Of a DNA stretch of 64,000 nucleotides, positions 1-64,000 are shown in pieces. A program made the translations under genes and the position numbers. Every line of letters begins with the position of its first letter. Positions within the stretch are counted from its first letter, which is position 1. A model generated the notes under the pieces. It was not told the origin of the DNA. It searched no databases and saw only the letters and a list, made by a program, of their open reading frames with translations. Source of the stretch: Massilibacillus massiliensis (GTDB lineage: Bacteria; Bacillota; Negativicutes; FLKF01). The stretch is taken from assembly GCF_900086705.1 (NCBI RefSeq), contig NZ_LT575483.1, positions 2,139,894 through 2,203,893 on the forward strand. Direction: 5' to 3'.

Positions 1-98
1 AGGATGAGATCGTTTTGACTTACTCGCTCTTTGTTTCTTTTTCATTAGGAATATAGAGCGGGTAATTTTTTACTAAGTTTTGAGAAAGAGCGTGATCA

Positions 99-947
99 AT
101 GATGAAACAATATATGCTTGGGTTATATGAAAAAGCAATGCCTCCTAATTTATCGTGGAAGGAGAAATTACAGGAGGCAAAAAAGGCAGGGTTTGATTTT
201 TTAGAAATGAGCATCGATGAAACGGATGAGAAGTTGTCCCGTCTAGAAATGCCCAAATCTGAACGACGACGAATTTGCGACTCTATGGATGAAATCGGCA
301 TCCCGATCCGGAGCATTTGTTTAAGTGGACATCGCAAATATCCATTAGGCAGCCAAGATGTTAAAATTCGTGAGAGAAGCTTAGAAATTATGGAGAAAGC
401 GATAGATCTTGCTTGTGATTTAGGCGTACGAATTATTCAACTGGCTGGGTATGATGTCTACTACGAGGAATCCTCCAAAGAAACGAGGTTGATGTTTGAG
501 CAAAATCTTGCAAAATGTGCATGTATGGCGGCTAAAAAAGGCGTGCTGCTAGGTTTTGAAACAATGGAAACAGAGTTTATGAACACAGTGGAGAAAGCAA
601 TTGCTTATGTTGGAAAAATAAATTCGCCATATCTTCAAATCTATCCAGATGCCGGAAATCTTACAAATGCCGCTGTCTTATATGAAAAAAATGTAGTTGC
701 TGATATGAAAGGCGGCGCAGGACATATTGTTGCTTGCCATTTAAAGGAAACTGTCCCGGGGAAATTCAGAGAAATTCCGTTTGGAACAGGACATGTAAAT
801 TTTAAAACAGTGATTGATACGACTTGGAAACTCGGGGTGAGAATTTATGTAGCGGAGTTTTGGTATACAGGCAGTACAAGCTGGCAGGATGATTTGAAAC
901 ATGCAAATCAGTTTATCTCGGTAAATTTTACTGATAAAAATTCTTAA
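99..947 (+). CDS. ulaE: L-ribulose/L-xylulose-5-phosphate 3-epimerase (UlaE/SgaU type)
   Basis: This 282-residue TIM-barrel sugar-phosphate epimerase would interconvert L-xylulose 5-phosphate and L-ribulose 5-phosphate in L-ascorbate or pentose breakdown in the cytoplasm. The family metal and acid positions are visible as FETMETEF (about residue 152), YPDAGN (about 185), HLKE (about 212) and AEFWYTG near the C terminus. The length matches UlaE. Two adjacent ATG codons begin the frame and the ribosome site (gagaaagag) is only moderate. The rest of the ascorbate operon is not in view, so its partners may lie upstream of the window. A hexulose-phosphate epimerase of the same fold is the alternative. 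Confidence 0.85.
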   Translation: MMKQYMLGLYEKAMPPNLSWKEKLQEAKKAGFDFLEMSIDETDEKLSRLEMPKSERRRICDSMDEIGIPIRSICLSGHRKYPLGSQDVKIRERSLEIMEKAIDLACDLGVRIIQLAGYDVYYEESSKETRLMFEQNLAKCACMAAKKGVLLGFETMETEFMNTVEKAIAYVGKINSPYLQIYPDAGNLTNAAVLYEKNVVADMKGGAGHIVACHLKETVPGKFREIPFGTGHVNFKTVIDTTWKLGVRIYVAEFWYTGSTSWQDDLKHANQFISVNFTDKNS

Positions 948-1040
948 ATAAGGATTGCATACAAGGTAAAAATGTAGTATTTATATAGAGAGAAGGACAA
1001 AGTAATGTAGATTAAATTTTTTACTAAAAGGATGAGTGAT

Positions 1041-2015
1041 TTGAGTAAAGTTAAAAAAATTGGGGTCCTAACAAGTGGCGGAGATTCGCCGGGAATGAAT
1101 GCAGTTGTTCGAGCTGTCGTAAGAAGCGCAAATGAATTTGGTTTAGAAGTTATAGGAATTCGGCGTGGTTATAATGGATTGATGAATGGTGATTTTGTCG
1201 AATTGGACAATCGTTCTGTTGGCGATATTATACAACGTGGCGGTACGATGCTTTATACTGCACGATGCTTGGAATTTATAGAACTCGCGGGTCAAAAACA
1301 AGGGTATGAGACCGCAAAAAAGGTTGGCATTGATGGAATCGTTGTAGTTGGCGGGGATGGTTCTTTCCGCGGCGCTGCTGCGTTAAGTAAATTAGGCATT
1401 CCTACAGTGGGAATTCCGGGGACGATTGATAATGATATTGCTTGTACGGATTACTCCATCGGGTTTGATACTGCTTGCAATATTGCAATGGAAGCGGTGG
1501 ACAGGCTTAGAGACACTACGCAGAGTCATGAAAAGTGCAGTATCGTAGAAGTTATGGGACGGCATGCTGGGCATTTGGCACTGAATGTTGGCGTTGCAAC
1601 AGGTGCAACTACGGTCTTGATTCCCGAGAAGGAATACGATATAAAGAAAGATGTTTCTGATAAAATTTTGGCTGCGCAAAAATCAGGAAAAACACATCAC
1701 ATTATTATCGTTGCTGAAGGTTGTAAAGATTCAGTTGCAGAAATTGCGAAGCAAATTGAGGCCGATACTGGAATCTGCTCGCGTTTGACTGTGCTTGGAC
1801 ATATCCAGCGTGGCGGAGCGCCGACTGTATTTGACCGTGTAAATGCAACGAAGATGGGCTATCATGCGGTTGAATTGTTAAAAGAAGGGATCGGTAATCG
1901 ATTGGTGTCAATTAAAGATGATCACGTTGTAGATTTTTCAATCGAAGAAGGTTTGGCAATGAAAAAGACAATCGATGAAAAATTGTACAATGTTTGTCGT
2001 ATTGTGTCCAAATAA
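1041..2015 (+). CDS. pfkA: ATP-dependent 6-phosphofructokinase
   Basis: This enzyme phosphorylates fructose 6-phosphate to fructose 1,6-bisphosphate, the committed step of glycolysis. The glycine-rich ATP site (LTSGGDSPGMN), the GGDGS loop, the substrate/catalytic motif PGTIDND and MGRHAGHLA are all present, and the length (about 324 residues) is that of bacterial PfkA. I place the start at TTG 1041 because AAAGGATGA lies 6-8 nt upstream of it. An in-frame ATG at 1032 would sit directly on that ribosome site; it gives 327 residues and cannot be excluded. A strong palindromic terminator follows at 2022. The gene appears monocistronic. Confidence 0.95.
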   Translation: MSKVKKIGVLTSGGDSPGMNAVVRAVVRSANEFGLEVIGIRRGYNGLMNGDFVELDNRSVGDIIQRGGTMLYTARCLEFIELAGQKQGYETAKKVGIDGIVVVGGDGSFRGAAALSKLGIPTVGIPGTIDNDIACTDYSIGFDTACNIAMEAVDRLRDTTQSHEKCSIVEVMGRHAGHLALNVGVATGATTVLIPEKEYDIKKDVSDKILAAQKSGKTHHIIIVAEGCKDSVAEIAKQIEADTGICSRLTVLGHIQRGGAPTVFDRVNATKMGYHAVELLKEGIGNRLVSIKDDHVVDFSIEEGLAMKKTIDEKLYNVCRIVSK

Positions 2016-2021
2016 TAACTT

Positions 2022-2095
2022 AAAAAATACCGACTTGTGTAAAAAATCTGTTTGTGTGAACACAACGAGCAGATTTTAGCAAGTCGGTATTTTTT
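2022..2095 (+). terminator. Compound palindromic terminator; copy 1 of a dispersed palindrome
   Basis: Arms AAAAAATACCGACTTG (2022-2037) and its exact reverse complement (2080-2095) enclose two inner stems, AAAATCTG/CAGATTTT and TTGTGT/ACACAA. The element is symmetric enough to terminate in both directions. A near-identical arm recurs at 54371 in the opposite orientation, so this is both a terminator and a repeated element. Confidence 0.8.
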
Positions 2096-2253
2096 ACATT
2101 TTTCTGAGTGGAGTTTCTTAGGTTTTACTGGGAAAATTAGACGATCTATTTTGAATATGGCCTCGTGCTGCGTCTAATAAATTTGACATTTGATAGAATT
2201 TCCCTTACGATAGGTATATTTTATGAAATGATGGTGATGGAGGTTTTATTTTT

Positions 2254-3498
2254 ATGGAAGAAGCAAATTCTATAGAGCGGAAAAAAGCAATGAATCAAAG
2301 TGAGTTTGCTAATTCATTTACAAGGTGGCTGCCAGTCATTCTCGGGGGTTTGGTCGCGGTGGGACCGCTCTCAATTGATATGTATTTACCTGCATTGCCG
2401 AATTTAGCCGGTGAATTTATGACGACAACGTCTTTGGTGCAAATGAGCTTAACTGCATGCCTTATTGGGATGGCATTCGGGCAGATGTTTGTTGGCCCGA
2501 TTAGTGACATTCGCGGCAGAAGAAAGCCTTTGTTGATCGGTTTAGCAGTTTTTGCTTTTGCATCGATTGCCTGTGCATTTTCGACTTCGATATGGGTTTT
2601 TCTTGTTTTGCGTTTATTGCAGGGGTTGGCTGGAGCGGCCGGAATTGTCATTGCACGAGCGATTGCGCGTGATCTATATGCAGGGTATGAATTGACTAAA
2701 TTTTTCTCAATGCTTATGCTAGTCAATGGCTTTGCCCCAATTGCTGCACCTGTATTGGGTGGTCAGATTCTTGCATTTTCTTCTTGGCGAAGTGTTTTTA
2801 TCGTATTAGCAGGCATTGCCGTGGTATTGATTCTTTTTGTATTCTTCTTTGTCAAAGAGAGCTTATTGAAAGAAAATCGTTTGAATGGCGGGATGAAAAG
2901 TACGGTTGTTGCTGTGCGGTCTTTATGTAGTCAGCGTTATTTTATGGGACATTGTTTGATGCAAGGCTTTGCTTTTTCTGGATTGTTTGCGTATATTTCT
3001 GGATCTCCTTTTGTTTTGCAAAATATTTATGCGGTGTCTCCGCAAATGTTTAGTTTGATTTTTGCAGTGAATGGGCTGGGACTCATTATTGCTGGTCAGC
3101 TTACGGGGTTTTTATCTGGACGCGTTTCAGATTATAAACTGCTGAAATTTGGACTTTTTCTCGCGATGATAAGTAGCTGTATTCTCATGCTAAGTATCGT
3201 GCTGCATGGCAATCTTTTGATGTTATTGATACCGTTATTTTTTACTGTATCGAGTTTGCCAATTGTGGCTTCCAGCAGTTTTTCATTAGCGATGCAGGCG
3301 CAGGGGAAAATGGCAGGGAGCGCGGCGGCTTTAATTGGCTTTTTTTCTAATATATCCGGTGGTTTTATGGCACCATTGGTTGGTATAGCGGGAAGTTTTA
3401 CCGCATTGCCGATGGGGATCGTAATCATGCTGAGCGAGTTGTTTGCAGGACTATGTTTTTGGCTTATGATTGGCTCAGAACATAAAATAGAAAACTAA
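2254..3498 (+). CDS. Bcr/CflA family MFS drug-efflux transporter
   Basis: This is an inner-membrane proton-driven exporter with about 12 hydrophobic segments in 414 residues. The N-terminal stretch PLSIDMYLPALP and the loop GPISDIRGRRKPLL are the hallmark first-helix and motif A sequences of the Bcr/CflA subfamily, which exports drugs such as bicyclomycin and chloramphenicol. GGAGG at 2239 supports the ATG at 2254; an internal Met at 2290 lacks a ribosome site. It stands alone and shares a terminator with the convergent guanine deaminase gene. The actual substrate cannot be read from the sequence. Confidence 0.88.
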   Translation: MEEANSIERKKAMNQSEFANSFTRWLPVILGGLVAVGPLSIDMYLPALPNLAGEFMTTTSLVQMSLTACLIGMAFGQMFVGPISDIRGRRKPLLIGLAVFAFASIACAFSTSIWVFLVLRLLQGLAGAAGIVIARAIARDLYAGYELTKFFSMLMLVNGFAPIAAPVLGGQILAFSSWRSVFIVLAGIAVVLILFVFFFVKESLLKENRLNGGMKSTVVAVRSLCSQRYFMGHCLMQGFAFSGLFAYISGSPFVLQNIYAVSPQMFSLIFAVNGLGLIIAGQLTGFLSGRVSDYKLLKFGLFLAMISSCILMLSIVLHGNLLMLLIPLFFTVSSLPIVASSSFSLAMQAQGKMAGSAAALIGFFSNISGGFMAPLVGIAGSFTALPMGIVIMLSELFAGLCFWLMIGSEHKIEN

Positions 3499-3506
3499 GA
3501 TAGATG

Positions 3507-3545
3507 AAAAAACGCCAGAAATCAAAGTATATCTGGCGTTTATTT
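3507..3545. terminator. Bidirectional terminator between convergent genes
   Basis: AACGCCAGA (3511-3519) pairs with TCTGGCGTT (3532-3540), flanked by an A-run on the left and a T-rich right side. It therefore serves the MFS gene (+) and guaD (-). Confidence 0.8.
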
Positions 3546-3548
3546 ATG

Positions 3549-4022
3549 TTAATAAATTGTTTTATCAATTTTTTGTTTAAACTTTTCAAATGTTTGAATC
3601 GTAAATGAACGGCCAAGTGGTAATAATTTGAGAACGTTTTCATTGCTGCATTTATGTTCGATAAAATGGTAGATAAAATCGTCTCTAAACCCTATGTCGG
3701 CAGCGTCCTTCGCGGTGTTTCCATAATAAATGGTTTTTATGTTTGCCCAAATGGCTGCACTCAAACACATGGGACAAGGGTAGCAAGATGTATATAATAC
3801 ACAGTCAGTTAAATCATATGTTTTTAAGTTTTGACAAGCTTGTCGAATTGCTTGTACTTCAGCATGACAGGTCGGGTCGTTATTTTTCAATACTTCATTA
3901 TGCCCTTTGCTTACGATGGTTCCGTTTTTTACAATGACTGCACCAAATGGCCCACCGTTATTTTCAGCTAAATTGTGCTGGGATTCTAAGGCGGCTATTT
4001 TCATAAAATCTTCATGCTTCAT
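3549..4022 (-). CDS. guaD: Guanine deaminase (cytidine deaminase fold)
   Basis: It hydrolyses guanine to xanthine and ammonia in purine salvage. The zinc site of the family is complete: HAE in NDPTCHAEVQAIR and the PCPMC cysteine pair in YTSCYPCPMCLSAA. The sequence follows Bacillus-type GuaD rather than TadA, with GGPFGAVIVK near the N terminus and a C-terminal extension after DAADIGFRDDFIY. I start at the ATG at 4022 (MKHEDF), 157 residues, because GAGGTG lies 6 nt upstream; a GTG at 4031 is part of that ribosome site. It is monocistronic. Confidence 0.88.
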   Translation of the reverse strand: MKHEDFMKIAALESQHNLAENNGGPFGAVIVKNGTIVSKGHNEVLKNNDPTCHAEVQAIRQACQNLKTYDLTDCVLYTSCYPCPMCLSAAIWANIKTIYYGNTAKDAADIGFRDDFIYHFIEHKCSNENVLKLLPLGRSFTIQTFEKFKQKIDKTIY

Positions 4023-4145
4023 TGGTATCACCTCAATTTTATTTATACAGTATACTACATTTTATCATAAAGAAATGAAAGAAAAGCAGGAAGAATGGTA
4101 ATCTGGTTAGAATATTATCTCAGATGGGTGTAAGGGGGAGTTATT

Positions 4146-4454
4146 TTGTTTTCCCAAGAATCAGATATTGTCAAGACAATGCGTTTAATAGAAGGTTTAA
4201 AGGCAGATTTGATCAGCACGATAGGTGTGCTTTATAAAGCTATGGCAGAAAATAGTGAATTGGCAATAAAAGAAGCTTTGGCAAAGCTGATTATCTATAG
4301 CTATATATTAGGAAAGCGCCTAGGAATCAGTTTTGTGGACATGGATCAAACTGTGGAGCATAAATTAGAAGATTATAGTAAAAATAATGATGCACTGGAA
4401 AATCGTTTTGGCGATTTTTCGAAGTTAAAGCGCTTTTTAGAACAGAAGAGGTGA
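4146..4454 (+). CDS. MazG-like small protein
   Basis: This 102-residue, mostly helical protein resembles the short MazG-like family found in Firmicutes ahead of the yybS/gdpP cluster (pattern KALAENSE..AIKEALAKLIIYSYLLGKRLGI). It lacks an evident full EExxE metal-binding set, so nucleotide pyrophosphatase activity is not assured. Translation starts at TTG 4146, preceded by the strong site AGGGGGAG at 4133. It ends 4 nt before the next gene, so it is co-transcribed with the membrane protein and probably gdpP. Confidence 0.65.
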   Translation: MFSQESDIVKTMRLIEGLKADLISTIGVLYKAMAENSELAIKEALAKLIIYSYILGKRLGISFVDMDQTVEHKLEDYSKNNDALENRFGDFSKLKRFLEQKR

Positions 4455-4458
4455 AAGA

Positions 4459-5415
4459 ATGGAAAATAGAAGAGTGAAACCGATGGTAGAAGGGGGAATT
4501 TTGGCTGCGATTGCTGTCGCTATGTCGCTGATTAGCCTGTATATTCCGATCATTGGTTCATTGGTGGCATTTATATTGCCGTTGCCGATTGTCGTGCTCG
4601 TTGTACGACATGGTGCGCGTTGGGGAATAATGTCTACCCTCATTGCCGGGGTCTTGATTGCTATGTTAATTAGTCCCTTACAGGCAATTAGTATTGTAGT
4701 TGTTTGCGGTTTCATTGGTGTCGTGTTAGGATATACATATCGCAAGGGATATGGTGCGGTACGGTGTTTGGCAATCAGTTCGGCATCTGCAATCGTTTCA
4801 ATATTAGTTGTAATGGCAGTGAGCTTGTTGTTGATTCAGGTAAATCCGATGGATATTCAAATGGATGTCATGAATCAGGCTTTTGATGAATCTTTGGAAG
4901 TATATCGCAGTTCGGGTATGAGCGAAGCAGAGATTGCTGCAGCTGCGGAGAAATTTAAGAATGGCTTGGAAACGGTAAAGCAGCTTGTACCGGTTACGAT
5001 TATTTTGGCCGGCTTATTTGAGACTTATATTAACTTTATTGTGTCAGGTATAGTTTTACGACGAATCGGCAATAAAAATATCCCACAATTGCCACCGTTT
5101 AAAGAATGGAAATTACCTGTGGTCTTAGTCTATATCTATGCTTTTTCTTTAATTGGAATGTATTGGGGCGCTAGTCGCGAGATCGAGTTGTTGACCAATG
5201 CTTCGATGAATTTTAATATGTTTGCCAGTATTTTAGCTTTTATTCAGGGACTTGCAATTTTGTTTTATGCAGCGGATCGGTACAATTTGTCGAAATTTAT
5301 TCGTGGTATTATACTGATTTTAACTTTAACAAGTGGAATGTTTCATATCGTAGCTTTGATCGGCTTATTTGATATCATCTTTGATTATCGTAAACGTTTT
5401 GCGATAAGAAAGTAA
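4459..5415 (+). CDS. YybS-like DUF2232 membrane protein
   Basis: This is a 318-residue polytopic inner-membrane protein with about eight hydrophobic segments and a charged soluble loop near residues 140-175. The family (DUF2232, B. subtilis YybS) is conserved immediately upstream of gdpP and rplI, and its function is not established; the fold resembles small-molecule ECF-type S components. GAGGTG 8 nt before the ATG supports the start. It forms a tight pair with the MazG-like gene. Confidence 0.78.
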   Translation: MENRRVKPMVEGGILAAIAVAMSLISLYIPIIGSLVAFILPLPIVVLVVRHGARWGIMSTLIAGVLIAMLISPLQAISIVVVCGFIGVVLGYTYRKGYGAVRCLAISSASAIVSILVVMAVSLLLIQVNPMDIQMDVMNQAFDESLEVYRSSGMSEAEIAAAAEKFKNGLETVKQLVPVTIILAGLFETYINFIVSGIVLRRIGNKNIPQLPPFKEWKLPVVLVYIYAFSLIGMYWGASREIELLTNASMNFNMFASILAFIQGLAILFYAADRYNLSKFIRGIILILTLTSGMFHIVALIGLFDIIFDYRKRFAIRK

Positions 5416-5551
5416 TTTTAGCGTATGTGAGGCTGGTGCTAGATGCAATAAAAATGCATCTGGATTTCAGCTGAATTTATCTAGTATGTCGTAAAATTTT
5501 TTAAGGAAAGTGAAATGACGACTAGATAAACTAAGAAATGGGGGTTTTTGT
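5416..5551. other. Intergenic hairpins before gdpP
   Basis: This 136-nt gap holds two inverted repeats: AGATGCA/TGCATCT (5441-5461) and TTTATCTAGT/ACTAGATAAA (5476-5485 with 5521-5530). Neither has a clear T-run, so they may be weak attenuators rather than terminators. Confidence 0.4.
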
Positions 5552-7558
5552 ATGCCTCGTAATTCGTCTAATTGGCTGGATATTCGTATTCACTTAATTG
5601 TGGTAATTGGGCTATTATTGGTGATTATGCTTTATAATCAATATGTTGCTTTAATTGGATTGATTTTGGTAGCTTCGCTGTTTGTTTATGGTCAAGAAAG
5701 ATGCAATGATCAACAGAAGGCGTTGGAGCAGTATTACCATAATATCGTAAAAAATTTAAATGAATTATCTAATTATGCAATTGATCAAATGCCGGTTGCC
5801 ATTCTTATTCTTGGTATGGATGGTCGTGTGAAATGGGTAAATAAGGAGTTTGATCGCTGGTTTCCGGAAGAGTCTTTAATTGGGACGGCAATTAAAGAGT
5901 TTTGGGAAAGTTTTATTTTTGAACCTATTTGGGGCAAAGATGGTGTATATGTTTTTCAATCTGAAGATAAGTTTTATCAGGTCAAGCATCGACCGATTTT
6001 GAATGTAGACGATTCCAATGGTTTGATGGTTTTTTATGTTACGAATGTAACTGAAGTTGAAAACATCAAAATCGAGAAAAAAATGAGTGAACCGGCCTTT
6101 TGTTATGTGCAAATTGATAATTATGATGAAGTATTACAAGGGCTAAGTGAAGCGCAGCGGACGATATTATTGGTTGAAATTAATAAATGCTTGAATGAGT
6201 GGATTACTGAAATTGGAGCATTTATTAAGAGAATATCGGATGATATGTACATCGTAATTATGGATCGGCGATCTTTGGATAAAACGTTACATGATAAGTT
6301 TGATGTCCTGGATAAAGTTCGTTCAATTCATGGAGCTAATAAATTCCCGGTAACACTCAGTATCGGCGTTGCAGTTGGTGATGGACTAAGTTTAATTGCA
6401 CTTGGTGAGATTGCTAAGGGTGGATTGGATTTGGCATTGGGGCGCGGCGGAGATCAGGTTGCTGCACAAATTGACGGCAAGACGCAGTTTTATGGTGGTA
6501 AGTCCAAAGCAGTAGAAAAGCATACACGGGTGAAAGCGCGCGTAGTCGCGCATGCTTTATATGAGATTATTGAGAATTCCGATATGATTTTTGTTATGGG
6601 TCATCATAATGAAGATTTTGATAGTTTGGGTGCTTCTATGGGCGTGGCGAAAATGGCGCGTCATCTTGGAAAAGAAGTGCATATTATTTTAAGCGAAATG
6701 AATGAAGGCATTGATAAATTTACGGATCTGATTAAAGATGATGCGGCGTATACAGATTCTTTTATCAGTGCAAGTGAGACGACGAGCATTATACCGGTGA
6801 ATGCAACTTTATTTGTGGTGGATACGCATATTCCAAATATGACGGCTGCACCAGGGTTGTTGGATCGTGTAGACAATGTGATTGTAATTGATCATCATCG
6901 TCGATCAGAAAACTTTATTCATAGTCCGTTGCTGGTCTATATAGAACCTTCGTCTTCTTCGACAAGTGAGCTTGTGACAGAGCTTTTGATGTACTTTGGA
7001 GACGATATGAGTTTAACGAAAATGGATGCGACTGCACTTTATGCAGGCATTGTTGTTGATACGAAAAATTTTGCAGTACAGACGGGAGTAAGGACGTTCG
7101 ATGCTGCTGCTTATCTTAGACGTTCTGGGGCAGATCCTGCAATGGTAAGACATCTATTCAGGACGGATTATGAAAGCACACGGGCGAAAGCCAGAGCCTT
7201 AAGTCGGGCAGAATTTTTGAAGGGCGGGCTGATCGTGACCAGCTGTCCGGAAAATACGCCAAATGCACAAGTGACTGCAGCTCAAATAGCTGATTCTATG
7301 CTGCGGATTGAAGATGTAAGGATGAGTTTGGTATTATTTCCGTTTGAAGATGGTGTTGGGATCAGTGCACGTTCCACTGGTGAAATTAATGTACAGGTTA
7401 TTATGGAACAATTTGGCGGCGGGGGACATCAAAATGTTGCCGGCGCACAAGTAAAAGATATTAGTTTAGAAGATTTAAAACGCAAAGTGGTTGAACTGAG
7501 CGTGAACTATATTGAGGAGAGTGACAAACATGAAAGTGATTTTGCAGCAAGAGGTTAA
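5552..7558 (+). CDS. gdpP: Cyclic-di-AMP phosphodiesterase GdpP
   Basis: This membrane-anchored enzyme hydrolyses c-di-AMP to pApA and so sets osmotic and potassium homeostasis. In 668 residues it has two N-terminal transmembrane helices (about 10-50), a PAS domain (about 70-170), a degenerate GGDEF domain (about 175-315) and a DHH/DHHA1 phosphodiesterase. The catalytic residues are visible as GHHNEDFDSLG (about 350), VIDHHRR (about 447) and the C-terminal GGGGHQNVAGA. ATGGGGG upstream supports the ATG. Its last 29 nt overlap rplI, the usual arrangement. It connects functionally with the BusR-like regulator and osmolyte transporter at 56-60 kb. Confidence 0.93.
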   Translation: MPRNSSNWLDIRIHLIVVIGLLLVIMLYNQYVALIGLILVASLFVYGQERCNDQQKALEQYYHNIVKNLNELSNYAIDQMPVAILILGMDGRVKWVNKEFDRWFPEESLIGTAIKEFWESFIFEPIWGKDGVYVFQSEDKFYQVKHRPILNVDDSNGLMVFYVTNVTEVENIKIEKKMSEPAFCYVQIDNYDEVLQGLSEAQRTILLVEINKCLNEWITEIGAFIKRISDDMYIVIMDRRSLDKTLHDKFDVLDKVRSIHGANKFPVTLSIGVAVGDGLSLIALGEIAKGGLDLALGRGGDQVAAQIDGKTQFYGGKSKAVEKHTRVKARVVAHALYEIIENSDMIFVMGHHNEDFDSLGASMGVAKMARHLGKEVHIILSEMNEGIDKFTDLIKDDAAYTDSFISASETTSIIPVNATLFVVDTHIPNMTAAPGLLDRVDNVIVIDHHRRSENFIHSPLLVYIEPSSSSTSELVTELLMYFGDDMSLTKMDATALYAGIVVDTKNFAVQTGVRTFDAAAYLRRSGADPAMVRHLFRTDYESTRAKARALSRAEFLKGGLIVTSCPENTPNAQVTAAQIADSMLRIEDVRMSLVLFPFEDGVGISARSTGEINVQVIMEQFGGGGHQNVAGAQVKDISLEDLKRKVVELSVNYIEESDKHESDFAARG

Positions 7559-7976
7559 AAAAGTTGGTAAAAAAGGTGATATTTTAGAAGTTTCAGAAGG
7601 CTATGCAAGAAACTTTCTTTTACCAAAAGGCTATGCGGTTGAGGCTACAGCAACTAATTTAAATGCTGTAAATCAGCAAAAGCGTTCTGAAGAACGTAAG
7701 AAGCAGCAAGCCGTGGATGAAGCGAATTTAATGGCAGCGCAGCTTAGCAAGATTGAAGTAACAATTCCCGTAAAAATCGGTGAAGGCGGGAAACTTTTTG
7801 GTTCGGTAACGGGTAAAGATATCGCGGAAGCGTTGAAAAAAGATCATAATATCGATATAGATAAACGTAAAATTGAAGTGAAAGAAGGCATAAAAGGGAT
7901 TGGTGATTACGAAGCCGTAATCAAAGTGCATCCTGAAATTACAAGTAAGATTAAGGTACACATAATCGCGGGCTAG
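7530..7976 (+). CDS. rplI: 50S ribosomal protein L9
   Basis: L9 (148 residues) has the classic N-terminal 23S rRNA-binding domain (MKVILQQEVKKVGKKGDI...GYARNFLLPKG), a long connecting helix and a C-terminal domain. The start at 7530 is fixed by AGGAGA at 7514 and by the invariant MKVIL N terminus; a longer frame from 7512 is not needed. It overlaps the end of gdpP by 29 nt, suggesting translational coupling, and is followed 13 nt later by lonC. Confidence 0.97.
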   Translation: MKVILQQEVKKVGKKGDILEVSEGYARNFLLPKGYAVEATATNLNAVNQQKRSEERKKQQAVDEANLMAAQLSKIEVTIPVKIGEGGKLFGSVTGKDIAEALKKDHNIDIDKRKIEVKEGIKGIGDYEAVIKVHPEITSKIKVHIIAG

Positions 7977-7989
7977 AAAGAGGCAGGGC

Positions 7990-9912
7990 ATGAAAAAGTT
8001 TTTTAAAAGACTGATTGGCAATGGTCAGGAAGAAGTGAATTTGGAAAGCGAAGATTTGATTAATCGACAAGTGACGGCTTTGTATGGTTTGCTGGCGGAT
8101 GTTATCGGTTCAGAAAAACTGGTATTAAAGGCAGGCAAATTGGATGCATTGGAACAGATGCGTTCAAAGAATGTTGCTGAAAGAGTGTTGGCGCTACAAA
8201 AGATCGTTTTTGAAAACCCAACCTTTGATAAGCTGCCAACGACAGAAGAAATCCCAATGTTGTTAGACGAATTGGAAGAAGAGATTGCCGATTCAATGGC
8301 AAGACGGACCGTTGAGGATAAGATTGAGAAGAAAGTCGTCGAAAAGATGGAAGAACGACATCAAGAATATATGCAGGAAATTCGCACACAGGTTCTAAAA
8401 GAAGAGAATAGTGTGGAAACTGCGCAAACGTTAAAACGTTTCGCTGAATTAGAGAAATTGGAAAGTACGAAATTAACGAAATCTGTGATGGAGTTGCTGC
8501 GTCCGGCTACACTTGCGGAAGTTGTCGGACAGGAGCGGGCGGTGCAGTCACTAAGAGCTAAACTTAGTTCGCCATACCCGCAGCATCTGATTCTTTATGG
8601 ACCGCCGGGTGTCGGAAAAACGACAGTTGCGCGGTTGGTATTGGAGGAGGCACGGAAGGCGAAGTTTACGCCTTTTGCAGAAGATGCGCCATTTGTAGAA
8701 TCTGATGGAACAACCCTGCGGTGGGATCCCCATGATATGACAAATCCGTTGCTTGGTTCTGTTCATGATCCGATTTACCAAGGGGCAAGACGCGATCTTG
8801 CGGAAAGTGGTGTGCCTGAACCGAAACCAGGCTTGGTAACAGATGCGCATGGCGGTATTTTGTTCATTGATGAAATTGGCGAGATGGATCCGATGCTGCA
8901 GAATAAGCTGCTGAAGATTCTGGAAGATAAACGTGCTTTTTTTGATTCTGCTTATTATGATCCGGCGGATGAATCTGTGCCTAAATACATTAGAAAACTG
9001 TTTGAAGAAGGGGCACCTGCCGACTTTGTTCTGATTGGTGCGACGACGCGTGAAGCTGGCTATATCAATCCGGCACTTCGTTCACGGTGTGCAGAAATTT
9101 ACTTTGAGCCACTTACACCACAGCATATTGAAAAAATTGTGTATGTTGCTGCCGAGAAGCTTAAAGTTATATTAGAAGATGATGTAGCACGTTTGATCAG
9201 CGAATATACGATTGAAGGCCGTAAGGCAATTAATATTTTAGCGGATGCATATAGTCTGGCATTGCAAAGAAACAATGATGTTGAAGAAATAGACCAAATT
9301 GTGATAGAGAAAGAAGATATTTATAAAGTCGTGCAAGTAAGTAGACTTTCTCCATTTGTAACCCAAAAAGCTTCCGAAAAAGGTGAAATCGGTAAAGTTT
9401 TTGGACTTGGTGTCGCGGGGTACATTGGTTCTGTTATAGAAATTGAAGCCGTGGTATTCCCAGCCAACGAGAAGGGCAAGGGAACGATCCGTTTTAATCA
9501 AACTGCAGGAAATATGGCAAAAGATTCGGTTTTTAATGCCGCTGCAGTGGTACGGAAAATTACCGGCGAAGATTTGAGTAATTATGATGCACATGTCAAT
9601 GTAATTGGCGGGGGCAATATTGATGGCCCGTCAGCGGGAACGGCAATTTTAACAGCGCTTATTTCAGCAATAACAAAACGAAAAATTCGTCAAAATGTCG
9701 CTGTTACAGGTGAAATTTCGATTCAAGGTAAAGTCAGACCAGTCGGTGGCGTTTTTGAAAAAGCGTATGGAGCAAAGCAAGCGGGGATTACGACGCTTGT
9801 CATTCCAAAAGAAAATGCTAAGGATATTCCGGCAGGGCATCTTGGGCTTGATATTCATAGTGTAGAAACAGCAGAGGAAGCGTTTAAGGTACTGTTTATA
9901 GAGGAGAACTAG
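7990..9912 (+). CDS. lonC: Lon-family ATP-dependent protease (LonC type)
   Basis: This is a 640-residue AAA+ serine protease. A charged helical N-terminal region (to about residue 165) replaces the usual Lon substrate-binding domain. The ATPase has Walker A GPPGVGKTT (about 203) and Walker B ILFIDEIGEM (about 296). The C-terminal proteolytic domain carries the Ser of GPSAGT (about 537) and the Lys of FEKAYGAKQAG, a Ser-Lys dyad. The family is the clostridial/Negativicute spore-Lon-like group found between rplI and dnaB. It probably degrades misfolded or regulatory proteins; targets are unknown. Confidence 0.88.
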   Translation: MKKFFKRLIGNGQEEVNLESEDLINRQVTALYGLLADVIGSEKLVLKAGKLDALEQMRSKNVAERVLALQKIVFENPTFDKLPTTEEIPMLLDELEEEIADSMARRTVEDKIEKKVVEKMEERHQEYMQEIRTQVLKEENSVETAQTLKRFAELEKLESTKLTKSVMELLRPATLAEVVGQERAVQSLRAKLSSPYPQHLILYGPPGVGKTTVARLVLEEARKAKFTPFAEDAPFVESDGTTLRWDPHDMTNPLLGSVHDPIYQGARRDLAESGVPEPKPGLVTDAHGGILFIDEIGEMDPMLQNKLLKILEDKRAFFDSAYYDPADESVPKYIRKLFEEGAPADFVLIGATTREAGYINPALRSRCAEIYFEPLTPQHIEKIVYVAAEKLKVILEDDVARLISEYTIEGRKAINILADAYSLALQRNNDVEEIDQIVIEKEDIYKVVQVSRLSPFVTQKASEKGEIGKVFGLGVAGYIGSVIEIEAVVFPANEKGKGTIRFNQTAGNMAKDSVFNAAAVVRKITGEDLSNYDAHVNVIGGGNIDGPSAGTAILTALISAITKRKIRQNVAVTGEISIQGKVRPVGGVFEKAYGAKQAGITTLVIPKENAKDIPAGHLGLDIHSVETAEEAFKVLFIEEN

Positions 9913-9930
9913 CTGAGAGGGGATGTAAGA

Positions 9931-11262
9931 ATGATCGATAGGGTACCGCCGCAGAATATTGAGGCGGAACAAGCAGTTCTTGGCGCGATGTTAATTGAAA
10001 AAGAAGCAATTTCTAAAGTAGCGGAGTTTTTAAAGGGCAGTGATTTCTATCGGGAAGCACATACGATTATTTTCGATACGATGTTGGATTTGTTTAATAA
10101 AAATGAAGCTGTTGATTTAGTTACAGTAACGGAATCGCTTAGAAAAAATGATAAATTAGAAACGGTCGGCGGGATTGCCTATATTACTTCACTTGCCAAT
10201 AGTGTTCCAACGGCGGCCAATATTTTGTACCATGGTAAAATTATCGAGGAAAAATCTTTACTCAGAGGTTTGATCAACTCGGCGACAACGATTGCTGGTA
10301 TGGGATATGAAGATGCCGAAGATGTGGAAGCAATTATTGACAAAGCGGAAAAAATGATACTGGAAGTATCGGAGCGTAAAATTGGCGGAGATTTTACCCC
10401 GATTAAAAGTATTATTTTTGATGCGTTTGGAAAGATCGAACAACTTTATGCGTCGAAGGGCGGGATTACTGGTCTTGCATCAGGATTTAAAGATTTTGAC
10501 AAACTGACATCTGGTTTGCAGCCTTCGGATTTAATTCTTGTAGCTGCACGTCCGAGTATGGGAAAGACAGCCTTTACGTTAAATATTGCATCTCATGTTG
10601 CGATTCGCGAAAAAAAAGCGGTTGCTTTTTTTTCGCTGGAAATGTCGAAGGAACAGCTGGTACAACGTATGCTTTGTTCGGAGGCAACGATTGATTCACA
10701 AAGATTGCGGATTGGGGAACTTGAGGATCGTGATTGGGGTAAATTGATTAGTGCGGCTGATCGACTTGCGTCAGCACCGATTTTTATTGATGATACGGCA
10801 GGTATTACGGTAATGGAGATGCGTTCAAAAGCGCGTCGGTTAAAAATTGAACATGATTTACAGCTTATCATCATTGACTATTTGCAATTGATGCAAGGCA
10901 GCGGCAGTAAAGGCGGGGATAACCGCCAACAAGAAATTTCTGAGATTTCTCGTTCTTTAAAAGCTTTGGCGCGTGAATTGAATGTGCCGGTGATTGCACT
11001 TTCCCAGCTGAGTCGTAGCGTGGAATCACGGCAAGTGAAGAAACCAATGCTGAGTGATTTGCGTGAATCTGGGTCACTGGAGCAAGATGCTGATATCGTT
11101 GCGTTTCTTTATCGTGAGGATTATTATAATCCAGATACAGAAAATAAAAATATTACAGAAGTTATCATTGCAAAACATCGGAATGGGCCGGTGGATACAG
11201 TGCAATTATTTTTCCATAAACAATTTACGAAATTCTGTGATTTATCGAGATTGCAGGAATAA
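9931..11262 (+). CDS. dnaB: Replicative DNA helicase DnaB (DnaC in Bacillus)
   Basis: This hexameric helicase unwinds DNA at the replication fork. The N-terminal primase-interacting domain (IEAEQAVLGAMLIE) and the RecA-like motor with Walker A ARPSMGKTAF, Walker B LIIIDYLQLM, LSQLSRSVESR and DLRESGSLEQDADIV are intact across 443 residues, the usual length. AGAGGGGATG precedes the ATG. It is the last gene of the gdpP-rplI-lonC-dnaB run; a terminator follows at 11273. Confidence 0.97.
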   Translation: MIDRVPPQNIEAEQAVLGAMLIEKEAISKVAEFLKGSDFYREAHTIIFDTMLDLFNKNEAVDLVTVTESLRKNDKLETVGGIAYITSLANSVPTAANILYHGKIIEEKSLLRGLINSATTIAGMGYEDAEDVEAIIDKAEKMILEVSERKIGGDFTPIKSIIFDAFGKIEQLYASKGGITGLASGFKDFDKLTSGLQPSDLILVAARPSMGKTAFTLNIASHVAIREKKAVAFFSLEMSKEQLVQRMLCSEATIDSQRLRIGELEDRDWGKLISAADRLASAPIFIDDTAGITVMEMRSKARRLKIEHDLQLIIIDYLQLMQGSGSKGGDNRQQEISEISRSLKALARELNVPVIALSQLSRSVESRQVKKPMLSDLRESGSLEQDADIVAFLYREDYYNPDTENKNITEVIIAKHRNGPVDTVQLFFHKQFTKFCDLSRLQE

Positions 11263-11272
11263 GTTTGTATGC

Positions 11273-11338
11273 AAAAAGGGTATGAAGTGTTCTTATGGCG
11301 GATTTAAGTTCTATAGGAATAAATTCATCCCTTTTTTA
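11273..11338 (+). terminator. Terminator after dnaB
   Basis: AAAAAGGG plus ATGAA (11273-11286) pairs with TTCAT plus CCCTTTTTT (11324-11337), leaving a loop of about 37 nt and ending in a T-run. Confidence 0.6.
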
Positions 11339-11369
11339 TTGTGAGAATCGCATGATTTATAATTAGCAT

Positions 11370-11399
11370 TTGACACCTATTGTATTTCAATGCTATGAT
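11370..11399 (+). promoter_or_regulatory. Sigma-A promoter for purA, with long leader
   Basis: TTGACA (11370-11375) and TATGAT (11394-11399) are separated by 18 nt. About 230 nt of leader follows before purA. I looked for a purine riboswitch there and did not find the conserved core, although several partial inverted repeats are present, so regulation of this leader is unresolved. Confidence 0.65.
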
Positions 11400-11633
11400 A
11401 AGCGAGGAATATAAGAATACAGTTTTACGAAAACTCAAAAAGAGGCATGATATGTATGTCAATTTGAGTTGTTTTTGTCGTTTTGACAATGTGATAAAGC
11501 GAAAAAATCGAGGCTTGCTTCAACTGATTTTGCTAGCTGCAATTATGTAGACGCGATCATAGCTTGTTTCGATCTATCATAAATTAGCTTGCGTAAAAAT
11601 TTACGTTTTGCTTAACTGAGAGGTGGATGTTTA

Positions 11634-12917
11634 ATGTCAGCAGTTGTTGTAATGGGTACTCAATGGGGAGACGAGGGTAAAGGTAAAATCGTTGACTATT
11701 TGGCAGAGAGAGCAGATACAGTCGTTCGTTATCAAGGAGGCAGCAATGCCGGTCATACAGTTGTAGTAAATGGAAAAGAGTTCAAATTACGTTTATTACC
11801 TTCTGGAATTTTATATAAAGGGAAAAAATGCGTTGTTGCCAATGGTGTTGTTGTTGATCCGGAAGTATTGCTGCAAGAAATGGATGGGATGAAGGAAAAG
11901 GGAATTGATGTAGATGGCATCAGACTTTCTAACCGTGCCCATGTAATTATGCCATACCATAAGTTGATTGATGAGCTGTTTGAAGAAGCACGCGGCGATC
12001 AGAAAATCGGTACAACAAAACGTGGGATTGGTCCATGTTATATTGATAAAGATGATCGTATTGGTATCCGTGTTTGCGATTTGATGGATGAAGAAGAATT
12101 CAGCGTTAAATTAGAAGCAAATCTTAAACTGAAAAATAAACTACTCAAAGCGGTTTACAGCCATGAAGGCTTTGATTTTGAAACCGTTAAAAAAGAATAT
12201 CTTGGTTATGCGGATCGTTTACGTAAACATGTTGTGGATACTTCTGCATTATTAAATGAGGAAATTAAAACAGGCAAAAAAGTATTATTCGAAGGTGCGC
12301 AGGCAACAATGCTTGATCTTGATCATGGTACATATCCATATGTTACGTCTTCTCATCCAATTGCTGGTGGCGTATGTGTGGGTGCTGGTGTTGGTCCAAA
12401 TAAAATCAGCACAGTTGTAGGCGTCGTCAAAGCATATTGTACGCGTGTTGGCGAAGGCCCGTTCCCAACAGAGCAATTAAATGAAATTGGTGATATGATT
12501 CGCAATTGTGGGCATGAATTTGGGACAGTGACTGGGCGTCCACGCCGTTGCGGCTGGTTGGATGCTTGTGTTGTTCGTTATGCGGGCTATTTAAGTGGCA
12601 TTGACTATATGGCAATTACGCGACTCGATATTTTAGATACATTTAAAGAAATTAAAATGTGCGTTGGCTATAAATATAAAGGTGCGCTTATCAATGAAAT
12701 GCCAGCAAGCCTGAAGGTATATGCTGAAGTTGAACCGGTATATGAAACTTTTGCAGGTTGGAATACTGACATTAGCGGAGTTCGTTCTTATGATGAATTG
12801 CCTGTGAATGCACGTAAATATTTAGAGCGTATGGCAGAAGTTACAGGAATTCAATTGGGCATTGTTTCTGTAGGCCCTGGACGTGAACAAACCATTGTTT
12901 TAAAAGAAATTTTTTAA
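11634..12917 (+). CDS. purA: Adenylosuccinate synthetase
   Basis: It makes adenylosuccinate from IMP, aspartate and GTP, the first step from IMP to AMP. The 427-residue sequence has the family signature QWGDEGKGK near the N terminus, SNAGHT, the IMP-binding GTTKRGIGPCY and the C-terminal GPGREQT. The ribosome site GAGAGGTGG precedes the ATG at 11634. It is monocistronic between its own promoter and a perfect terminator at 12921. Confidence 0.97.
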   Translation: MSAVVVMGTQWGDEGKGKIVDYLAERADTVVRYQGGSNAGHTVVVNGKEFKLRLLPSGILYKGKKCVVANGVVVDPEVLLQEMDGMKEKGIDVDGIRLSNRAHVIMPYHKLIDELFEEARGDQKIGTTKRGIGPCYIDKDDRIGIRVCDLMDEEEFSVKLEANLKLKNKLLKAVYSHEGFDFETVKKEYLGYADRLRKHVVDTSALLNEEIKTGKKVLFEGAQATMLDLDHGTYPYVTSSHPIAGGVCVGAGVGPNKISTVVGVVKAYCTRVGEGPFPTEQLNEIGDMIRNCGHEFGTVTGRPRRCGWLDACVVRYAGYLSGIDYMAITRLDILDTFKEIKMCVGYKYKGALINEMPASLKVYAEVEPVYETFAGWNTDISGVRSYDELPVNARKYLERMAEVTGIQLGIVSVGPGREQTIVLKEIF

Positions 12918-12920
12918 ATA

Positions 12921-12952
12921 AGAAGTCTGCTATCTTAGATAGCAGACTTCTT
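12921..12952 (+). terminator. Terminator after purA
   Basis: GAAGTCTGCTATCT and its exact complement form a 14-bp stem with a 4-nt loop, followed by TT. Confidence 0.85.
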
Positions 12953-12967
12953 CATAATAGAAAAGCA

Positions 12968-12996
12968 TTGACAATGACATGATTGTACAGTATAAT
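12968..12996 (+). promoter_or_regulatory. Consensus sigma-A promoter for tRNA-Lys
   Basis: TTGACA (12968-12973) and TATAAT (12991-12996) match consensus exactly with the ideal 17-nt spacing, 24 nt before the tRNA, as expected for a stable RNA gene. Confidence 0.85.
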
Positions 12997-13020
12997 ATCT
13001 CATTGTGAGTACATCGTAAT

Positions 13021-13096
13021 GATCCACTAGCTCAGTCGGTAGAGCACCTGACTTTTAATCAGGGTGTCCCGCGTTCGAGTCGCGGGTGGATCACCA
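13021..13096 (+). tRNA. tRNA-Lys (anticodon TTT)
   Basis: A 76-nt cloverleaf with acceptor stem GATCCAC/GTGGATC, anticodon loop CTTTTAA, T-loop GTTCGAG and encoded CCA. It is identical to the copy in the 27-kb tRNA cluster. Confidence 0.97.
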
Positions 13097-13107
13097 TAGT
13101 AAATGAT

Positions 13108-13137
13108 ACCTTCTAAACTTTGTTTAGAAGGTTTTTT
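13108..13137 (+). terminator. Terminator after tRNA-Lys
   Basis: ACCTTCTAAAC pairs with GTTTAGAAGGT across a 3-nt loop, followed by six T. Confidence 0.9.
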
Positions 13138-13162
13138 GTTACACATTGTTGATGCTTTTATC

Positions 13163-13201
13163 AAAATACCTCCTGCCGAATCATTCGGTAGGAGGTATTT
13201 T
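13163..13201. terminator. Second strong hairpin, possibly bidirectional
   Basis: An 18-bp stem with one G-T pair (arms from AAAATACCTCCT... to ...AGGAGGTATTTT) lies between the tRNA terminator and the IS200 element. A- and T-runs on either side fit a bidirectional terminator, though no minus-strand gene obviously needs it. Confidence 0.6.
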
Positions 13202-13275
13202 CAGTGGCGCCGAAAAGGCATGATAAATCCCCCAGTTCAACTGGGGGTAAAGAAAAAAACTTAAAGAGAAGTAAA

Positions 13276-13333
13276 GAACCTCCCATGTTAAAATTTAAGT
13301 GGCCTGACAACCACAAAAAAACATAGGAGGTTC
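13276..13333 (+). promoter_or_regulatory. RBS-sequestering hairpin of the IS200 transposase
   Basis: GAACCTCCCATGTT (13276-13289) pairs with AACATAGGAGGTTC (13320-13333), burying the AGGAGG ribosome site 7 nt before the ATG. IS200 elements are known to limit transposase translation with such a leader stem. Confidence 0.75.
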
Positions 13334-13339
13334 CTGTCA

Positions 13340-13804
13340 ATGAATGACGTACAAAGTTTATCACATAGTAAATGGAGATGCAAATATCATATAGTTTTTT
13401 CGCCTAAATATCGAAGACAGGTTATTTACAGAAAGATTAAGTCAGATATAGGAAAAATACTTAGAGAATTATGTACACGTAAAAAAGTTGAAATAATAGA
13501 GGCAGAATGTTGTCCGGATCATATTCATATGTTGGTAACTATTCCGCCACATTTAAGTATCGCAAGTTTTATGGGATATTTAAAAAGCAAGAGTAGTTTG
13601 ATGATATTTGATAGGCATGCAAATTTAAAATATAAGTATGGAAATAGACATTTTTGGTGTAGAGGATATTATGTGGATACGGTAGGAAAATATGAAAATG
13701 CAATAAAGGAATATATTAAAAATCAGTTACAAGAAGATATAGCCAATGATCAATTAAGTTTGAAGGAATTTGAAGACCCGTTTACGGGTAGCAAGAATAA
13801 ATAA
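13340..13804 (+). CDS. tnpA: IS200-type transposase TnpA (HUH Y1)
   Basis: This 154-residue single-strand DNA transposase has the HUH motif as DHIHML (about residue 60) and the catalytic Tyr in the C-terminal helix (KEYIKNQ, about 130). WRCKYHIVFSPKYRR at the N terminus is typical. The length is full and no frameshift is seen, so it is probably active. The ribosome site AGGAGG lies inside the leader hairpin described separately. Confidence 0.93.
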   Translation: MNDVQSLSHSKWRCKYHIVFSPKYRRQVIYRKIKSDIGKILRELCTRKKVEIIEAECCPDHIHMLVTIPPHLSIASFMGYLKSKSSLMIFDRHANLKYKYGNRHFWCRGYYVDTVGKYENAIKEYIKNQLQEDIANDQLSLKEFEDPFTGSKNK

Positions 13805-14078
13805 GGCATAAAAAAGCCCCCGAGGAGGGGGCAGCCAGTGGTGATAATGTGGTTGTCAGAGCATATCAATGCATCTTTTAAGGTGCTACCACAAGTAATT
13901 GACTCTTGTAGGGTCGGAGCAGACCACCAGTTTAACTGGTGGTTTTGATTTTGAAGGACAGAGCGTTGAAAAAAATTGATCAAGGCTAAATGACTACAGT
14001 TCCACATGATGAATGGCTGAACGTATTGGACCATATAATAAGTTTTAAATCTATATTTGGAGTGCAATAAATTCACCA

Positions 14079-14687
14079 TCATTTACTGGCTATAATTGAC
14101 GGTTTGGAAAGAAAATATCCCTGAAAGTAGGAGAAGCCTAAGTGTAGGGCTTCCTGAAATTCTTCGTGTTTTTCTATTTTTTCGGCGAGGAACTTCAGCC
14201 GATAATTCCGTAATCGTTGTAAAAGCTGCCGACGATCTTTGGGTGAAGTTGTGCGAAAATCTATTTTAATGATATCGGCTAATTCTACTAATGAGAGGCG
14301 TTCTGGAGTAAATACAAAATCATCTAATACTAATAAATACCCATTTTGTTTTAGTTTCTGGCAAACGTTGATGATTTCTTCATCGGCCAGTACATCTTCT
14401 AAGATTTCTACACCGAGAATTTCTTTGGGTAGCATAACAGGAAGATTGTTTTTTAGGCAGTTTGTTGTGAAATTAATAAATGCTCTTTTTCCGTTGGTCA
14501 AGGTGTCTATACCGATGCGTAAAAAACTATTTCGGATTACATCAAGTGTTGCTTGGTCGCCGTTGATGCCGTCATAATGATTAACAAAACTACTGCGATA
14601 GAGTAACTCGTAGCCAAAAATATCTAAATTTACATCAAAAATTGGTTGGCGAGCTACTTGTACACCTAAATCTTTTAGCATAATCAT
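14079..14687 (-). pseudogene. Truncated EAL-HDOD protein (EAL half only)
   Basis: The 202 residues match the first half of the EAL-HDOD protein encoded at 15533-16774 (VARQPIFDVNL.IFGYELL, LDDFVFTPERL, KFLAEK, FSYFQGYFLSKP), with clear divergence, then stop where the paralogue continues into HDOD. The frame after the stop shows no HDOD remnant, and an IS200 element ends about 130 nt away. The usual EAL catalytic residues are degenerate (YELLYR, LDDFVF), so even the intact family member is probably a protein-interaction module. The start could be one of two Met codons (MIMLKDL). Confidence 0.7.
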
Positions 14688-14732
14688 TTCCTTTCATAAG
14701 CAGGCTGCGAATTTTAGATTGCAATTTGTATT

Positions 14733-14984
14733 TTATGGTTTTGTTTCTTCAGCAAGCAAAGATTTGGGAGGATTCTTGACCGGGTCATTGGTTAACAGAT
14801 CGGGCAAGGATACGTCTAAGGCTGTTGCGAGTTGTTGAAAATAGATGATCCCGGGATTTTTTCGTTTGCCGGATTCGATTTCGCTGATTGCAGATTGTGG
14901 AACTTTCGATATAATTGCTAATTGGTTTTGGGATAACCCTTTACTTTTACGTAATTGCAATAATTGCTTACCAATATTGATCAT
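14733..14984 (-). CDS. XRE-family HTH regulator
   Basis: This 83-residue protein has a Cro/CI-type helix-turn-helix covering about residues 7-62 (LRKSKGLSQNQLAIISKVPQ, SAISEIESGKR) and a short polar tail. It is divergent from a second XRE gene with an operator-rich region between them, so auto- and cross-regulation is likely. It lies just upstream of the truncated EAL gene on the same strand with a gap of about 45 nt. No partner toxin is visible. Confidence 0.82.
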   Translation of the reverse strand: MINIGKQLLQLRKSKGLSQNQLAIISKVPQSAISEIESGKRKNPGIIYFQQLATALDVSLPDLLTNDPVKNPPKSLLAEETKP

Positions 14985-14997
14985 ATAGCCACCTCTA

Positions 14998-15100
14998 ATA
15001 CGAATTATAATAACATTTTATTCCTTTTAGTATTAATGTCAATACCAATTCGTATAATAAGTTATAAAAATATTTATGCTACACTCTAGCTATACGAATT
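14998..15100. promoter_or_regulatory. Three ATACGAATT operator-like boxes between divergent XRE genes
   Basis: ATACGAATT occurs at 14998-15006, as its reverse complement AATTCGTAT at 15047-15055, and again at 15092-15100. The spacing is 49 and 45 nt. This fits cooperative binding by one or both of the adjacent small HTH proteins. Confidence 0.6.
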
Positions 15101-15124
15101 CATATAAGTAAAGGGGTTATCATT

Positions 15125-15430
15125 GTGAAAATAGGACAGAGAATAAAAGAAATTCGAGAATCGCAAAATGTAAGCATGAATCGTCTGGCAAAACTATGTG
15201 AAGTTTCACAAGCAAACCTAAGCCGTATTGAAAGTGGGTATCAGCAGCCTGCTTTTGATACAATGGAGCGTATTATTTCCGCTTTGGGTTTTACTTTAGG
15301 TGAATTTTTTTCACTGCATAACTCTGAGGTTGATTCGGAGCTAAACAGTTTATTTGATATTGTAAGAAGTTTGAGACCAGAACAGAGACGGGCGTTAAAA
15401 GAGTTTTTAAGACAAATGAAAAAATCTTAA
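15125..15430 (+). CDS. XRE-family HTH regulator (101 residues)
   Basis: The N-terminal helix-turn-helix (IKEIRESQNVSMNRLAKLCE, VSQANLSRIESGYQQP) is followed by a helical tail ending SLRPEQRRALKEFLRQMKKS that may mediate dimerisation. Translation starts at GTG 15125 after AAAGGGG. It is divergent from the 14733-14984 XRE gene. It belongs to the SinR-like class in size and layout, but its target is unknown beyond the shared intergenic boxes. Confidence 0.82.
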   Translation: MKIGQRIKEIRESQNVSMNRLAKLCEVSQANLSRIESGYQQPAFDTMERIISALGFTLGEFFSLHNSEVDSELNSLFDIVRSLRPEQRRALKEFLRQMKKS

Positions 15431-15470
15431 TGTACCAATGCACGCGCCGATGGCTGTTCGCCATTGTCAT

Positions 15471-15501
15471 AAAAAAACTGCCGCATTTTTTAATGCGACA
15501 G
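15471..15501 (-). terminator. Terminator of the EAL-HDOD gene
   Basis: Read on the minus strand, CTGTCGCATT pairs with AATGCGGCAG across a 4-nt loop and is followed by seven T. Confidence 0.8.
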
Positions 15502-15532
15502 CCTTTGTATCATAATTTTTGTGATGAATTCT

Positions 15533-16774
15533 TTAGTGATTGCACATAATTAAGTTGTGTGCCCAAATTAAAGATTCTCGATATGCTTTTAATACGTCGT
15601 GTTCATGGAGCTTCAACTGTTTTATATAAACTAAACCATCCTTCCAATTGCCAATTTCATAAGTTTTTATTAATTGGTAGAGGATGAAAAATTGATTTTG
15701 TTCTTTTTCAAGTAAAGCGCGTTTAATTTCTTCGCTTAAAGAGAGTTCTTCAAGGATTTCACTCAGTGGACGATCCAGTAAAACGTCAAGGTGTGAAAAC
15801 ATACCCATGAGAAAGGCATCGGAAGTTCTCTGCGGACAAATTTTTTTTGCTGCTAGTTTTTCTGCAAAGCAAGCACGAATGAGTGAATTTAAAATTAATT
15901 CATCGGGTTTATTTGAAACAAGATTTTTCAGGGCGATTAAGGATACCCATTTGGTCAGTTCTTTTTTTCCCAAGAGTGCTAAAGCGTGCTGTAACGAGTT
16001 GATTTTAGTTTTAAAACCAAAAGCAGACGAATTCATAAATTTCAGTAATTTGTAAGATAGAGAGACGTCTTGTTTAATGATAGATTCCACTTTTTTTAGG
16101 TCCAATTCAGGCTGGTTGATTTCTTGGAGAATTCGCATATAACTTGTTTTATAACCGGACAAATCTTTGCCGGTTATGATGCAAGGTTTGCAAAAAAAAT
16201 AGCCTTGAAAGTAGGAATATCCCATGCGAAGTGCATCCTGAAATTCTTCTGGAGTTTCAACTTTTTCAGCCAAAAATTTTAGGGGATAATTACGCATTTG
16301 ATCAATTAATTGCTGTCGCTCACAGCGGTTTGTTGAGCGGAAATCAACTTTAATAATATCAGCAATTTTAATCAGCGGTAAAAAACGTGGTGCAAAAACA
16401 AAATCATCTAAAATGAGTAAATATCCTTTTTTCTTTAAATTTTCACAGGCGCAGATCAATTCTTCATCAGGTTCGACATTCTCTAGAATTTCCACAGCAA
16501 TTGTTTCTTTCGGCAGCATAGCGGGAAGACTATTTTTTAACGCATTTGCAGTAAAATTTATAAACGCCTTTTTCCCATTGGTTAATACGTCAATGCCAAT
16601 CAATAAAAAACTATTTGCGATGACATCAAGCGTCGCTTGATCGCCGTCAATGCCAGTATAATTATTTACGGCATTGTTGCTGCGAAATAGTAGTTCATAG
16701 CCAAAAACATTCAAATTCACATCAAAAATTGGTTGCCGAGCAACATGGACATCTGTTTGTTCCGGTTGTAGCAT
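15533..16774 (-). CDS. EAL and HDOD domain signalling protein (YuxH type)
   Basis: The protein (about 413 residues) has an N-terminal EAL-like domain (to about residue 205) and a C-terminal HDOD domain (about 210-400; SLSYKLLKFMNSSAFG, FLMGMFSHLDVLLD). The EAL motif reads ELL and the DDFGTG loop reads DDFVFA, so cyclic-di-GMP hydrolysis is unlikely and a scaffolding or sensing role fits better. I prefer the ATG at 16774 (MLQPEQ) because GGGAG lies 7 nt upstream; a Met six codons earlier overlaps that site. The truncated gene at 14079 is its paralogue. Confidence 0.82.
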   Translation of the reverse strand: MLQPEQTDVHVARQPIFDVNLNVFGYELLFRSNNAVNNYTGIDGDQATLDVIANSFLLIGIDVLTNGKKAFINFTANALKNSLPAMLPKETIAVEILENVEPDEELICACENLKKKGYLLILDDFVFAPRFLPLIKIADIIKVDFRSTNRCERQQLIDQMRNYPLKFLAEKVETPEEFQDALRMGYSYFQGYFFCKPCIITGKDLSGYKTSYMRILQEINQPELDLKKVESIIKQDVSLSYKLLKFMNSSAFGFKTKINSLQHALALLGKKELTKWVSLIALKNLVSNKPDELILNSLIRACFAEKLAAKKICPQRTSDAFLMGMFSHLDVLLDRPLSEILEELSLSEEIKRALLEKEQNQFFILYQLIKTYEIGNWKDGLVYIKQLKLHEHDVLKAYRESLIWAHNLIMCNH

Positions 16775-17050
16775 AATAAGCTCCCTTCCCAATCCTTTTC
16801 AATAAAAATCGTTCAATTTTCTATTAAGAGTACAAGGATAAGAGACTAACTTTGGTGTTATGTGCGCAGGATATGAAATTGTTTCGCTTCATCTAAGAAT
16901 TTCGTACTTTGTGGATTCAAAATGATCATAATTTACAGAGATTCACACTCTTTTTCTACATAATTCTACGTAAGTAAATAAATTCCTGCTTTGTAGTATA
17001 CTAGTGAATTATGGGATGCTTTAGTTATTGTGTATGTGAGGTGGAGATGC

Positions 17051-17842
17051 ATGTTTTCGAAGATCGTAACTGATCAATATTTATATCATTATACAACTTT
17101 AGAAATTGCAATAGAAAAGATTTTATATTCGGGAAAAATTAGATTCGGGCCGTTTGAAGAAACGAATGATCCTCGTGAGTCACAGGACTGGAGAATCGTT
17201 GATGCGCTTCACTTACGATTGAAAAAATCCGGTGCTGATTTGATTTCCTCTGTAAATGAAGAACGATTAAAACGCTGTAAGGTACTTTGCTTAACACAGG
17301 ATGATCGTTCAAATTGCCAGAGTGGTTTTGGTTGCAGAGGATTTGCCCGTGCCAGAATGTGGGCGCAATATGCGGGAAATCATCGGGGCGTTTGTTTAAT
17401 TTTTGATGCAAAAAAGTTAGATCAAGAAATTGATAGAGCATTATCTGGTAAAGGAAAGGTATATCGAGGTGTTGTCACATATACGAATTCATTTCACGAT
17501 GTGAGAGAAGCAGCTACTTTTAAAGCTGAAGAATTGACGAAAGATAGAATGAAATATATCGTACAAAAGCATATCGATAAGTATGCGAACACGATTTTCT
17601 TTCATAAAAATCGTGATTGGAGAGATGAGACAGAATATCGATATGTTTTTTACTCAGATGACATAGAATATCAATTTATTTCTCTTGATAAGATTTTGAA
17701 AGGGATCGTACTTGGAATTGATTTTCCGAACGTATATGATCCGGTGATTGGGCACTTTAAGGAGAAGTACGATCTGGAAGTCCGGTATATAGGCTGGGAT
17801 AAAGGGATACCGTATATTCAGCCACTGAATAAAGATAAATAA
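17051..17842 (+). CDS. DUF2971 domain protein
   Basis: The 263-residue protein begins LYHYTTLEIAIEKILYSGKIRFGPFEETNDP, the DUF2971 signature, and has the later conserved block WAQYAGNHRGVCLIFD and a C-terminal HKNRDWRDETEYR. The family is widespread and scattered, often in variable regions, and its biochemical role is unknown. ATG 17051 follows GAGGTGGAG; a GTG at 17030 precedes that site and is less likely. A terminator follows. It is a single gene with its own upstream gap of about 275 nt. Confidence 0.8.
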   Translation: MFSKIVTDQYLYHYTTLEIAIEKILYSGKIRFGPFEETNDPRESQDWRIVDALHLRLKKSGADLISSVNEERLKRCKVLCLTQDDRSNCQSGFGCRGFARARMWAQYAGNHRGVCLIFDAKKLDQEIDRALSGKGKVYRGVVTYTNSFHDVREAATFKAEELTKDRMKYIVQKHIDKYANTIFFHKNRDWRDETEYRYVFYSDDIEYQFISLDKILKGIVLGIDFPNVYDPVIGHFKEKYDLEVRYIGWDKGIPYIQPLNKDK

Positions 17843-17888
17843 GGGCATAGTTAACGATGTTGTATCGCTTAATTATGCCGTCTTTGTT
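17843..17888 (+). terminator. Terminator after the DUF2971 gene
   Basis: GGCATA...TAACGAT (17844 on) pairs imperfectly with ATCGCTTAATTATGCC, then GTCTTTGTT. Confidence 0.6.
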
Positions 17889-18015
17889 ATAGTGGTTTAT
17901 TTTACTTGTGAAATAATACACAAAATGGTATTATTTTCATAAAAGGGCAATGTAGAATTTTATGATATAAAGAGAACGTGTTTTATGAAATGACATTGGA
18001 AGGGGGAGACCCTGC

Positions 18016-18921
18016 ATGGCAGTTAAAACCACACGGACACAAGTCAATGCAAAGGTGCACGTCGACAATACACGTTGCACAGCTTGTGGATTATGCAGTA
18101 AAGTATGCAGTTCAGTTTTGTATATGGAAAACGGGTGCGTGAGGATCAAAGCGGATAATCTTTTTGGTTGTATTGGCTGTGCACAGTGTCAGATGGTTTG
18201 TCCTGAAGGCTGTATAACTGTTCACGGACGGACGTTATCGGTTTCCGATGATTTACCGTTGCCAGAACAAACAAAATGTGCAGATTATGAAAATCTTCAT
18301 GCGTTAATGCTGTCTAGACGTAGTGTGAGAAGATTTCAACATAAAGAAGTTGAGAAAACGAAAATTACAAAAATTCTAGATGCGGCTGCAACAGCACCGA
18401 TGGGAATACCTCCGTCGGATGTAAGTGTTTTGGTATTGGAGGGCTTTGATAAAGTACGTGGATTTTCCTTCGATTTTATTGATTTTGTTGCGGCAAAGCG
18501 GTGGTTTCTTTCTAAGCCAATGCGAGTTCTACTTAGACCTTTTATTGGAAAGGCGTATTGCGAAATGTTTGACGATTTTGTAGAACCCTTTCTGGATTTT
18601 GCTATTGAAGGAAAGAAAAATCAAGAAGATTATATTCTTTACGGGGCACCGCTTGCAATGGTTTTTCAAGGGTCACCTTATGCCGATCCGGCTGATGCAC
18701 AGATTGCGGCTACTTATGCGATGCTTGCCGCAGAAGCTTTGGGATTGGGTACTTGTATGATTGGCTCAGTTATACCCTGGCTTGCATATGCAGGTGCGTT
18801 TAGAGTGAAGTATCATTTGCGGCCGGATCTGAAAAATGGTTTAGTCGTTATTTTTGGATACGCAGAAATAGAGTATTTGCGCGGGATACGGCGAACGTTT
18901 GCACAGGTAGATTATATCTGA
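18016..18921 (+). CDS. Nitroreductase with N-terminal 2x[4Fe-4S] ferredoxin domain
   Basis: The 301-residue protein joins a two-cluster ferredoxin (CTACGLCSKVC at about residues 17-27 and CIGCAQCQMVC at about 52-62) to an FMN nitroreductase domain (MLSRRSVRRFQHKEV, and AAEALGLGTCMIGS near the C terminus). Electrons from ferredoxin or an internal donor would reach FMN directly; such anaerobe proteins reduce nitro compounds, quinones or flavins. The site AAGGGGGAGA precedes the ATG. It is monocistronic and upstream of the LevR-type regulator without obvious functional linkage. Confidence 0.87.
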   Translation: MAVKTTRTQVNAKVHVDNTRCTACGLCSKVCSSVLYMENGCVRIKADNLFGCIGCAQCQMVCPEGCITVHGRTLSVSDDLPLPEQTKCADYENLHALMLSRRSVRRFQHKEVEKTKITKILDAAATAPMGIPPSDVSVLVLEGFDKVRGFSFDFIDFVAAKRWFLSKPMRVLLRPFIGKAYCEMFDDFVEPFLDFAIEGKKNQEDYILYGAPLAMVFQGSPYADPADAQIAATYAMLAAEALGLGTCMIGSVIPWLAYAGAFRVKYHLRPDLKNGLVVIFGYAEIEYLRGIRRTFAQVDYI

Positions 18922-19093
18922 ACTTTTAAAGCTTGGTTAAATGTGCAGCGATAAATAGCAATAGGCGTATAAATGAATGAACAAATCATTTATTTTCCAT
19001 ATAAATAATTAAAAGCAGGTTTTTGACGTTTATTGGCAAATGTTATAACTATAAAATATTATTTGCTAAATTATATTTATAGGTGAGGGCGAA

Positions 19094-21796
19094 ATGAAGC
19101 GGATTGAGCATGTTTTTGAAATGGTGAAAAGTTTGTGCAGTGAACGACGTTCGTGTACTGGTGTAAGTACAGATGACATTGCAAATGAACTTGGGATTCA
19201 ACGATCAAATGCCTCCGGAGATTTAAATGCACTTGTAAAAGCGGGCAGATTAGAAAAAATTGAAGGAAAGCCGGTCTTATATAAACTGACACAGAAAAAT
19301 GTAAAGGATGACTATACACCGCTGGAATCTTCTATCATGGATCAAATTATTGGGGCAAATAAAAGCTTGAAAACTGCTGTACAGAAAGCAAAGGCAGCCG
19401 TTATGTATCCACCGTTGGGACTACATACCTTGTTGTTTGGGGAGACAGGCGTTGGAAAGTCTATGTTTGCAGAGTGTATTTTTCGGTATGCCAAAGCAAT
19501 TGGTCGATTAAAAGCCGATGCACCATTTGTCGCGTTTAACTGTGCGGACTATGCACATAATCCGCAGCTTTTACTTACGCAGTTATTTGGCGCGAAGAAA
19601 GGAAGTTATACAGGTGCCGAGCGAGATCGAAGCGGATTAGTAGAAAAGGCCGATCATGGAATCTTATTTTTAGATGAAGTACATCGACTCCCGCCGGAAG
19701 GGCAGGAGATGCTATTTTATTTGATTGATAAAGGTGCTTTTCGCAGTATGGGGGATGTAGAAGCCTATCAAAAAGTAGAAGTTTTGATTATTTGTGCTAC
19801 GACGGAACAGAATGATTCTGCATTGCTGCGGACTTTTACACGACGCATTCCGATGATGATTCATTTACCTCCGATCAGAGAACGGACAATGAATGAACGA
19901 TGGGAGCTGATTAAATGCTTTTTTCAAAGAGAGGCGCAATGCTTAAAGGTACCAATTGGCATTTCACCAAATTCATTGAAAGCGTTTTTGCTCTATGATT
20001 GTGTCAACAATATCGGTCAGCTAAAAAATGATATCAAACTCAGCTGTGCCAAAGCATTTTTGGATTATGTGGGCAGTAACGATAAAGTGCTGCGTGTCCA
20101 TAGTGAAGATTTACCGGAATATATTAGACGTGGTTTCGTCAAATATAAAGAACATCGCGGTGAGTTGGATAAAATCGGCGTGATGGAAGAAATCATTTTT
20201 CATCCATCACAAGATGCCTGTGTTGAGGCTCAACAGGCAGGTGCGTTTAACATTTACGAATCGTTAGAAGAGAAAATGATGGATTTAAAAGCAAAAGGGT
20301 TGAGCGAAAGTGATGTTCAGCTGATTTTGGCAATGGACATCGAAACTTACATAAAAAAATATATGATGAAATTCAGGCAGGGGAATCTGGAAGAATTATA
20401 TAAAATTGTTGACAGAAAAGTAGTTGACGTTGCACAGGAATTTTTGCGATATGTTAGTGAACGGCTAGAACGACAATATGATGATAAAATCTTATTTGGT
20501 ATGAGTATTCATATTTCGAGTACGTTGGAGCGCATCCGGGAAGGACGGGAAATTTCAAATCCTTATCTGGATGAAATACAAAAGCTATATGCAAAAGAAT
20601 TTGTAATTGCCCAATATTTTGCGGTGCTTATACAAAAAAATTTCGCGATACAGGTTCCTATGGCAGAAGTCGGATTTATTACAATGTTTTTGGTCGCGGA
20701 TGATTATATTGAAAAGACCAATACGGGGCGGGTCGGCGTAATTGTGGCAATGCATGGTGTCAGTACCGCGAGCTCAATGGCAGAGGTCGCCAATCGACTG
20801 CTAGGGGAGAAACATGTAGTGGGCTATGATATGCCTTTAGATCAAAAAACTGAAACAGCCTTGGAGAATATTACAAAACTGATTGAAGTGCATAATGAGG
20901 GACAAGGTGTTATTCTTCTTGTTGATATGGGATCATTGGTGATGTTTGGTGACATGATTTATGAACGTACTTTAGTGCCGATTAAGACAGTTGAGATGGT
21001 GAGTACACCAATGGTTTTAGAAGCGGCACGTAAATCTTTGATGCGTGTTTCTTTAAATGATATTTATTATGCAGTGACCAATTTAAGCCCGTATATCGGG
21101 CGTATGCATGGGAATGTATTTCGTGAGCAGTTGAAAGATAATGTGATTGTAACGGCATGTATTACTGGTCAGGGGACGGCGATCAAATTAAAAAATATGA
21201 TCGAAAAATCTTTGCAGGAAAATGGCCGAAAGATTGATGTTATACCCATTGAAATCGGCAGCATAAAAAATTTTGAGCGGCAGTTGGATAAGGTCAAACA
21301 GGAAAAAAATCTGGTTGCAGTTGTAAGCAGTATCAGACCACAGGATCGAAGCATTAAACATATTTCTACGAAGCAACTGATCGAGGGAGATTTGGAGCCT
21401 TTACTTATGGAAAGCATGGGCGAAGTAAGACAGACGGAGCTGGTACTGGAAAAAGTTCAGTTTATGCAAGAAGTCATTCAAGAGAATCTTAAAATTGATG
21501 GCGAAAAATTTATGCAAGCATGGAATGCATTTTATAAAAAGTTAAAAAATTATAATCTTGTATTGAGTGAAGAAGTCGGAATTGGATTGATTATGCATTT
21601 GGCTTGTGTTGTTGAAAAATTAGTAAGGGGTGAAAGCCTTGACTATACAAAACAAAGGCATATTGATGAGCGTGATAAATATGAAGCAAGTTATAAAGCT
21701 ATAGCAGATTGTCTACGCGCATTAGAGGAAAGCTTTCAAATTACATTGGATGAATATGAATATGAGAATATAGTAAAACTCATGTATTATCTGTGA
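19094..21796 (+). CDS. LevR-type sigma54 activator for the cellobiose-class PTS operon
   Basis: This 900-residue sigma54 enhancer-binding protein is controlled by PTS phosphorylation. In order: winged-helix HTH (1-70), AAA+ domain with Walker A GETGVGKS (116-123), sigma54-contacting loop GSYTGA (170-175) and Walker B ILFLDE (190-195), a PRD (about 440-540), a mannose-class IIA domain with His in AMHGVSTASS (about 555), a IIB-like domain (ACITGQGTA, about 695) and a C-terminal PRD. The loop is normally GAFTGA, so the A-to-S and F-to-Y changes are unusual. It precedes a sigma54 promoter at 21997, its likely target. Confidence 0.9.
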   Translation: MKRIEHVFEMVKSLCSERRSCTGVSTDDIANELGIQRSNASGDLNALVKAGRLEKIEGKPVLYKLTQKNVKDDYTPLESSIMDQIIGANKSLKTAVQKAKAAVMYPPLGLHTLLFGETGVGKSMFAECIFRYAKAIGRLKADAPFVAFNCADYAHNPQLLLTQLFGAKKGSYTGAERDRSGLVEKADHGILFLDEVHRLPPEGQEMLFYLIDKGAFRSMGDVEAYQKVEVLIICATTEQNDSALLRTFTRRIPMMIHLPPIRERTMNERWELIKCFFQREAQCLKVPIGISPNSLKAFLLYDCVNNIGQLKNDIKLSCAKAFLDYVGSNDKVLRVHSEDLPEYIRRGFVKYKEHRGELDKIGVMEEIIFHPSQDACVEAQQAGAFNIYESLEEKMMDLKAKGLSESDVQLILAMDIETYIKKYMMKFRQGNLEELYKIVDRKVVDVAQEFLRYVSERLERQYDDKILFGMSIHISSTLERIREGREISNPYLDEIQKLYAKEFVIAQYFAVLIQKNFAIQVPMAEVGFITMFLVADDYIEKTNTGRVGVIVAMHGVSTASSMAEVANRLLGEKHVVGYDMPLDQKTETALENITKLIEVHNEGQGVILLVDMGSLVMFGDMIYERTLVPIKTVEMVSTPMVLEAARKSLMRVSLNDIYYAVTNLSPYIGRMHGNVFREQLKDNVIVTACITGQGTAIKLKNMIEKSLQENGRKIDVIPIEIGSIKNFERQLDKVKQEKNLVAVVSSIRPQDRSIKHISTKQLIEGDLEPLLMESMGEVRQTELVLEKVQFMQEVIQENLKIDGEKFMQAWNAFYKKLKNYNLVLSEEVGIGLIMHLACVVEKLVRGESLDYTKQRHIDERDKYEASYKAIADCLRALEESFQITLDEYEYENIVKLMYYL

Positions 21797-21856
21797 TGTT
21801 TATATGCGAGAAGCAATAGCAGCAGATTGCTGAAGTTTATTGTGTAGACAGTCTGA

Positions 21857-21894
21857 ACAGATGTTTAGGTTTGAGCCTAAACATCTGTTTTTTC
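21857..21894 (+). terminator. Terminator after the LevR-type gene
   Basis: ACAGATGTTTAGG and its exact complement form a 13-bp stem with a 6-nt loop and a T-run. Confidence 0.9.
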
Positions 21895-21996
21895 ATTCTA
21901 AGATACGATACAAAAAAGAATACACAAAAATACACATGACGATCAGAATTGAAAATTATCAGGCTTTTCAAATAATTAGGACAAATTTATGTGTAT

Positions 21997-22011
21997 TGGC
22001 ATAGTTCTTGC
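21997..22011 (+). promoter_or_regulatory. Sigma54 (-24/-12) promoter of the cellobiose-class PTS operon
   Basis: TGGCATAGTTCTTGC matches the consensus TGGCAC-N5-TTGC with one change. It lies about 100 nt before the IIC gene and just after a sigma54 activator gene. Confidence 0.85.
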
Positions 22012-22041
22012 GTTTAAGAAAAGTAAAAGGAAAGGAGGAAA

Positions 22042-22059
22042 ATGAGAACGCGGGTGTGA
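22042..22059 (+). other. Possible five-codon leader ORF
   Basis: ATG AGA ACG CGG GTG TGA encodes MRTRV and is preceded by the strongest ribosome site in the area (AAAGGAGGAAA). It lies in the leader of the PTS operon, before the IIC start. It could be a regulatory mini-ORF or a chance ribosome site. Confidence 0.35.
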
Positions 22060-22107
22060 GATTGCGTGATGAGTCTGAATACCAAAGTAGAAAAGGAGTG
22101 TATATGT

Positions 22108-23403
22108 ATGGACGGAATTATTAAATGGCTTGAAGAAACTTATACGCCGATCGCCTCACGAATTGGAGAACAACGGCATTTGAAAGCAATTAGAGATGGT
22201 ATCGTAGCCCTCATACCTTTATTATTGATAGGATCGTTATTTCTTATTTTGGCTTTTCCGCCAATCCCAGTGTTAGCGGATATGGTAAAACCTTATGTGG
22301 GCAGTTTATGTTCGGTCAACAATGCTACCATGGGGCTTATGGGACTTATGGCAGCTTTTTCGGTAGCATACTCATTAGCGAATTCTTACAAAATGGATCC
22401 GTTAGCGAATTCTTTATTCAGTGTAGCAGCTTTTATGCTGGCAACGCCATTTACGAAGGATGGTAATATTACCTCTGCATGGATGGGGAGTAAAGGATTG
22501 TTTGTTGCGATGCTGTCCGCCGTTTTTGTAGTAGAAATTCAGCGGTATATGATTCGCAAGAATTTTGTATTTAAATTGCCAGAAGGGGTACCGCCGGCAG
22601 TCATGCGTTCTTTTACTGCGTTGCTCCCTGGTTTTACAGCACTTGCTATTGTTTGGGTGATTAATAGCGTATTATTAACTGGTCAAACCAATGTTCAAGA
22701 TTTTATTTATAAGATTCTTGCGGCACCAATTCTTAGTATGGGCGCTACATTACCGGCATTTTTGCTCTGCATATTGTTTGCACAGTTATTATGGTGTGTA
22801 GGACTGCATGGTGCTGCCTTGGTACAGGGAACGATGAGCCCAGTATGGTTTGCATTAGCTGAACAGAATGCTGCTGCAAAGGCTGCTGGTGAAGCCCTTC
22901 CGAATATCGTCTGTAATCAGTTGTGGGATGTGTATGCATTGATCGGTGGATCGGGTGCTACTTTGGCACTGGCTTTTATGCTGCTCTTATTTAGCAGATC
23001 CAGACAGTTAAAAGTTCTTGGAAAGTCGGCGATTGGACCTTCGCTTTTCAACATCAATGAGCCAATTTTATTTGGAATGCCAATTGTCATGAATCCGGTG
23101 ATCATGATTCCATTTATCTTTGCGCCATTGATTACTGCAACGATTGCGTATTTTGCGATTGATGCAGGTTTAGTGGATAAAATGTTTGCAATTGCGCCGT
23201 GGACTACGCCGCCAATTATCAATGCTTTCTTAGATACCGGAGATATCAGAGCCTCCGTATTACAATTAATTTGCTTCTTAGTTTCCGGTGCGATTTACTA
23301 TCCATTCTTTAAGATGTGGGATAAAGCGAAATTAAAAGAGGAAAAAGGTGCAATCGCGGAGACAAAACCATCTGTAACATCAAACCAAAGTTTTCATGTT
23401 TAA
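22108..23403 (+). CDS. PTS lactose/cellobiose-class IIC permease
   Basis: This polytopic permease subunit moves a beta-glucoside-type sugar across the inner membrane with phosphorylation. The family patterns include WLEETYTPIASRIGEQRHLKAIRDG, GLHGAALVQGTMSPVW and FNINEPILFGMPIVMNP. I begin at ATG 22108 (MDGIIKW, 432 residues), preceded by AAGGAG; the frame opens at 22066 but that start has no ribosome site. It is first in the operon IIC, porin, IIB, IIA, phospho-glucosidase. Cellobiose, chitobiose and other beta-glucosides are all possible substrates. Confidence 0.9.
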   Translation: MDGIIKWLEETYTPIASRIGEQRHLKAIRDGIVALIPLLLIGSLFLILAFPPIPVLADMVKPYVGSLCSVNNATMGLMGLMAAFSVAYSLANSYKMDPLANSLFSVAAFMLATPFTKDGNITSAWMGSKGLFVAMLSAVFVVEIQRYMIRKNFVFKLPEGVPPAVMRSFTALLPGFTALAIVWVINSVLLTGQTNVQDFIYKILAAPILSMGATLPAFLLCILFAQLLWCVGLHGAALVQGTMSPVWFALAEQNAAAKAAGEALPNIVCNQLWDVYALIGGSGATLALAFMLLLFSRSRQLKVLGKSAIGPSLFNINEPILFGMPIVMNPVIMIPFIFAPLITATIAYFAIDAGLVDKMFAIAPWTTPPIINAFLDTGDIRASVLQLICFLVSGAIYYPFFKMWDKAKLKEEKGAIAETKPSVTSNQSFHV

Positions 23404-23460
23404 AATCAGTAATTTGGGATGGCATTTAAAAAAATCATTGCATATTGAGGAGAGAAAAAA

Positions 23461-24768
23461 ATGAAAAAAAGTTTAAGTACAATTTTGGCTTTGACACTTT
23501 CGGCTGGGATTACGGGAACAGCACTTGCATCCAGTATTTTTTCTGATGTACCTGAGAAACATTGGAGTTATGATGCTGTCAATCAATTAGCAAAAGATGG
23601 TATAATAGAGGGGTATCAAGACGGAACTTATAGAGGAGATCACGTTTTAAGCCGTTATGAAATGGCGATTATTGTCGCTAGGGCAATGACGAAAGTAGAT
23701 CAGGCAAGTGCACAAGATCAAGCTTTAATTAGAAAGCTTGAAGCGGAATATGCTACAGAAATAGATAAACTAAATGATAAGTACGATAAATTAGATAAAC
23801 GAGTCGATAAGGTAATGCTCAGTGGTTTTGTAAGAGCGAAATATGACAGTGATACGAGCAATGGGCTCAGTACCAATGTCAATAAACATTTCTACATGAA
23901 TTTAGAAGGAAAAATGAAAGTTGACGATCAATGGGATGCACATTTTCAAAGTGAAACGCGCAAAGGGTATACTGCCAATGGACAGTATTGGAGAACCAAA
24001 GGTGATGATGATCAGGACGGTACTTTCCAAAGGATTTGGGTTGAGGGAAGAAACGGACAAGTTGGCGTAACCATGGGGAAAAAATGGTGGGGGTATGGTT
24101 TCCAAAATGTTGCATTCGGTCATGCGGCGAACGGTATTCAACTGGATTATAATTTTTCACCGAGTTGGAAGGGCAGTGTATTCAGTCTAAGACCAACGCA
24201 GGGAAATTTAATGAGCATGGCAGATGGCTCGGTAGATTCGCAATCGGCCAATATTAAAGGGGTAAATTTTGTTGGTAAGTTGGGCAAGAATCTAGAAGCG
24301 AATTTGGTGCTTGCCGGAAATGATGATAAGGATGTACAAAAGATGGATCGATGGGGTTCCTTAGATCTAAGAACGAAGTTAAATCAGAATTTGGTACTTA
24401 CTACAACGTATGCTAAAACAAATGCGGATCTTGAAGATAGTAGTCAGGAATACAGATTGGATTATAAGGGTGTAGATCTGAATAAAGTGGGGTCTTTTGG
24501 TGCGTATGTTCGTTATGTGAACTTTGGCAAATACGGAGATGCTTCACATGATGATGAATGGTGTTCCTTACCAACGGATATGAAAGGCTGGATTTTTGGA
24601 GTCACCTATGTACCATATAAAAATGTACAATGGGAAACATTCTATTCTGAACAGAAATTAAATATTTCAGGTCTTAGTACCGGAGATTATAATTACGGCA
24701 CAGGAACCGCTGTGGAGCAGAATGCAAAACGAAAACTAATTCGTACGCAATTAGATTTCCATTTCTAA
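23461..24768 (+). CDS. SLH-domain outer-membrane porin (OmpM-like)
   Basis: The 435 residues begin with a signal peptide (to about residue 24, ending TALA), then one SLH domain (about 25-80, FSDVPEKHWSYDAVNQLAKD), a coiled coil (about 85-118) and a beta-barrel rich in alternating hydrophobic and aromatic residues, ending LDFHF with C-terminal Phe. In Negativicutes such proteins tether the outer membrane to peptidoglycan polyamines through SLH and form a channel. Its place between PTS IIC and IIB genes suggests a channel for the same sugar. AGGAGAG precedes the ATG. Confidence 0.88.
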   Translation: MKKSLSTILALTLSAGITGTALASSIFSDVPEKHWSYDAVNQLAKDGIIEGYQDGTYRGDHVLSRYEMAIIVARAMTKVDQASAQDQALIRKLEAEYATEIDKLNDKYDKLDKRVDKVMLSGFVRAKYDSDTSNGLSTNVNKHFYMNLEGKMKVDDQWDAHFQSETRKGYTANGQYWRTKGDDDQDGTFQRIWVEGRNGQVGVTMGKKWWGYGFQNVAFGHAANGIQLDYNFSPSWKGSVFSLRPTQGNLMSMADGSVDSQSANIKGVNFVGKLGKNLEANLVLAGNDDKDVQKMDRWGSLDLRTKLNQNLVLTTTYAKTNADLEDSSQEYRLDYKGVDLNKVGSFGAYVRYVNFGKYGDASHDDEWCSLPTDMKGWIFGVTYVPYKNVQWETFYSEQKLNISGLSTGDYNYGTGTAVEQNAKRKLIRTQLDFHF

Positions 24769-24832
24769 AAAAGAAATTTTTTGTAATAAAGGGTTTGGGA
24801 AAGGGATTTTACATAAAAGAGGGGAACACGTG

Positions 24833-25135
24833 ATGAATATTTTATTGGTCTGTTCAGCGGGAATGTCAACAAGTTTATTGGTGACAAAGATGCAAAAAGA
24901 AAGTGAAGCCAGCGGTGGAGATGATAACATCTTTGCTTGTTCGGTAGATCAGCTGGATGAGTATATCGATACATATGATGTCGTATTGATCGGTCCGCAG
25001 ATTCGATATAAAGCGAAGAGTATCGGCGAAATTGCTGCTGCTAAAGGAAAAGTTTCGGCGGTGATTGATTCGGTAAGCTATGGCATGGTAGACGGAAAGA
25101 AAGTTCTCGCGCAAGCATATGCCATGAAAGGATAG
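24833..25135 (+). CDS. PTS lactose/cellobiose-class IIB subunit
   Basis: About 100 residues; the phosphorylated Cys lies in LLVCSAGMSTSLLV at the N terminus (CSAGMSTS is the family loop). It passes phosphate from IIA to the sugar at the IIC permease. GAGGGG lies upstream; GTG 24830 or ATG 24833 may start it. It lies between the porin and IIA genes. Confidence 0.9.
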   Translation: MNILLVCSAGMSTSLLVTKMQKESEASGGDDNIFACSVDQLDEYIDTYDVVLIGPQIRYKAKSIGEIAAAKGKVSAVIDSVSYGMVDGKKVLAQAYAMKG

Positions 25136-25158
25136 TTGATTTTTAGGAGGCAGTATTT

Positions 25159-25458
25159 ATGAATAGCGAGCAAATTGTTTTTACGATGATCTTGCATGCA
25201 GGTGATGCCCGCAGCCACGCGCTTGAAGCCTTACGTTGTGCTCGTAAAGGAGAATTCAGCAAAGCCGAAGACCTTATGGGCAAGGCAAAAGCCGAACTTA
25301 TTGAGGCGCATCATATTCAGACGGAGCTTTTACAAGCAGAGTCACGGGGCGAAAAGCAAGAGGTAAATTTATTATTAATCCATGCACAAGATCATTTGAT
25401 GACGGCTATTTTAGCAAAAGACTTAATTGAAGAGATGATTTTATTATATAAGAAATGA
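25159..25458 (+). CDS. PTS lactose/cellobiose-class IIA subunit
   Basis: This 99-residue helical-bundle protein forms the trimeric IIA of the Lac class. The phospho-accepting His is in the motif HAQDHLM (about residue 76), and the conserved ILHAGDARSHALEAL helix is present. AGGAGG at 25145 fixes the start. It receives phosphate from HPr and hands it to the IIB encoded just upstream. Confidence 0.9.
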   Translation: MNSEQIVFTMILHAGDARSHALEALRCARKGEFSKAEDLMGKAKAELIEAHHIQTELLQAESRGEKQEVNLLLIHAQDHLMTAILAKDLIEEMILLYKK

Positions 25459-25468
25459 AAAGGGGATA

Positions 25469-26908
25469 ATGTACGTGAGATATTATTTACCTGAGAATTT
25501 TATGATGGGTGCTTCAGCATCTGCTTGGCAGACGGAAGGATGGGCGGGTAAAACGGCAAAGCAGGATTCTCTGATCGATACTGCCTACAAAACAAATCCG
25601 GAAAGATGGCACCAAGGCTATGGGCCAACCATTGCAACCGATTTTTATCATCGCTATAAAGAAGATTGTGCATTGATGAAACAAATGGGGTTGAAAGCCT
25701 ATCGAACATCAATTGATTGGTCCAGATTTATCAAAGACTATGAAACTGGAGAGGTCAATGAAGAAGCAGCGGCTTTTTATAGTGCCGTAATTGATGAATT
25801 GATTCATAATGGTGTTGAACCAATTCTTTGCTTAGAACATTGGGAATTACCCAATCAATTGTTCGAGAAGTATGGTGGCTGGAAATCCAAAAAAGTTGTG
25901 GAGCTTTATGTTCAATATGCTGAAGCTGCATTTCAGCTGTATGGCGATAGAGTGAAATATTGGTTTACCTTTAATGAACCGATTGTATTTCCTGAACTGG
26001 CAATTATGGATGGCGTTTGGTATCCATATAAAAATGATACGCAGGAAGCGATGCAGTGGAACTATCATAAAGTATTAGCAACTGCAAAGGCTGTTCAGGT
26101 ATATCATGAAAAAGGATATGGCAAAAAAATAAATGGGAAAATCGGCATTATTATCAATGCAGCACCAAGTTACCCGCGTTCTACATCTGCTGATGATGTG
26201 TATGCGGCTAAAATGCATGATTTATTCTATAATAAAATCTATATGGATCCGTGCATTAAAGGTGAGTTTCCTAAAGAATACTTTTCCATACTGAGAGAAC
26301 ATGATTGCATGATTGATGTTACAGAGGAAGAGTTGTCAATCATAAAAGCCAATACAATCGATCTTATGGGGTTGAATTATTACCGTCCTAATCGCGTAAA
26401 AGCTAGGATGTCTGCATGGAACTCAAAGATTAAATTCAGCCCGCATTACTATTATGATGAGTATGAACTGCAAGGGAAGAAAATGAATCCATTCCGAGGC
26501 TGGGAAATTTATGCGAAGGGATTATACGATTTTGCCATGATATTAAAAAAAGAATATCATGATTTGCCTTGGTTAGTTACGGAAAGCGGCATGGGCGTAG
26601 AGGGAGAATGGCAGCATAAAGATGCAACTGGGGTAATCCAAGATGATTATCGGATCGATTTTGTTGCGGATCATCTGCGCTGGTTATACAAAGCAATTGA
26701 TGAAGGCAGTCAATGTTTTGGGTACTTGATGTGGAATTTCACGGACAATGTTTCTCCTTATAATGCATTTAAAAATCGTTATGGGTACGTGGAAATTGAT
26801 TTAGAAGATAATAGAAACAGACGAATAAAGAAATCGGGTCATTGGATTAAAAAGACTATGCAAGATGGTTATTTTGAATATGATGAATTTGAACCTAGTT
26901 ATAAATAA
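25469..26908 (+). CDS. GH1 6-phospho-beta-glucosidase
   Basis: This 479-residue glycoside hydrolase of family 1 would cleave the phosphorylated disaccharide delivered by the PTS. The acid/base Glu is in TFNEP (about residue 170) and the nucleophile in TESGMG (about 369); the usual residue after the nucleophile, Asn, is Ser here. PTS context, rather than a residue I can prove, argues for a 6-phospho substrate. The ATG at 25469 lies close to AAAAGGGG; a GTG two codons later (MRYYLPENF) has better spacing. It ends the operon before a terminator. Confidence 0.88.
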   Translation: MYVRYYLPENFMMGASASAWQTEGWAGKTAKQDSLIDTAYKTNPERWHQGYGPTIATDFYHRYKEDCALMKQMGLKAYRTSIDWSRFIKDYETGEVNEEAAAFYSAVIDELIHNGVEPILCLEHWELPNQLFEKYGGWKSKKVVELYVQYAEAAFQLYGDRVKYWFTFNEPIVFPELAIMDGVWYPYKNDTQEAMQWNYHKVLATAKAVQVYHEKGYGKKINGKIGIIINAAPSYPRSTSADDVYAAKMHDLFYNKIYMDPCIKGEFPKEYFSILREHDCMIDVTEEELSIIKANTIDLMGLNYYRPNRVKARMSAWNSKIKFSPHYYYDEYELQGKKMNPFRGWEIYAKGLYDFAMILKKEYHDLPWLVTESGMGVEGEWQHKDATGVIQDDYRIDFVADHLRWLYKAIDEGSQCFGYLMWNFTDNVSPYNAFKNRYGYVEIDLEDNRNRRIKKSGHWIKKTMQDGYFEYDEFEPSYK

Positions 26909-26938
26909 CTTTTTATAACTATTGAGAAAAAAGATCTT

Positions 26939-26970
26939 AAAACCTTGCGATTTGTTCGCAGGGTTTTTCT
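26939..26970 (+). terminator. Terminator of the cellobiose-class PTS operon
   Basis: AAAACCTTGCGA pairs with TTCGCAGGGTTTT, then TTCTTTT. Confidence 0.8.
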
Positions 26971-27020
26971 TTTGATTGACAGCTGTCTTTATTTGGTGAA
27001 AAAAATAATAAAATAAACTA

Positions 27021-27049
27021 TTGCAAAATAGAATGATGTTGTGTATACT
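27021..27049 (+). promoter_or_regulatory. Promoter of the tRNA cluster
   Basis: TTGCAA (27021-27026) and TATACT (27044-27049) are 17 nt apart and 70 nt before the first tRNA. Confidence 0.65.
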
Positions 27050-27118
27050 AATCAAGTGACGTAAGCGTCAAATTGTTGCATGAGTAGTATTTTTGGCGTA
27101 TTTTGTCATTGGTTTTGT

Positions 27119-27193
27119 GGCCCGTTGGTCAAGCGGTTAAGACACCGCCCTTTCACGGCGGCTTCACGAGTTCGAATCTCGTACGGGTCACCA
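27119..27193 (+). tRNA. tRNA-Glu (TTC), copy 1
   Basis: A 75-nt cloverleaf: acceptor GGCCCGT/ACGGGTC, anticodon loop CTTTCAC, T-loop GTTCGAA and CCA encoded. Identical to the copy at 27535. Confidence 0.96.
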
Positions 27194-27202
27194 ATTTTAT
27201 AT

Positions 27203-27278
<76 letters not shown>

Positions 27279-27290
27279 AAAAAACAATAT

Positions 27291-27367
27291 GGCCTGGTAG
27301 TTTAGTTGGTTAGAATGCCGCCCTGTCACGGCGGAGGTCGTGGGTTCGAGTCCCATCCAGGTCGCCA
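27291..27367 (+). tRNA. tRNA-Asp (GTC)
   Basis: A 77-nt cloverleaf with anticodon loop CTGTCAC and CCA encoded. Confidence 0.96.
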
Positions 27368-27372
27368 TTTAT

Positions 27373-27448
<76 letters not shown>

Positions 27449-27452
27449 TTAT

Positions 27453-27528
27453 GATCCACTAGCTCAGTCGGTAGAGCACCTGACTTTTAATCAGGGTGTC
27501 CCGCGTTCGAGTCGCGGGTGGATCACCA
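27453..27528 (+). tRNA. tRNA-Lys (TTT), second copy in the window
   Basis: Identical over 76 nt to the solitary tRNA-Lys at 13021. Confidence 0.97.
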
Positions 27529-27534
27529 TTTTGT

Positions 27535-27609
27535 GGCCCGTTGGTCAAGCGGTTAAGACACCGCCCTTTCACGGCGGCTTCACGAGTTCGAATCTCGTAC
27601 GGGTCACCA
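27535..27609 (+). tRNA. tRNA-Glu (TTC), copy 2
   Basis: Identical to the copy at 27119, including the preceding TTTTGT, which suggests tandem duplication within the cluster. Confidence 0.96.
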
Positions 27610-27694
27610 AAAAAAGCAGAGAACCAAAATCAGAATTGATTTTGTGTGATTCGCTTTGTTCCGAGCGTAAGTGAGGAACCTCCATTTATTTTAT
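27610..27694 (+). other. 85-nt interruption inside the tRNA cluster
   Basis: Other tRNAs here are 4-12 nt apart, but this gap holds inverted repeats (AAAATCA/TGATTTT and GTTCC/GGAAC). It may be an RNA-processing element or an inserted palindrome. Confidence 0.45.
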
Positions 27695-27770
<76 letters not shown>

Positions 27771-27784
27771 ATGATATAAAGAGT

Positions 27785-27814
27785 AGAGACTATCTAACTA
27801 GATAGTCTCTTTTT
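27785..27814 (+). terminator. Terminator of the tRNA cluster
   Basis: AGAGACTATCT pairs with AGATAGTCTCT, then TTTTT. A close relative with compensatory changes recurs at 28056. Confidence 0.88.
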
Positions 27815-27820
27815 AGTATG

Positions 27821-28002
27821 TAGATAAACTATGGACAGATAGGTCGCTGGTCGGCGATAAGCGCTCAGCTGCGTCGTTACAGTAAGGTGCTACTCGTCGA
27901 CGTACCGACGTACGACTCCTCCGTAACACCTTACTGTGCCTAGCATCTAAGCACTTCTCACCAACCAGCAATCTATCTTCGTACTAGTTTATGAGTGGAA
28001 CG
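27821..28002 (-). repeat. Structured 182-bp dispersed repeat, copy A
   Basis: The reverse complement matches 59978-60160 along its whole length, ending in the same blocks (CGTTCCACT at one end, AGTTTATCTA at the other). The element is itself a long imperfect palindrome: AGATAGGT near one end pairs with ACCTATCT near the other in copy B, and CAGTAAGGTG pairs with CACCTTACTG in this copy. No ORF is conserved. The flanks are two related terminators. It may encode a structured RNA or be a non-autonomous mobile element. Confidence 0.8.
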
Positions 28003-28055
28003 GATGTAGTTATTTTCTAGGGCTTGACATAAATATTTTATTTCATCGACAACCT

Positions 28056-28086
28056 AAAGAGGCTACCTAGCTAGATAGCCTCTTTT
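28056..28086 (+). terminator. Second terminator, paralogue of the tRNA terminator
   Basis: AAAGAGGCTA pairs with TAGCCTCTTTT. It matches the tRNA-cluster terminator (27785) except for paired A-to-G and T-to-C changes that keep the stem, and both are followed by AGTATGT. Confidence 0.75.
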
Positions 28087-28173
28087 AGTATGTTGTTATT
28101 CAAGTTTATAAATGATCTGTGAAGTTTTACTTCACTTCGGGGCGTGTATGTTAGCTGCTTCGATCGAATGAAA

Positions 28174-28719
28174 TTAAAGTAATTTTTCAATTGCTTCTTT
28201 CATTGCGGATGGTTCTGTTGTAGGCTCATACCGTTTAACGACGTTGCCGTTTCGATCAATTAAAAACTTCGTAAAGTTCCATTTAATTGAATTACCCTCC
28301 AAGAAGGCAGGGAATCTTTCTTTTAATACATTGTGTAATTTTTCTCCGGTTGGATGGTTATAATCAAACCCTTGAAAAGGCTCTTGGTCGCTTAGATATT
28401 GGAAAAGCGGATGGATGTTTTCATCACGTACATTTATTTTTTCAAATAACGGGAAAGTTACCCCATAATTCACTTGGCAGAAATTTTGTATCTCATCGCT
28501 TGTACCAGGTTCTTGTTCAGCAAATTGATTGCTCGGAAAACCTAGAATTACGAGACCTTGATCTTTATATTGCAGATATAAATCTTGCAGTCCCTTATAT
28601 TGAGGTGTAAAACCGCATTTGCTTGCAGTGTTTGCAATAATGAGTACCTTTCCTTTGTATTTTGAGAGTGATACTTCTTCACCTTTGATGGTTTTTGCGT
28701 TAAAATCATAAATATTCAT
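28174..28719 (-). CDS. Glutathione peroxidase family (Cys type)
   Basis: This 181-residue thiol peroxidase has the family blocks [16 protein letters not shown] (peroxidatic Cys about residue 36), [12 protein letters not shown] and [12 protein letters not shown]. The active residue is Cys encoded by TGT/TGC rather than selenocysteine. Such bacterial enzymes usually draw electrons from thioredoxin or glutaredoxin. It is the last gene of a minus-strand run trxB-remnant, glutaredoxin, peroxidase, with 1 nt between it and the glutaredoxin gene. Confidence 0.9.
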
Positions 28720-28720
28720 T

Positions 28721-28963
28721 TTACATTCCTCCTTGGTTTAAGTTTAAATACGTATCCAATTCTTCTTTGTTAAAGCCGATGACAACATTTTTTTCAATCT
28801 GTGCGACAGGGACGTTAAGTTGATTTGTAAGAGCAAATAATTCGTCTCGACCGGCTTCATCGTCTTCGACATTGACCTCGGTAAAATCGATATTGTTTAG
28901 GGAAAGATATTTTTTTAATTTTTGGCACCATGGACAATTTGGAATAGAATATACTTTAACCAT
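28721..28963 (-). CDS. Glutaredoxin-like protein
   Basis: This 80-residue thioredoxin-fold protein has the redox motif CPWC (residues 10-13), the cis-Pro region NVPVAQIEK and a C-terminal GFNKEEL. It probably reduces the adjacent peroxidase. It belongs to the short clostridial-type glutaredoxin/NrdH group, which can be reduced by thioredoxin reductase; in this locus the adjacent reductase gene is broken. Confidence 0.88.
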
Positions 28964-28965
28964 TT

Positions 28966-29419
28966 TTACTGCTCCTTTCCTTTTTCTGCAATGTATTTTT
29001 CAGCGAGCAGAGCGGCTACGGTTCCATCAGCAGCAGCGGTTGTTAGTTGCCGTATGGGTTTTGTTCGTATATCGCCTGCAGCGAAAACACCTTTAATATT
29101 GGTTTCACAAGTCTCTCCAGCGATAATATGCCCGGATTTAGCCAGTGCTATATCGTTTTTATATAACTGTGTTCTTGGCTCAACGCCGATATTTACAAAG
29201 ATACCATTTACATCTAATGTTTTTTGTACATTAGATGAGGTGTCCGGGATAATTTTCAATGCCGTAGGCATCAATGATTTGTCCGCCTACGAGTTCATCT
29301 TCTAAAATTAAGGTAGTTAACTTCATTCGTGCAGCATATAATCCGGCAGTTAATCCACCAATGCCGGCACCGATAATAAGCACATCCAATGGCTTTTGTG
29401 ATTTTGGCAATTGTCTCAC
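28966..29419 (-). pseudogene. trxB: Thioredoxin reductase remnant with internal deletion
   Basis: The N-terminal FAD fingerprint ([19 protein letters not shown]...[15 protein letters not shown]) runs in one frame and ends in a stop at 29231. The C-terminal FAD block (TLDVNGIFVNIGVEPRTQLYK...GVFAAGDIRTKPIRQLTTAAADG) lies in another frame that overlaps it. About half of the normal 310 residues is gone, including the NADPH-binding fold and the CxxC active site. The deletion joins the two ends out of frame, so no functional reductase can be made. Confidence 0.85.
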
Positions 29420-29592
29420 CTGCTTTCAGTTTTATAAAAAGTTAAGGAGAAATAATGCACTGAATCTGATAAAATTTTTACTGTAGTATAATACTAGAGT
29501 AACCGTTTTTATCTTATTTTACAATCTTTACGTTATTTAGATAATTTAACTATTCTAATTATAAAATTTTCAAGAGGGGAAGGTCGTTTATT

Positions 29593-29829
29593 ATGAACTG
29601 CATAGAGTTGAGCAAGGAGCGGAAGCAAATTCTCATCGAAGAAATCAAAAAAATTTTTATGCACGAATATGATGAGGAGATAAGCACTTTTAAGGCTGAA
29701 AATTATTTGGACTTTACCTTGAACACTATGGGCGTATATATTTACAATCAGGCGATTGCAGATACGCATGAGTTCATGCAGCAAAAAACAGAGGAACTAT
29801 TTAGTTTGGAAAAGCGGGTTATTAAATAA
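29593..29829 (+). CDS. DUF2164 family small protein
   Basis: This 78-residue protein has the pattern LSKERKQILIEEIKKIF, YDEEISTFKAENYLDFTLNTMGVYIYNQAIADTHEFM typical of DUF2164. The family has no known function. The ribosome site GAGGGG precedes the ATG. It is a single gene, divergent from the trxB remnant. Confidence 0.78.
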   Translation: MNCIELSKERKQILIEEIKKIFMHEYDEEISTFKAENYLDFTLNTMGVYIYNQAIADTHEFMQQKTEELFSLEKRVIK

Positions 29830-29876
29830 GATAACCTTAGATTTGAAATAAGTTAGTGAGTGAAAGACAATAATAA

Positions 29877-29905
29877 TAGCGAATGCAAGTTGCATTCGCT
29901 ATTAT
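29877..29905. terminator. Hairpin after the DUF2164 gene
   Basis: AATAGCGAATGCAA and its exact complement flank a single base, giving a near-perfect palindrome of 29 nt. No T-run follows, so terminator function is tentative. Confidence 0.5.
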
Positions 29906-29933
29906 AAAATCGTCCTCTACTACGATAAGAAAT

Positions 29934-29972
29934 ATGGCATATAAGAATAAATTATTTATTCTTATATGCCAT
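29934..29972. repeat. Perfect 18-bp inverted repeat
   Basis: ATGGCATATAAGAATAAA (29934-29951) and its exact complement (29955-29972) flank 3 nt. It lies between convergent genes and may be a bidirectional terminator or a cruciform site. Confidence 0.6.
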
Positions 29973-30005
29973 CATAGGGTGCAGTATTGTGTTGTATACT
30001 ATAAT

Positions 30006-30146
30006 TTAAGATTTTTTTACTTTCATGAATTTGCAGTTATTGCATTTTGGTTGATGCGCATCGTATTCCTCAGGGGATACGGCTGCATTTAGATAGCATT
30101 TGCCTTCCCAGCAATATAGACATTGGCAAGTTTCTTCTTGTTTCAT
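30006..30146 (-). CDS. 46-residue cysteine-rich protein
   Basis: A short frame on the minus strand encodes MKQEETCQCLYCWEG at its start and then a C-terminal CNNC pair (KCNNCKFMKVKKS), six or more Cys in 46 residues. GAAAGGATG lies 9-12 nt before the ATG. The C-x-C-x2-C ... C-x2-C spacing suggests a zinc or iron-sulfur site. I do not recognise a named family. It is isolated between a palindrome and the tRNA-Gly promoter region. Confidence 0.6.
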   Translation of the reverse strand: MKQEETCQCLYCWEGKCYLNAAVSPEEYDAHQPKCNNCKFMKVKKS

Positions 30147-30422
30147 AGAGGACACATCCTTTCAAAGGTTTGATTTATTTCAGATGGAAGATTCCAATCC
30201 TGAAAGCGGATTCAGCTTGTTTTGAAAATGTATATTCTTAAATCAAGCTACATTTTTTATTATACGTATATTAAAAAAATAGTAAATAGATTTACAGTAT
30301 GTATACAGAATAATTGAATTGTATACAGTATGTGATAATACAAAACTCGAAATCATAACATTTATAGTATAAATATCCAGAAATATATGCATAAATTGGT
30401 TATCTGCTAATGGAATGTATAC
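30147..30422. other. Gap with TACAGTATG / GTATACAG repeats
   Basis: This AT-rich gap holds TACAGTATG and GTATACAG each twice around 30293-30335, plus a loose inverted repeat near 30200-30250. It may contain the promoter of the Cys-rich gene; I see no further gene. Confidence 0.4.
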
Positions 30423-30451
30423 TTGAAATACTTTTTTTATAGTGGTAGAAT
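30423..30451 (+). promoter_or_regulatory. Promoter of tRNA-Gly
   Basis: TTGAAA (30423-30428) and TAGAAT (30446-30451) are 17 nt apart and 34 nt before the tRNA. Confidence 0.6.
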
Positions 30452-30484
30452 AATAATGTTGTGGATGATGAACAATTTTTATAT

Positions 30485-30558
30485 GCGGGCGTAGCTCAAT
30501 GGTAGAGCGCTTGCTTCCCAAGCAAGACACGAGGGTTCGATTCCCTTCGCCCGCTCCA
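30485..30558 (+). tRNA. tRNA-Gly (CCC)
   Basis: A 74-nt cloverleaf with acceptor GCGGGCG/CGCCCGC, anticodon loop TTCCCAA and CCA encoded. It borders the accessory island on the right. Confidence 0.96.
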
Positions 30559-30569
30559 TAAGTAAATCA

Positions 30570-30604
30570 AGCCCTCACAGGGATTCCTGTGAGGGCTATT
30601 TTTA
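30570..30604 (+). terminator. Terminator after tRNA-Gly
   Basis: AGCCCTCACAGG and its exact complement form a 12-bp stem with a 4-nt loop, then ATTTTT. Confidence 0.9.
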
Positions 30605-30818
30605 TGCGAAAAAACCTTAAAAAAACCTTATGGGAGATAGTCTACGAAAAGAATTTTTTAAATTTCATTCATTAAGAAAAGGATACCAATAGGTTTGCAA
30701 AAGCTGATTTAAATAGCTTGCGAAATTTTCTTGCTTTTCTGTTTGAGATAAATTTTCCTGTTTTTGCTGCTTTTTCTGGAGGCAGGATTCAAAATCTTTT
30801 TTATTTTCAATGCGCTAG
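30605..30818. other. Left boundary of accessory island with possible gene relic
   Basis: Two AACCTTA units 11 nt apart (30613-30630) resemble the tandem repeat at 33191. On the minus strand a frame of about 40 codons ends ...YWYPFLNE at a stop near 30670 but has no start or ribosome site, so it looks like the tail of a lost gene. Confidence 0.35.
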
Positions 30819-31547
30819 GTAAAAACCCCGACTTCCAGTCGCAATAATAACCCCTGTACTTCAGTGCAGGGGCGTTCAGTGGAATTAGGTCAGGAATTAG
30901 AACGTCAAAGGCAAGCGAGAAAAGATTTTATTGCAGATACCCGCAATTTGGAAGTGAAGACAACGGGGCGTAATACAGTATTATCACTTAGCTTAGAAAA
31001 TACTGCGACAGATTTTATACTCAATGAACTGGCTCATCAGCAGATCGCGTCCAGACAGCAAATTCCTTATCGGTATTATCAGAAGATGTGGGAAGAATAT
31101 CCATCGCTCTTAGACGATAATATCAATAGTTGGTTCATGAAAGCCCCGGAACGCCGGATGATCCGCACGTTAGATGGTAATGTTAGAGCTTTCCTATCTG
31201 ACCGTTACAGAAGATTAGATAATTTAGAGCTTTGTACAGCCGTATTACCGTTGATTAAAGAAATGAAAGGTGCTGAAATTATCTCTTGTGATGTAACGGA
31301 AACGCATATGTTTTTGAAAATTATTAATAAAAAACTCAAAGCTGAAGTAGCTGTAGGGGATGTTGTTCCGGCTGGTATGGTGATCAGCAATAGTGAGGTT
31401 GGGCTGGGAAGTTTAAAGGTGGAGCCGCTTATTTATCGGCTGGGCGGGGAGCTTTTAACGGTGCCTGTGAAGAAGATGCTACAATCGGTGCAAAAAGAAG
31501 CTGGCGTATGCAATGTAACTCCAATTGCAAAGCGGTTAATGGCCTAA
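30819..31547 (+). pseudogene. DUF932 (phage/plasmid-type) gene fragment
   Basis: From QGRSVELGQELERQRQARKDFIADTRNL onward the sequence follows DUF932 proteins (AHQQIASRQQIPYRYYQKMW, RFLSDRYRRLDNLE-type block, VISNSEVGLGSLKVEPLIYRL). It then ends about 100 residues short with an unrelated tail. No ATG or ribosome site precedes it: the frame is open from 30819 after a TAG, and the possible GTG at 30864 lies inside a CCCC(T/A)G hairpin. I read it as a prophage or plasmid relic with both ends damaged. Confidence 0.55.
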
Positions 31548-31593
31548 AAAATTAAGTGCAATATGTTTGTAAAAACTTTCTTATATAATTTTG

Positions 31594-31679
31594 CAGTTAG
31601 CTTATTAAAAGAATAAACTAACTGAATTTTGATTATTCTATTAATATTTAGTTTATTTTATAAATAAACTAAATATTAA
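31594..31679. promoter_or_regulatory. Operator-like inverted repeats upstream of the first AlbA-type gene
   Basis: CAGTTAG.TTATT pairs with AATAA.CTAACTG (31594-31624), and TTAATATTTAGTTTATTT pairs perfectly with its complement across 3 nt (31641-31679). TTAG(C/T)TTATT or its complement appears four times here and a variant again near 31700. The placement 60-150 nt before the gene suggests autoregulation. Confidence 0.6.
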
Positions 31680-31742
31680 GCAAAATTTTGCTTATAAATT
31701 TAGCTTATTTGGAATATAATATAAATATGAGGAGGGATGAAG

Positions 31743-33173
31743 ATGCTTGAACGTGATTTATTAGAATTAGTAGAAAAAATACAAAACTATCAAACAGAAT
31801 TTTATGATATTGAGGTAAAAGAAGCACACGAAGGATGTCCTAAAAAATTATATGATACGATATCTGCTTTTTCTAATCAAAATGGTGGAGGCACATTAGT
31901 ATTTGGGCTAAAGGAAGCGACTGGTTTTGAGGAGGTTGGTGTATATGATCCAGCTGATTTACAAAAGAAAATGACTGAACAATGTAAGCAAATGTCGCCA
32001 ATTGTAAGACCTGTTTTCACTTTTTGTAAAATTGATAACAAAATCATTATGGCAGCTGAAATCCCGGAAATTGATGTGAATGATAAACCATGTTTCTATA
32101 CAGGAAAAGGGCGGCTGACAGGTTCATACATACGAGTTGGAGACTCTGATGAACAAATGACAGAATATGAAGTGTATAGTTATGATGCCTTTAGGAATAA
32201 ATATCAGGAGGATATTCGTCTGACTGAAAAGGTACCAGTTTCTATGCTTGATAAAAATAAATTGGATGCGTATGTGATCGCGTTAAAAAATAAAAAAACT
32301 AGATTAGCGGCAATGCATAATGAAGAAATTTATGAATTGATGGGCGTGACCAAAAGTAATATACCAACTTTAGCGGGAACCATGATGTTTTGTAAATATC
32401 CACAGGGTTATTTTCCGCAATTTTGTATGACCGCTGTTGTTGTCCCGGGATATGAAGTGGGCGAAGTTGGAAGTATGGGAGAACGGTTCATTGATAATAA
32501 AAGAATTGATGGGACAATTCCTGAAATGTTAGAAGAAGCAGTACGGTTTGTATATAAGAATAGTGCAATTAAAACAATTATTGATAAAGCAACCGGACAA
32601 AGACAGGATAAGATGGAATATCCAATGGATGCAATCAGAGAAATTATATTAAATGCGTTGATTCATCGCGATTATAGCATACAGACGGAGGGGATACCGA
32701 TACAGCTACTCCTGTTTAAAGACAGGCTGGAAGTTAAAAGTCCTGGCGGACTGTATGGAAGATTTAGAATTGATCAGATTGGTAAGGCACAGCCTGACAC
32801 AAGAAATCCTGTGATTGCTACTATGATGGAAGATCTGTCGCTTACTGAAAATCGTTATTCAGGAATACCAACGATTCGGAGAAGTATGAAAGAATTTGGA
32901 TTAAAGGAACCTGTATTTGATGATGCCAGGAATTATTTTTCTGTGACCTTATATAATGAGACTGCCAATGCGTCTAAAATTGAAGAGCATGGAGACTTGG
33001 TTAGATTTTGCAGGGTTCCAAGAAGCAGGGATGAAATTACTGCATATTTAGGTTTAAAAACAAATTATCATGCGATGAAAAAGTATATTTTGCCTTTAAT
33101 TGAAAAAGGTAAATTAAAATATACAATACCAGATAAGCCAAAGAGTAGAAATCAAAGGTTTATTGCTGATTAA
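31743..33173 (+). CDS. AlbA/Schlafen-type ATP-binding transcriptional regulator (COG2865-like)
   Basis: The protein (about 476 residues) has an N-terminal AlbA_2 (Schlafen-like) domain (FYDIEVKEAHEGCPKKLYDTISAFSNQNGGGTLVFGL), a middle linker, and a GHKL-type ATPase region around residues 290-380 (PMDAIREIILNALIHRDYS, LEVKSPGGLYGRF) with a C-terminal winged-helix-like tail. ATG 31743 follows AGGAGGG at the right distance; an ATG at 31737 is too close. Members are predicted DNA-binding regulators and some sit in defence islands. The promoter repeats suggest self-regulation. Confidence 0.78.
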   Translation: MLERDLLELVEKIQNYQTEFYDIEVKEAHEGCPKKLYDTISAFSNQNGGGTLVFGLKEATGFEEVGVYDPADLQKKMTEQCKQMSPIVRPVFTFCKIDNKIIMAAEIPEIDVNDKPCFYTGKGRLTGSYIRVGDSDEQMTEYEVYSYDAFRNKYQEDIRLTEKVPVSMLDKNKLDAYVIALKNKKTRLAAMHNEEIYELMGVTKSNIPTLAGTMMFCKYPQGYFPQFCMTAVVVPGYEVGEVGSMGERFIDNKRIDGTIPEMLEEAVRFVYKNSAIKTIIDKATGQRQDKMEYPMDAIREIILNALIHRDYSIQTEGIPIQLLLFKDRLEVKSPGGLYGRFRIDQIGKAQPDTRNPVIATMMEDLSLTENRYSGIPTIRRSMKEFGLKEPVFDDARNYFSVTLYNETANASKIEEHGDLVRFCRVPRSRDEITAYLGLKTNYHAMKKYILPLIEKGKLKYTIPDKPKSRNQRFIAD

Positions 33174-33221
33174 TTTATAAGGTGTCAACACCTTATAAAA
33201 ACCTTATAAAAACCTTATAAA
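33174..33221. repeat. Hairpin plus 11-bp tandem repeats
   Basis: TTTATAAGGTGT and its complement flank 2 nt (33174-33199) at the stop codon. This is followed by CCTTATAAAAA repeated at an 11-nt period (starts 33191, 33202, 33213). The period of one helical turn resembles iterons or stacked protein sites. Confidence 0.55.
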
Positions 33222-33565
33222 GATTATCTAAGGTTATTGTCCTGAATATATGGAGAATATCTATCAAAAACATCGGACATATAATCTTGAAAAAATTTTT
33301 TTCAATTGTTTCTTGCTCTTCCGTTTGGTTGTATGTTAGAAATTCTTGAAAGTATTCAGAGCAGAATTTTAAACCGGAAATACCGCGGGGATGTGTTTTA
33401 TTTAGAATGTAATATAAATATATATAATTAAATGATCGTATATAGCAGCGTGAATTTAAATTAGTAGCGGTTGATGATATTTATAAGGTTATATAATAAA
33501 TATATTGCGGTAATATTGAGTTTTTATGTTAAAAGGGTATAATAAAAGAAAAAGGAGGCGTTGGT
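33222..33565. other. Gap with a minus-strand coding relic
   Basis: A minus-strand frame from about 33478 to 33222 contains HPRGISGLKFCSEYFQEF and an acidic stretch but has no start codon or ribosome site. It looks like the remnant of an accessory gene that I cannot identify. The last 60 nt hold the ribosome site of the next gene. Confidence 0.3.
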
Positions 33566-34741
33566 ATGCTGTTAAATCCTTATACACCGGGAGCAGGAGT
33601 TCCTCCGAGATATTTAGCAGGACGAGAGGATACCATGAAAAGTGCCGAGGAAGCATTAGCGTATATTTCTCATGGATATTTTGCACGTTCTGTTGTTTAT
33701 TATGGATTACGTGGTGTCGGCAAGACTGTTTTACTGAACCATATTGAAAATATGGCCGAAGAGCGAAATATTCATTTTGAACAGATTGAAATAGCAGAAC
33801 GTGGTTCCTTTAAAAGCACTATTTCATTGCACGTTTTAAAGCTGATTCGTCAGATGAGTATAAAGTCTAAAATGAAACAATACATAGATAAAGCATTATC
33901 AGTATTAAAAGCCTTCTCTATAAAATATTCACCAGAGGGTGAAGTAAGTGTTGGAGTTGACCCGGAAATTATAGCTGCGATTGGTGTAGCGGATACAGGA
34001 AACTTTCAAAACGATTTGACCGAATTATTTGTAGCCTTAGGTACGATTGCGCAGAAAGAAGAGTGTGGGGTTGCATTATTTATTGATGAAATCCAGTATT
34101 TAAAAGATGATGAATTTGAAGCTTTGATTGCTGCGATACACAGAGTCAATCAAAAAGCATTACCGCTGATTGTATTTGCCGCTGGTCTGCCTAAAATTGC
34201 AAAAATAGCTGGTGATGTAAAATCTTATGCAGAACGTTTATTTGCGTTTGTTTCGATAGGTTCCTTGTCTTATGAAGCAGGGAAACTGGCATTAACCGAG
34301 CCTGCAAAAAGATGGAATGTAGAGTATACGGATAAGGCGATTGCACAAATACTGGAGAGTACAGAATGTTACCCGTATTTTCTGCAAGAGTATGGTAAGC
34401 AAGTATGGGGGCAATTGGGTGACGAACGTACCATTAATGAGAAAATGGTAAAAGCCGCCTATGTCGATTTTGAGAAAAGCTTAGACGAGAGTTTTTTCAA
34501 GGTTAGGCATGATAGAGCTACACCAAGAGAACTTGAGTTTATGCTGGCAATGGTGAAAACAGGCAAACTGCCGTGTTCCACAAATGATATTGCCGTGCAA
34601 CTGAATTGTGCAATGTCAACGGTATCGCCGCTTAGAGCGCAACTAATTCACAAGGGATTTATCTACTCATCCAATCGCGGTGAGGTGGATTTTACTGTAC
34701 CGCAGTTTGATAAGTTTTTAAAAAGAATACATGAACTTTAA
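33566..34741 (+). CDS. AAA+ (AAA_16/ORC-like) ATPase with C-terminal winged helix
   Basis: This 391-residue ATPase has the N-terminal PYTPGAGVPPRYLAGRE block, Walker A YGLRGVGKT (about residue 47) and Walker B ALFIDEIQYL (about 170), then a C-terminal winged helix (CSTNDIAVQLNCAMSTVSPLRAQLIHKGFIYSS). The layout resembles Cdc6/ORC-like and STAND-type bacterial ATPases that act on DNA or as signal switches. AAAGGAGG precedes the ATG. It lies between the two AlbA-type genes, which suggests joint function or at least co-inheritance; the role is unknown. Confidence 0.75.
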   Translation: MLLNPYTPGAGVPPRYLAGREDTMKSAEEALAYISHGYFARSVVYYGLRGVGKTVLLNHIENMAEERNIHFEQIEIAERGSFKSTISLHVLKLIRQMSIKSKMKQYIDKALSVLKAFSIKYSPEGEVSVGVDPEIIAAIGVADTGNFQNDLTELFVALGTIAQKEECGVALFIDEIQYLKDDEFEALIAAIHRVNQKALPLIVFAAGLPKIAKIAGDVKSYAERLFAFVSIGSLSYEAGKLALTEPAKRWNVEYTDKAIAQILESTECYPYFLQEYGKQVWGQLGDERTINEKMVKAAYVDFEKSLDESFFKVRHDRATPRELEFMLAMVKTGKLPCSTNDIAVQLNCAMSTVSPLRAQLIHKGFIYSSNRGEVDFTVPQFDKFLKRIHEL

Positions 34742-34818
34742 AGAATAATTGCTTCTAGGCGTCCGCTTAAAGGATATAGAGAACTGTGGTGCTATATTGT
34801 GATATTTACTTAAGATAT

Positions 34819-34949
34819 TTATTTGATAAATTATTTGATGATGTTTAGTAATTTATTTGATTATTAAATGATGAAAATATAAATATATACATTGAATGTT
34901 TAATTTATAAGGATTATTAATTAAAAATTTATTTGATGATTAATTTGAT
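34819..34949. promoter_or_regulatory. TTATTTGAT direct repeats upstream of the second AlbA-type gene
   Basis: TTATTTGAT occurs at 34819, 34831, 34853 and 34929, with a variant TAATTTGAT at 34941. A TATAAT hexamer follows at 34961 and the gene starts at 34998. The set differs in sequence from the repeats upstream of the first AlbA-type gene. Confidence 0.6.
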
Positions 34950-34997
34950 TGCATATGTGATATAATAGTATTAAATTGTAAATAGGCGGTGTGAAAT

Positions 34998-36464
34998 ATG
35001 CCTTTTCAGGAAGAGCAGATCAATTTAATTATTCATGAGGCAAGAGCACATAGTACGGAATTGCCCTGGGGTGAATTTAAAGTAAATAAATGTACGCAGC
35101 CACAGGAAATAGGTGAGTATATTAGTGCGCTATCAAATACAGCAGCGCTTTATAATAAAGATAAGGCGCTCATGATCTGGGGCATTGATGATGAGACCCA
35201 TGAACTGGTCGGTACGGAGTTTGATCCATCGAAAGTAAAACAGGGGAATCAGGGATTAGAGCTATGGATTAGTACACAATTAGATCCTCAGGTACAGTTT
35301 TATTTTCATAAGACAGAGCTTGAAGAGAAGAAAATTATTTTACTAGAAATTTCGAGTGCTGCTTCTGCACCGGTTAAGTTCAAAAATATAGATTATATTC
35401 GTATTGATTCACATAAGAAAAAATTAAAAGATTATGTGGATACCGAGCGGGAATTATGGGCGATTCTTGCCAAAAAATCATTTGAAATTATGACTGCTAT
35501 GGAAGATGTACCGGGTGATTTTGTCATTCGGCTGTTAGATTATCCGGCGTATTTTGATTTATTATCACAAGAGCTGCCGAGTGATAAAGTGGGGATATTA
35601 AATGCTTTACTTGCCGATGGTCTAATCGCAAAATGTGTGACGGGAAATTACAATATTACGAATTTAGGTGCTATTTTATTTGCGAAGAAGTTATCTGATT
35701 TTCCATCTTTGGAGCGAAAGGCAATTCGTGTAATTCAATACAAAGATAACTCCCGCATTCATTCTGTGAAAGAGCAAATTGGCCATAAGGGCTATGCAAC
35801 GGGTTTTGATGGATTAATTGAATATATTAATGGGATTTTACCTCGCAATGAAATCATGGGCAGAGCATTGAGAAAGGATATTCCGATGTATCCGGAGCTG
35901 GCTGTCAGAGAAGTTGTAGCAAATGCAATTATTCATCAAAATTTCTTTTTGCAGGGAACAAGTCCGATGATTGAAATTTTTGAAGATCGTATGGAAGTAA
36001 CGAATCCGGGTACACCTCTGATTGAAACGAAGCGGTTTATAGACTCACCGCCAATTTCAAGAAATGAAAAATTGGCATCTTTTATGCGGCGGATCGGTGT
36101 TTGTGAGGAACGTGGCAGCGGTTTTGATAAAATTGTTCATCAAACTGAATATTATCAACTGCCTGCACCGGAGATTGAGGTTTATCATAATAATACAAGG
36201 GTTACGATGTTTGCCCATAAAGATTTTTCAAAAATGAGCAAAGAGGATAAAATGCGTGCTTGTTATTTGCATGCTTGTTTGAAAAGAGTGAATCGTGAAT
36301 ATATGACGAATTCATCGCTCAGAGAACGCTTTAAAGTTGCAGCTAAAAATAGTGCGGTGATCTCCAGGTTATTAAATGACAGCTGTGAAGCGGGATTGGT
36401 AAAAATAACTGATGATACGGTGACAGCAAATAAAAATAGGCGATATGTTCCTTATTGGGGATAG
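34998..36464 (+). CDS. AlbA/Schlafen-type ATP-binding protein, second copy
   Basis: The 488-residue protein has an N-terminal AlbA_2 domain (ELPWGEFKVN...EYISALSNTAALYNKDKALMIWGI), a central region, the GHKL-like ATPase (YPELAVREVVANAIIHQNF, FEDRMEVTNPGTPL, GVCEERGSGFDKI) and a C-terminal winged-helix segment. It shares architecture but little sequence with the gene at 31743, so the two are old paralogues or separate acquisitions. The ribosome site is modest (GGCGGTGTG). It may act as a regulator or a defence effector. Confidence 0.78.
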   Translation: MPFQEEQINLIIHEARAHSTELPWGEFKVNKCTQPQEIGEYISALSNTAALYNKDKALMIWGIDDETHELVGTEFDPSKVKQGNQGLELWISTQLDPQVQFYFHKTELEEKKIILLEISSAASAPVKFKNIDYIRIDSHKKKLKDYVDTERELWAILAKKSFEIMTAMEDVPGDFVIRLLDYPAYFDLLSQELPSDKVGILNALLADGLIAKCVTGNYNITNLGAILFAKKLSDFPSLERKAIRVIQYKDNSRIHSVKEQIGHKGYATGFDGLIEYINGILPRNEIMGRALRKDIPMYPELAVREVVANAIIHQNFFLQGTSPMIEIFEDRMEVTNPGTPLIETKRFIDSPPISRNEKLASFMRRIGVCEERGSGFDKIVHQTEYYQLPAPEIEVYHNNTRVTMFAHKDFSKMSKEDKMRACYLHACLKRVNREYMTNSSLRERFKVAAKNSAVISRLLNDSCEAGLVKITDDTVTANKNRRYVPYWG

Positions 36465-36616
36465 ATATGGCTGCTATCACGTATACGTATCTATGAATAA
36501 AAATAATTTTCCACTTTGCATGAAGTGCCAAAAATTTTATCCTATGCAAACAGTATGAAAATATCACGTTGATAAAAATGCTATATAATAAGAGGTGATA
36601 TAAGGACGGTGATTTT

Positions 36617-36823
36617 ATGAGAAAACAAGAGAGAATCATCTGTAATGTAACAGCTTCAATGGCTATGGAAGGTCATATATTGACCGAAGCAGATAAGACT
36701 AGCAGGTGTGAATATATAGAATCTATGGCAGAGGAACTGTTCCATCGATTGAGAAAAGAAAAGTGCATGGAGCTAGATAAATCAAGGCTCTATAGGACTG
36801 TTATGGGGTATTTTAGCCGTTGA
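36617..36823 (+). CDS. VbhA-like antitoxin, orphan
   Basis: This 68-residue protein contains SMAMEG (residues 14-19), which fits the Fic-inhibiting motif [S/T]xxxE[G/N] of VbhA-type antitoxins, within the characteristic NVTASMAMEGHILTEADK stretch. Such proteins block the ATP site of a Fic AMP-transferase. No Fic gene (HPFxxGNG motif) is visible next to it or elsewhere in the window. The ribosome site is AAGGACGGTGA. It may be a leftover antitoxin or may protect against an incoming toxin. Confidence 0.55.
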   Translation: MRKQERIICNVTASMAMEGHILTEADKTSRCEYIESMAEELFHRLRKEKCMELDKSRLYRTVMGYFSR

Positions 36824-36830
36824 AATCTAA

Positions 36831-37043
36831 TGCTTTGCTGAACAATCAAGACCTGCAACAGAAAAAATTCAGGCAACACTTGCAGATCTGAATCGTGCTG
36901 TAATTGAAAGTTCAAAGACAATTGAAAAAATAGGGGCGATCAGGCAGGAACAAGCAGCTTCTACGAAAGAAATTACAGCACATCTTTCTCGTTTAACGAG
37001 TGCTGCAGAGGCATTAAATATTTTTATGGAACGTTTTAAATAA
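36831..37043 (+). pseudogene. C-terminal stump of a methyl-accepting chemotaxis protein
   Basis: The frame reads FAEQSRPATEKIQATLADLN through ISRLT-like helices to a natural stop (MERFK), matching the extreme C-terminal signalling region of MCPs. There is an in-frame TAA immediately upstream and no start. It is followed by its own terminator. This is probably the right edge of the accessory island, where the insertion removed the rest of the receptor gene. Confidence 0.7.
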
Positions 37044-37070
37044 GGAATCGAGTGTATTATAGATATACAG

Positions 37071-37115
37071 AAAATAGTTCGGATAGGTTGAAAAACTTAT
37101 ACGAACTATTTTTTA
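37071..37115 (+). terminator. Terminator of the chemotaxis-receptor stump
   Basis: AAAATAGTTCG pairs with CGAACTATTTT, then TT. Confidence 0.75.
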
Positions 37116-37384
37116 TGTAAAATGTTTTTGTATGTTAAGCTAAAGCCTTATATTAAAAAATGAGAAAGTAAAGTATACATGATTTATATTCAAATGGACA
37201 GAAAAGCTAAGGTCATGTAAAATAAAAAGAAGCACGTCTTAGTGTATGACAATGAGAAATGAGAAGAAGTTTGGTATTATCAATTTGTAGAATAGTAGAA
37301 AAGTAGCAGAGTTTGTGCTTAGATTTATGCAGGCATAAACAAAAAAATTCTCAAAAAGACGGGGCTAGTAGAAAGGTAGGATGG
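37116..37384. other. Gap before the symporter gene
   Basis: AT-rich sequence with no clear gene, repeat or consensus promoter that I can support. Confidence 0.4.
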
Positions 37385-38827
37385 ATGAACATGACAATTC
37401 AATTTTGGATCATCGTGCTGTACATTTGCGTACTTTTTGCAATCAGCATGTATGTAAAGCGTCGGGCGAATAATAGCAGCGGCTTTCTTTTTGCCGGACG
37501 AAAGTTAAGTACCACTTTGGTGGCGACAAATATTGCCGGAACGGCTATTGGTGCAGCAGCTACGATTGGTGTGGCAGAAAATGCGTTTCAATCTGGAATC
37601 GCAGCAGGTTGGTACAATGCTGCTTGGGCCGCGGGCGCTGTTTTGATGGCGTTGGTAGCAGCTCGGAAGTATCGTGAGCTCAATTGTACGACTGTACCGG
37701 AGCTTTTTGAACGGTATTATGATAAAAAAGGACGTGTAATTGCCGTATTGGGCATGATTACACTGCAATTGGTGATTACCTCTTTACAGTATCTGGCGGG
37801 AGGCGCGATTCTTTCTTCCTTGATGCCGGATATTTTTTCTTTTGAGGGTGGAATGATTACGAGTGCGATTGTGTTTTTTGGCACGACAATTCTTGGTGGA
37901 CTATGGTCTTCTGGGTTATCCAATATTCTTAGTGTGGCCTTGATCTATGTGGGGGTGCTCATCAGCACAGTAACGATTGTAGCTAAACAAGGTGGTATCA
38001 GTGCGATTGCGGCTTCACTGCCACCGGGAATTGATTGGTTCGGGCCGCTTGGCGGGCTGGGAATGGCAACGATTATCGGTTGGTTTGTAGTGATGATGAC
38101 ACAGGCGATTACTGCGCAAGGACCTGTTCAGGTGGCTTGTGCAGCGGTTGATGGAGCTGCGGCGAAAAAAGGATTTTTGTGGGGTGCATTGCTGATGTTT
38201 CCCATCGGTTTTGCTTGTGCAATCATGGGTGTAGCCGCTCGCGCTGCGCATCCGGAAATGCAGGCGACCTTAGCATTACCTTATATGATTATGAGTTTGG
38301 ATCCAATCATTTCTGGTTTAACACTAGCGGCATTATGGGCAGCAGATGTGTCTACCGCTTGTCATATTTTGCTGGCGGCAGGGACGCTTTTCTCTCAAGA
38401 TATTTATAAACGCTTTATCAATCCACAGGTAAGTGATAAGCAGTATACTTTAATTAATCGTTGTGCGATTTTAGGATTAGGGATGATCACCTTATGGTTT
38501 GCTTTTAATGCAGTAGGTATCGTAAAAACAATGCTGATCGGGTTGAGCTTGACAACGGCATTCACTTTGATTTTTCTTTTTACGATGTTTGCACCGGGGC
38601 TGTGTCGACGTAATTCTGCTTTTTACACTACGCTGGCAGGTATCTTGACGCTTTTTGTATGGCAGGCTTTTCCGTCTGTACAGATTTTTGCTCACCCCAT
38701 TTACATGGAATGGCTGGTTTGCTTGATCACTTTCTTTGTGGTGGCTGTGGTCGATAAGGAACCAATCAAGCTCCCCGATACGCAGGAAGAAGAGTTGTGT
38801 GGGGTAACTGTAAAACATTGTGGTTAG
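37385..38827 (+). CDS. Sodium:solute symporter family permease
   Basis: About 480 residues with roughly 13 hydrophobic segments. Conserved SSF features are seen: SGFLFAGRKLSTTLVATNIAGTAIGAAAT near the N terminus and LAALWAADVSTACHILLAAGTLFSQDIY around residue 320, which contains the Na+-binding region. It would drive uptake of an organic solute with sodium across the inner membrane. ATG 37385 (MNMTIQF) follows AGGTAGGATGG; the frame opens earlier without support. It is monocistronic; its substrate cannot be told. Confidence 0.88.
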   Translation: MNMTIQFWIIVLYICVLFAISMYVKRRANNSSGFLFAGRKLSTTLVATNIAGTAIGAAATIGVAENAFQSGIAAGWYNAAWAAGAVLMALVAARKYRELNCTTVPELFERYYDKKGRVIAVLGMITLQLVITSLQYLAGGAILSSLMPDIFSFEGGMITSAIVFFGTTILGGLWSSGLSNILSVALIYVGVLISTVTIVAKQGGISAIAASLPPGIDWFGPLGGLGMATIIGWFVVMMTQAITAQGPVQVACAAVDGAAAKKGFLWGALLMFPIGFACAIMGVAARAAHPEMQATLALPYMIMSLDPIISGLTLAALWAADVSTACHILLAAGTLFSQDIYKRFINPQVSDKQYTLINRCAILGLGMITLWFAFNAVGIVKTMLIGLSLTTAFTLIFLFTMFAPGLCRRNSAFYTTLAGILTLFVWQAFPSVQIFAHPIYMEWLVCLITFFVVAVVDKEPIKLPDTQEEELCGVTVKHCG

Positions 38828-38841
38828 TAATATAAAATATC

Positions 38842-38876
38842 AAAGCCTCGCAGGATTTATTGCGAGGCTTATTTTT
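38842..38876 (+). terminator. Terminator after the symporter gene
   Basis: AAGCCTCGCA pairs with TGCGAGGCTT, then ATTTTT. Confidence 0.85.
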
Positions 38877-39067
38877 ACGATTCATTTTTTAAAATAAATG
38901 CTGAACTAAAAACATATAGAGGATTGTTCCACCGGAGATTGATAATAGCATTTATTGTTTGGTATTTTTGCCGAAAGAGGATAAAAATAAAAAATAGGTT
39001 GTATGCTTAGCGTTTATGAACATAGAAGAGTTTGTTCAAAATATGCAAAGATGCGACAAGGAAAAAA

Positions 39068-39589
39068 TTATTCTCCTATAACAATAATCTTGCACTTTCT
39101 TGAACGCGCTCTTGTGCGGTCGAAATCGACGAAGTAAACATAACCCGTTGTGCCAACGCCGAGTGCACCATGATCCACATCGAAGGTTTCACTTGAACCA
39201 ACTAAAGTAGCTTTTAAATGTGCATCGCCATTTAGTAATGCTGTACGGTCGCCGTTGGGAAGGTACGCTTCAGCATCGGGCCAGGAAGCTACTGCTTCAT
39301 AATGTTTTTCACCGGGATAACTATATTGATCTTTGGTGGTGTGATCAGGGATTAGCTTTTTTAAAGCATTGTTTAAATCAGTTTGTAAAAATTCATTGCC
39401 GTCATCGTGATAGTCATGTACAAATTCTTCGAAGAAAACTGCACAGGTTGTGTGGGGGGAAATCACAGTGCAAATACCATTTTGGATTTTACTATTTTTG
39501 ATAACGGATTTTACTTCATCGGTTATATTTAAGAAAGTAGGCGTTTTTCCATGAGATTCTAATGTGATGGTTTCTTTGTAAACACTCAA
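39068..39589 (-). CDS. YjbQ/UPF0047 family protein
   Basis: The 173-residue protein shows the YjbQ features SPHTTCAVFFEEF, the acidic/His-rich YHDDGNEFLQTDLNNALKKLIP and the C-terminal GTTGYVYFVDFDRTR. The family can show thiamine-phosphate synthase side activity, but its main role is uncertain. It is longer than the usual 130-140 residues because of an insert around YSYPGEKHYEAVASWPD. It is co-transcribed 14 nt downstream of the TIM-like gene. Confidence 0.8.
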   Translation of the reverse strand: MSVYKETITLESHGKTPTFLNITDEVKSVIKNSKIQNGICTVISPHTTCAVFFEEFVHDYHDDGNEFLQTDLNNALKKLIPDHTTKDQYSYPGEKHYEAVASWPDAEAYLPNGDRTALLNGDAHLKATLVGSSETFDVDHGALGVGTTGYVYFVDFDRTRARSRKCKIIVIGE

Positions 39590-39603
39590 TTTTATAAGCC
39601 TCC

Positions 39604-40299
39604 CTAAACCTTATTTTTTTCGTCTGTTGCTTTTAGCATGGCTTCAGCCATTTCTTTTATTCTAAGCGCCGGATCAGGTGCGTTTAATATACCACTTGTG
39701 CCGCCGGTTCCATCGGCTCCAAGCATGATTACATTGTAAACATCCTCGGCTGTTGTTACGCCAGATGCGATCATTACAGCGATAGCAGGATTGATAGATC
39801 TGATTTTTTCTGTTGTTTCAAGCACGTAATTTTTGTCGGCGACTTGACCTGTACCAATTAATTCAGTTGGTTCACATAGTAAAATATCTGGATCCATTTT
39901 TGCGATTGCGATTGCTTCAGCAACGGAGTCTGCACAGACAATTGTAATCATATCCAATTCTTTTGCACGCAAAATAGTTTTTGAAAGCTCGGAAACTGTC
40001 ATTGGATTTTCAGCATGATTGAGAAATACAGCATTGGCACCAGCTTCTTTTAAAGATTCAGGAAGAATATGCCCCATACCACGTCCCGGGCGTAAGGATT
40101 CCATATGCTGTGCGGTTACCGTAATATAGCTTGTATGATCTTTGATAAAACGAATATCTGCAAATGGGCAAGTGAAAAAGATTTGCAGCTTTGTTTGCTG
40201 CGCGATTTTATCCGCTTCTTTAGCAAGTTCTAAGGCTTTTTTTCCGTAGAGATACGATTTTGGATTGACAACTAAAAAAGGACAACACACTTTTTTCAT
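39604..40299 (-). CDS. Triosephosphate-isomerase-like protein, archaeal-type short form
   Basis: The 231 residues follow the short archaeal TIM pattern (NPKSYLYGKKALELA, TAQHMESLRPGRGMGHILPESLKEAGA, LNHAEN, CEPTELIGTG). The catalytic Lys (NPK), His (NHAE) and Glu (CEPTEL) are present, so isomerase activity is likely, but on which triose or tetrulose phosphate is open; TIM-like isomerases also act in erythritol-type pathways. AGGAGG precedes the ATG. It is paired with the YjbQ gene and divergent from a GntR regulator, which points to an inducible sugar pathway rather than housekeeping glycolysis. Confidence 0.78.
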   Translation of the reverse strand: MKKVCCPFLVVNPKSYLYGKKALELAKEADKIAQQTKLQIFFTCPFADIRFIKDHTSYITVTAQHMESLRPGRGMGHILPESLKEAGANAVFLNHAENPMTVSELSKTILRAKELDMITIVCADSVAEAIAIAKMDPDILLCEPTELIGTGQVADKNYVLETTEKIRSINPAIAVMIASGVTTAEDVYNVIMLGADGTGGTSGILNAPDPALRIKEMAEAMLKATDEKNKV

Positions 40300-40321
40300 T
40301 ATGAGACCTCCTAAATCATTA

Positions 40322-40366
40322 TTAACTTACCAGTGGTTAATTTAAATGATACCACTGGTAAGTTAA
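40322..40366. promoter_or_regulatory. Double operator between TIM-like/YjbQ pair and GntR gene
   Basis: TTAACTTACCAGTGGT (40322-40337) and its perfect complement (40351-40366) are separated by 13 nt. Each arm contains ACCA-N-TGGT, itself a near palindrome. This fits two sites for the divergent GntR-family repressor. Confidence 0.75.
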
Positions 40367-40512
40367 AAGTTCAATTGATTATTATCAGAAATTTTGTAAA
40401 ATTTAATTTCGTTAAAAATTTAGCATGAAAGAAAAGTAAATGCACAAAAATAAGATTGATAATGTTTACAATTTATACTAATATAGAAAAAAAGTAATGG
40501 AGTAATTTTGAT

Positions 40513-41241
40513 ATGGAAAATAAAAAAAGAGAGAGTCTGCTGCATGAAAAAATAGAAAAGGCGATATTAGAGCAAACGGCGGATTTATCATACTTTTCAC
40601 CACTTCCGGGCGAACGCGAGTTATGCCAACTTTTTAAAGTTAGCAGACCGACAATTCGGAAAGCGTTAGAAAACTTAGAAAAAGCAAATATGATAACGAG
40701 GATTCAAGGACGGGGGTCGTTTTACCTAGGAAATAAGGTGCCAATTGATTATTCAAACGCCAATGGGCACGGGTTAGGGTTGTTTCAAGTGCTAAGTTCG
40801 GTTGGGAAATTTACCGAAAGTCATGTTTTACAACAGGTTGTAGAAATCCCTCATCCAAATATTACAGCATACTTGAATTTGCAAGAGGATGAAATGGTAT
40901 TTCATTTAAAGCGTCTTCGTTATGTGAATCATGCGTTATATTCCTTGGCAGATGATTATATTCCACTACATGTCTGCCCTAAATTAATGGAGATTGATTT
41001 TACAAATGCGTCGCTTTTTCAAACCTTGGAGAAATATCAGATTATACCTAGTAAGGAAGATAAAACGATTGAAATAAAAAGAGCAAATCCTCAAGAGTCT
41101 GCTTATTTAAATCTTAAAAAAGGTGAACCTATCTCTGTGACGCGGATCATTACGTATGATAAGGATTCTAGAATCATACAATATGCAACTTCAAAAGCAG
41201 ATGCATATAAAAGTAGTTTTAGGGTGATCTCATCGATCTAA
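40513..41241 (+). CDS. GntR/HutC-family regulator with UTRA domain
   Basis: The 242-residue protein has an N-terminal GntR winged helix (PLPGERELCQLFKVSRPTIRKALENLEKANMITRIQGRGSFY) and a C-terminal UTRA ligand-binding domain (about 80-240) that usually binds a sugar phosphate or amino sugar derivative. It is divergent from the TIM-like/YjbQ pair with a double palindrome in between, which it probably represses. The ribosome site (TGGAG) is moderate. Confidence 0.88.
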   Translation: MENKKRESLLHEKIEKAILEQTADLSYFSPLPGERELCQLFKVSRPTIRKALENLEKANMITRIQGRGSFYLGNKVPIDYSNANGHGLGLFQVLSSVGKFTESHVLQQVVEIPHPNITAYLNLQEDEMVFHLKRLRYVNHALYSLADDYIPLHVCPKLMEIDFTNASLFQTLEKYQIIPSKEDKTIEIKRANPQESAYLNLKKGEPISVTRIITYDKDSRIIQYATSKADAYKSSFRVISSI

Positions 41242-41498
41242 TTTTATACAAAAAAGATGGCAGATTTTCATTTATGACTTCGTAGTAATATCTGGGTTCT
41301 TTTTTGGTTGTAAAATAAAATAGAAAAATCAGAATAAATGTAAAAGTCAAAAGAATCGCAATGCATTTTTACAATGTTTCTGAACAGAATATATTGAATG
41401 CATGATGGTCCATCTATATAATATGAATCATAAACCTAATGATGAAATTGCATATAGAAAAGATGACTTGATTGTCAAAATGTATCGGAGGTTTTTCA

Positions 41499-42464
41499 AT
41501 GAAAAAAATTATTGATGATACACGACTTATTTTTAAATGCTGTAGCCTTTACTATGAAGATGAAATGAGTCAACAAGAAATTTGTGATTTATTGGGCATA
41601 TCAAGACCATCTGTTTGTCGAATGATAAAGTTAGGAAAAGAATTAGGCATCGTAAAAATCGAGATTAAGCATCCGGATGGCTTTACTTTTGGCAAAATAG
41701 AACGTGAGTTAGAAAAGAAATTTAATTTAAGAGAAGTTATTGTTGCAGATTCGAGTCCTATTGTGGCTGGAAAAGAACGAAAAAATAGTGAGCTGATGGA
41801 GGAAACGATTCATTTTTTAGAAACGATCCTGGAAAATGGTGCGTATGTTGGTGTTACGATGGGCATGACTTTACAAAATCTTACCAGTACAAAGAAAGTC
41901 ATTGAGGAACCAATTAAGTGCACGTTTGTTCCTATTGTCGGCGGAATTGGGGAAAGCCGGTCAGATATTCATTCCAACTCAATTGCAATCAAGTTGGCAA
42001 CTTTATTTGGCGGAGATTGTATACAATTTTTTGCACCGGCAGTATTCTCGGATATCAATATTTTGAATGGCTTTATGAAAGAAAAGTCGGTAAAGGGTAT
42101 TTTCAAAATATTTAGAAAAATAGACACAATTATTATGGGAATTGGTGTACCTGATAGAGAATGTTCAACTTTGATGCAGACAGGTTATGTAGATGAACAG
42201 GTCATGGAAGAGTTTGTGAAACGAGGCGCTGTAGGCGATATATCTTTACAGTTTTTTGATGAATTTGGTAATGTTGAAAAATTTAGAGATTTCAATGAGC
42301 GCGTTGCAGGCATGCCAATTGAGCAGTTGAAAAAGGTGCCGCAGCGAATTGGCATTGCCGGAGGTGCACAAAAAGCAAAAGCTGTGCACGGTGCAATTAA
42401 AGGCAATTTTTTAAATATCTTAATTACAGATATTGATTGCGCAAAGGCTTTATTGGAACTCTGA
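41499..42464 (+). CDS. SorC/DeoR-type sugar-binding transcriptional regulator
   Basis: This 321-residue protein has an N-terminal HTH (QQEICDLLGISRPSVCRMIKLGKELGIVKI) and a C-terminal sugar-phosphate-binding domain (VGVTMGMTLQNLTS, VPIVGGIGESRSDIHSNSIAIKLA, GIGVPDREC, GIAGGAQKAKAVHGAIKG) of the SorC family. CGGAGG lies 8 nt before ATG 41499; the frame opens earlier without a ribosome site. It stands ahead of the class II aldolase and glucitol IIC genes and probably regulates them. Confidence 0.88.
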   Translation: MKKIIDDTRLIFKCCSLYYEDEMSQQEICDLLGISRPSVCRMIKLGKELGIVKIEIKHPDGFTFGKIERELEKKFNLREVIVADSSPIVAGKERKNSELMEETIHFLETILENGAYVGVTMGMTLQNLTSTKKVIEEPIKCTFVPIVGGIGESRSDIHSNSIAIKLATLFGGDCIQFFAPAVFSDINILNGFMKEKSVKGIFKIFRKIDTIIMGIGVPDRECSTLMQTGYVDEQVMEEFVKRGAVGDISLQFFDEFGNVEKFRDFNERVAGMPIEQLKKVPQRIGIAGGAQKAKAVHGAIKGNFLNILITDIDCAKALLEL

Positions 42465-42599
42465 AAATATAAGTGATACATGCGCGTATATTTATTGACG
42501 AAATCGTTTATAAATAAGAGTTAAACCGTATGATTTCTAAAATAATGTGGTAAATATGACATGTGTCTTAAAAAAGATTGAAGGAAAAGGGGGATTTTT

Positions 42600-43460
42600 A
42601 TGTTAGTTACATCGAAGGAGCTTTTCAAAAAAGCACGACAACAAAAATTTGCTGTACCATCTGTTAATTTCTTTGATTGGACTTCTATTGTTGCATATAC
42701 TGAGGTTGCCAGTGAAATGAATTTGCCAATTATTCTAAGTTACGCTGAGGCGCATAGCGCTTATTTGTCAATAGAAGAAGCAGCTTTACTTGGAAAGTTT
42801 TATGGGGAAAATATTAATGTCCCAGTTGTATTGCATTTGGATCATGGAACATCTTTGGACATTGTGAAACAAGCAATTGGCTTAGGATTTACTTCAGTTA
42901 TGATTGATGCATCGCAAGAAGTGTTAGAAAAAAATATTGCAATTACAAAAGAGATTGTTGATTATGCGCATGCTAAAAATGTGGTAGTAGAGGCTGAAAT
43001 TGGACATGTTGGGACGGGAGTTCTTGTCGGCAATGTTGGTGAAGGCGGTGGGACGGGAGAAAATGATGATTCTATTTACACTTCAGTGGAAGAAGCGGTA
43101 GAATTGTGCGAAAAAACCAACGTAGATTCTTTGGCAATTTCGATTGGAACAGCGCATGGCACCTATAAAGGAACTCCGGTTATTAATTTTAAAAGATTGG
43201 AAGAAATTGCGCTGCGAATGGACACACCGCTTGTATTACATGGTGGTTCATCTTCCGGGGATGTGAATTTAAATCGATGTGCTACAAGTGGAATCTCAAA
43301 AATTAATATTTTTACGGATTTCGTTCTTGCAGCAAAGGAAGAAATATCAAATAAAACAGCAACAAATTATTTTGAAGTCATGGCACATGCGAAACAGGGC
43401 ATGAAAAATTGTTTGAAACACTACTATCAGGTTTTTGAAACGATAAAGATTGAAAAATAA
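42600..43460 (+). CDS. Class II ketose-1,6-bisphosphate aldolase
   Basis: The 286-residue zinc aldolase carries the ligands and active-site motifs VVLHLDHG (about residue 83), EAEIGHVG (about 136), GTAHGTYKG (about 180) and VLHGGSSSG (about 210). It would split a ketose bisphosphate such as tagatose or fructose 1,6-bisphosphate to triose phosphates. AAAGGGGGA precedes the ATG. It lies between a SorC regulator and a lone glucitol-type PTS IIC gene. The exact substrate stereochemistry cannot be read here. Confidence 0.88.
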   Translation: MLVTSKELFKKARQQKFAVPSVNFFDWTSIVAYTEVASEMNLPIILSYAEAHSAYLSIEEAALLGKFYGENINVPVVLHLDHGTSLDIVKQAIGLGFTSVMIDASQEVLEKNIAITKEIVDYAHAKNVVVEAEIGHVGTGVLVGNVGEGGGTGENDDSIYTSVEEAVELCEKTNVDSLAISIGTAHGTYKGTPVINFKRLEEIALRMDTPLVLHGGSSSGDVNLNRCATSGISKINIFTDFVLAAKEEISNKTATNYFEVMAHAKQGMKNCLKHYYQVFETIKIEK

Positions 43461-43466
43461 AGACGT

Positions 43467-43507
43467 TTTAGCCTTAAAAATAAAATGGTAAAATTTTAAG
43501 GCTAAAT
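43467..43507. other. Inverted repeat between aldolase and IIC genes
   Basis: TTTAGCCTTAAAA pairs exactly with TTTTAAGGCTAAA. No T-run follows, so it may be an operator or processing site. A TATAAT at about 43578 suggests a separate promoter for the IIC gene. Confidence 0.45.
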
Positions 43508-43629
43508 TGCACTTGTGATTTTGTTTAAATGTAAAATCTGAATATTCTAAATTAAAAGAAAACTAACTTATATTTGTACTATAATGAAGTGCCCCATGAA
43601 TTTTGATTTACAATGAGGAGGAAAATAGT

Positions 43630-44157
43630 ATGGAATTTATTGCAGGGTTAGCGAATGGATTTATGGATATCTTTAAAGCGGGTGCAGGAACTTTTGCCAG
43701 TTGGGTAGCAGGAATTATTCCGCTGATTGTGGTTTTGATGACGGCTGTAAGTTCTGTGATCAAGTTAATTGGTGAAGAGAGAGTAAGCAATTTGGCACAG
43801 CGAGCGACACAAAACATTATCACGCGGTATACGGTATTGCCAGTACTAGCGGTAATTTTTTTGGGTAATCCGATGTGCTATAGTTTTGGCAGATTTGTTA
43901 AAGCAAAGCATAAACCGGCCTTTTATGATGCGGCTGTAAGCTTTGTTCATCCAGTCACGGGATTATTCCCACATGCCAATGGTGGAGAACTTTTCGTTTA
44001 TATGGGAATTGCAGCAGGCATTACAGCGCTTGGACTGCCGCTGGGTGAATTGGCAGTGCGCTATTTTCTCGTAGGTATAGTGGTCATTTTCATTCGTGGC
44101 GTTGTTACAGAAAAAATTTATGCGTATATGCAAGCGAAAGAAAAAAGAGAAGTTTAA
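43630..44157 (+). CDS. PTS glucitol/sorbitol-class IIC subunit (GutA/SrlA type), orphan
   Basis: The 175-residue membrane protein matches the SrlA/GutA half of the glucitol permease (FKAGAGTFASWVAGIIPLIVVLMTA, QNIITRYTVLPVLAVIFLGNPMCYSFGRF, HPVTGLFPHANGGELFVYMGIA). ATGAGGAGG precedes ATG 43630. A glucitol PTS needs also IIBC (SrlE) and IIA (SrlB), and neither is present; the next gene is convergent. It may work with subunits encoded elsewhere or be a relic. Confidence 0.88.
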   Translation: MEFIAGLANGFMDIFKAGAGTFASWVAGIIPLIVVLMTAVSSVIKLIGEERVSNLAQRATQNIITRYTVLPVLAVIFLGNPMCYSFGRFVKAKHKPAFYDAAVSFVHPVTGLFPHANGGELFVYMGIAAGITALGLPLGELAVRYFLVGIVVIFIRGVVTEKIYAYMQAKEKREV

Positions 44158-44213
44158 ATTCAATTCCTGATCGTAAAGTGTGCTGCATAAGAGAGCATAT
44201 TTGGTTACTCGAT

Positions 44214-44258
44214 AAATACAAAAGACCTCGCAGGGAATTTGCGAGGTCTTTTGTATTT
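44214..44258. terminator. Long bidirectional terminator
   Basis: An exact 19-bp stem (AAATACAAAAGACCTCGCA and complement, 7-nt loop) serves the converging IIC gene (+) and LevR-type gene (-) and reaches the stop codon of the latter. Confidence 0.9.
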
Positions 44259-46942
44259 TATTCATTTTGTGTTTTGATAAAGATATTAATCATTTCAATA
44301 TTGTAGGAGATTTCACTATCGGGGATAAAAACACCAAAAGAATTTTCAAGAAGTTTAAATTCTTCGCGAATTATTTTAGCTAAAAAAAGATTTTGTTGAT
44401 AAACATTTTCAAAATTATTGTAGTTTAAAGGATCGTTACGGATGACTCTCTCCAGCATAGAAATATTATGAAAGATAAATTTAACTTTGAAGCTTATATC
44501 TGCTTTTAATTGTAATCTGCTTAGAAAGGAAAGATAAATTTGATTTAAAAGTGTGTAAGCTTTGTCCGCGTCTAAAAAAGTCAGAACTGATTCTAACATT
44601 TTCAACATTTTTGTTTTATCATGCTCAAAATAGTCATAGTCTTTGCCGACTTCTGCAGTGCTCCAAGCTGTATCTTCAAGCTTTTCGGGCAGTATGGTAC
44701 TGCTGTTTCCGATCAGTTTGCTTGATATTTCTACTTCATTAACGAGTGCAGATAATGAAGTGTTTGGCATCATGGATCTGCGGGCGGCTTCTATTACCAT
44801 TGGGGTACTGACCATTTTCAGTGTCTTTGTTTTTACGCCAGCTTTTTTCTCAATAATATCACCGAGCGATGTGAGTGATCCCATATCGACTAAAAGCAGG
44901 CAGCCCTTAGGTGTATTCATTTGTTGAACAATCTGAATGGCCTTGTTTACCGTATTTTGAATGGATTCACTTAAGGGCATATTGAGTGCTTTTACATGCT
45001 TGGTTTTGAGAAGTTCATTGGCTACGTCTACCATGCTGCTGGCAGTTGTATCGCCATGTGTAACGACGAGTACACCGATAAAGTTTTTTTCACTCACCGT
45101 ATTGCTTTTTAGGGCATTTAAAAAGACGGTAATAAAAAATGCCTCTTCTTGAGGAATGGCGATAGAAAAAGAATCCTCTAATTTTTTTTTGATTTTTTGT
45201 GTGATGGAAGAATCATGATCTGAAAGATTTAAGGCATAAGGCAATTTTGTCTTATCAACAGAAATACCGTTTTTTATGCGTTCTAATAAGGTTTCAAGAT
45301 GTAGTGCCAAACTGTAGATAATTTTATTGTGTGTATGTGTGCCGGAATCTCCCAGTGTATCCTCTAAAATAGACTTGACAGTATCAATTATTTTTCCATC
45401 GATAATGGAGGTAAGTGCTAACTCAGATGGAAAATTTTCTTTTTTCTTATTTCCATAAGTGTAGCGATGAAAATAGTTTTCTACTTGTAAGTTGATATTT
45501 TTTTTCATATCAGTGATAGAAATACCTTGGTCAAAATAAGTTTTTGAAGATTTGAGGATGGTTGCGTAAAAATCCTCTTCAGTTTGGTAATCAGGAGAAG
45601 CTATGAGGTTTTGGAACAGCTGATTTGGGGTGAAATCTTGTGGATGGAATGTTACGTTTGTTAGTTTGTTTAAAATAAAAAATTCAGTTGAGTTGGCGTA
45701 TTTTTTATAAGTAGACATTTTATCATTTAAAAAATTCTTTATCATTTGGGACAACTTAATAGTTACGTGGGGCTGCTGTTCCGTGATATATTCTACCAGT
45801 GCTTTTGCACAGGTGATTTTTATGTCGTTTTTTAACTGTCCGATATTTCCTTGGCAGTCATATAATAGCAGCAATTTCATTACTTCGACGGAAACCGTGA
45901 TTGGGAGATTAATCTTTTTGGATTCTTCGGCAAAAAAGCTATAAATGAGATTCAGCCTGTCTTCAAGCGGACGGGCAGATAAATCTGGAATCAATATGGT
46001 GCAGGGGATTCGGCGCATGAATGTTGTAAGCATATTAGAATCTGGATTTTCTGTTGTAGCTAAAATTAGGCGAATATTTGCTTTTCGCAAATTATTGGTT
46101 TCTCCCAATCGTCTAAAGCTGCCACGGTCTATTAAGGAAAAGAGCATTTCTTGCCCTTCCGGAGGTAATCGGTGTACTTCGTCTAAAAACAATATACCGC
46201 CGTCCGCCTCATCAACAAGTCCTGGCTTTTCTTTATCTGCTCCGGTAAAGGCACCTTTAATATAGCCAAAAAGATAGGAAAGCAGCAGCTGTTGATTGCC
46301 TGAATAATCGGCACAGTTAAAAATGATATAAGGAGCGTTGGGCAAAAGGCATCCAGAAGCTACAGCGTATTGGTACATGAAACCGGCAAACGTAGTCTTT
46401 CCTGTGCCGGTAGAACCCAAAAGCAATGTGTGTAATCCGTTTGGTGGATAAATCATCGCGGCAATGGCTTGTTCTATTTTTTCTTTCAGACTGGTGTTAT
46501 AGCCAATAATGCCAGAAAAAATATGTTCGGCCTGTTTTTGCTGTAAGTGCTTTGGTTCTGTCAGGCTGCTAGAAGTAAATGCAGTGCTATTTCTTTGAAA
46601 AATATAGTTGCTTTCTTTTAATGTCTCCATAAATTCATTTTTAGAGGGAAATAAACATTTAGGAAAAGGCATGTTTAGCAACTTTTCTAAGAGCTCTTTA
46701 GAAAAATAAAGAACGGGTTTTCCCGCAATTTTCAAGAGCCTATTTTCCTTAAATAAAGTATTTAAATCTCGGCTGGCATTACTTCTATCGAGATTTAAGG
46801 TTTGAGAAATCGTTTCTGCTGAGCAGCCAAACTTCATGATTTCATTCATTTCATGGAGTAACTTTGCATTTGGCGTAAGATTCTGATGGGAATTTAGAAA
46901 ATCAAAAATTTGTTGTTTCTTTGTTGTATTTGATTTTTTCAT
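44258..46942 (-). CDS. LevR-type sigma54 activator lacking the IIB-like domain
   Basis: About 894 residues: HTH (HTH-like region to about 80), AAA+ with Walker A GSTGTGKT (about 175), the consensus sigma54 loop GAFTGA (about 228) and Walker B ILFLDE, then PRD1, mannose-class IIA (VVTHGDTTASSMVDVA, about 610) and a C-terminal PRD (FHNISMLERVIRND). Unlike the regulator at 19094 it lacks a IIB-like segment between IIA and the last PRD. ATG 46942 follows GGAGA; a Met two codons earlier is too close. It is divergent from the mannose-class PTS operon and should activate its sigma54 promoter. Confidence 0.9.
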   Translation of the reverse strand: MKKSNTTKKQQIFDFLNSHQNLTPNAKLLHEMNEIMKFGCSAETISQTLNLDRSNASRDLNTLFKENRLLKIAGKPVLYFSKELLEKLLNMPFPKCLFPSKNEFMETLKESNYIFQRNSTAFTSSSLTEPKHLQQKQAEHIFSGIIGYNTSLKEKIEQAIAAMIYPPNGLHTLLLGSTGTGKTTFAGFMYQYAVASGCLLPNAPYIIFNCADYSGNQQLLLSYLFGYIKGAFTGADKEKPGLVDEADGGILFLDEVHRLPPEGQEMLFSLIDRGSFRRLGETNNLRKANIRLILATTENPDSNMLTTFMRRIPCTILIPDLSARPLEDRLNLIYSFFAEESKKINLPITVSVEVMKLLLLYDCQGNIGQLKNDIKITCAKALVEYITEQQPHVTIKLSQMIKNFLNDKMSTYKKYANSTEFFILNKLTNVTFHPQDFTPNQLFQNLIASPDYQTEEDFYATILKSSKTYFDQGISITDMKKNINLQVENYFHRYTYGNKKKENFPSELALTSIIDGKIIDTVKSILEDTLGDSGTHTHNKIIYSLALHLETLLERIKNGISVDKTKLPYALNLSDHDSSITQKIKKKLEDSFSIAIPQEEAFFITVFLNALKSNTVSEKNFIGVLVVTHGDTTASSMVDVANELLKTKHVKALNMPLSESIQNTVNKAIQIVQQMNTPKGCLLLVDMGSLTSLGDIIEKKAGVKTKTLKMVSTPMVIEAARRSMMPNTSLSALVNEVEISSKLIGNSSTILPEKLEDTAWSTAEVGKDYDYFEHDKTKMLKMLESVLTFLDADKAYTLLNQIYLSFLSRLQLKADISFKVKFIFHNISMLERVIRNDPLNYNNFENVYQQNLFLAKIIREEFKLLENSFGVFIPDSEISYNIEMINIFIKTQNE

Positions 46943-47104
46943 ACACATTCTCCAGAATTTTTTAAATTATTTGATGATTTATTATAGCATAATTTGTCGA
47001 AAAAAATTACACATATGATTTATTTTATACACACAAACAGTGTAACTATAAATAAATCTATTGAAAGTATTGAAATAGCTAGGTTTGTATTTACACACAT
47101 GAGT

Positions 47105-47119
47105 TGGCATTGCATTTGC
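47105..47119 (+). promoter_or_regulatory. Sigma54 promoter of the mannose-class PTS operon
   Basis: TGGCATTGCATTTGC fits TGGCAC-N5-TTGC with one change, 54 nt before the first gene. TTACAC and GTGTAA half-sites lie about 60-90 nt upstream and may be part of the activator site. Confidence 0.78.
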
Positions 47120-47172
47120 ATTGTATATGGACAAACAAATTTAATACAGCATGATAATTTGAGGTGTGATGG

Positions 47173-48099
47173 ATGAAAGTGTTGGTTACAGCAAACAGTT
47201 TCGGTAAATACGATGGACAAGCAAGAACGACCTTGGAGCGGCATGGATTTGAACGCTTTGATAATCCATACGGACGCATCATGAATGAAAAAGAATTTTC
47301 AAGCGCGATACAGGGGATGGATATCGTTATTTTAGGAACTGAACTATTGGATAAGGAGGTGATTGAAAAAGCAGACACTCTCAAATTTGTTTCACGCTAT
47401 GGCGTGGGGACTGACAATATGGATTTGGCGGAGCTTAAGCGTAGAAACATTGGTTTTGCAGTTGCTAGAAATTGCAATAGTCAGGCGGTCGCTGATTATA
47501 CAATAGGTTTGATGTTGGATGCACTGCGTGGAATTAGTTTGAGTACGCGTAATTTGTATGAAGGAAAATGGGAAAAGGTTGTTGGGCCGGATTTATATAA
47601 AAAAACCGTTGGTATCATTGGGTTAGGTTCCATTGGAATGGGCGTTGCTAAAAGGTTGTCGGGGTTTGATTGCAAGGTATTGGGCTATGATGTGCGTTTT
47701 GATCATGCAGGTTGTCAGCACTATCACGTACAGGAAGCTTCTTTGGAAGAAATTTATCAGCAGGCCGATATTATTACCCTACATTTGCCGGCGCTGCCTA
47801 ACGATAAAGCTTTAATCGGAGAAAAGGAAATTTGCCGTATGAAGCATAATGTCGTTTTGATCAATACAGCACGCACTTCTCTGATCGATGCGGACGCGCT
47901 TATTGCGGGGCTTCAAAGTGGGAAAGTCTTTGCTGGGGCAAGCGATGCCCAGCTTCGTTTTACACAAATTGATCAACGATATCATAACCTGGATCGTTTT
48001 ACCCTTACCCCACATAATGCAGCGGTTAGCTTGGAAGCAAGCATTAAGATGTCTGAGATGGCAGTGGAAAATATTTTGAACTACTTTCAGGTGAGATGA
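47173..48099 (+). CDS. D-2-hydroxyacid dehydrogenase (phosphoglycerate-dehydrogenase-like)
   Basis: The 308-residue NAD-dependent enzyme has the Rossmann motif GIIGLGSIGMGVAKRL (about 145), INTARTSLIDADAL (about 235) and the catalytic His in LTPHNAAVS (about 280). There is no C-terminal ACT domain, so it is not the regulated SerA. It opens the sigma54 operon and lies 13 nt from the KDPG-type aldolase gene, so it probably oxidises or reduces a sugar-acid intermediate in this pathway. The ribosome site (GAGGTGTGATGG) is present. Confidence 0.85.
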   Translation: MKVLVTANSFGKYDGQARTTLERHGFERFDNPYGRIMNEKEFSSAIQGMDIVILGTELLDKEVIEKADTLKFVSRYGVGTDNMDLAELKRRNIGFAVARNCNSQAVADYTIGLMLDALRGISLSTRNLYEGKWEKVVGPDLYKKTVGIIGLGSIGMGVAKRLSGFDCKVLGYDVRFDHAGCQHYHVQEASLEEIYQQADIITLHLPALPNDKALIGEKEICRMKHNVVLINTARTSLIDADALIAGLQSGKVFAGASDAQLRFTQIDQRYHNLDRFTLTPHNAAVSLEASIKMSEMAVENILNYFQVR

Positions 48100-48112
48100 G
48101 GAGGTTGGACTT

Positions 48113-48739
48113 ATGGATAAATTAGATAGTTTATTGCAGCTTAAAAAAGATAAATTAGTTTCTGTAATTAGAACAGATGCAGACTCGGCCTTAAAAAAAA
48201 TCGATGCCATTATAAGCGGAGGCATTCATTTTATTGAAGTTACACTGACTATGCCGGATTCGATTTATATTTTGGAAAAAGCAAAGCAAAGGTATGCGGG
48301 AACAGGCGCAGTGATTGGAGCGGGAACCGTTTTAGATGCAGTTTCGGCAAGAATTGCCCTTTTGCATGGAGCTGATTTTATTGTAGCGCCTTCTTTTGAT
48401 ACAGACACTGCGAAACTTTGTAATTTATATAGAAAAGCATATATCCCGGGGATACAATCTGCAAATGATATAAAAGATTGCTTAGCGTCTGGGGTGGATG
48501 TAATGAAGTTGTTCCCGGGAAATCAATTCACCAAAAGCATCATCAAAGATTTAAAGGGGCCATTTCCACAAGCACATTTCATGGTTACTGGACAAATCAA
48601 TCTAACGAGTATGGCTGAGTGGTTCAAAGCGGGTGCATTTGCTGTTGGAATTGGCGGGGAACTGACCAATTACAGTGCGGAAGAGGGTGATTTAATTCGG
48701 GAAAAAACATTGCAGTTTGTTGAACAGGTAAAAATATAA
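48113..48739 (+). CDS. KDPG/KHG-type aldolase
   Basis: The 208-residue class I aldolase has the family signatures FIEVTLTMPD, IGAGTVLDA and the Schiff-base lysine in GVDVMKLFPGNQF (about residue 134). It would split a 2-keto-3-deoxy sugar acid (phosphate) to pyruvate and an aldehyde. GAGGAGG precedes the ATG. Its place behind a 2-hydroxyacid dehydrogenase and ahead of a PTS suggests the imported sugar is at least partly oxidised to a sugar acid. Confidence 0.87.
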   Translation: MDKLDSLLQLKKDKLVSVIRTDADSALKKIDAIISGGIHFIEVTLTMPDSIYILEKAKQRYAGTGAVIGAGTVLDAVSARIALLHGADFIVAPSFDTDTAKLCNLYRKAYIPGIQSANDIKDCLASGVDVMKLFPGNQFTKSIIKDLKGPFPQAHFMVTGQINLTSMAEWFKAGAFAVGIGGELTNYSAEEGDLIREKTLQFVEQVKI

Positions 48740-48755
48740 CGAAGAGGTGGAAAAA

Positions 48756-49229
48756 ATGAAGAATATTGTTTTTACAAGAGTAGATGATCGTTTAATTCAT
48801 GGGCAGGTCATGACGGGCTGGATTCAATATACGGGTGCTTCTAAAGTGGTGGTTATAGACGATAAGGTAGCCAAGGACATGTTTATGGCAAGTATCATGC
48901 AAGCGTCTATGCCGGCAAAAATTAAGTTGAAGATTCTTGGAATTGATGATGCAGCTAGTTATTTACAAAAAGATGCCGATGATGAAAAGTTATTTTTACT
49001 GGTGAAAACGCCAATTGTGCTGGCTGAATTGATAAAAAAGGGCGTTGACATTAAGCAGATCGGTGTAGGCGGAATGGGCGCTAAAGCAGATCGGACAAAA
49101 CTATACAGAAATATTGCTGCAAGTGAGGAGGAAAGAGCAGTTCTCAAAGAGCTGCTTCAGCAAGGAATCGACGCGTTTATTCAAGTCATTCCAGATAGTG
49201 ATCGCGTAGACTTAAAAAGCGTATTGTAA
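48756..49229 (+). CDS. PTS mannose-class IIB subunit
   Basis: This 157-residue cytoplasmic subunit begins MKNIVFTRVDDRLIHGQVMTGW, where the His of RLIHGQ is the phosphorylation site. It transfers phosphate from IIA to the sugar at IIC/IID. GAAGAGGTGG precedes ATG 48756; a GTG at 48747 is within the ribosome site. It is third in the operon, directly before IIC. Confidence 0.92.
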   Translation: MKNIVFTRVDDRLIHGQVMTGWIQYTGASKVVVIDDKVAKDMFMASIMQASMPAKIKLKILGIDDAASYLQKDADDEKLFLLVKTPIVLAELIKKGVDIKQIGVGGMGAKADRTKLYRNIAASEEERAVLKELLQQGIDAFIQVIPDSDRVDLKSVL

Positions 49230-49255
49230 AATTTAAAATATTAGGAGGCGTAAAA

Positions 49256-50020
49256 ATGGAAGTAAGTTTATTTCAAGCTTGTATTATTGGTCTTTTATAT
49301 TATATGACTGTTGCGGCTCCGCCTTGGCTAGGCGGGTTAGGCAGTGTTTCGCTGCGGCAGCCGATTGTAGCGGGCACGATTGTTGGTATTATTCTGGGAC
49401 AGCCGTTAGAGGGCTTAATCATTGGCGCTACAATCAACACCTTGTTTTTGGGTTTTATTTCAGCGGGCGGTACTGTAGCCAGTGAACCAGGTATCGCGGG
49501 TATTATCGGTACAGCGTTGACGATTATGACGAGTTCTTCACCAGAACTTGCAGTTTCATTAGCGGTTCCGTTTGGTTTATTGGGGACGTTGATTTGGAAT
49601 GTGCGTATGACGGTAAATAGTATATTTGTTCATTGGTTAGATGAGCTGGCAGCTAAAGGCGATTTTAAGAAAATGCTGTTTGTTGAGTTTGTGCCAGCAC
49701 AGCTTATGACTTTACTGCTTTCGGCAGTTCCAGTCGCAGCGATCGTATATTTTGGCGGCGATGCTGTCAGTCGTATTCTTGAAATGTTAACGGGAACACC
49801 GTTATTTATGTTAAAAACGATTGGCGGAATACTTCCTGCACTTGGGATCGCAATGACCTTGCGTATGATTAGTAATCGTAAGGGCATTTATCCGGCATTT
49901 CTTTTAGGATTTTTCGTATTGTCTTATGCAAAAATTCCAATTTTAGTACTTGCAATTTTCGCAACAATTTTTGCTTGGTTCTATGTTTCTGTTAAATTCA
50001 ATAAAGAGGAGGAAGCGTGA
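49256..50020 (+). CDS. PTS mannose-class IIC subunit
   Basis: The 254-residue polytopic permease subunit shows the ManY pattern (GGLGSVSLRQPIVAGTIVGIILGQPLEGLIIGATINTLFLGF). It forms the channel with IID. AGGAGG precedes the ATG, and its stop codon overlaps the IID start (ATGA), so the two are translationally coupled. Confidence 0.92.
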   Translation: MEVSLFQACIIGLLYYMTVAAPPWLGGLGSVSLRQPIVAGTIVGIILGQPLEGLIIGATINTLFLGFISAGGTVASEPGIAGIIGTALTIMTSSSPELAVSLAVPFGLLGTLIWNVRMTVNSIFVHWLDELAAKGDFKKMLFVEFVPAQLMTLLLSAVPVAAIVYFGGDAVSRILEMLTGTPLFMLKTIGGILPALGIAMTLRMISNRKGIYPAFLLGFFVLSYAKIPILVLAIFATIFAWFYVSVKFNKEEEA

Positions 50021-50850
50021 TGAGTGAAGAGTTGAAGAATGAAAAAAGTCTGACAAACAGCGACTTGAATAAATCCTTCTGGTTATGGTGCTGTATGGCG
50101 CAGGCCACGTATAGTTTCGAAAGATTACAAGCACCGGGCTTTGTGGCGGCAATGATTCCGGCGATAGAGCGGTTGTATCCTGATGATGAAGAAGCGCGTA
50201 AAGCGGCACTTAAACGTCATATGGAATTTTTCAATACAGAGCCATGGCTTACAGGACCGGGGGTTGTTGGTATTACGCTTTCTATGGAAGAAGAACGTGC
50301 CAATGGACTGCCAATTGAAGATGAGGATATCAATGGGGTAAAAACTGGTTTAATGGGGCCGATGGCAGGGATCGGTGATACGCTTCGGCAAGGTACCTTG
50401 ATTCCGATTATCGGATCAATTGCGATTACTTTAGGACTCTCGGGCAATTTTGTAGCACCCATTTTTTATATGATACTCACGTTAGCGTTAAATCATGGTG
50501 TGTCGTATATATTTTTTAAGAAAGCTTATCAAAAGGGTAAAGAAGGGATTAGTGATATCTTCCAAAGTGGACAGCTGGAAAAGTTCATGACGTTTGCAAC
50601 ACTGGTTGGGGCTACCACGATTGGTGGCTTGGCCGCAACTACGGTGAAAGTGCAAACCGGTGCTGTCTTGCTGCTGGGAGAAAATAAATTGGTCATTCAA
50701 AAACTATTGGATAATATTCTGATCAATTTGATTCCATTATTGGTTATTTTCTTTACGGTTTGGTTATTCAAAAAGAAATTGAGTGCTTCTAAAATTTTAG
50801 TGGTTTTGATCGCATTAGGCGCATTCGGTGTTTTACTAGGAGCTTTTTAA
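50020..50850 (+). CDS. PTS mannose-class IID subunit
   Basis: The 276-residue ManZ-type protein has the features LNKSFWLWCCMAQATYSFERLQAPGF, FFNTEPWLTGPGVVGITLSMEEERANG and GLMGPMAGIGDTLRQGTLIPI, then C-terminal membrane segments. ATG 50020 follows GAGGAGG and overlaps the IIC stop by one base. It completes the membrane part of the transporter. Confidence 0.92.
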   Translation: MSEELKNEKSLTNSDLNKSFWLWCCMAQATYSFERLQAPGFVAAMIPAIERLYPDDEEARKAALKRHMEFFNTEPWLTGPGVVGITLSMEEERANGLPIEDEDINGVKTGLMGPMAGIGDTLRQGTLIPIIGSIAITLGLSGNFVAPIFYMILTLALNHGVSYIFFKKAYQKGKEGISDIFQSGQLEKFMTFATLVGATTIGGLAATTVKVQTGAVLLLGENKLVIQKLLDNILINLIPLLVIFFTVWLFKKKLSASKILVVLIALGAFGVLLGAF

Positions 50851-50877
50851 CAAGTGAGTGAGATAGGAGATGTCAAA

Positions 50878-52059
50878 GTGAAAGCATTGATTTTAGGGGC
50901 GGGACGAATTGGTCGTGGCTTTGTAACAGGATTACTATGGAAAAATGAAGTGGATATTACGTTCTTTGAGTATAATGATGCGCTTGTAAAAAGTATGAAT
51001 GAAAGAAAGAGTTATACAATTCATGTATTGGGAGATGAATCGAAGAATACAGTTGTGCATGGCTATCAAGCCTATTCTATTGCAGAGCAGGAAGCCTTAG
51101 TACGTGAATGGGAGAGCGCGGATTTTATTTTTACTGCTGTTGGTGGGAAAAATTTGACGACAGTTGCTAAATTATTGGCAGACGCTTTTCAGGCTTCGGC
51201 GAAACCAGAGGGAATGTATTATAAAAATATTGTGACCTGTGAGAATTGGATAGAGCCAGCAAGTAAGCTCCAAGCCGCTATTTTGGATGCATTGCCTGAA
51301 GGCAGCAGAGAAGCATTTGTTAAACATATTGGTGTCAGTGAGTCGGTTGTTATGGCGACCGGCGCAGCTGCTCCCCCAAATACAGATTTAAAGAATCCAG
51401 TAGACACGTGGGTACAAGATTTTTGGTATCTGCCTGTTGATCGAGAACGAATTTTAGGAGAGGTTCCTGCTTGGCAGTATTTTGACTTTATTGACGGTTT
51501 TGCAGATCTTTTGCAGCAAAAAATTTATACGAATAATACAAGTGTAGCGTTGATTGCTTATTTGGGATATCTAAAGGGACATGTCTATGTCGCTGATGCA
51601 GCCAATGATCCGGAAATTGTGCCGATATTGGAAGAGGCGTATAGGGAAATTAATGCAGCATTAATTCATGGACTCGGGGTAACTGAAGAGAGTCAACTGA
51701 AATTTTCTAAACGAGCAAAAGAAAAGTACCAGGATCGAAATATTATTGATCTAGTCGTCCGAATTGCCAGAGATCCGATCCGCAAGCTGAAGCCTTCAGA
51801 TCGTTTAATCGGCCCTGCGCAGTTGGCACTTAAAACGGGGACAACGCCAAAAGCGATTGCACTAGCGATCGCGGCAGCGCTGTATTTTGATTATGAAGAA
51901 GATGAAGATGCAGTAAACTTAACAAACATGAGAAAAGAACATGGAGCTCGAAAGGTCTTACAGGAGATTTGCGAGATTTCAGAAGAAGATGTGCTTTATA
52001 AACTTATTTTAGACAGTAGGCAAATTCTTAAAGACAAAGGATGGCTAAAAGGAGAATAA
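50878..52059 (+). CDS. Mannitol-1-phosphate dehydrogenase-like protein, first copy
   Basis: The polypeptide (about 394 residues) begins with the Rossmann motif MKALILGAGRIGRGF, as MtlD does, and has the family C-terminal alpha-helical domain. In the polyol-dehydrogenase motif K-x4-N-x2-H it reads KIYTNNTSV, so Lys and Asn remain but the His is Val. It would be expected to act on a polyol phosphate or hexuronate, but the missing His argues for altered chemistry. GTG 50878 has AGGAGA 7 nt upstream; the frame opens at 50854. It overlaps no gene and precedes a paralogue by 4 nt. Confidence 0.82.
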   Translation: MKALILGAGRIGRGFVTGLLWKNEVDITFFEYNDALVKSMNERKSYTIHVLGDESKNTVVHGYQAYSIAEQEALVREWESADFIFTAVGGKNLTTVAKLLADAFQASAKPEGMYYKNIVTCENWIEPASKLQAAILDALPEGSREAFVKHIGVSESVVMATGAAAPPNTDLKNPVDTWVQDFWYLPVDRERILGEVPAWQYFDFIDGFADLLQQKIYTNNTSVALIAYLGYLKGHVYVADAANDPEIVPILEEAYREINAALIHGLGVTEESQLKFSKRAKEKYQDRNIIDLVVRIARDPIRKLKPSDRLIGPAQLALKTGTTPKAIALAIAAALYFDYEEDEDAVNLTNMRKEHGARKVLQEICEISEEDVLYKLILDSRQILKDKGWLKGE

Positions 52060-52063
52060 ATCA

Positions 52064-53224
52064 ATGGGAATGAAAAAAGCGGTTGTAATTGGCGCTGGAC
52101 AAGCGGGGCGTGGATACATTGGACGGTTGCTGGCTGAGATTGGGTATGAAATCATTTTTATCGAAAAGAAACAAGCGCTGGTAGATTTATTATGTACAGA
52201 TGGACATTTTTCAGTGCATTTTTATGATAAAGATAGAACTCCGGTGATTGTAGAAGATTATAAGGCTTTACAGCTTGAGGATGCAGAAGTTGACCGGGTA
52301 ATAAAGGAAGCAGATTTTATTTTTACAGCAACGGGGGAGCAAAATCTACCCGAAGTAGCGAAGCGAATACAAAAATCTTTAGCAGAGCGGCTATCGCCTG
52401 TGGTGATGATTACTTGTGAGAATGGAATTAATCCAGGCAAACGTTTGGCAGAAGCTTTAGAAGCGGCTGGTGGATTTGACAAAAGCAAAATTTTCATATC
52501 GCAAACGGCGGAGTTTTGTTCTACGGTAAATTTGGTTCGTACGAGATTAGATATACTTTCTCAAAACGAAAATTTCTTTCCTTATGATGCAGATGGTTAT
52601 GCAGGCCAATTAGAAATTAGAGGCGCAGAGCCAGTTCATGAGTTTGAGAAATTTTTAAAACGAAAGATTTATACCTATAACTGTTTAGCTGGGCTCATTT
52701 CCTATTGTGGATATGTGAAGGGCTATCAAGTGTATGGGGAGGCGGCCAATGACGAAGAAATTTCCTGGCTGATGGATGTATTGCTACAAGAATTAAATCC
52801 AGCTCTTGCAAAATATTTTGATATCTCCGAACAAGAGCAAGTGGAATTCTCACAAAAAGCGTTAGATAAATTTAAAAATAAAAATATTCTCGATTATATC
52901 TTGAAAAACGGTAGAGCACCTAGACGTAAACTCGGACCGACGGAAAGAATCTTCGCGCCGTTACGAATCATAGAGGCGAATCAAGGAGATTATGATATCC
53001 TTTGCTTTAATGCGGCTGCAGCTTTATGCTATTGGGAAGAGCAAGCGATGCAGGGCGCAGAGCCAGCGATGGAACAGCCGACAAATAAAATACTTTGCGA
53101 AATTTTGCATGTAGCTGAAGATGATGCAGTGATAAAAAAAGTTAACTTTTATTTAGAATGTATTCACCAAAACCGCGCTGCTATTTCTATTCGAGCAATA
53201 TTAAATGAAAAACTAAAATTATAG
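52064..53224 (+). CDS. Mannitol-1-phosphate dehydrogenase-like protein, second copy
   Basis: The 386-residue paralogue starts with VVIGAGQAGRGYIGRLL and keeps the MtlD layout. The family motif reads KIYTYNCLA, so the His is Ala. It shares many positions with the copy just upstream (for example KIYT.N, GY.KG.VY..AAND, FSK/FSQ.A..K...NI.D) yet differs widely, so this is an old duplication. The two may form a hetero-oligomer or catalyse successive steps such as oxidation at one carbon and reduction at another. GGAGA precedes the ATG. Confidence 0.82.
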   Translation: MGMKKAVVIGAGQAGRGYIGRLLAEIGYEIIFIEKKQALVDLLCTDGHFSVHFYDKDRTPVIVEDYKALQLEDAEVDRVIKEADFIFTATGEQNLPEVAKRIQKSLAERLSPVVMITCENGINPGKRLAEALEAAGGFDKSKIFISQTAEFCSTVNLVRTRLDILSQNENFFPYDADGYAGQLEIRGAEPVHEFEKFLKRKIYTYNCLAGLISYCGYVKGYQVYGEAANDEEISWLMDVLLQELNPALAKYFDISEQEQVEFSQKALDKFKNKNILDYILKNGRAPRRKLGPTERIFAPLRIIEANQGDYDILCFNAAAALCYWEEQAMQGAEPAMEQPTNKILCEILHVAEDDAVIKKVNFYLECIHQNRAAISIRAILNEKLKL

Positions 53225-53242
53225 TCTGGAGAGAGAAGTTAT

Positions 53243-53653
53243 ATGGTAAAAATTTTGATTGTTACGCATGGACCATTGGGAGAAGCATTGATAGAAACTG
53301 CGGATTTAATTTTGGGTAAGACGAATCATACGACTGCTTTCGGATTGTATCATGGAGATAATATTGAGTTACTGCAAAGAAGAATAGAAGAATTTGTACA
53401 AGCGCAGGATGAGGGCGATGGAATCTTGATGCTGACAGATTTGTTGGGTGGAAGCCCTTGTAACAAAATAGCCCTTGCAATAAAAGCCTTGGAGAATACA
53501 AATAAAGTGGAATGTATCGTCGGCGTCAATCTGCCAATCTTGCTGGAAGCGATTTCTATGCAAAATGCGATGACTTTAAAAGAACTAGCGGAGCATTGCA
53601 AAATGCAAGGAACAAACAGTATTTTAAGCTTAAGAGAAAAGTTTGAATTTTAA
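53243..53653 (+). CDS. PTS mannose-class IIA subunit
   Basis: This 136-residue IIA has the phosphorylated His in IVTHGPLGEAL (residue 9) and the family LTDLLGGSPCNKIA stretch. It is separated from IIB-IIC-IID by two enzyme genes, which is unusual but functional in an operon. GGAGAGA precedes the ATG. It phosphorylates IIB and may also signal to the divergent LevR-type regulator. Confidence 0.92.
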   Translation: MVKILIVTHGPLGEALIETADLILGKTNHTTAFGLYHGDNIELLQRRIEEFVQAQDEGDGILMLTDLLGGSPCNKIALAIKALENTNKVECIVGVNLPILLEAISMQNAMTLKELAEHCKMQGTNSILSLREKFEF

Positions 53654-53673
53654 AATGAAATGAGGAGCGGATA

Positions 53674-54333
53674 ATGGAAAAATTATTATGCCCTTCTATG
53701 ATGTGTGCGAATTATGAGAATTTAGAACGAGAAGTCATGTTGCTGGAACAAGCAGGCATTGATATCTTTCATATAGATATCATGGATGGGGATTTTGTTC
53801 CCAATATAGGAATGGGATTGCAAGATACGGCACTTATTTGCAAAGTAGCAAATAAACCGGTAGATGTGCATCTCATGATGCAAAGACCAGGCCGTTATAT
53901 TAAAATGTTTGCAGATTTGGGGGTGTCTATCCTCTATATCCATCCGCAGACAGAAACGCAGCCGATCAAAGCGCTGCAGGAGATTCGAGCACTTGGTATG
54001 AAGGCTGGAATTGCGGTCAGTCCGGAGTTTGGTATTGCCGCAATCCATCCGATGTTGTCCATCGTGGACTATGTCCTTGTGATGACAGTCGTTCCTGGGT
54101 TTGCGGGCCAGAGCTATTTAGATTTTGTCGATGATAAAATAGAGATGTTATTGAGTCTGCGCAAGGACAAAAGCAAATATGATTATAAGATCATAATTGA
54201 TGGTGCCTGCTCACCGGAAAAAATTAAAACATTAAGCGAGAAAGGCGTAGATGGTTTTGTATTAGGAACATCCGCACTTTTTCAAAAATCAAGAGATTAT
54301 GCTAGTCTTCTTGAGGATTTAAGAAGTATGTAA
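53674..54333 (+). CDS. Ribulose-phosphate 3-epimerase family enzyme
   Basis: The 219-residue TIM barrel has the metal-binding residues in FHIDIMDGDFVPN, VDVHLMM and IIDGACSP, and the VVPGFAGQSY phosphate loop. Canonical Rpe has DGGI where this has DGAC, so it may act on a different 3-keto pentulose or hexulose phosphate (AlsE-like enzymes share the fold). ATGAGGAG precedes the ATG. It ends the sigma54 operon before a palindromic terminator. Confidence 0.88.
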   Translation: MEKLLCPSMMCANYENLEREVMLLEQAGIDIFHIDIMDGDFVPNIGMGLQDTALICKVANKPVDVHLMMQRPGRYIKMFADLGVSILYIHPQTETQPIKALQEIRALGMKAGIAVSPEFGIAAIHPMLSIVDYVLVMTVVPGFAGQSYLDFVDDKIEMLLSLRKDKSKYDYKIIIDGACSPEKIKTLSEKGVDGFVLGTSALFQKSRDYASLLEDLRSM

Positions 54334-54370
54334 AATTTTTAAACAATAGCATCGGTACTCCAAAACACTT

Positions 54371-54449
54371 AAAAAATAACGACTTGCTAAAATCTGTGAA
54401 CTCACTTCGTTCAAACAAACAGATTTCTTTACGCGAGGCGTTATTTTTT
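54371..54449 (+). terminator. Terminator of the mannose-class PTS operon; copy 2 of the palindromic repeat
   Basis: AAAAAATAACG (54371-54381) pairs with CGTTATTTTTT (54439-54449), with inner pairs CTTGC/GCGAG and AAATCTG/CAGATTT. Its left arm matches the reverse complement of the right arm of the element at 2022 in 25 of 26 positions. Confidence 0.8.
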
Positions 54450-54591
54450 CATCCTTTGAAACGTATTTTTCCGGAAAAGATCGGGCGAGTGACCAAAAGC
54501 TGTTGAAAATTTTTAGTGCAACAGTTCTTTTAGTACTATAAAAGTGTGAACACTAAATATAAAAATTTAGTTGTTTGCACTTATTTTTATT

Positions 54592-54737
54592 ATAATAAGA
54601 GAAGTATATGGTCAGACGTACGGTTCTTTGGATTTCGCATCCGTGACAAAAACAGTCTGCCATCCTCTTATTATGAATCTTCGATTAAGTAGGTTGAAAC
54701 CATTCTCTGGCTTTCGCGTAACGAACTAAAATGAAGA
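54592..54737 (+). ncRNA. Candidate IS110 bridge RNA
   Basis: Two stem-loops lie in the non-coding region before the transposase. The first (54592-54674) has ATAATAAGAG/CTCTTATTAT and ATGGTCAGAC/GTCTGCCAT with an apical ACGG...CCGT hairpin. The second (54678-54737) has TCTTC/GAAGA and a large internal loop. IS110 elements encode a bridge RNA with paired target- and donor-binding loops in exactly this place; I infer its identity from position and structure. Confidence 0.6.
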
Positions 54738-54792
54738 GTAATAAGTAGGAGTGGATACCATTTACAAATATTATATTAGGAGGTATATCCCC

Positions 54793-55995
54793 TTGATCAG
54801 TGTGGGAATTGACGTTTCAAAAGGTAAGAGTACCGTCTGTATTTTAAAGCCTTATGGCGAAATTATTCAGCGTCCATTTGAAATTATGCACACGGTAGAA
54901 GAGTTAACATCATTGGTAAAAACAATTAAGAACTTTAACGAGGAAACACGCGTTGTATTGGAGGCAACTGGCTATTACCATCTGCCCGTTCTAGCGTTTA
55001 TGAAAGAAAACGGTATCTTTGTTTCGGTAGTTAATCCTTTAGTTATGAAAAAATATATCAATGTTTCATTGCGTAAAGCAAAGACGGATAAAATAGACGC
55101 TGGCAAAATTGCTAACTTCGGTATTGACCATTGGTTTGATTTAACCAATTACCGTCCTGATGAAAAAATATATGATGAATTAAAAATACTGGGACGTCAG
55201 TACATTCAATTCATGGGAATGTATGTAAAAACAAAGAGTACTCTTACTTGTATGCTTGATCGTACAATGCCAGGAATCAAGGACTTACTTAAAAGTTCTT
55301 CTGATGATTTTTCTCGTAATAAAATTGGAGATTTTGCTTTTAGATTTTGGCATTATGACATAATCACTAACAAAGGAGAAAAACAATTTGTAGATACATA
55401 TGTGAAGTGGGCAAATAAAAAGGGATACCAAGCTAATGAGAAAAAAGCACATCAAATATATGCTTTAGCTCAAACAGGTATCCCAACATTGCCTTCCAGT
55501 ACGCCATCGACCAAAATGCTCGTACAAGAAGCTGTCAAGGTACTTCTCCAAACAGAGAAGTCCTTACACAATATTTTAGCACGAATGAATGAGTTAGCAA
55601 AGAGATTGAAAGAATACAGAATTGTCCGTGCAATGCCGGGTGTCGGTGAAAAGTTAGCACCACGTTTGATTGCCGAAATCGGAGATGTACGTAGGTTTCA
55701 TAACGGAAGTTCTTTAATTGCATATGCAGGTTTAGATACACCACCTTATGAATCCGGACGATTTACAGCAACAAAAAGAAAAATTTCTAAGCGAGGCTCG
55801 TCTATTTTACGTAAAACAGGATATGAAGTTATGAAGTGCTTAAAGACAGTCAAACCAGATTATGATAATGCTGTATACAAATATATCCTCAAGAAAGAGT
55901 CAGAAGGTAAACCGAAGAAGGTTGCTAAAATCGCGGGGTTGAACAAATTTCTAAGAATTTATTATACACGTGTAAAAGAGACAATAGCAGGTTAA
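54793..55995 (+). CDS. IS110-family transposase (DEDD)
   Basis: About 400 residues: an N-terminal RuvC-like DEDD domain (SVGIDVSKGKSTV with first Asp, VLEATGYYH with Glu, RKAKTDKIDAGKIA with Asp residues) and a C-terminal Tnp domain with the conserved serine region (MPGVGEKLAPRLIAEIGDVRRF, SSLIAYAGLDTPPYESG). I prefer TTG 54793, which has AGGAGG 9 nt upstream; the frame opens at 54751 inside the RNA-rich region. There is no frameshift, so it is probably active with its bridge RNA. Confidence 0.9.
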   Translation: MISVGIDVSKGKSTVCILKPYGEIIQRPFEIMHTVEELTSLVKTIKNFNEETRVVLEATGYYHLPVLAFMKENGIFVSVVNPLVMKKYINVSLRKAKTDKIDAGKIANFGIDHWFDLTNYRPDEKIYDELKILGRQYIQFMGMYVKTKSTLTCMLDRTMPGIKDLLKSSSDDFSRNKIGDFAFRFWHYDIITNKGEKQFVDTYVKWANKKGYQANEKKAHQIYALAQTGIPTLPSSTPSTKMLVQEAVKVLLQTEKSLHNILARMNELAKRLKEYRIVRAMPGVGEKLAPRLIAEIGDVRRFHNGSSLIAYAGLDTPPYESGRFTATKRKISKRGSSILRKTGYEVMKCLKTVKPDYDNAVYKYILKKESEGKPKKVAKIAGLNKFLRIYYTRVKETIAG

Positions 55996-56050
55996 TTCCA
56001 ATAAACTTTTGAAATCTGGTTTTTTAGAATTTAACCGGACTGCTTAGCCA

Positions 56051-56304
56051 TGCCTTTTTTCAATGAAATATTTTTAGAATTTTTTATTAAAAAACTATTG
56101 ATTTTTATTAGCAGGTTTTAGTATCCAGATTTATTGCCTGATTTTTCAGGTAATGATTTTTTGTAATACCGTATAGATTACTAAATTTCGTAATGAAGCA
56201 GATGAATAAATTTTTAGTTGTGATAAAAATTGAGTTTAGATGATAATCCCTAAATTTTATGATAGAATATACTCTATGATAAAATAATACGAGGTTTTTA
56301 TTAA
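56051..56304. other. Gap after the IS110 element
   Basis: AT-rich with no clear gene. A TATACT at about 56266 is a possible promoter for the BusR-like gene. Confidence 0.4.
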
Positions 56305-56937
56305 ATGGAGAAGAAAATGAAAATTGTGAGTCCGGTATATCAGCAGATTGCAGTGGACATTGCGTCTAAAATTGCGAATGGACATTATGAAATTGGTTCT
56401 AGAATGTATGCGCGTTCAGTGCTTGCCAGTCAATATGGTGTTTCGCCGGAGACGGCAAGACGGGCTATTGCAATTTTATCGGATATGGAAATCGTTGATG
56501 TTAACAAAGGCAGCGGCGTGGTGATTCGTTCTGTTGAAAACGCAATTAAGTTAGTGAAACAATATGATGATATTAAGACGGTCAACGATTTGAAGCAAGA
56601 TATATTAAGTAGTCTGGAGCGTCAGAAACAAGAGAATGACTATTTAAAGGCGCAACTTATTGAAATGCTGGATAAAACCGAACGATTTAAATCGATTAAT
56701 CCATTTATTCCTTTTGAAATCAGGATAACAGAAAAAACGCCGTATATTGAAAAAACAGTTGCTGAAATTAATTTTTGGCATAATACGATAGCGACGATCG
56801 TTGGGATAAAACGGGACAATTGCCTTGAACTGTCACCAGGACCTTATGCAGTTTTGAAAAAAAATGATATATTTTATTTTGTCGGAGATGAAATTTGTTA
56901 TGAGCGAGTGGAAAAATTTCTTTATCCGGACAGCTAA
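56305..56937 (+). CDS. busR: BusR-like c-di-AMP-responsive repressor (GntR + RCK_C)
   Basis: The 210-residue protein joins a GntR winged helix (YQQIAVDIASKIANGHYEIGSRMYARSVLASQYGVSPETARRAIAIL, about 12-75), a coiled coil (about 95-125) and a C-terminal RCK_C (TrkA_C) domain (about 130-208, with the DNCLELSPGPYAVLKKNDIFYFVGDE pattern). This is the layout of BusR, which binds c-di-AMP through RCK_C and represses osmolyte importers. It lies directly upstream of such an importer. A terminator overlaps its stop. Confidence 0.85.
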   Translation: MEKKMKIVSPVYQQIAVDIASKIANGHYEIGSRMYARSVLASQYGVSPETARRAIAILSDMEIVDVNKGSGVVIRSVENAIKLVKQYDDIKTVNDLKQDILSSLERQKQENDYLKAQLIEMLDKTERFKSINPFIPFEIRITEKTPYIEKTVAEINFWHNTIATIVGIKRDNCLELSPGPYAVLKKNDIFYFVGDEICYERVEKFLYPDS

Positions 56938-56983
56938 AAATAGTCTAGGAATTCACAATATGCGAATTCTTAGACTATTTTTA
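56936..56983 (+). terminator. Terminator of the BusR-like gene
   Basis: AAAAATAGTCTA pairs with TAGACTATTTTT, with an inner GAATTC pair. Confidence 0.85.
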
Positions 56984-57039
56984 TTTGGTTTTTTGGGTAA
57001 AATAATAAAGTTTATGAAGAAAATAATATATAATAAACA

Positions 57040-57159
57040 AACAACCTTATAAAAATAATGAGTTGTTACTTATTGAAATACTAACAACTTTATGATATTA
57101 TTAAAGTTGTTAGTATGAAGATGAAGAAAGTGACAACTTTAAATTTCGTAAAAGTTGTC
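57040..57159. promoter_or_regulatory. Three inverted repeats and promoter of the osmolyte transporter
   Basis: Site 1 AACAAC...GTTGTT (57040-57067); site 2 CTAACAACTTTA with exact complement, 9-nt spacer (57081-57113); site 3 GACAACTTT with exact complement, 10-nt spacer (57132-57159). TTGAAA (57073-57078) and TATTAT (57096-57101) with 17-nt spacing form a promoter covered by site 2. This fits repression by the BusR-like protein. Confidence 0.75.
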
Positions 57160-57177
57160 GAAAAAAGGGGGACTTTG

Positions 57178-58305
57178 ATGATAAAGTTTGAGAATGTAAG
57201 TAAAAGTTTTAAAGATAAACAAATTCTAAAAGATATTTCTTTTGAGATAAATGAGGGCGAGCTTGTTGCGATTATTGGAGCAAGTGGCTGCGGGAAAACG
57301 ACAATGTTGAAGATGATCAATCGCTTGATTGAGCCTTCGACAGGAAAGGTTTTCATACAGGGAAACGATATTTCTTCCTTGGATATGATTCAATTGAGAA
57401 GAAATATTGGTTATGTAATTCAGCAAACAGGCTTGTTTCCCCATATGACGGTACGAGAAAATATTGAAGTGATTCCGCGACTTGAGAATTTGGATAAAGA
57501 AAAGATTTTGACAAAAACTTGTGAATTGATGGACATGGTGGGCCTTAGCAGTGAGGAATATTTGGATCGTTATCCTACGGAACTCAGTGGTGGGCAGCAG
57601 CAAAGAGTAGGAATTGCCAGAGCGTTTGCTACGGATCCTAAAATTATTTTAATGGATGAGCCGTTTAGTGCACTTGATCCAATTACGCGATTACAGTTGC
57701 AAGATGAGTTGATTGAGCTGCAAACAAAAGTAAAAAAAACGATTGCTTTTGTAACGCATGATATGGACGAGGCGATTAAGATTGCAGATCGAATTTGCAT
57801 TATGCATCAAGGTCATATCGTGCAGTATGATACACCAGAAAATATTCTAAAAAATCCTTATGATGATTTTGTGAGTACGTTCATTGGCAAAAATAGAATT
57901 TGGTCATCGCCTGAATTTATCAGAGCAAAAGATATCATGATTGAGGAGCCAATTACGTGTTATAAAAATTTATCTTTATTAAAATGCATGGAAAAGATGA
58001 GAAGTGCAAAGGTTGATAGTTTAATGGTTGTTGATTATGATCGTCATATTTTAGGAATTCTTGCAGCGAAACAAATACAAAATAAGACGGATAGAAGTGC
58101 TCCAGTATCAACTATCATGAATCATGATTTTGTAAAAGTTAGTCCTGAAGATACGATTGTTAATATTCTTGAGATTGTGAAGCAAAATAAAATAGCACAG
58201 GTACCAGTTGTTGATGAACGAGGCGTGTTGAAAGGTTTAATTACGAAAAGCAGTCTGGTAACGACGCTAAGTCAGCAGTTTTTAGATACCGAGGAGGTGA
58301 TTTGA
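57178..58305 (+). CDS. Osmolyte ABC transporter ATPase with CBS pair (OpuCA/BusAA type)
   Basis: The 375-residue ATPase has Walker A GASGCGKTT, signature LSGGQQQR and Walker B ILMDEPFSALD, then two CBS domains (about 255-370) that in OpuCA-type proteins bind c-di-AMP and gate the transporter. It imports glycine betaine, carnitine or choline. ATG 57178 follows AAAGGGGG; an ATG at 57115 lies before the ribosome site. It is directly followed by the fused permease/binding-protein gene. Confidence 0.9.
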   Translation: MIKFENVSKSFKDKQILKDISFEINEGELVAIIGASGCGKTTMLKMINRLIEPSTGKVFIQGNDISSLDMIQLRRNIGYVIQQTGLFPHMTVRENIEVIPRLENLDKEKILTKTCELMDMVGLSSEEYLDRYPTELSGGQQQRVGIARAFATDPKIILMDEPFSALDPITRLQLQDELIELQTKVKKTIAFVTHDMDEAIKIADRICIMHQGHIVQYDTPENILKNPYDDFVSTFIGKNRIWSSPEFIRAKDIMIEEPITCYKNLSLLKCMEKMRSAKVDSLMVVDYDRHILGILAAKQIQNKTDRSAPVSTIMNHDFVKVSPEDTIVNILEIVKQNKIAQVPVVDERGVLKGLITKSSLVTTLSQQFLDTEEVI

Positions 58306-58306
58306 T

Positions 58307-59881
58307 ATGACTGAATTATTGAGTTATTTATTTAGTATCAAAGGGCAGATCATCTCTTTAACAATCGAGCATATAGAGCTTACAGCTTTTTCAGTTGGAC
58401 TAGCAATTTTAATTGGAATGCCTGTGGGCATACTTATCAGCTATATAAAGAAGCTAAATAAGCCTGTTCTTGGCATTGCTAGCATCATTCAAGCTATTCC
58501 AAGTCTAGCATTATTAGGGTTTGCAATTCCATTATTGGGAATTGGGACAGTCCCGGCCGTGGTAATGGTTATTTTATATTCTTTATTGCCGATTATAAAA
58601 AATACGACGACTGGAATTAATGGTATTAATCCACAAATGGTGGAAGCTGCAAAAGGAATGGGCATGAAAAAGTGGCAAATTTTATTTAAAATAGAGCTTC
58701 CACTTGCATTGCCGGTGATTATGTCCGGTGTTAGGATTGCGGCGGTTACAGCGGTTGGCTTAATGACGATGGCTGCTTTTATTGGCGGTGGCGGACTTGG
58801 TTATTTGGTTTTTTCCGGGATTCGGACGGTTAATACAGAGCAGATTTTAGCGGGAGCGATTCCTGCTTGTATATTGGCACTTGGTGTAGATGGTCTATTT
58901 GCGATTATTGAGAATTTGGTTACACCTGTGAGTTTACAAAAGAATCAGGAAAGAAGTAATCTATCTAAAGTTGGGAAGAGTAAAATACAAAAGGCAATTT
59001 TAACAGTTGCAGCCTGTTTTTTAGCTGGATTATTTGTAGTGAATGGAATTTCACAAGGATATACGCAAGATAAAGTCATTGCGATAGGAAGTAAGGATTG
59101 GACAGAACAAGAGATTATCGGGAATTTGTTGGCGGAGCTTATTGAGACGAAAACTGACATTGCCGTAGATCGTAAATTAGCGCTCGGTGGTACGCAGGTC
59201 TGTTTTACTGCATTAAAATCTGGAGATATTGATTTGTATGTTGATTATAGTGGGACTGCCTATGGTGACATGTTGAAATATCCACCGATTTCTGACGTAG
59301 AAAAGGTATACGATACAGTGAAAAAGGATTTAAAAGAAAAATATGAGATTGATGTTTTAAAACAAATGTCATTTAACAATACCTATACGTTAGCAGTAAC
59401 AAAGGAAACCGCTGAAAAATATAATTTAAAATCAATCAGTGACTTGGCAAAAGTCGGTCAGCAATTAACTGCTGCTACTTCTTTAGAATTTTTAAATCGG
59501 GACGATGGAGTTATCGGATTAAAGAAAAAATATCAGTTTAATTTTAGAAATGAAATTGGTATTGACGGAAGTCCGAAGTATGCTGCACTCATCAATAAAG
59601 AAAGTGACGTTACCGATGCATTTTCTACCGACGGGCTATTAAAAAAATACGATTTAACTGTTTTAGAGGATGATCAGCATTTCTTCCCGCCATATTATGC
59701 GATTCCTTTAGTACGTGCTGAAACAGCAGAGAAGTATCCTGAAATTGTTCCAATTGTTGAGGAGCTAGGAGCGATGCTGACAGAAGAGGTAATGAAGGAT
59801 TTGAATTATCAAGTCGATGAATTAAAGAAAGACCCTAAAGCAGTTGCCCACGATTTTTTAACTGAAAAAAATTTAATCTAA
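58307..59881 (+). CDS. Fused osmolyte permease and substrate-binding protein (OpuCB/CC or BusAB type)
   Basis: The 524-residue protein has about six membrane helices (about 1-215, with the EAA-like ATPase loop VEAAKGMGMKKWQILFKIELPLALP), a seventh helix near 235, then an extracytoplasmic OpuAC-like binding domain (VIAIGSKDWTEQEIIGNLLAELI, YVDYSGTAYGDMLK). The fusion is typical of BusAB-like transporters. It starts 1 nt after the ATPase gene stops (RBS GAGGAGG). A perfect palindrome terminator follows at 59879. Confidence 0.9.
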   Translation: MTELLSYLFSIKGQIISLTIEHIELTAFSVGLAILIGMPVGILISYIKKLNKPVLGIASIIQAIPSLALLGFAIPLLGIGTVPAVVMVILYSLLPIIKNTTTGINGINPQMVEAAKGMGMKKWQILFKIELPLALPVIMSGVRIAAVTAVGLMTMAAFIGGGGLGYLVFSGIRTVNTEQILAGAIPACILALGVDGLFAIIENLVTPVSLQKNQERSNLSKVGKSKIQKAILTVAACFLAGLFVVNGISQGYTQDKVIAIGSKDWTEQEIIGNLLAELIETKTDIAVDRKLALGGTQVCFTALKSGDIDLYVDYSGTAYGDMLKYPPISDVEKVYDTVKKDLKEKYEIDVLKQMSFNNTYTLAVTKETAEKYNLKSISDLAKVGQQLTAATSLEFLNRDDGVIGLKKKYQFNFRNEIGIDGSPKYAALINKESDVTDAFSTDGLLKKYDLTVLEDDQHFFPPYYAIPLVRAETAEKYPEIVPIVEELGAMLTEEVMKDLNYQVDELKKDPKAVAHDFLTEKNLI

Positions 59882-59913
59882 TAAATTTTATATAAAATTT
59901 ATTAGTCGTTTTT
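59879..59913 (+). terminator. Terminator of the osmolyte transporter operon
   Basis: CTAATAAATTTTAT and its exact complement, then AGTCGTTTTT. Confidence 0.8.
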
Positions 59914-59977
59914 CTGATGTAAACTGAATTTGTCAATAAAATAAATATCTATGATAATAAATAAAAATAGATAAAAT

Positions 59978-60160
59978 CGTTCCACTTATAAACTAGTACG
60001 AAGATAGGTTGCCGGTTGGTGAGAAGTGCCCAGATGCTAGGCGCAGCAAGGGGATGTGAAGGAGTCGTACTGCTGTACTAGGGCGAGCAGCCCTTTGCAG
60101 TAACGACGCAGATGAGTACTTATCGCCGACCCGCCACCTATCTGTCCACAGTTTATCTAT
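59978..60160 (+). repeat. Structured 182-bp dispersed repeat, copy B
   Basis: This copy matches the reverse complement of 27821-28002 from CGTTCCACT to AGTTTATCTA. The flanking arms pair (AGATAGGT/ACCTATCT), and so do the inner arms in part (GCAAGGG region with CCCTTTGC). The inner pairs differ in sequence from copy A but conserve pairing. A strong terminator lies 7 nt after it on the plus strand, which suggests that the element may be transcribed. No ORF is conserved between the copies. Confidence 0.8.
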
Positions 60161-60166
60161 AGTATG

Positions 60167-60200
60167 AACCCTCGCAGGTTTTCCTGCGGGGGTTGTTTTT
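60167..60200 (+). terminator. Terminator immediately after repeat copy B
   Basis: AACCCTCGCAGG pairs with CCTGCGGGGGTT across 4 nt, then GTTTTTG. No protein gene precedes it, so it may end the repeat transcript. Confidence 0.8.
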
Positions 60201-60438
60201 GTTATGATAAGTGAATGAATAGCAATTGATGAATTTTAGTATCTTATGTTTAGGAATGTAAGTATTTGTATATTCAATAACTATACATTTTGTTCATTAC
60301 AAAATGATCAAAAATAAGATATTCACAATTTGTATAAAATTTTCTGTAGGGAAGGCGAATTCACTGTTTCCTGTGTAGTGTAGATTGGTAAAAGTATGGC
60401 ACAAATTTTGCATATAAAATTAAAAAAAAGGAGATTTC
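60201..60438. other. Gap before the third LevR-type gene
   Basis: AT-rich upstream region of the regulator. I see no gene or consensus promoter that I can support. Confidence 0.4.
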
Positions 60439-63324
60439 ATGATGGATATACAAACGAAGCTCATTAATATCATTAATACTGAAAATAAAAAAGATCCGCT
60501 GACTGATATTCAAATTGCTAAATTCTTGAATACTACACGTGAAAATATAACAAATATCAGAAAAGAATTGAATATCAATAATTCCAGACAACGACGATAT
60601 CCATATTTAAAAGCTGCAATCTTAGCGATAAAAAAGAATGCAAAAACGATTAATATTTCAGATATAACAAGAGAGTTATTAGAACAAGGTTTTGATATCT
60701 CAAGGAGAGTCGTTGAAGAAGTCTTGTCGCGAGAAGAAGTGGAGCTTGAACCGACAGAAGAAAAAACAGAAAAAAGAGATCCTTTTGCAACGTTGATTGG
60801 CCATAATGGCAGTTTGAAAAATGCGATAGAACAGGCCAAATCGGCGATTATGTACCCGCCAAAAGGTTTGCCAACGTTGATTGTCGGTGAAAGTGGCGTT
60901 GGTAAGAGCTTATTTTCAAAAAAAATGTATGATTTTGCACGGCAAGAAGGCATTTTATATGAGAATTCGAGCTTGGTTGTATTTAATTGCGCTGATTATG
61001 CTGATAATCCCCAACTATTGCTTTCGTTGTTATTTGGTTATAAAAAAGGTGCGTTTACTGGAGCGGTGAATGATAGTCCGGGTTTGGTTGAAGAAGCAGA
61101 TGGTGGAATGTTATTTTTAGATGAAATACATCGGCTGCCGCCTAAAGGTCAGGAAATTTTGTTTTCCATCCTAGATCGAGGCTGTTTTAGACGGCTTGGT
61201 GAAACCAATGTGGAACGAAAAGTAAGTGTTATGCTGATTGGAGCAACAACAGAGAATATTGAGACGAATTTATTGCTTACATTCAGAAGGCGTATACCTA
61301 TGGTGATCTACTTGCCTTCGTTAAGAGATCGTTTTTTGAAAGAGAAGGTAGATTTAATTTATCGAATTTTTCAACAAGAATGTAATCGAATCAACTCAAA
61401 AATTTTTGTAGATAAAAATGTAGTGGAAATTTTAGCTTTAAATAAATTTAGTGGAAATATTGGACAATTAAAAAATATGATTCAGGTATTGTGTGCAAGA
61501 TCTTTTATGCAGGTGATCAATAAGAAAGAAGACCGATTGGTTTCTATTGATGTAAATGAGATATTAAAGTTGATGGATTCTTTCAATGAAACGTCTTTAT
61601 TAGATGGGAATTATTCTGAGATAAGAAAATATTTAAATAATTTAATGCTAATTCCATTTAAATGCAATCATTTATCTATTGATGAAGATATAGAAAGAGA
61701 TAACTATGTTGAACATGATATTTATAGAAGTATTGAAGAAAAATATTACGATTTAAAATTATTAAACTTACCAGATAGTGAAACCGAAAATATCTTGTGG
61801 GCTTTTATTTTAAATAATTTTACGAACTTAAAATTCAATATGAATAAACAGCAAGATGCACTTTCCATGAATGATTTATACAGTTTTGTTGGACAAAATA
61901 TTGTACGTGCAGTGAAACAGTTGATGAAACAGGTCATGGAAAAAGAACCAAATGGCGAAATCAATAAACATGCCTTTAAATATTTGGCGATTCATCTAGA
62001 TGAAGCAATCAAGCGAATTCGCCTCAATCAAAAAATTATTAATATCAATCTTGAGAAAATTAAAAAAGAATTTGCCAAAGAGTATGCAGTCTGTTTAGAA
62101 TTTGCTAAGAAGGTTGAAGAGAGTGAAGGGGTAAAAATTCCTGCGGATGAAGTTGGGTTTATTACTTTGTATCTCAAATCTGCGCTGAGTCAAGATACAT
62201 TGAAGAAAAGAGTCGGATTGATCATGATTTCACATGGCTATATCGCGACTGAAACTGTAAAGGTCATTAAAGAACTTTTAGGTACGAATTTTCCAATCGC
62301 AATTGATATGCCATTAAATGAAAAGCCGATTCATATTTATAATAAGGCGATTGAACTGGCAAAAGTCATCGATCAAGGAAGAGGCGTATTGTTTTTAGTA
62401 GATATGGGCTCATTGAGTAATATTGGTGATATCGTATACAATCAGACCAATATAAAAGCAAAAACTTTAGATCGAGTCGATGTCGTGCTTGCACTTGAGG
62501 CTACAAGACGCGTATCCTTGGGGGAGGATACTTTAGAAGAAATTTATTTTTATTTGAAAAAAGATAAGTTCGAATATCTGTATGTCAATGAAAAAGAAAG
62601 CGACCAAAAACCGGATCTTGTTGTCACCATTTGTCTGACTGGGGAAGGGAATGCAAAACAAATCAGCCGTATGATTGAGAGTAAATATAAAGATTTACCT
62701 TGCCATGCAATCAGTGCGATGGATGAGCTTTTGGTCACGAAAATTACAGAATTGCAAAAGGACTATCATGTGCTCGTGGTTGGAACGATTAATCCGAAAA
62801 TTCCGGGAATATGCTTTATTGATTATGATGAAAATCTGTTGAAAAATATTGATATTCATCTATCTGCAAAAAAAGAATTGCAAAACGTGCAGCAACATCA
62901 TCGAATGATTGATCAAGATTTAATGATCTTTGAACCGGAAATTTACTTTAAATCGGATTTGTTAGAATATATTTGTTCATTGTTAATTAACAAAGGGTAT
63001 GTAGAAAAAGAATATTTGCAATCTGTTTTAGACAGAGAAGCGCTTTTACCGACATTTACTGAAGGTAATACAGCTGTTCCACATGGAAATTCTATTGGTG
63101 TAAATCGGACGAGTTTTGTATTTGTCAAACTTAAAAATCCAATTGATTGGGGCGTTGGAAATGTTAATTTTGTCTTTATGCCAGTATTTAAATCAACCGA
63201 TAAAGAAAATGTAAAAGACATGCTTAAAATTTTGCGCGATCATGTGTTTATGACAAAGATAAAGGGGTGTGTAGATAAAGAGAGTTTCCAGACAATTATT
63301 TTGGACAAGCTTGCTGCAATGTAG
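60439..63324 (+). CDS. LevR-type sigma54 activator with a fused C-terminal IIA (Fru/Gat class) domain
   Basis: The 961 residues comprise an N-terminal HTH (about 1-110), AAA+ with Walker A GESGVGKS (about 155), sigma54 loop GAFTGA (about 205), PRD1, a mannose-class IIA domain (MISHGYIATETVKVI, about 598), a IIB-like domain (ICLTGEGNAKQI, about 733) and, in place of the last PRD, a type-2 IIA domain (about 835-961) with phosphorylatable His in TAVPHGNS. The protein would thus read PTS status through its own IIA. GGAGATT precedes the ATG. It is followed by a sigma54 promoter and a galactitol-type IIA gene. Confidence 0.88.
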   Translation: MMDIQTKLINIINTENKKDPLTDIQIAKFLNTTRENITNIRKELNINNSRQRRYPYLKAAILAIKKNAKTINISDITRELLEQGFDISRRVVEEVLSREEVELEPTEEKTEKRDPFATLIGHNGSLKNAIEQAKSAIMYPPKGLPTLIVGESGVGKSLFSKKMYDFARQEGILYENSSLVVFNCADYADNPQLLLSLLFGYKKGAFTGAVNDSPGLVEEADGGMLFLDEIHRLPPKGQEILFSILDRGCFRRLGETNVERKVSVMLIGATTENIETNLLLTFRRRIPMVIYLPSLRDRFLKEKVDLIYRIFQQECNRINSKIFVDKNVVEILALNKFSGNIGQLKNMIQVLCARSFMQVINKKEDRLVSIDVNEILKLMDSFNETSLLDGNYSEIRKYLNNLMLIPFKCNHLSIDEDIERDNYVEHDIYRSIEEKYYDLKLLNLPDSETENILWAFILNNFTNLKFNMNKQQDALSMNDLYSFVGQNIVRAVKQLMKQVMEKEPNGEINKHAFKYLAIHLDEAIKRIRLNQKIININLEKIKKEFAKEYAVCLEFAKKVEESEGVKIPADEVGFITLYLKSALSQDTLKKRVGLIMISHGYIATETVKVIKELLGTNFPIAIDMPLNEKPIHIYNKAIELAKVIDQGRGVLFLVDMGSLSNIGDIVYNQTNIKAKTLDRVDVVLALEATRRVSLGEDTLEEIYFYLKKDKFEYLYVNEKESDQKPDLVVTICLTGEGNAKQISRMIESKYKDLPCHAISAMDELLVTKITELQKDYHVLVVGTINPKIPGICFIDYDENLLKNIDIHLSAKKELQNVQQHHRMIDQDLMIFEPEIYFKSDLLEYICSLLINKGYVEKEYLQSVLDREALLPTFTEGNTAVPHGNSIGVNRTSFVFVKLKNPIDWGVGNVNFVFMPVFKSTDKENVKDMLKILRDHVFMTKIKGCVDKESFQTIILDKLAAM

Positions 63325-63480
63325 TATGTAGTTTTAAAAGCAGAAACCTAACCGTGGGGGCAATCTCACATAATGTTGAACAAGATTTCAAAAATGTACG
63401 TTTATGGCTTAAATGTATGAGATGAGATGGAACGCTTGAAAATTCAAGTCTTGATTCAGAAAAATGAAGAAAATTTTGTT

Positions 63481-63495
63481 TGGCACGGTTCTTGC
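63481..63495 (+). promoter_or_regulatory. Consensus sigma54 promoter of the galactitol-class PTS operon
   Basis: TGGCACGGTTCTTGC matches TGGCACG-N4-TTGC exactly, 56 nt before the IIA gene, and is the best of the three -24/-12 promoters here. Confidence 0.92.
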
Positions 63496-63550
63496 TTAAT
63501 AGTAAAGTGTAAAGATTTATTCCTTAAGAATTGAGAAAGGAGGATATGAA

Positions 63551-64000
63551 ATGGATTTAGATTTAATCGCATTAGATGTTGAGGCACTGAATAGTGAAAG
63601 CATCATTAAAGAACTAGGACAAAGAATGTTAGCAAAAAATTACGTGAAAGATTCTTATATTACAGCGGTACTCAATCGAGAAAGTAAACTACCGACCGGA
63701 CTAGATCTGGGAGCGTTTTGTGTAGCGATTCCGCATACGGATTCTGAACACGTGAATAAATCTAATTTTGCTGTAGGTATATTAAAAAATCCAGTAGCTT
63801 TTCATTCCATGAGTGATCCAACAAAGGAATTGGAGATTGGATTAGTTTTTTTACTGGCAGTAAAAGATGCAAAAGCGCAAGTTGGTTTATTGGGAAGCTT
63901 GATGAAGGTCTTTCAAAATGTGGAACTAATGAAGCAAATAAAAAGCGCAAAAAGCAAAGACGAAATTGGAGAATTATTAAATTTTATTAAAGTCGAATAA
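63551..64000 (+). CDS. PTS galactitol/fructose-class IIA subunit (GatA type)
   Basis: The 149-residue IIA has the phosphorylation site His in FCVAIPHTDSEHV (about residue 62) and the family N-terminal helix pattern (LGQRMLAKNYVKDSYITAVLNRESKLPTGL). GAAAGGAGG precedes the ATG. The stop falls on the last base of the window, so IIB and IIC genes are expected just beyond. It is similar in class to the IIA domain fused to the upstream regulator. Confidence 0.92.
   Translation: MDLDLIALDVEALNSESIIKELGQRMLAKNYVKDSYITAVLNRESKLPTGLDLGAFCVAIPHTDSEHVNKSNFAVGILKNPVAFHSMSDPTKELEIGLVFLLAVKDAKAQVGLLGSLMKVFQNVELMKQIKSAKSKDEIGELLNFIKVE

Follow-up and report, generated by a model that had tools for sequence, protein, structure and literature searches.

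Two adjoining genes of Massilibacillus massiliensis encode relatives of mannitol-1-phosphate 5-dehydrogenase (MtlD), designated Q1 and Q2, that both lack the histidine of the family motif and form an apparently undescribed paired variant inside a known superfamily. Our prediction, modelled on SorE and SorD, is that the two are probably NAD(H) oxidoreductases catalysing consecutive steps in the conversion of a phosphorylated polyol or ketose. This reading draws on sequence-based features (the fold, the catalytic triad and phosphate site, a single clade, pairing, coupled residue states and gene contexts), from which we infer activity, cofactor, direction, step order and substrate. No description of the tandem family was found in a literature search of titles and abstract openings, with subscription papers mostly outside the search, and this is weak evidence of absence.

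The window, the whole 64,000-nucleotide stretch of DNA that was analysed, contains Q1 (401 aa, GTG start) at 50854..52059 and Q2 (386 aa) at 52064..53224, both on the + strand and separated by four bases from the Q1 stop to the Q2 start. The open reading frames and Pfam thus bear out the two tandem MtlD-like genes proposed earlier, although the start noted then, 50878, lies inside Q1 and is not its first base. Both proteins exceed the gathering scores of PF01232 and PF08125 (Q1 85.4 and 85.4 bits, Q2 65 and 72.5 bits), which places them in the mannitol dehydrogenase superfamily. Most of their NCBIfam matches are MtlD models, yet every MtlD equivalog cutoff is missed, the best such model giving 263.9 bits for Q1 and 154 bits for Q2 against a cutoff of 356. 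The AlphaFold2 model of Q1 has a pLDDT of 93.4 and its best PDB match is 3h2z (Shigella flexneri MtlD; TM 0.86), with 5jnm (Staphylococcus aureus MtlD) at 0.80; the Q2 model has a pLDDT of 95.5 and the same two structures as top matches, at TM 0.81 for 3h2z and 0.78 for 5jnm, 5jnm being listed best (all values query-normalised). A search of PHROGs gave no useful match.

The pair lies within a rightwards-transcribed operon that begins with a SerA-like D-2-hydroxyacid dehydrogenase of 308 aa (47173..48099; PF02826/PF00389) and a KDPG/KHG-aldolase-like protein (48113..48739; PF01081), followed by the sorbose/mannose-family PTS components IIB (48747..49229; PF03830) and IIC (49256..50020; PF03609) and a mannose-family IID (50017..50850; PF03613), then Q1, Q2, a mannose-family IIA (53243..53653; PF03610) and an epimerase-like gene (53674..54333; PF00834), all on the + strand. 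The last resembles ribulose-phosphate and allulose-6-phosphate 3-epimerases, its best solved relatives being 2fli (Rpe) and 3ct7 (AlsE). A divergent gene at 44258..46948 on the - strand encodes a LevR/DagR-type sigma-54-dependent PTS regulator (PF00158, PRD and EIIA-man domains) whose best NCBIfam match, DagR, scores 518.5 bits, under the cutoff of 1400. Pattern matching finds a sigma-54-type -24/-12 promoter-like site, TGGCATTGCATTTGCA, with one mismatch at 47105..47120 on the + strand, one of four such sites in the window where 2.14 are expected; a similar site occurs between the regulator and IIB genes at two Enterococcus loci (L117 and L095). The window contains three LevR-type sigma-54-dependent PTS regulators altogether (19094-21796, 44258-46948 and 60439-63324), and the sigma-54 promoter consensus is matched exactly at 60397-60412, upstream of the gene for the 961-aa regulator, and at 63481-63496, upstream of a PTS EIIA gene.

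In HMMER alignments the MtlD motifs KLFTLNTGH (3h2z) and KLLTVNTGH (5jnm) fall on KIYTNNTSV in Q1 (codons K223-V231, 51520..51546, + strand) and KIYTYNCLA in Q2 (codons K201-A209, 52664..52690, + strand). As originally predicted, Lys and Asn persist and the His is replaced by Val (V231) in Q1 and Ala (A209) in Q2, and neither protein matches the K-x4-N-x2-H signature. Rossmann motifs (GAGRIGRGF in Q1, GAGQAGRGY in Q2), a CEN motif and the phosphate-site Arg and Lys residues are present in both. An intact MtlD with the motif KLFTVNTGHA is encoded in the same genome about 28 kb outside the window, and the His is found in 48/48 MtlD-type control proteins, which were retrieved regardless of that residue. 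The UxaB/UxuB uronate reductases and mannitol 2-dehydrogenases of the long-chain branch share the superfamily and the K-x4-N element with Q1 and Q2, but they are longer, use unphosphorylated substrates and, unlike Q1 and Q2, keep the His (KVRILNGAHT in this genome's two copies). A single frame of about 1000 codons at L003:1-2997 (G000:C6, near 1831000) joins tagaturonate-reductase-like to altronate/galactarate dehydratase domains (PF01232, PF08125, PF08666, PF04295 and PF20629).

The account of S. aureus MtlD in PMC6623548 gives Asn119, Lys200 and Asn205 as the catalytic triad and groups His208 with the mannitol-binding residues, as it does His303 of the Pseudomonas fluorescens enzyme ('mannitol-binding'); Arg287 and Arg294 bind the phosphate, with a lesser role for Arg283, and the substitutions R287S and R294F strongly reduce activity (PMC6623548). 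Q1 and Q2 share with the two solved MtlD enzymes the two-domain fold, the Asn-Lys-Asn triad and, by transfer from the S. aureus enzyme, the phosphate-site residues R283, R287, K288 and R294 (S. aureus numbering), and at the Arg280 position Q1 has Arg and Q2 has Lys. Both have Glu at the Asp31 position, an acidic residue that fits NAD as cofactor. The proteins depart from MtlD in identity (about 24-28% in the structural alignments), in forming a pair, at the His position, at N10 (Arg in Q1, Gln in Q2) and in the loss of the MtlD-invariant D-R-x-x-P segment from both. At positions not imposed by the DNA search pattern described below, the 180 His-less proteins among the matches listed are near-uniform, with Asn119 and K288 in 180/180 and R287 and R294 in 179/180.

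No conserved replacement for the missing residue was identified when the alignment columns of both groups were scanned for a His elsewhere in the site (among the matches listed, with the groups labelled from motif letters in agreement with the 125-row tree below): the best His column of the Q1 group reaches 74% and is Gly in Q1 of the window, and the Q2 group has no column at 50%. A different proton relay had been suggested, but it is unnecessary given the triad published for S. aureus MtlD, in which His208 is a substrate-binding residue (PMC6623548). With this triad and the phosphate-binding Arg and Lys residues kept, neither lost catalysis nor a new proton relay need be invoked, and the retained residues point to phosphorylated substrates. 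The Lys would serve as acid/base and the two Asn residues would build the oxyanion hole, the roles published for these residues in MtlD, and we infer that the former His site is a substrate-contact position in Q1 and Q2.

In the genomes searched from its own phylum and class the pair has no close relatives. Searches matched Q1 in 43 of 398 genomes of the phylum and Q2 in 118 of 380 genomes of the class, full-length matches outside this genome do not exceed 35% identity, and the motif, read in the loci listed (30 for Q1 and 20 for Q2, some of them from this genome), contains His in every case outside the window. The pair would thus be a newcomer or a lone survivor in its phylum and class, and an IS110-family transposase gene immediately past the operon (54751-55995), taken with the missing close relatives at class level, is consistent with horizontal arrival. 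Back-translated Q2 peptides yielded 91 pattern stretches in genome contigs, none of them from a relative, and plasmid records gave 27 matches, every one below 60% identity and mostly annotated mtlD. A scan of species genomes with a DNA pattern designed for the motif without His found at least 119 stretches, of which 118 among the 119 listed encode MtlD-like proteins. This pattern fixes three motif residues (Lys, Thr and Asn) and excludes His, Gln, Pro and some Leu and Arg codons by design, and its His-permitting form caught ordinary MtlD genes only in part; the residue counts, drawn from the matches listed, are therefore no census.

Among the matches listed, relatives with 49-55% identity occur in Enterococcus, Tetragenococcus, Erysipelotrichaceae and some Clostridia, and the His-less clade spans several phyla with a near-invariant triad and phosphate site. 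Most of the loci listed contain both genes of the pair. The Q1-type gene precedes the Q2-type gene in all 69 loci listed with both at full length, the window included, and across these loci the identities to Q1 and Q2 co-vary (r = 0.92; permutation maximum 0.27), which speaks to co-inheritance only. Pfam shows a His-less MtlD-like domain and an FGGY kinase joined in one protein in both a Poseidoniaceae archaeon (L070) and an acidobacterium (L077), and seven further proteins resemble kinase-MtlD fusions in length (L085, L096, L121, L131, L134, L137 and L144).

Among 228 proteins, with the His-less ones drawn from the matches listed, the His position is occupied by His in the 48 controls and otherwise by Asn (85), Ser (72), Ala (11), Val (9), Cys (2) or Tyr (1). 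A quickly computed tree of 125 of these separates the His from the His-less rows with support 100 and requires six residue-state changes, the minimum possible. A second tree by a similarly quick method, built from a random draw after leaving out the long-branch or odd rows L097, L080, L104 and L114 and with two His-bearing tagaturonate/fructuronate-reductase-like proteins as outgroup, again places the His-less rows in one clade with support 100. Because all His-less proteins form one clade in both trees, a single loss of the His probably preceded the Q1/Q2 duplication. The parallel loss in adjacent paralogues envisaged by the original prediction is not supported in view of this clade-wide state; what the two genes did undergo together is a later change, in the same loci, from Asn to Val or Cys in Q1 and from Ser to Ala in Q2. 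Q1-type proteins mostly have Asn and Q2-type proteins mostly Ser, with one apolar sub-lineage, including the window, that combines Val or Cys with Ala; the 75 loci among the matches listed in which both states are readable comprise 66 Asn/Ser, seven Val/Ala and two Cys/Ala pairs, and none is mixed. The simplest history is one His loss, then the duplication, then the joint apolar change, which on the tree is one paired event and not repeated convergence. As a single event, the coupling of Val with Ala could be coincidental.

The 66 loci among the matches listed in which both genes were called divide into 42 with an FGGY kinase, eight with a mannose-family PTS, none with both and 16 with neither, as counted by crude gene calling with a greedy choice of open reading frames over spans of up to 8 kb. 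These two contexts appear to represent alternative phosphorylation routes. The FGGY kinases are XylB-like but below cutoff. Two of the loci counted as having neither system have other PTS gene clusters in common (L129 and L160); at L129, in Oceanobacillus, the pair comes after a mannitol-PTS-like IICB, which scores 565.5 bits where the cutoff is 589, together with a regulator and a IIA gene. Further neighbours are Rpe-like, transaldolase/FSA-like and zinc alcohol dehydrogenase proteins, the Rpe-like protein being missing from most relatives among the matches listed. Taken together, the PTS, FGGY kinase, SDR, Rpe-like and LevR-type regulator neighbours point to catabolism of phosphorylated polyols or ketoses. 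A glycoside hydrolase family 2 protein is encoded at L162:1557-3779, in a cluster that recurs by the kinase-type pair in gut Clostridia at 14 loci among the matches listed; a glycoside is perhaps the source of the substrate there.

A functional parallel is the L-sorbose operon, whose SorE belongs to the zinc alcohol dehydrogenases and whose SorD, an SDR, oxidises sorbitol-6-phosphate. Like the window, it combines a sorbose/mannose-family PTS (IIA, IIB, IIC and IID in the window) with two dehydrogenases. SorE converts L-sorbose-1-phosphate to D-sorbitol-6-phosphate, according to the account in PMC12817954. At L174 and L164 the resemblance extends further, with a Q2-type gene beside a mannose-family PTS and a sorbitol-6-phosphate-dehydrogenase-like SDR (scoring 329.6 and 340.3 bits where the cutoff is 304) and no Q1; such an SDR also lies beside the Q1/Q2 pair at L158. 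The likeness to the L-sorbose route thus consists of a PTS and two dehydrogenases, one of them apparently replaceable by the SDR, and is a functional analogy only, as Q1 and Q2 are both MtlD-like, unlike SorE and SorD, and neither a SorE-type zinc reductase nor a SorD-type SDR is present among the ten window proteins scanned with Pfam.

In the proposed pathway the adjacent mannose-family PTS would import and phosphorylate a ketose or polyol, one of the two enzymes would probably reduce the incoming ketose-phosphate, and the other would re-oxidise the polyol-phosphate at a different position or with different stereochemistry, recycling NAD(H) so that the route is redox-neutral overall; the Rpe-like epimerase would then pass the product to central metabolism. 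That Q1 and Q2 are active NAD(H) enzymes with phosphorylated substrates we consider highly likely, and it is reasonably probable that they catalyse consecutive steps of one pathway; that they move the carbonyl in the fashion of SorE and SorD, as opposed to epimerising one carbon, is a plausible idea to which we incline somewhat less than to its converse. A changed reaction or substrate, also raised in the original prediction, is well supported at the level of sequence by the clade-wide His replacement, the D-R-x-x-P loss, the further lineage-specific changes around the site and the non-mtl contexts. The Val/Ala sub-lineage suggests a shared intermediate without the polar contact found in Asn/Ser pairs.

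The KDPG-aldolase-like and 2-hydroxyacid-dehydrogenase genes, like the GarL/HpaI-like, RraA-like and Ldh_2 neighbours at L167, L172 and L165, stand outside this scheme and may reflect a sugar-acid or second substrate. Were the pair to act on sugar acids in phosphorylated form, such as ketoaldonates or compounds resembling uronates, with final cleavage by the KDPG-aldolase-like protein and action of the 2-hydroxyacid dehydrogenase at C2, the two genes would be accounted for, both in the window and at several Erysipelotrichales and Clostridia loci, and so would the GarL/HpaI-like and RraA-like aldolases at some loci; uronate reductases also belong to the same superfamily. However, the aldolase and dehydrogenase genes are absent from the stretches examined at the PTS-type Enterococcus loci L095 and L117 and at most FGGY loci, no dehydratase was found, and the mannitol-PTS-like and sorbitol-6-phosphate-dehydrogenase-like neighbours indicate polyols. 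This alternative seems unlikely, and it is retained because the main scheme leaves the two genes unexplained.

The heteromer with shared sites suggested originally, taken as an obligate one whose sites are shared or complement each other, would agree with the adjoining genes, fixed order, co-inheritance and coupled residue change, but is disfavoured and looks improbable: the cofactor, triad and phosphate sites are complete in each protein, the S. aureus MtlD site is described in PMC6623548 as complete within one chain, and the partners also occur apart. Three of six genomes searched (those of L174, L164 and L114) have a Q2-type protein without Q1, their best Q1 matches having 34%, 32% and 32% identity, and a separate Q2-type gene is absent from 7/7 genomes with a single Q1-like protein, several of which are MAGs and perhaps incomplete. 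It is very doubtful that Q1 and Q2 are ordinary mannitol-1-phosphate 5-dehydrogenases that tolerate the change, since the shared family, fold and predominance of MtlD models are set against the missed cutoffs, the normal MtlD elsewhere in the genome, replacement of both the His and D-R-x-x-P in both proteins, and the presence of two genes instead of one. We give hardly any credence to degenerate MtlD copies without useful function; the residue conserved in all controls is lost, but the proteins occur in several phyla, in fixed operons and open frames, with a near-invariant triad and phosphate site and high-confidence models. Two sequential oxidoreductases are the preferred reading.

A more specific form of this reading is speculative and would not be our first expectation: a duplicated His-less MtlD ancestor may have given rise to a two-enzyme module of opposite regio- or stereospecificity that passes one phosphorylated intermediate between its members, with the coupled Asn/Ser versus Val/Ala code setting which intermediate is accepted and the apolar pair serving a substrate that lacks the corresponding hydroxyl, such as a polyol phosphate with a deoxy or other modification, outside all known pathways. 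MtlD-derived names could mislead for this clade, as MtlD models are the top matches of its members in the NCBI annotation library, though below the cutoffs. If the preferred reading is true, gut Clostridia, Erysipelotrichales, Enterococcus, Tetragenococcus and M. massiliensis would share an unrecognised polyol or ketose route, and the coupled Asn/Ser and Val/Ala states would offer a compact and testable specificity hypothesis in a well-studied superfamily.

Follow-up and report, generated by a model that had tools for sequence, protein, structure and literature searches.

A probable non-autonomous, structure-conserved mobile element at gene 3' ends in Massilibacillus massiliensis and related genomes

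A repeat found twice in the window (the whole stretch of 64,000 nucleotides of Massilibacillus massiliensis DNA that was analysed) is probably a non-autonomous, structure-conserved mobile element of ~240 bp, which inserts antisense at gene 3' ends or terminators and duplicates the terminator hairpin. We infer insertion, and mobility itself, from the dispersal, direct repeats and distribution of the element and not from an exact empty site. An earlier note on this DNA had suggested that the repeat is either a structured RNA or a non-autonomous element, with selection acting on its structure. This is supported by the copies, the relatives and the covariation described below, and the mobile-element half of the proposal gains strong support from the hairpin direct repeats and the placement at gene 3' ends.

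The two copies in the window lie in opposite orientation at 27821-28002 (minus strand; copy A) and 59978-60160 (plus strand; copy B) and can be aligned end to end, as the earlier note had described. The 182-bp repeat that it delimited is real, but the whole element is longer (~240 bp) and exceeds these coordinates, with the motifs CAGaCTGTaGACAAA and TTTGTCTACAnnCTG at its ends. Full model matches to the core hairpin (~144 bp) were obtained at 59999-60142 (+) for copy B (R2 model, 127.2 bits, E-value 3e-29; R1 model, 153 bits) and at 27838-27981 (-) for copy A (R2 model, 130.4 bits, E-value 5e-30). With its 5' module and 3' end, copy B extends over 59926-60166 (+), with approximate boundaries inferred from alignment with clear-ended copies, and copy A over approximately 27816-28055 (-). 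In copy B the long imperfect palindrome attributed to the repeat was recovered as one long hairpin with bulges; its MFE was -74.7 kcal/mol (z = -5.36), and none of 200 shuffled sequences was as stable. The compensatory differences quoted for copies A and B are also real. Promoter-like sites near copy B showed no excess over shuffles.

The strong terminator reported directly 3' of copy B is present (60167-60203, +) and consists of a hairpin at 60167-60194 and a T-run. It is the single terminator of this copy, and its hairpin is not duplicated. Copy A is flanked by a terminator hairpin on its 3' side (27785-27810; AGAGACTATCTAACTAGATAGTCTCT), which is also the terminator of the plus-strand tRNA cluster, and by a second terminator hairpin on its 5' side (28058-28083; AGAGGCTACCTAGCTAGATAGCCTCT). 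The two hairpins are identical at 22 of 26 positions and both fold; from this sequence comparison, the hairpin at 28058-28083 is read as a putative target-site duplication.

At a score of at least 118 bits, an R1 covariance model, built from 29 copies, detected 55 copies in the genome (4.0 Mb), located from 0.92 to 3.76 Mb. Matches on the opposite strand represent the palindrome read backwards and were excluded from this count. In a sample of the class Negativicutes, 67 of 300 genomes contained matches and the distribution of the element was patchy. When an R2 model built from divergent members was applied to a sample of the phylum, matches were found in 49 of 398 genomes, and outside the phylum three Psychromonas genomes contained 27, 12 and 25 matches. 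The search for further copies suggested in the earlier note thus yielded 55 copies in this genome and numerous relatives in others. A planctomycete genome whose contig contains, by chance, the 17-mer that had also pointed to Psychromonas gave no match, and no match to the element was found in the plasmids and phages searched. Among IMG/VR contigs containing CAGATGCTAGGCGC, 81 stretches gave no model match, so there was no sign of a phage-borne family. No Rfam 15 family reached its gathering score on the element, in the window sequence as in those of 20 relatives. When open-licence full texts were searched with a 12-mer from the core, the sole match was an unrelated plant paper; the repeat family of the Firmicutes may already have been published elsewhere.

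A decaying palindrome would lose its pairing and would not exchange its pairs. Among 34 divergent members, double compensatory changes were observed at 41 of 50 pairs (379 cells compared with 108 in shuffled alignments), and the covariation score was 0.554 compared with 0.172 for shuffled alignments and less than 0.1 for all slid controls. In the 29 copies from the source genome and its relative G001, pairing was kept in 98.3 % of cells and double changes occurred at 9 pairs, compared with 3.5 in shuffles. The covariation is of the kind expected of a structured RNA, and in the divergent members as well as in the source genome and its relative it is far above the shuffled and slid controls, which answers the doubt raised in advance that it might be no better than that of a decaying palindrome. 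The alignment of the divergent members was fitted to the R1 structure and leans towards it, and kinship among sequences can exceed shuffles without any structure; given the effect size and the low slid controls, these are minor concerns.

Since G.U wobble pairs far outnumber A.C mismatches (160:10 and 126:28), one particular strand folds, and it is the strand given here and not its complement that is under selection. As judged from the sequence, this strand bias would fit RNA or single-stranded DNA alike. The conserved unpaired motifs are GAGAAG, CAGATGC(T/A)AGGCGC, the GTAC..GTAC tip, GCAACGACGCAGATG and CTTATC, and the hairpin body has the order GAGAAG...CAGATGCTAGGCGC...GTAC..GTAC...GCAACGACGCAGATG...CTTATC. 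A tandem G.A mismatch lies between standard pairs in the CAGATGC/GCAGATG stretch.

The flanks of the copies point to insertion into terminators. Type-1 copies run from CAGaCTGTaGACAAA to TTTGTCTACAnnCTG, which are matching inverted ends, and in several of them the order at the junctions is A-run, hairpin, element, hairpin, T-run. The same stem-loop was observed on both sides of L004, L005, L012, L014, L028 and copy A, and in G001 on both sides of L082, L084, L086 and L087. When the 17 copies with both ends recognised were compared, matched flanks had a mean score of 30.1 and mismatched flanks a mean score of 13.2. Nine copies scored above the 99th percentile of the mismatched pairs, with a permutation p of 5e-5, the lowest value that the test can give, and the other eight showed no duplication above the threshold. 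The duplicated hairpins are about 20-40 bp long. The effect was seen again in divergent families: genome G094 has exact hairpin repeats of 25 bp (L123) and 23 bp (L124), and the repeat at L129 is near-exact; across the 30 divergent copies p was 1e-4. Within a locus the repeated hairpins have a sequence common to both sides, and between loci this sequence is different. The element resembles a MITE in being short, non-coding and dispersed (~240 bp, 55 copies), in the terminal inverted repeats of its type-1 copies and in the probable target-site duplication, here seen as hairpin direct repeats (p = 5e-5 and 1e-4). When the genome was searched for an autonomous element with the exact end motif, only copies of the element, truncated remnants and unrelated sites were obtained. 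At L079 (G000 C6:915000-919000), the flanking terminator hairpins have wholly different stems, AGCTGTCGCA... and GGGGGCCGCA..., and simple duplication, as far as can be read from the sequence, does not explain this difference.

The position of the copies relative to genes was analysed with reading frames of at least 100 codons. An antisense stop codon was located within 75 nt of the 3' end of the core in 42 of 54 copies (within 30 nt in 33 of these), compared with a sense stop equally near the 5' end of the core in 3 of 54 (p = 3e-15); as the distance was taken from the core, part of this 5'/3' asymmetry reflects the longer 5' module. Antisense placement was also found for 24 of 28 copies in divergent genomes and was weaker in G001 (5 of 11). 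The genes adjoining the copies are varied. Copy A follows the antisense rule, being opposite the tRNA cluster, and copy B breaks it: its upstream neighbour, a glycine-betaine-type ABC transporter, and its downstream neighbour, a LevR-type sigma-54 activator, are both on its own strand. A replichore bias is present as well (24:5 to the left of the origin and 6:20 to the right, with dnaA at 2.07 Mb; p = 1e-5). Targeting by replication strand was rejected as the main rule: even on the minority strand, most copies keep the antisense orientation towards the neighbouring gene, so the primary rule appears to be the gene end.

A mechanism that would produce these junctions can be proposed. A trans-acting enzyme would recognise the folded strand of the element and would cut both strands of the terminator, each at the 3' base of the stem-loop; this symmetrical cutting is suggested by the junctions. 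Because the target is itself a palindrome, the two cuts would be equivalent. The element would then be inserted at the opened terminator, and repair of the stagger would give the order A-run, hairpin, element, hairpin, T-run. Under this proposal a terminator survives on each side, and for that reason the host would tolerate the insertion. It is possible, though doubtful, that the family represents a new class of mobile element spanning phyla, whose active form would be a conserved folded RNA or DNA strand recognised by its shape, inserting antisense at gene ends through cuts at an identical structural position on the two strands of the terminator stem-loop and regenerating the terminator on each side.

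Other explanations were weighed against the mobile element proposed here. One is a retroelement, in which a structured sense-strand RNA would be copied into cDNA primed at a nicked terminator, with its 3' end always abutting the gene end and with group II introns, for instance, supplying the reverse transcriptase in trans. The folding strand is indeed selected as it would be in an RNA, the 3' end forms the fixed junction with the gene end, and the genome has two group II introns, a kind of element that likewise lies behind terminators. However, RVT_1 (PF00078) is absent from 11 of 26 element-rich genomes, including the complete genomes G086, G004, G392 and G354. Remnants of the element are cut from the 3' side or internally and not from the 5' side, whereas reverse transcription would give 5' cuts, and the matching inverted ends of the type-1 copies likewise speak against this explanation, which we regard as unlikely. 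Movement of the element by a Y1 (IS200/REP-type) transposase in the form of single-stranded DNA, as for REPs, appears very improbable, given that PF01797 is absent from 7 of 24 element-rich genomes (G090, G134, G094, G098, G646, G625 and G514) and that IS200/IS605-type elements, as is generally known, leave no target duplication. A strand-specific imperfect hairpin with conserved motifs would suit such an enzyme, four Y1 matches occur in the genome (one of them inside the window), and the replichore bias of the copies would agree with it, although this bias is largely due to gene orientation. Since reverse transcriptase and Y1 are lacking from these element-rich genomes, neither is an obligate current partner of the element; past activity of either, later lost, may have occurred, and some of these genomes are incomplete.

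The copies could instead be a resident regulatory RNA or 3'-UTR module acting in termination, mRNA stability or antisense control, which spread long ago and whose paired hairpins are selected terminators. Such a module would agree with the placement at gene ends, the adjoining terminators, the structure kept against drift and the family member in the 16S-23S spacer of the rRNA operons of the genome. It is nevertheless quite unlikely: the neighbouring genes are varied, presence across the class is patchy, the folding strand is opposite to the mRNA of the adjacent gene, and selection for terminators does not need hairpins whose sequence is common within a locus and different between loci.

Group II introns were also considered as the source of the element and rejected, as the two reverse transcriptases of the genome belong to ordinary introns. 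One group II intron (L046 336-689 and 853-2652, +) immediately follows the tmRNA gene and a stem that resembles a terminator. The window contains, at 13340-13804 (+), an intact reading frame that encodes a small Y1 (IS200-type) transposase.

The way in which YPAL, EFAR, ERIC and similar small palindromic repeats move is a long-standing question, and such repeats are usually treated as separate species-bound families. Here a single structural family, with a covariance model of its own, connects repeats of this kind across a phylum and into Psychromonas. The sequence shows a simple rule of insertion, antisense at a gene end with duplication of the terminator hairpin, and this allows the hunt for the enzyme that mobilises the element, and for its folded strand, to be tested directly. 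In addition, the covariance model would label many repeats that are now without annotation, including inserts in rRNA operons.

EFAR repeats of Enterococcus faecalis are ~170-bp palindromes whose target sequences are stem-loops of 24-37 bp. By this general description, the element may work similarly. EFAR has been named among bacterial MITEs (PMC3733652). The YPAL/RU-2 repeats of Yersinia are short (~168 bp), palindromic, non-coding and not A+T-rich, and have target duplications that measure 3-26 bp and are located at or next to a dyad symmetry; both filled and empty sites are known (PMC2229807). The duplicated terminator hairpins of the element (~20-40 bp) match such insertion at dyad symmetry, a likeness in manner and not in membership, and its Psychromonas members join YPAL-like ends, ATACCCATGATACTTCAAG, to the core of the element. 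When the R2 model was run up to an E-value of 10 on eight viral contigs with a YPAL-like end, no match was obtained, and membership of YPAL is for this reason not claimed. The antisense stop-codon rule and the core conserved across phyla are absent from the published account of YPAL (PMC2229807).

The BOX, RUP and SPRITE repeats of Streptococcus pneumoniae are small, structured and commoner downstream of genes, and SPRITE is terminator-like (PMC3049150). That account does not give a clear target duplication for SPRITE, and the hairpin-long duplication of the element is a different mark. With the REP/RAYT system the element shares numerous extragenic palindromes with a strand-specific fold. However, REPs are 20-40 bp in length (PMC3733652), compared with a core of ~144 bp here, and element-rich genomes can be without Y1.

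Family members also occupy 16S-23S spacers and split 5S genes, and in this they resemble rRNA-gene inserts (5S expansion segments and intervening sequences). Inserts in rRNA and 5S remnants have been described in Peptococcaceae, in the passages of PMC7812874 considered here; these passages draw no link to a genome-wide repeat family. In the source genome and in Pelosinus-type genomes, divergent members were located in the 16S-23S spacer just before the 23S rRNA (L080 1648-1795, -; L081 1697-1844, +; L134 4993-5134, -; L137 1592-1723, -). At L134 (1000-2010, -) and L136 (1351-1850, +), copies are flanked on one side by a complete 5S rRNA gene and on the other by a duplicated 3' part of the 5S gene with its terminator, and at L134 this arrangement occurs twice in tandem.

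Nearly half of the copies in the genome form the 3' end of a ~500-bp composite (type-2), and in these long copies the inverted end motif was not seen at the right end. The composite includes a second repeat family, which itself has at least 40 copies and occurs with and without the core. Its members have the order GTCCTTTTGTCATTGCC...CTCACTTCGTTCAGAC...CATCCTTCGGAACGTATTTTTCCGGAAAAGGCC...terminator and were observed at L261, L285-L300, the 5' part of L007, L015, L019 and L021, and others. The possibility that this family is an empty version of the long copies was considered and rejected, since the repeat turned out to be independent. There are also remnants in which the core is deleted and the left end is retained. 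Upstream of the core, a small hairpin (L007, L015, L017, L019, L021, L023-L025, L029 and L030) combines an invariant inner part, TATTCAC...GTGAATA, with outer arms that vary by copy and always pair with each other.
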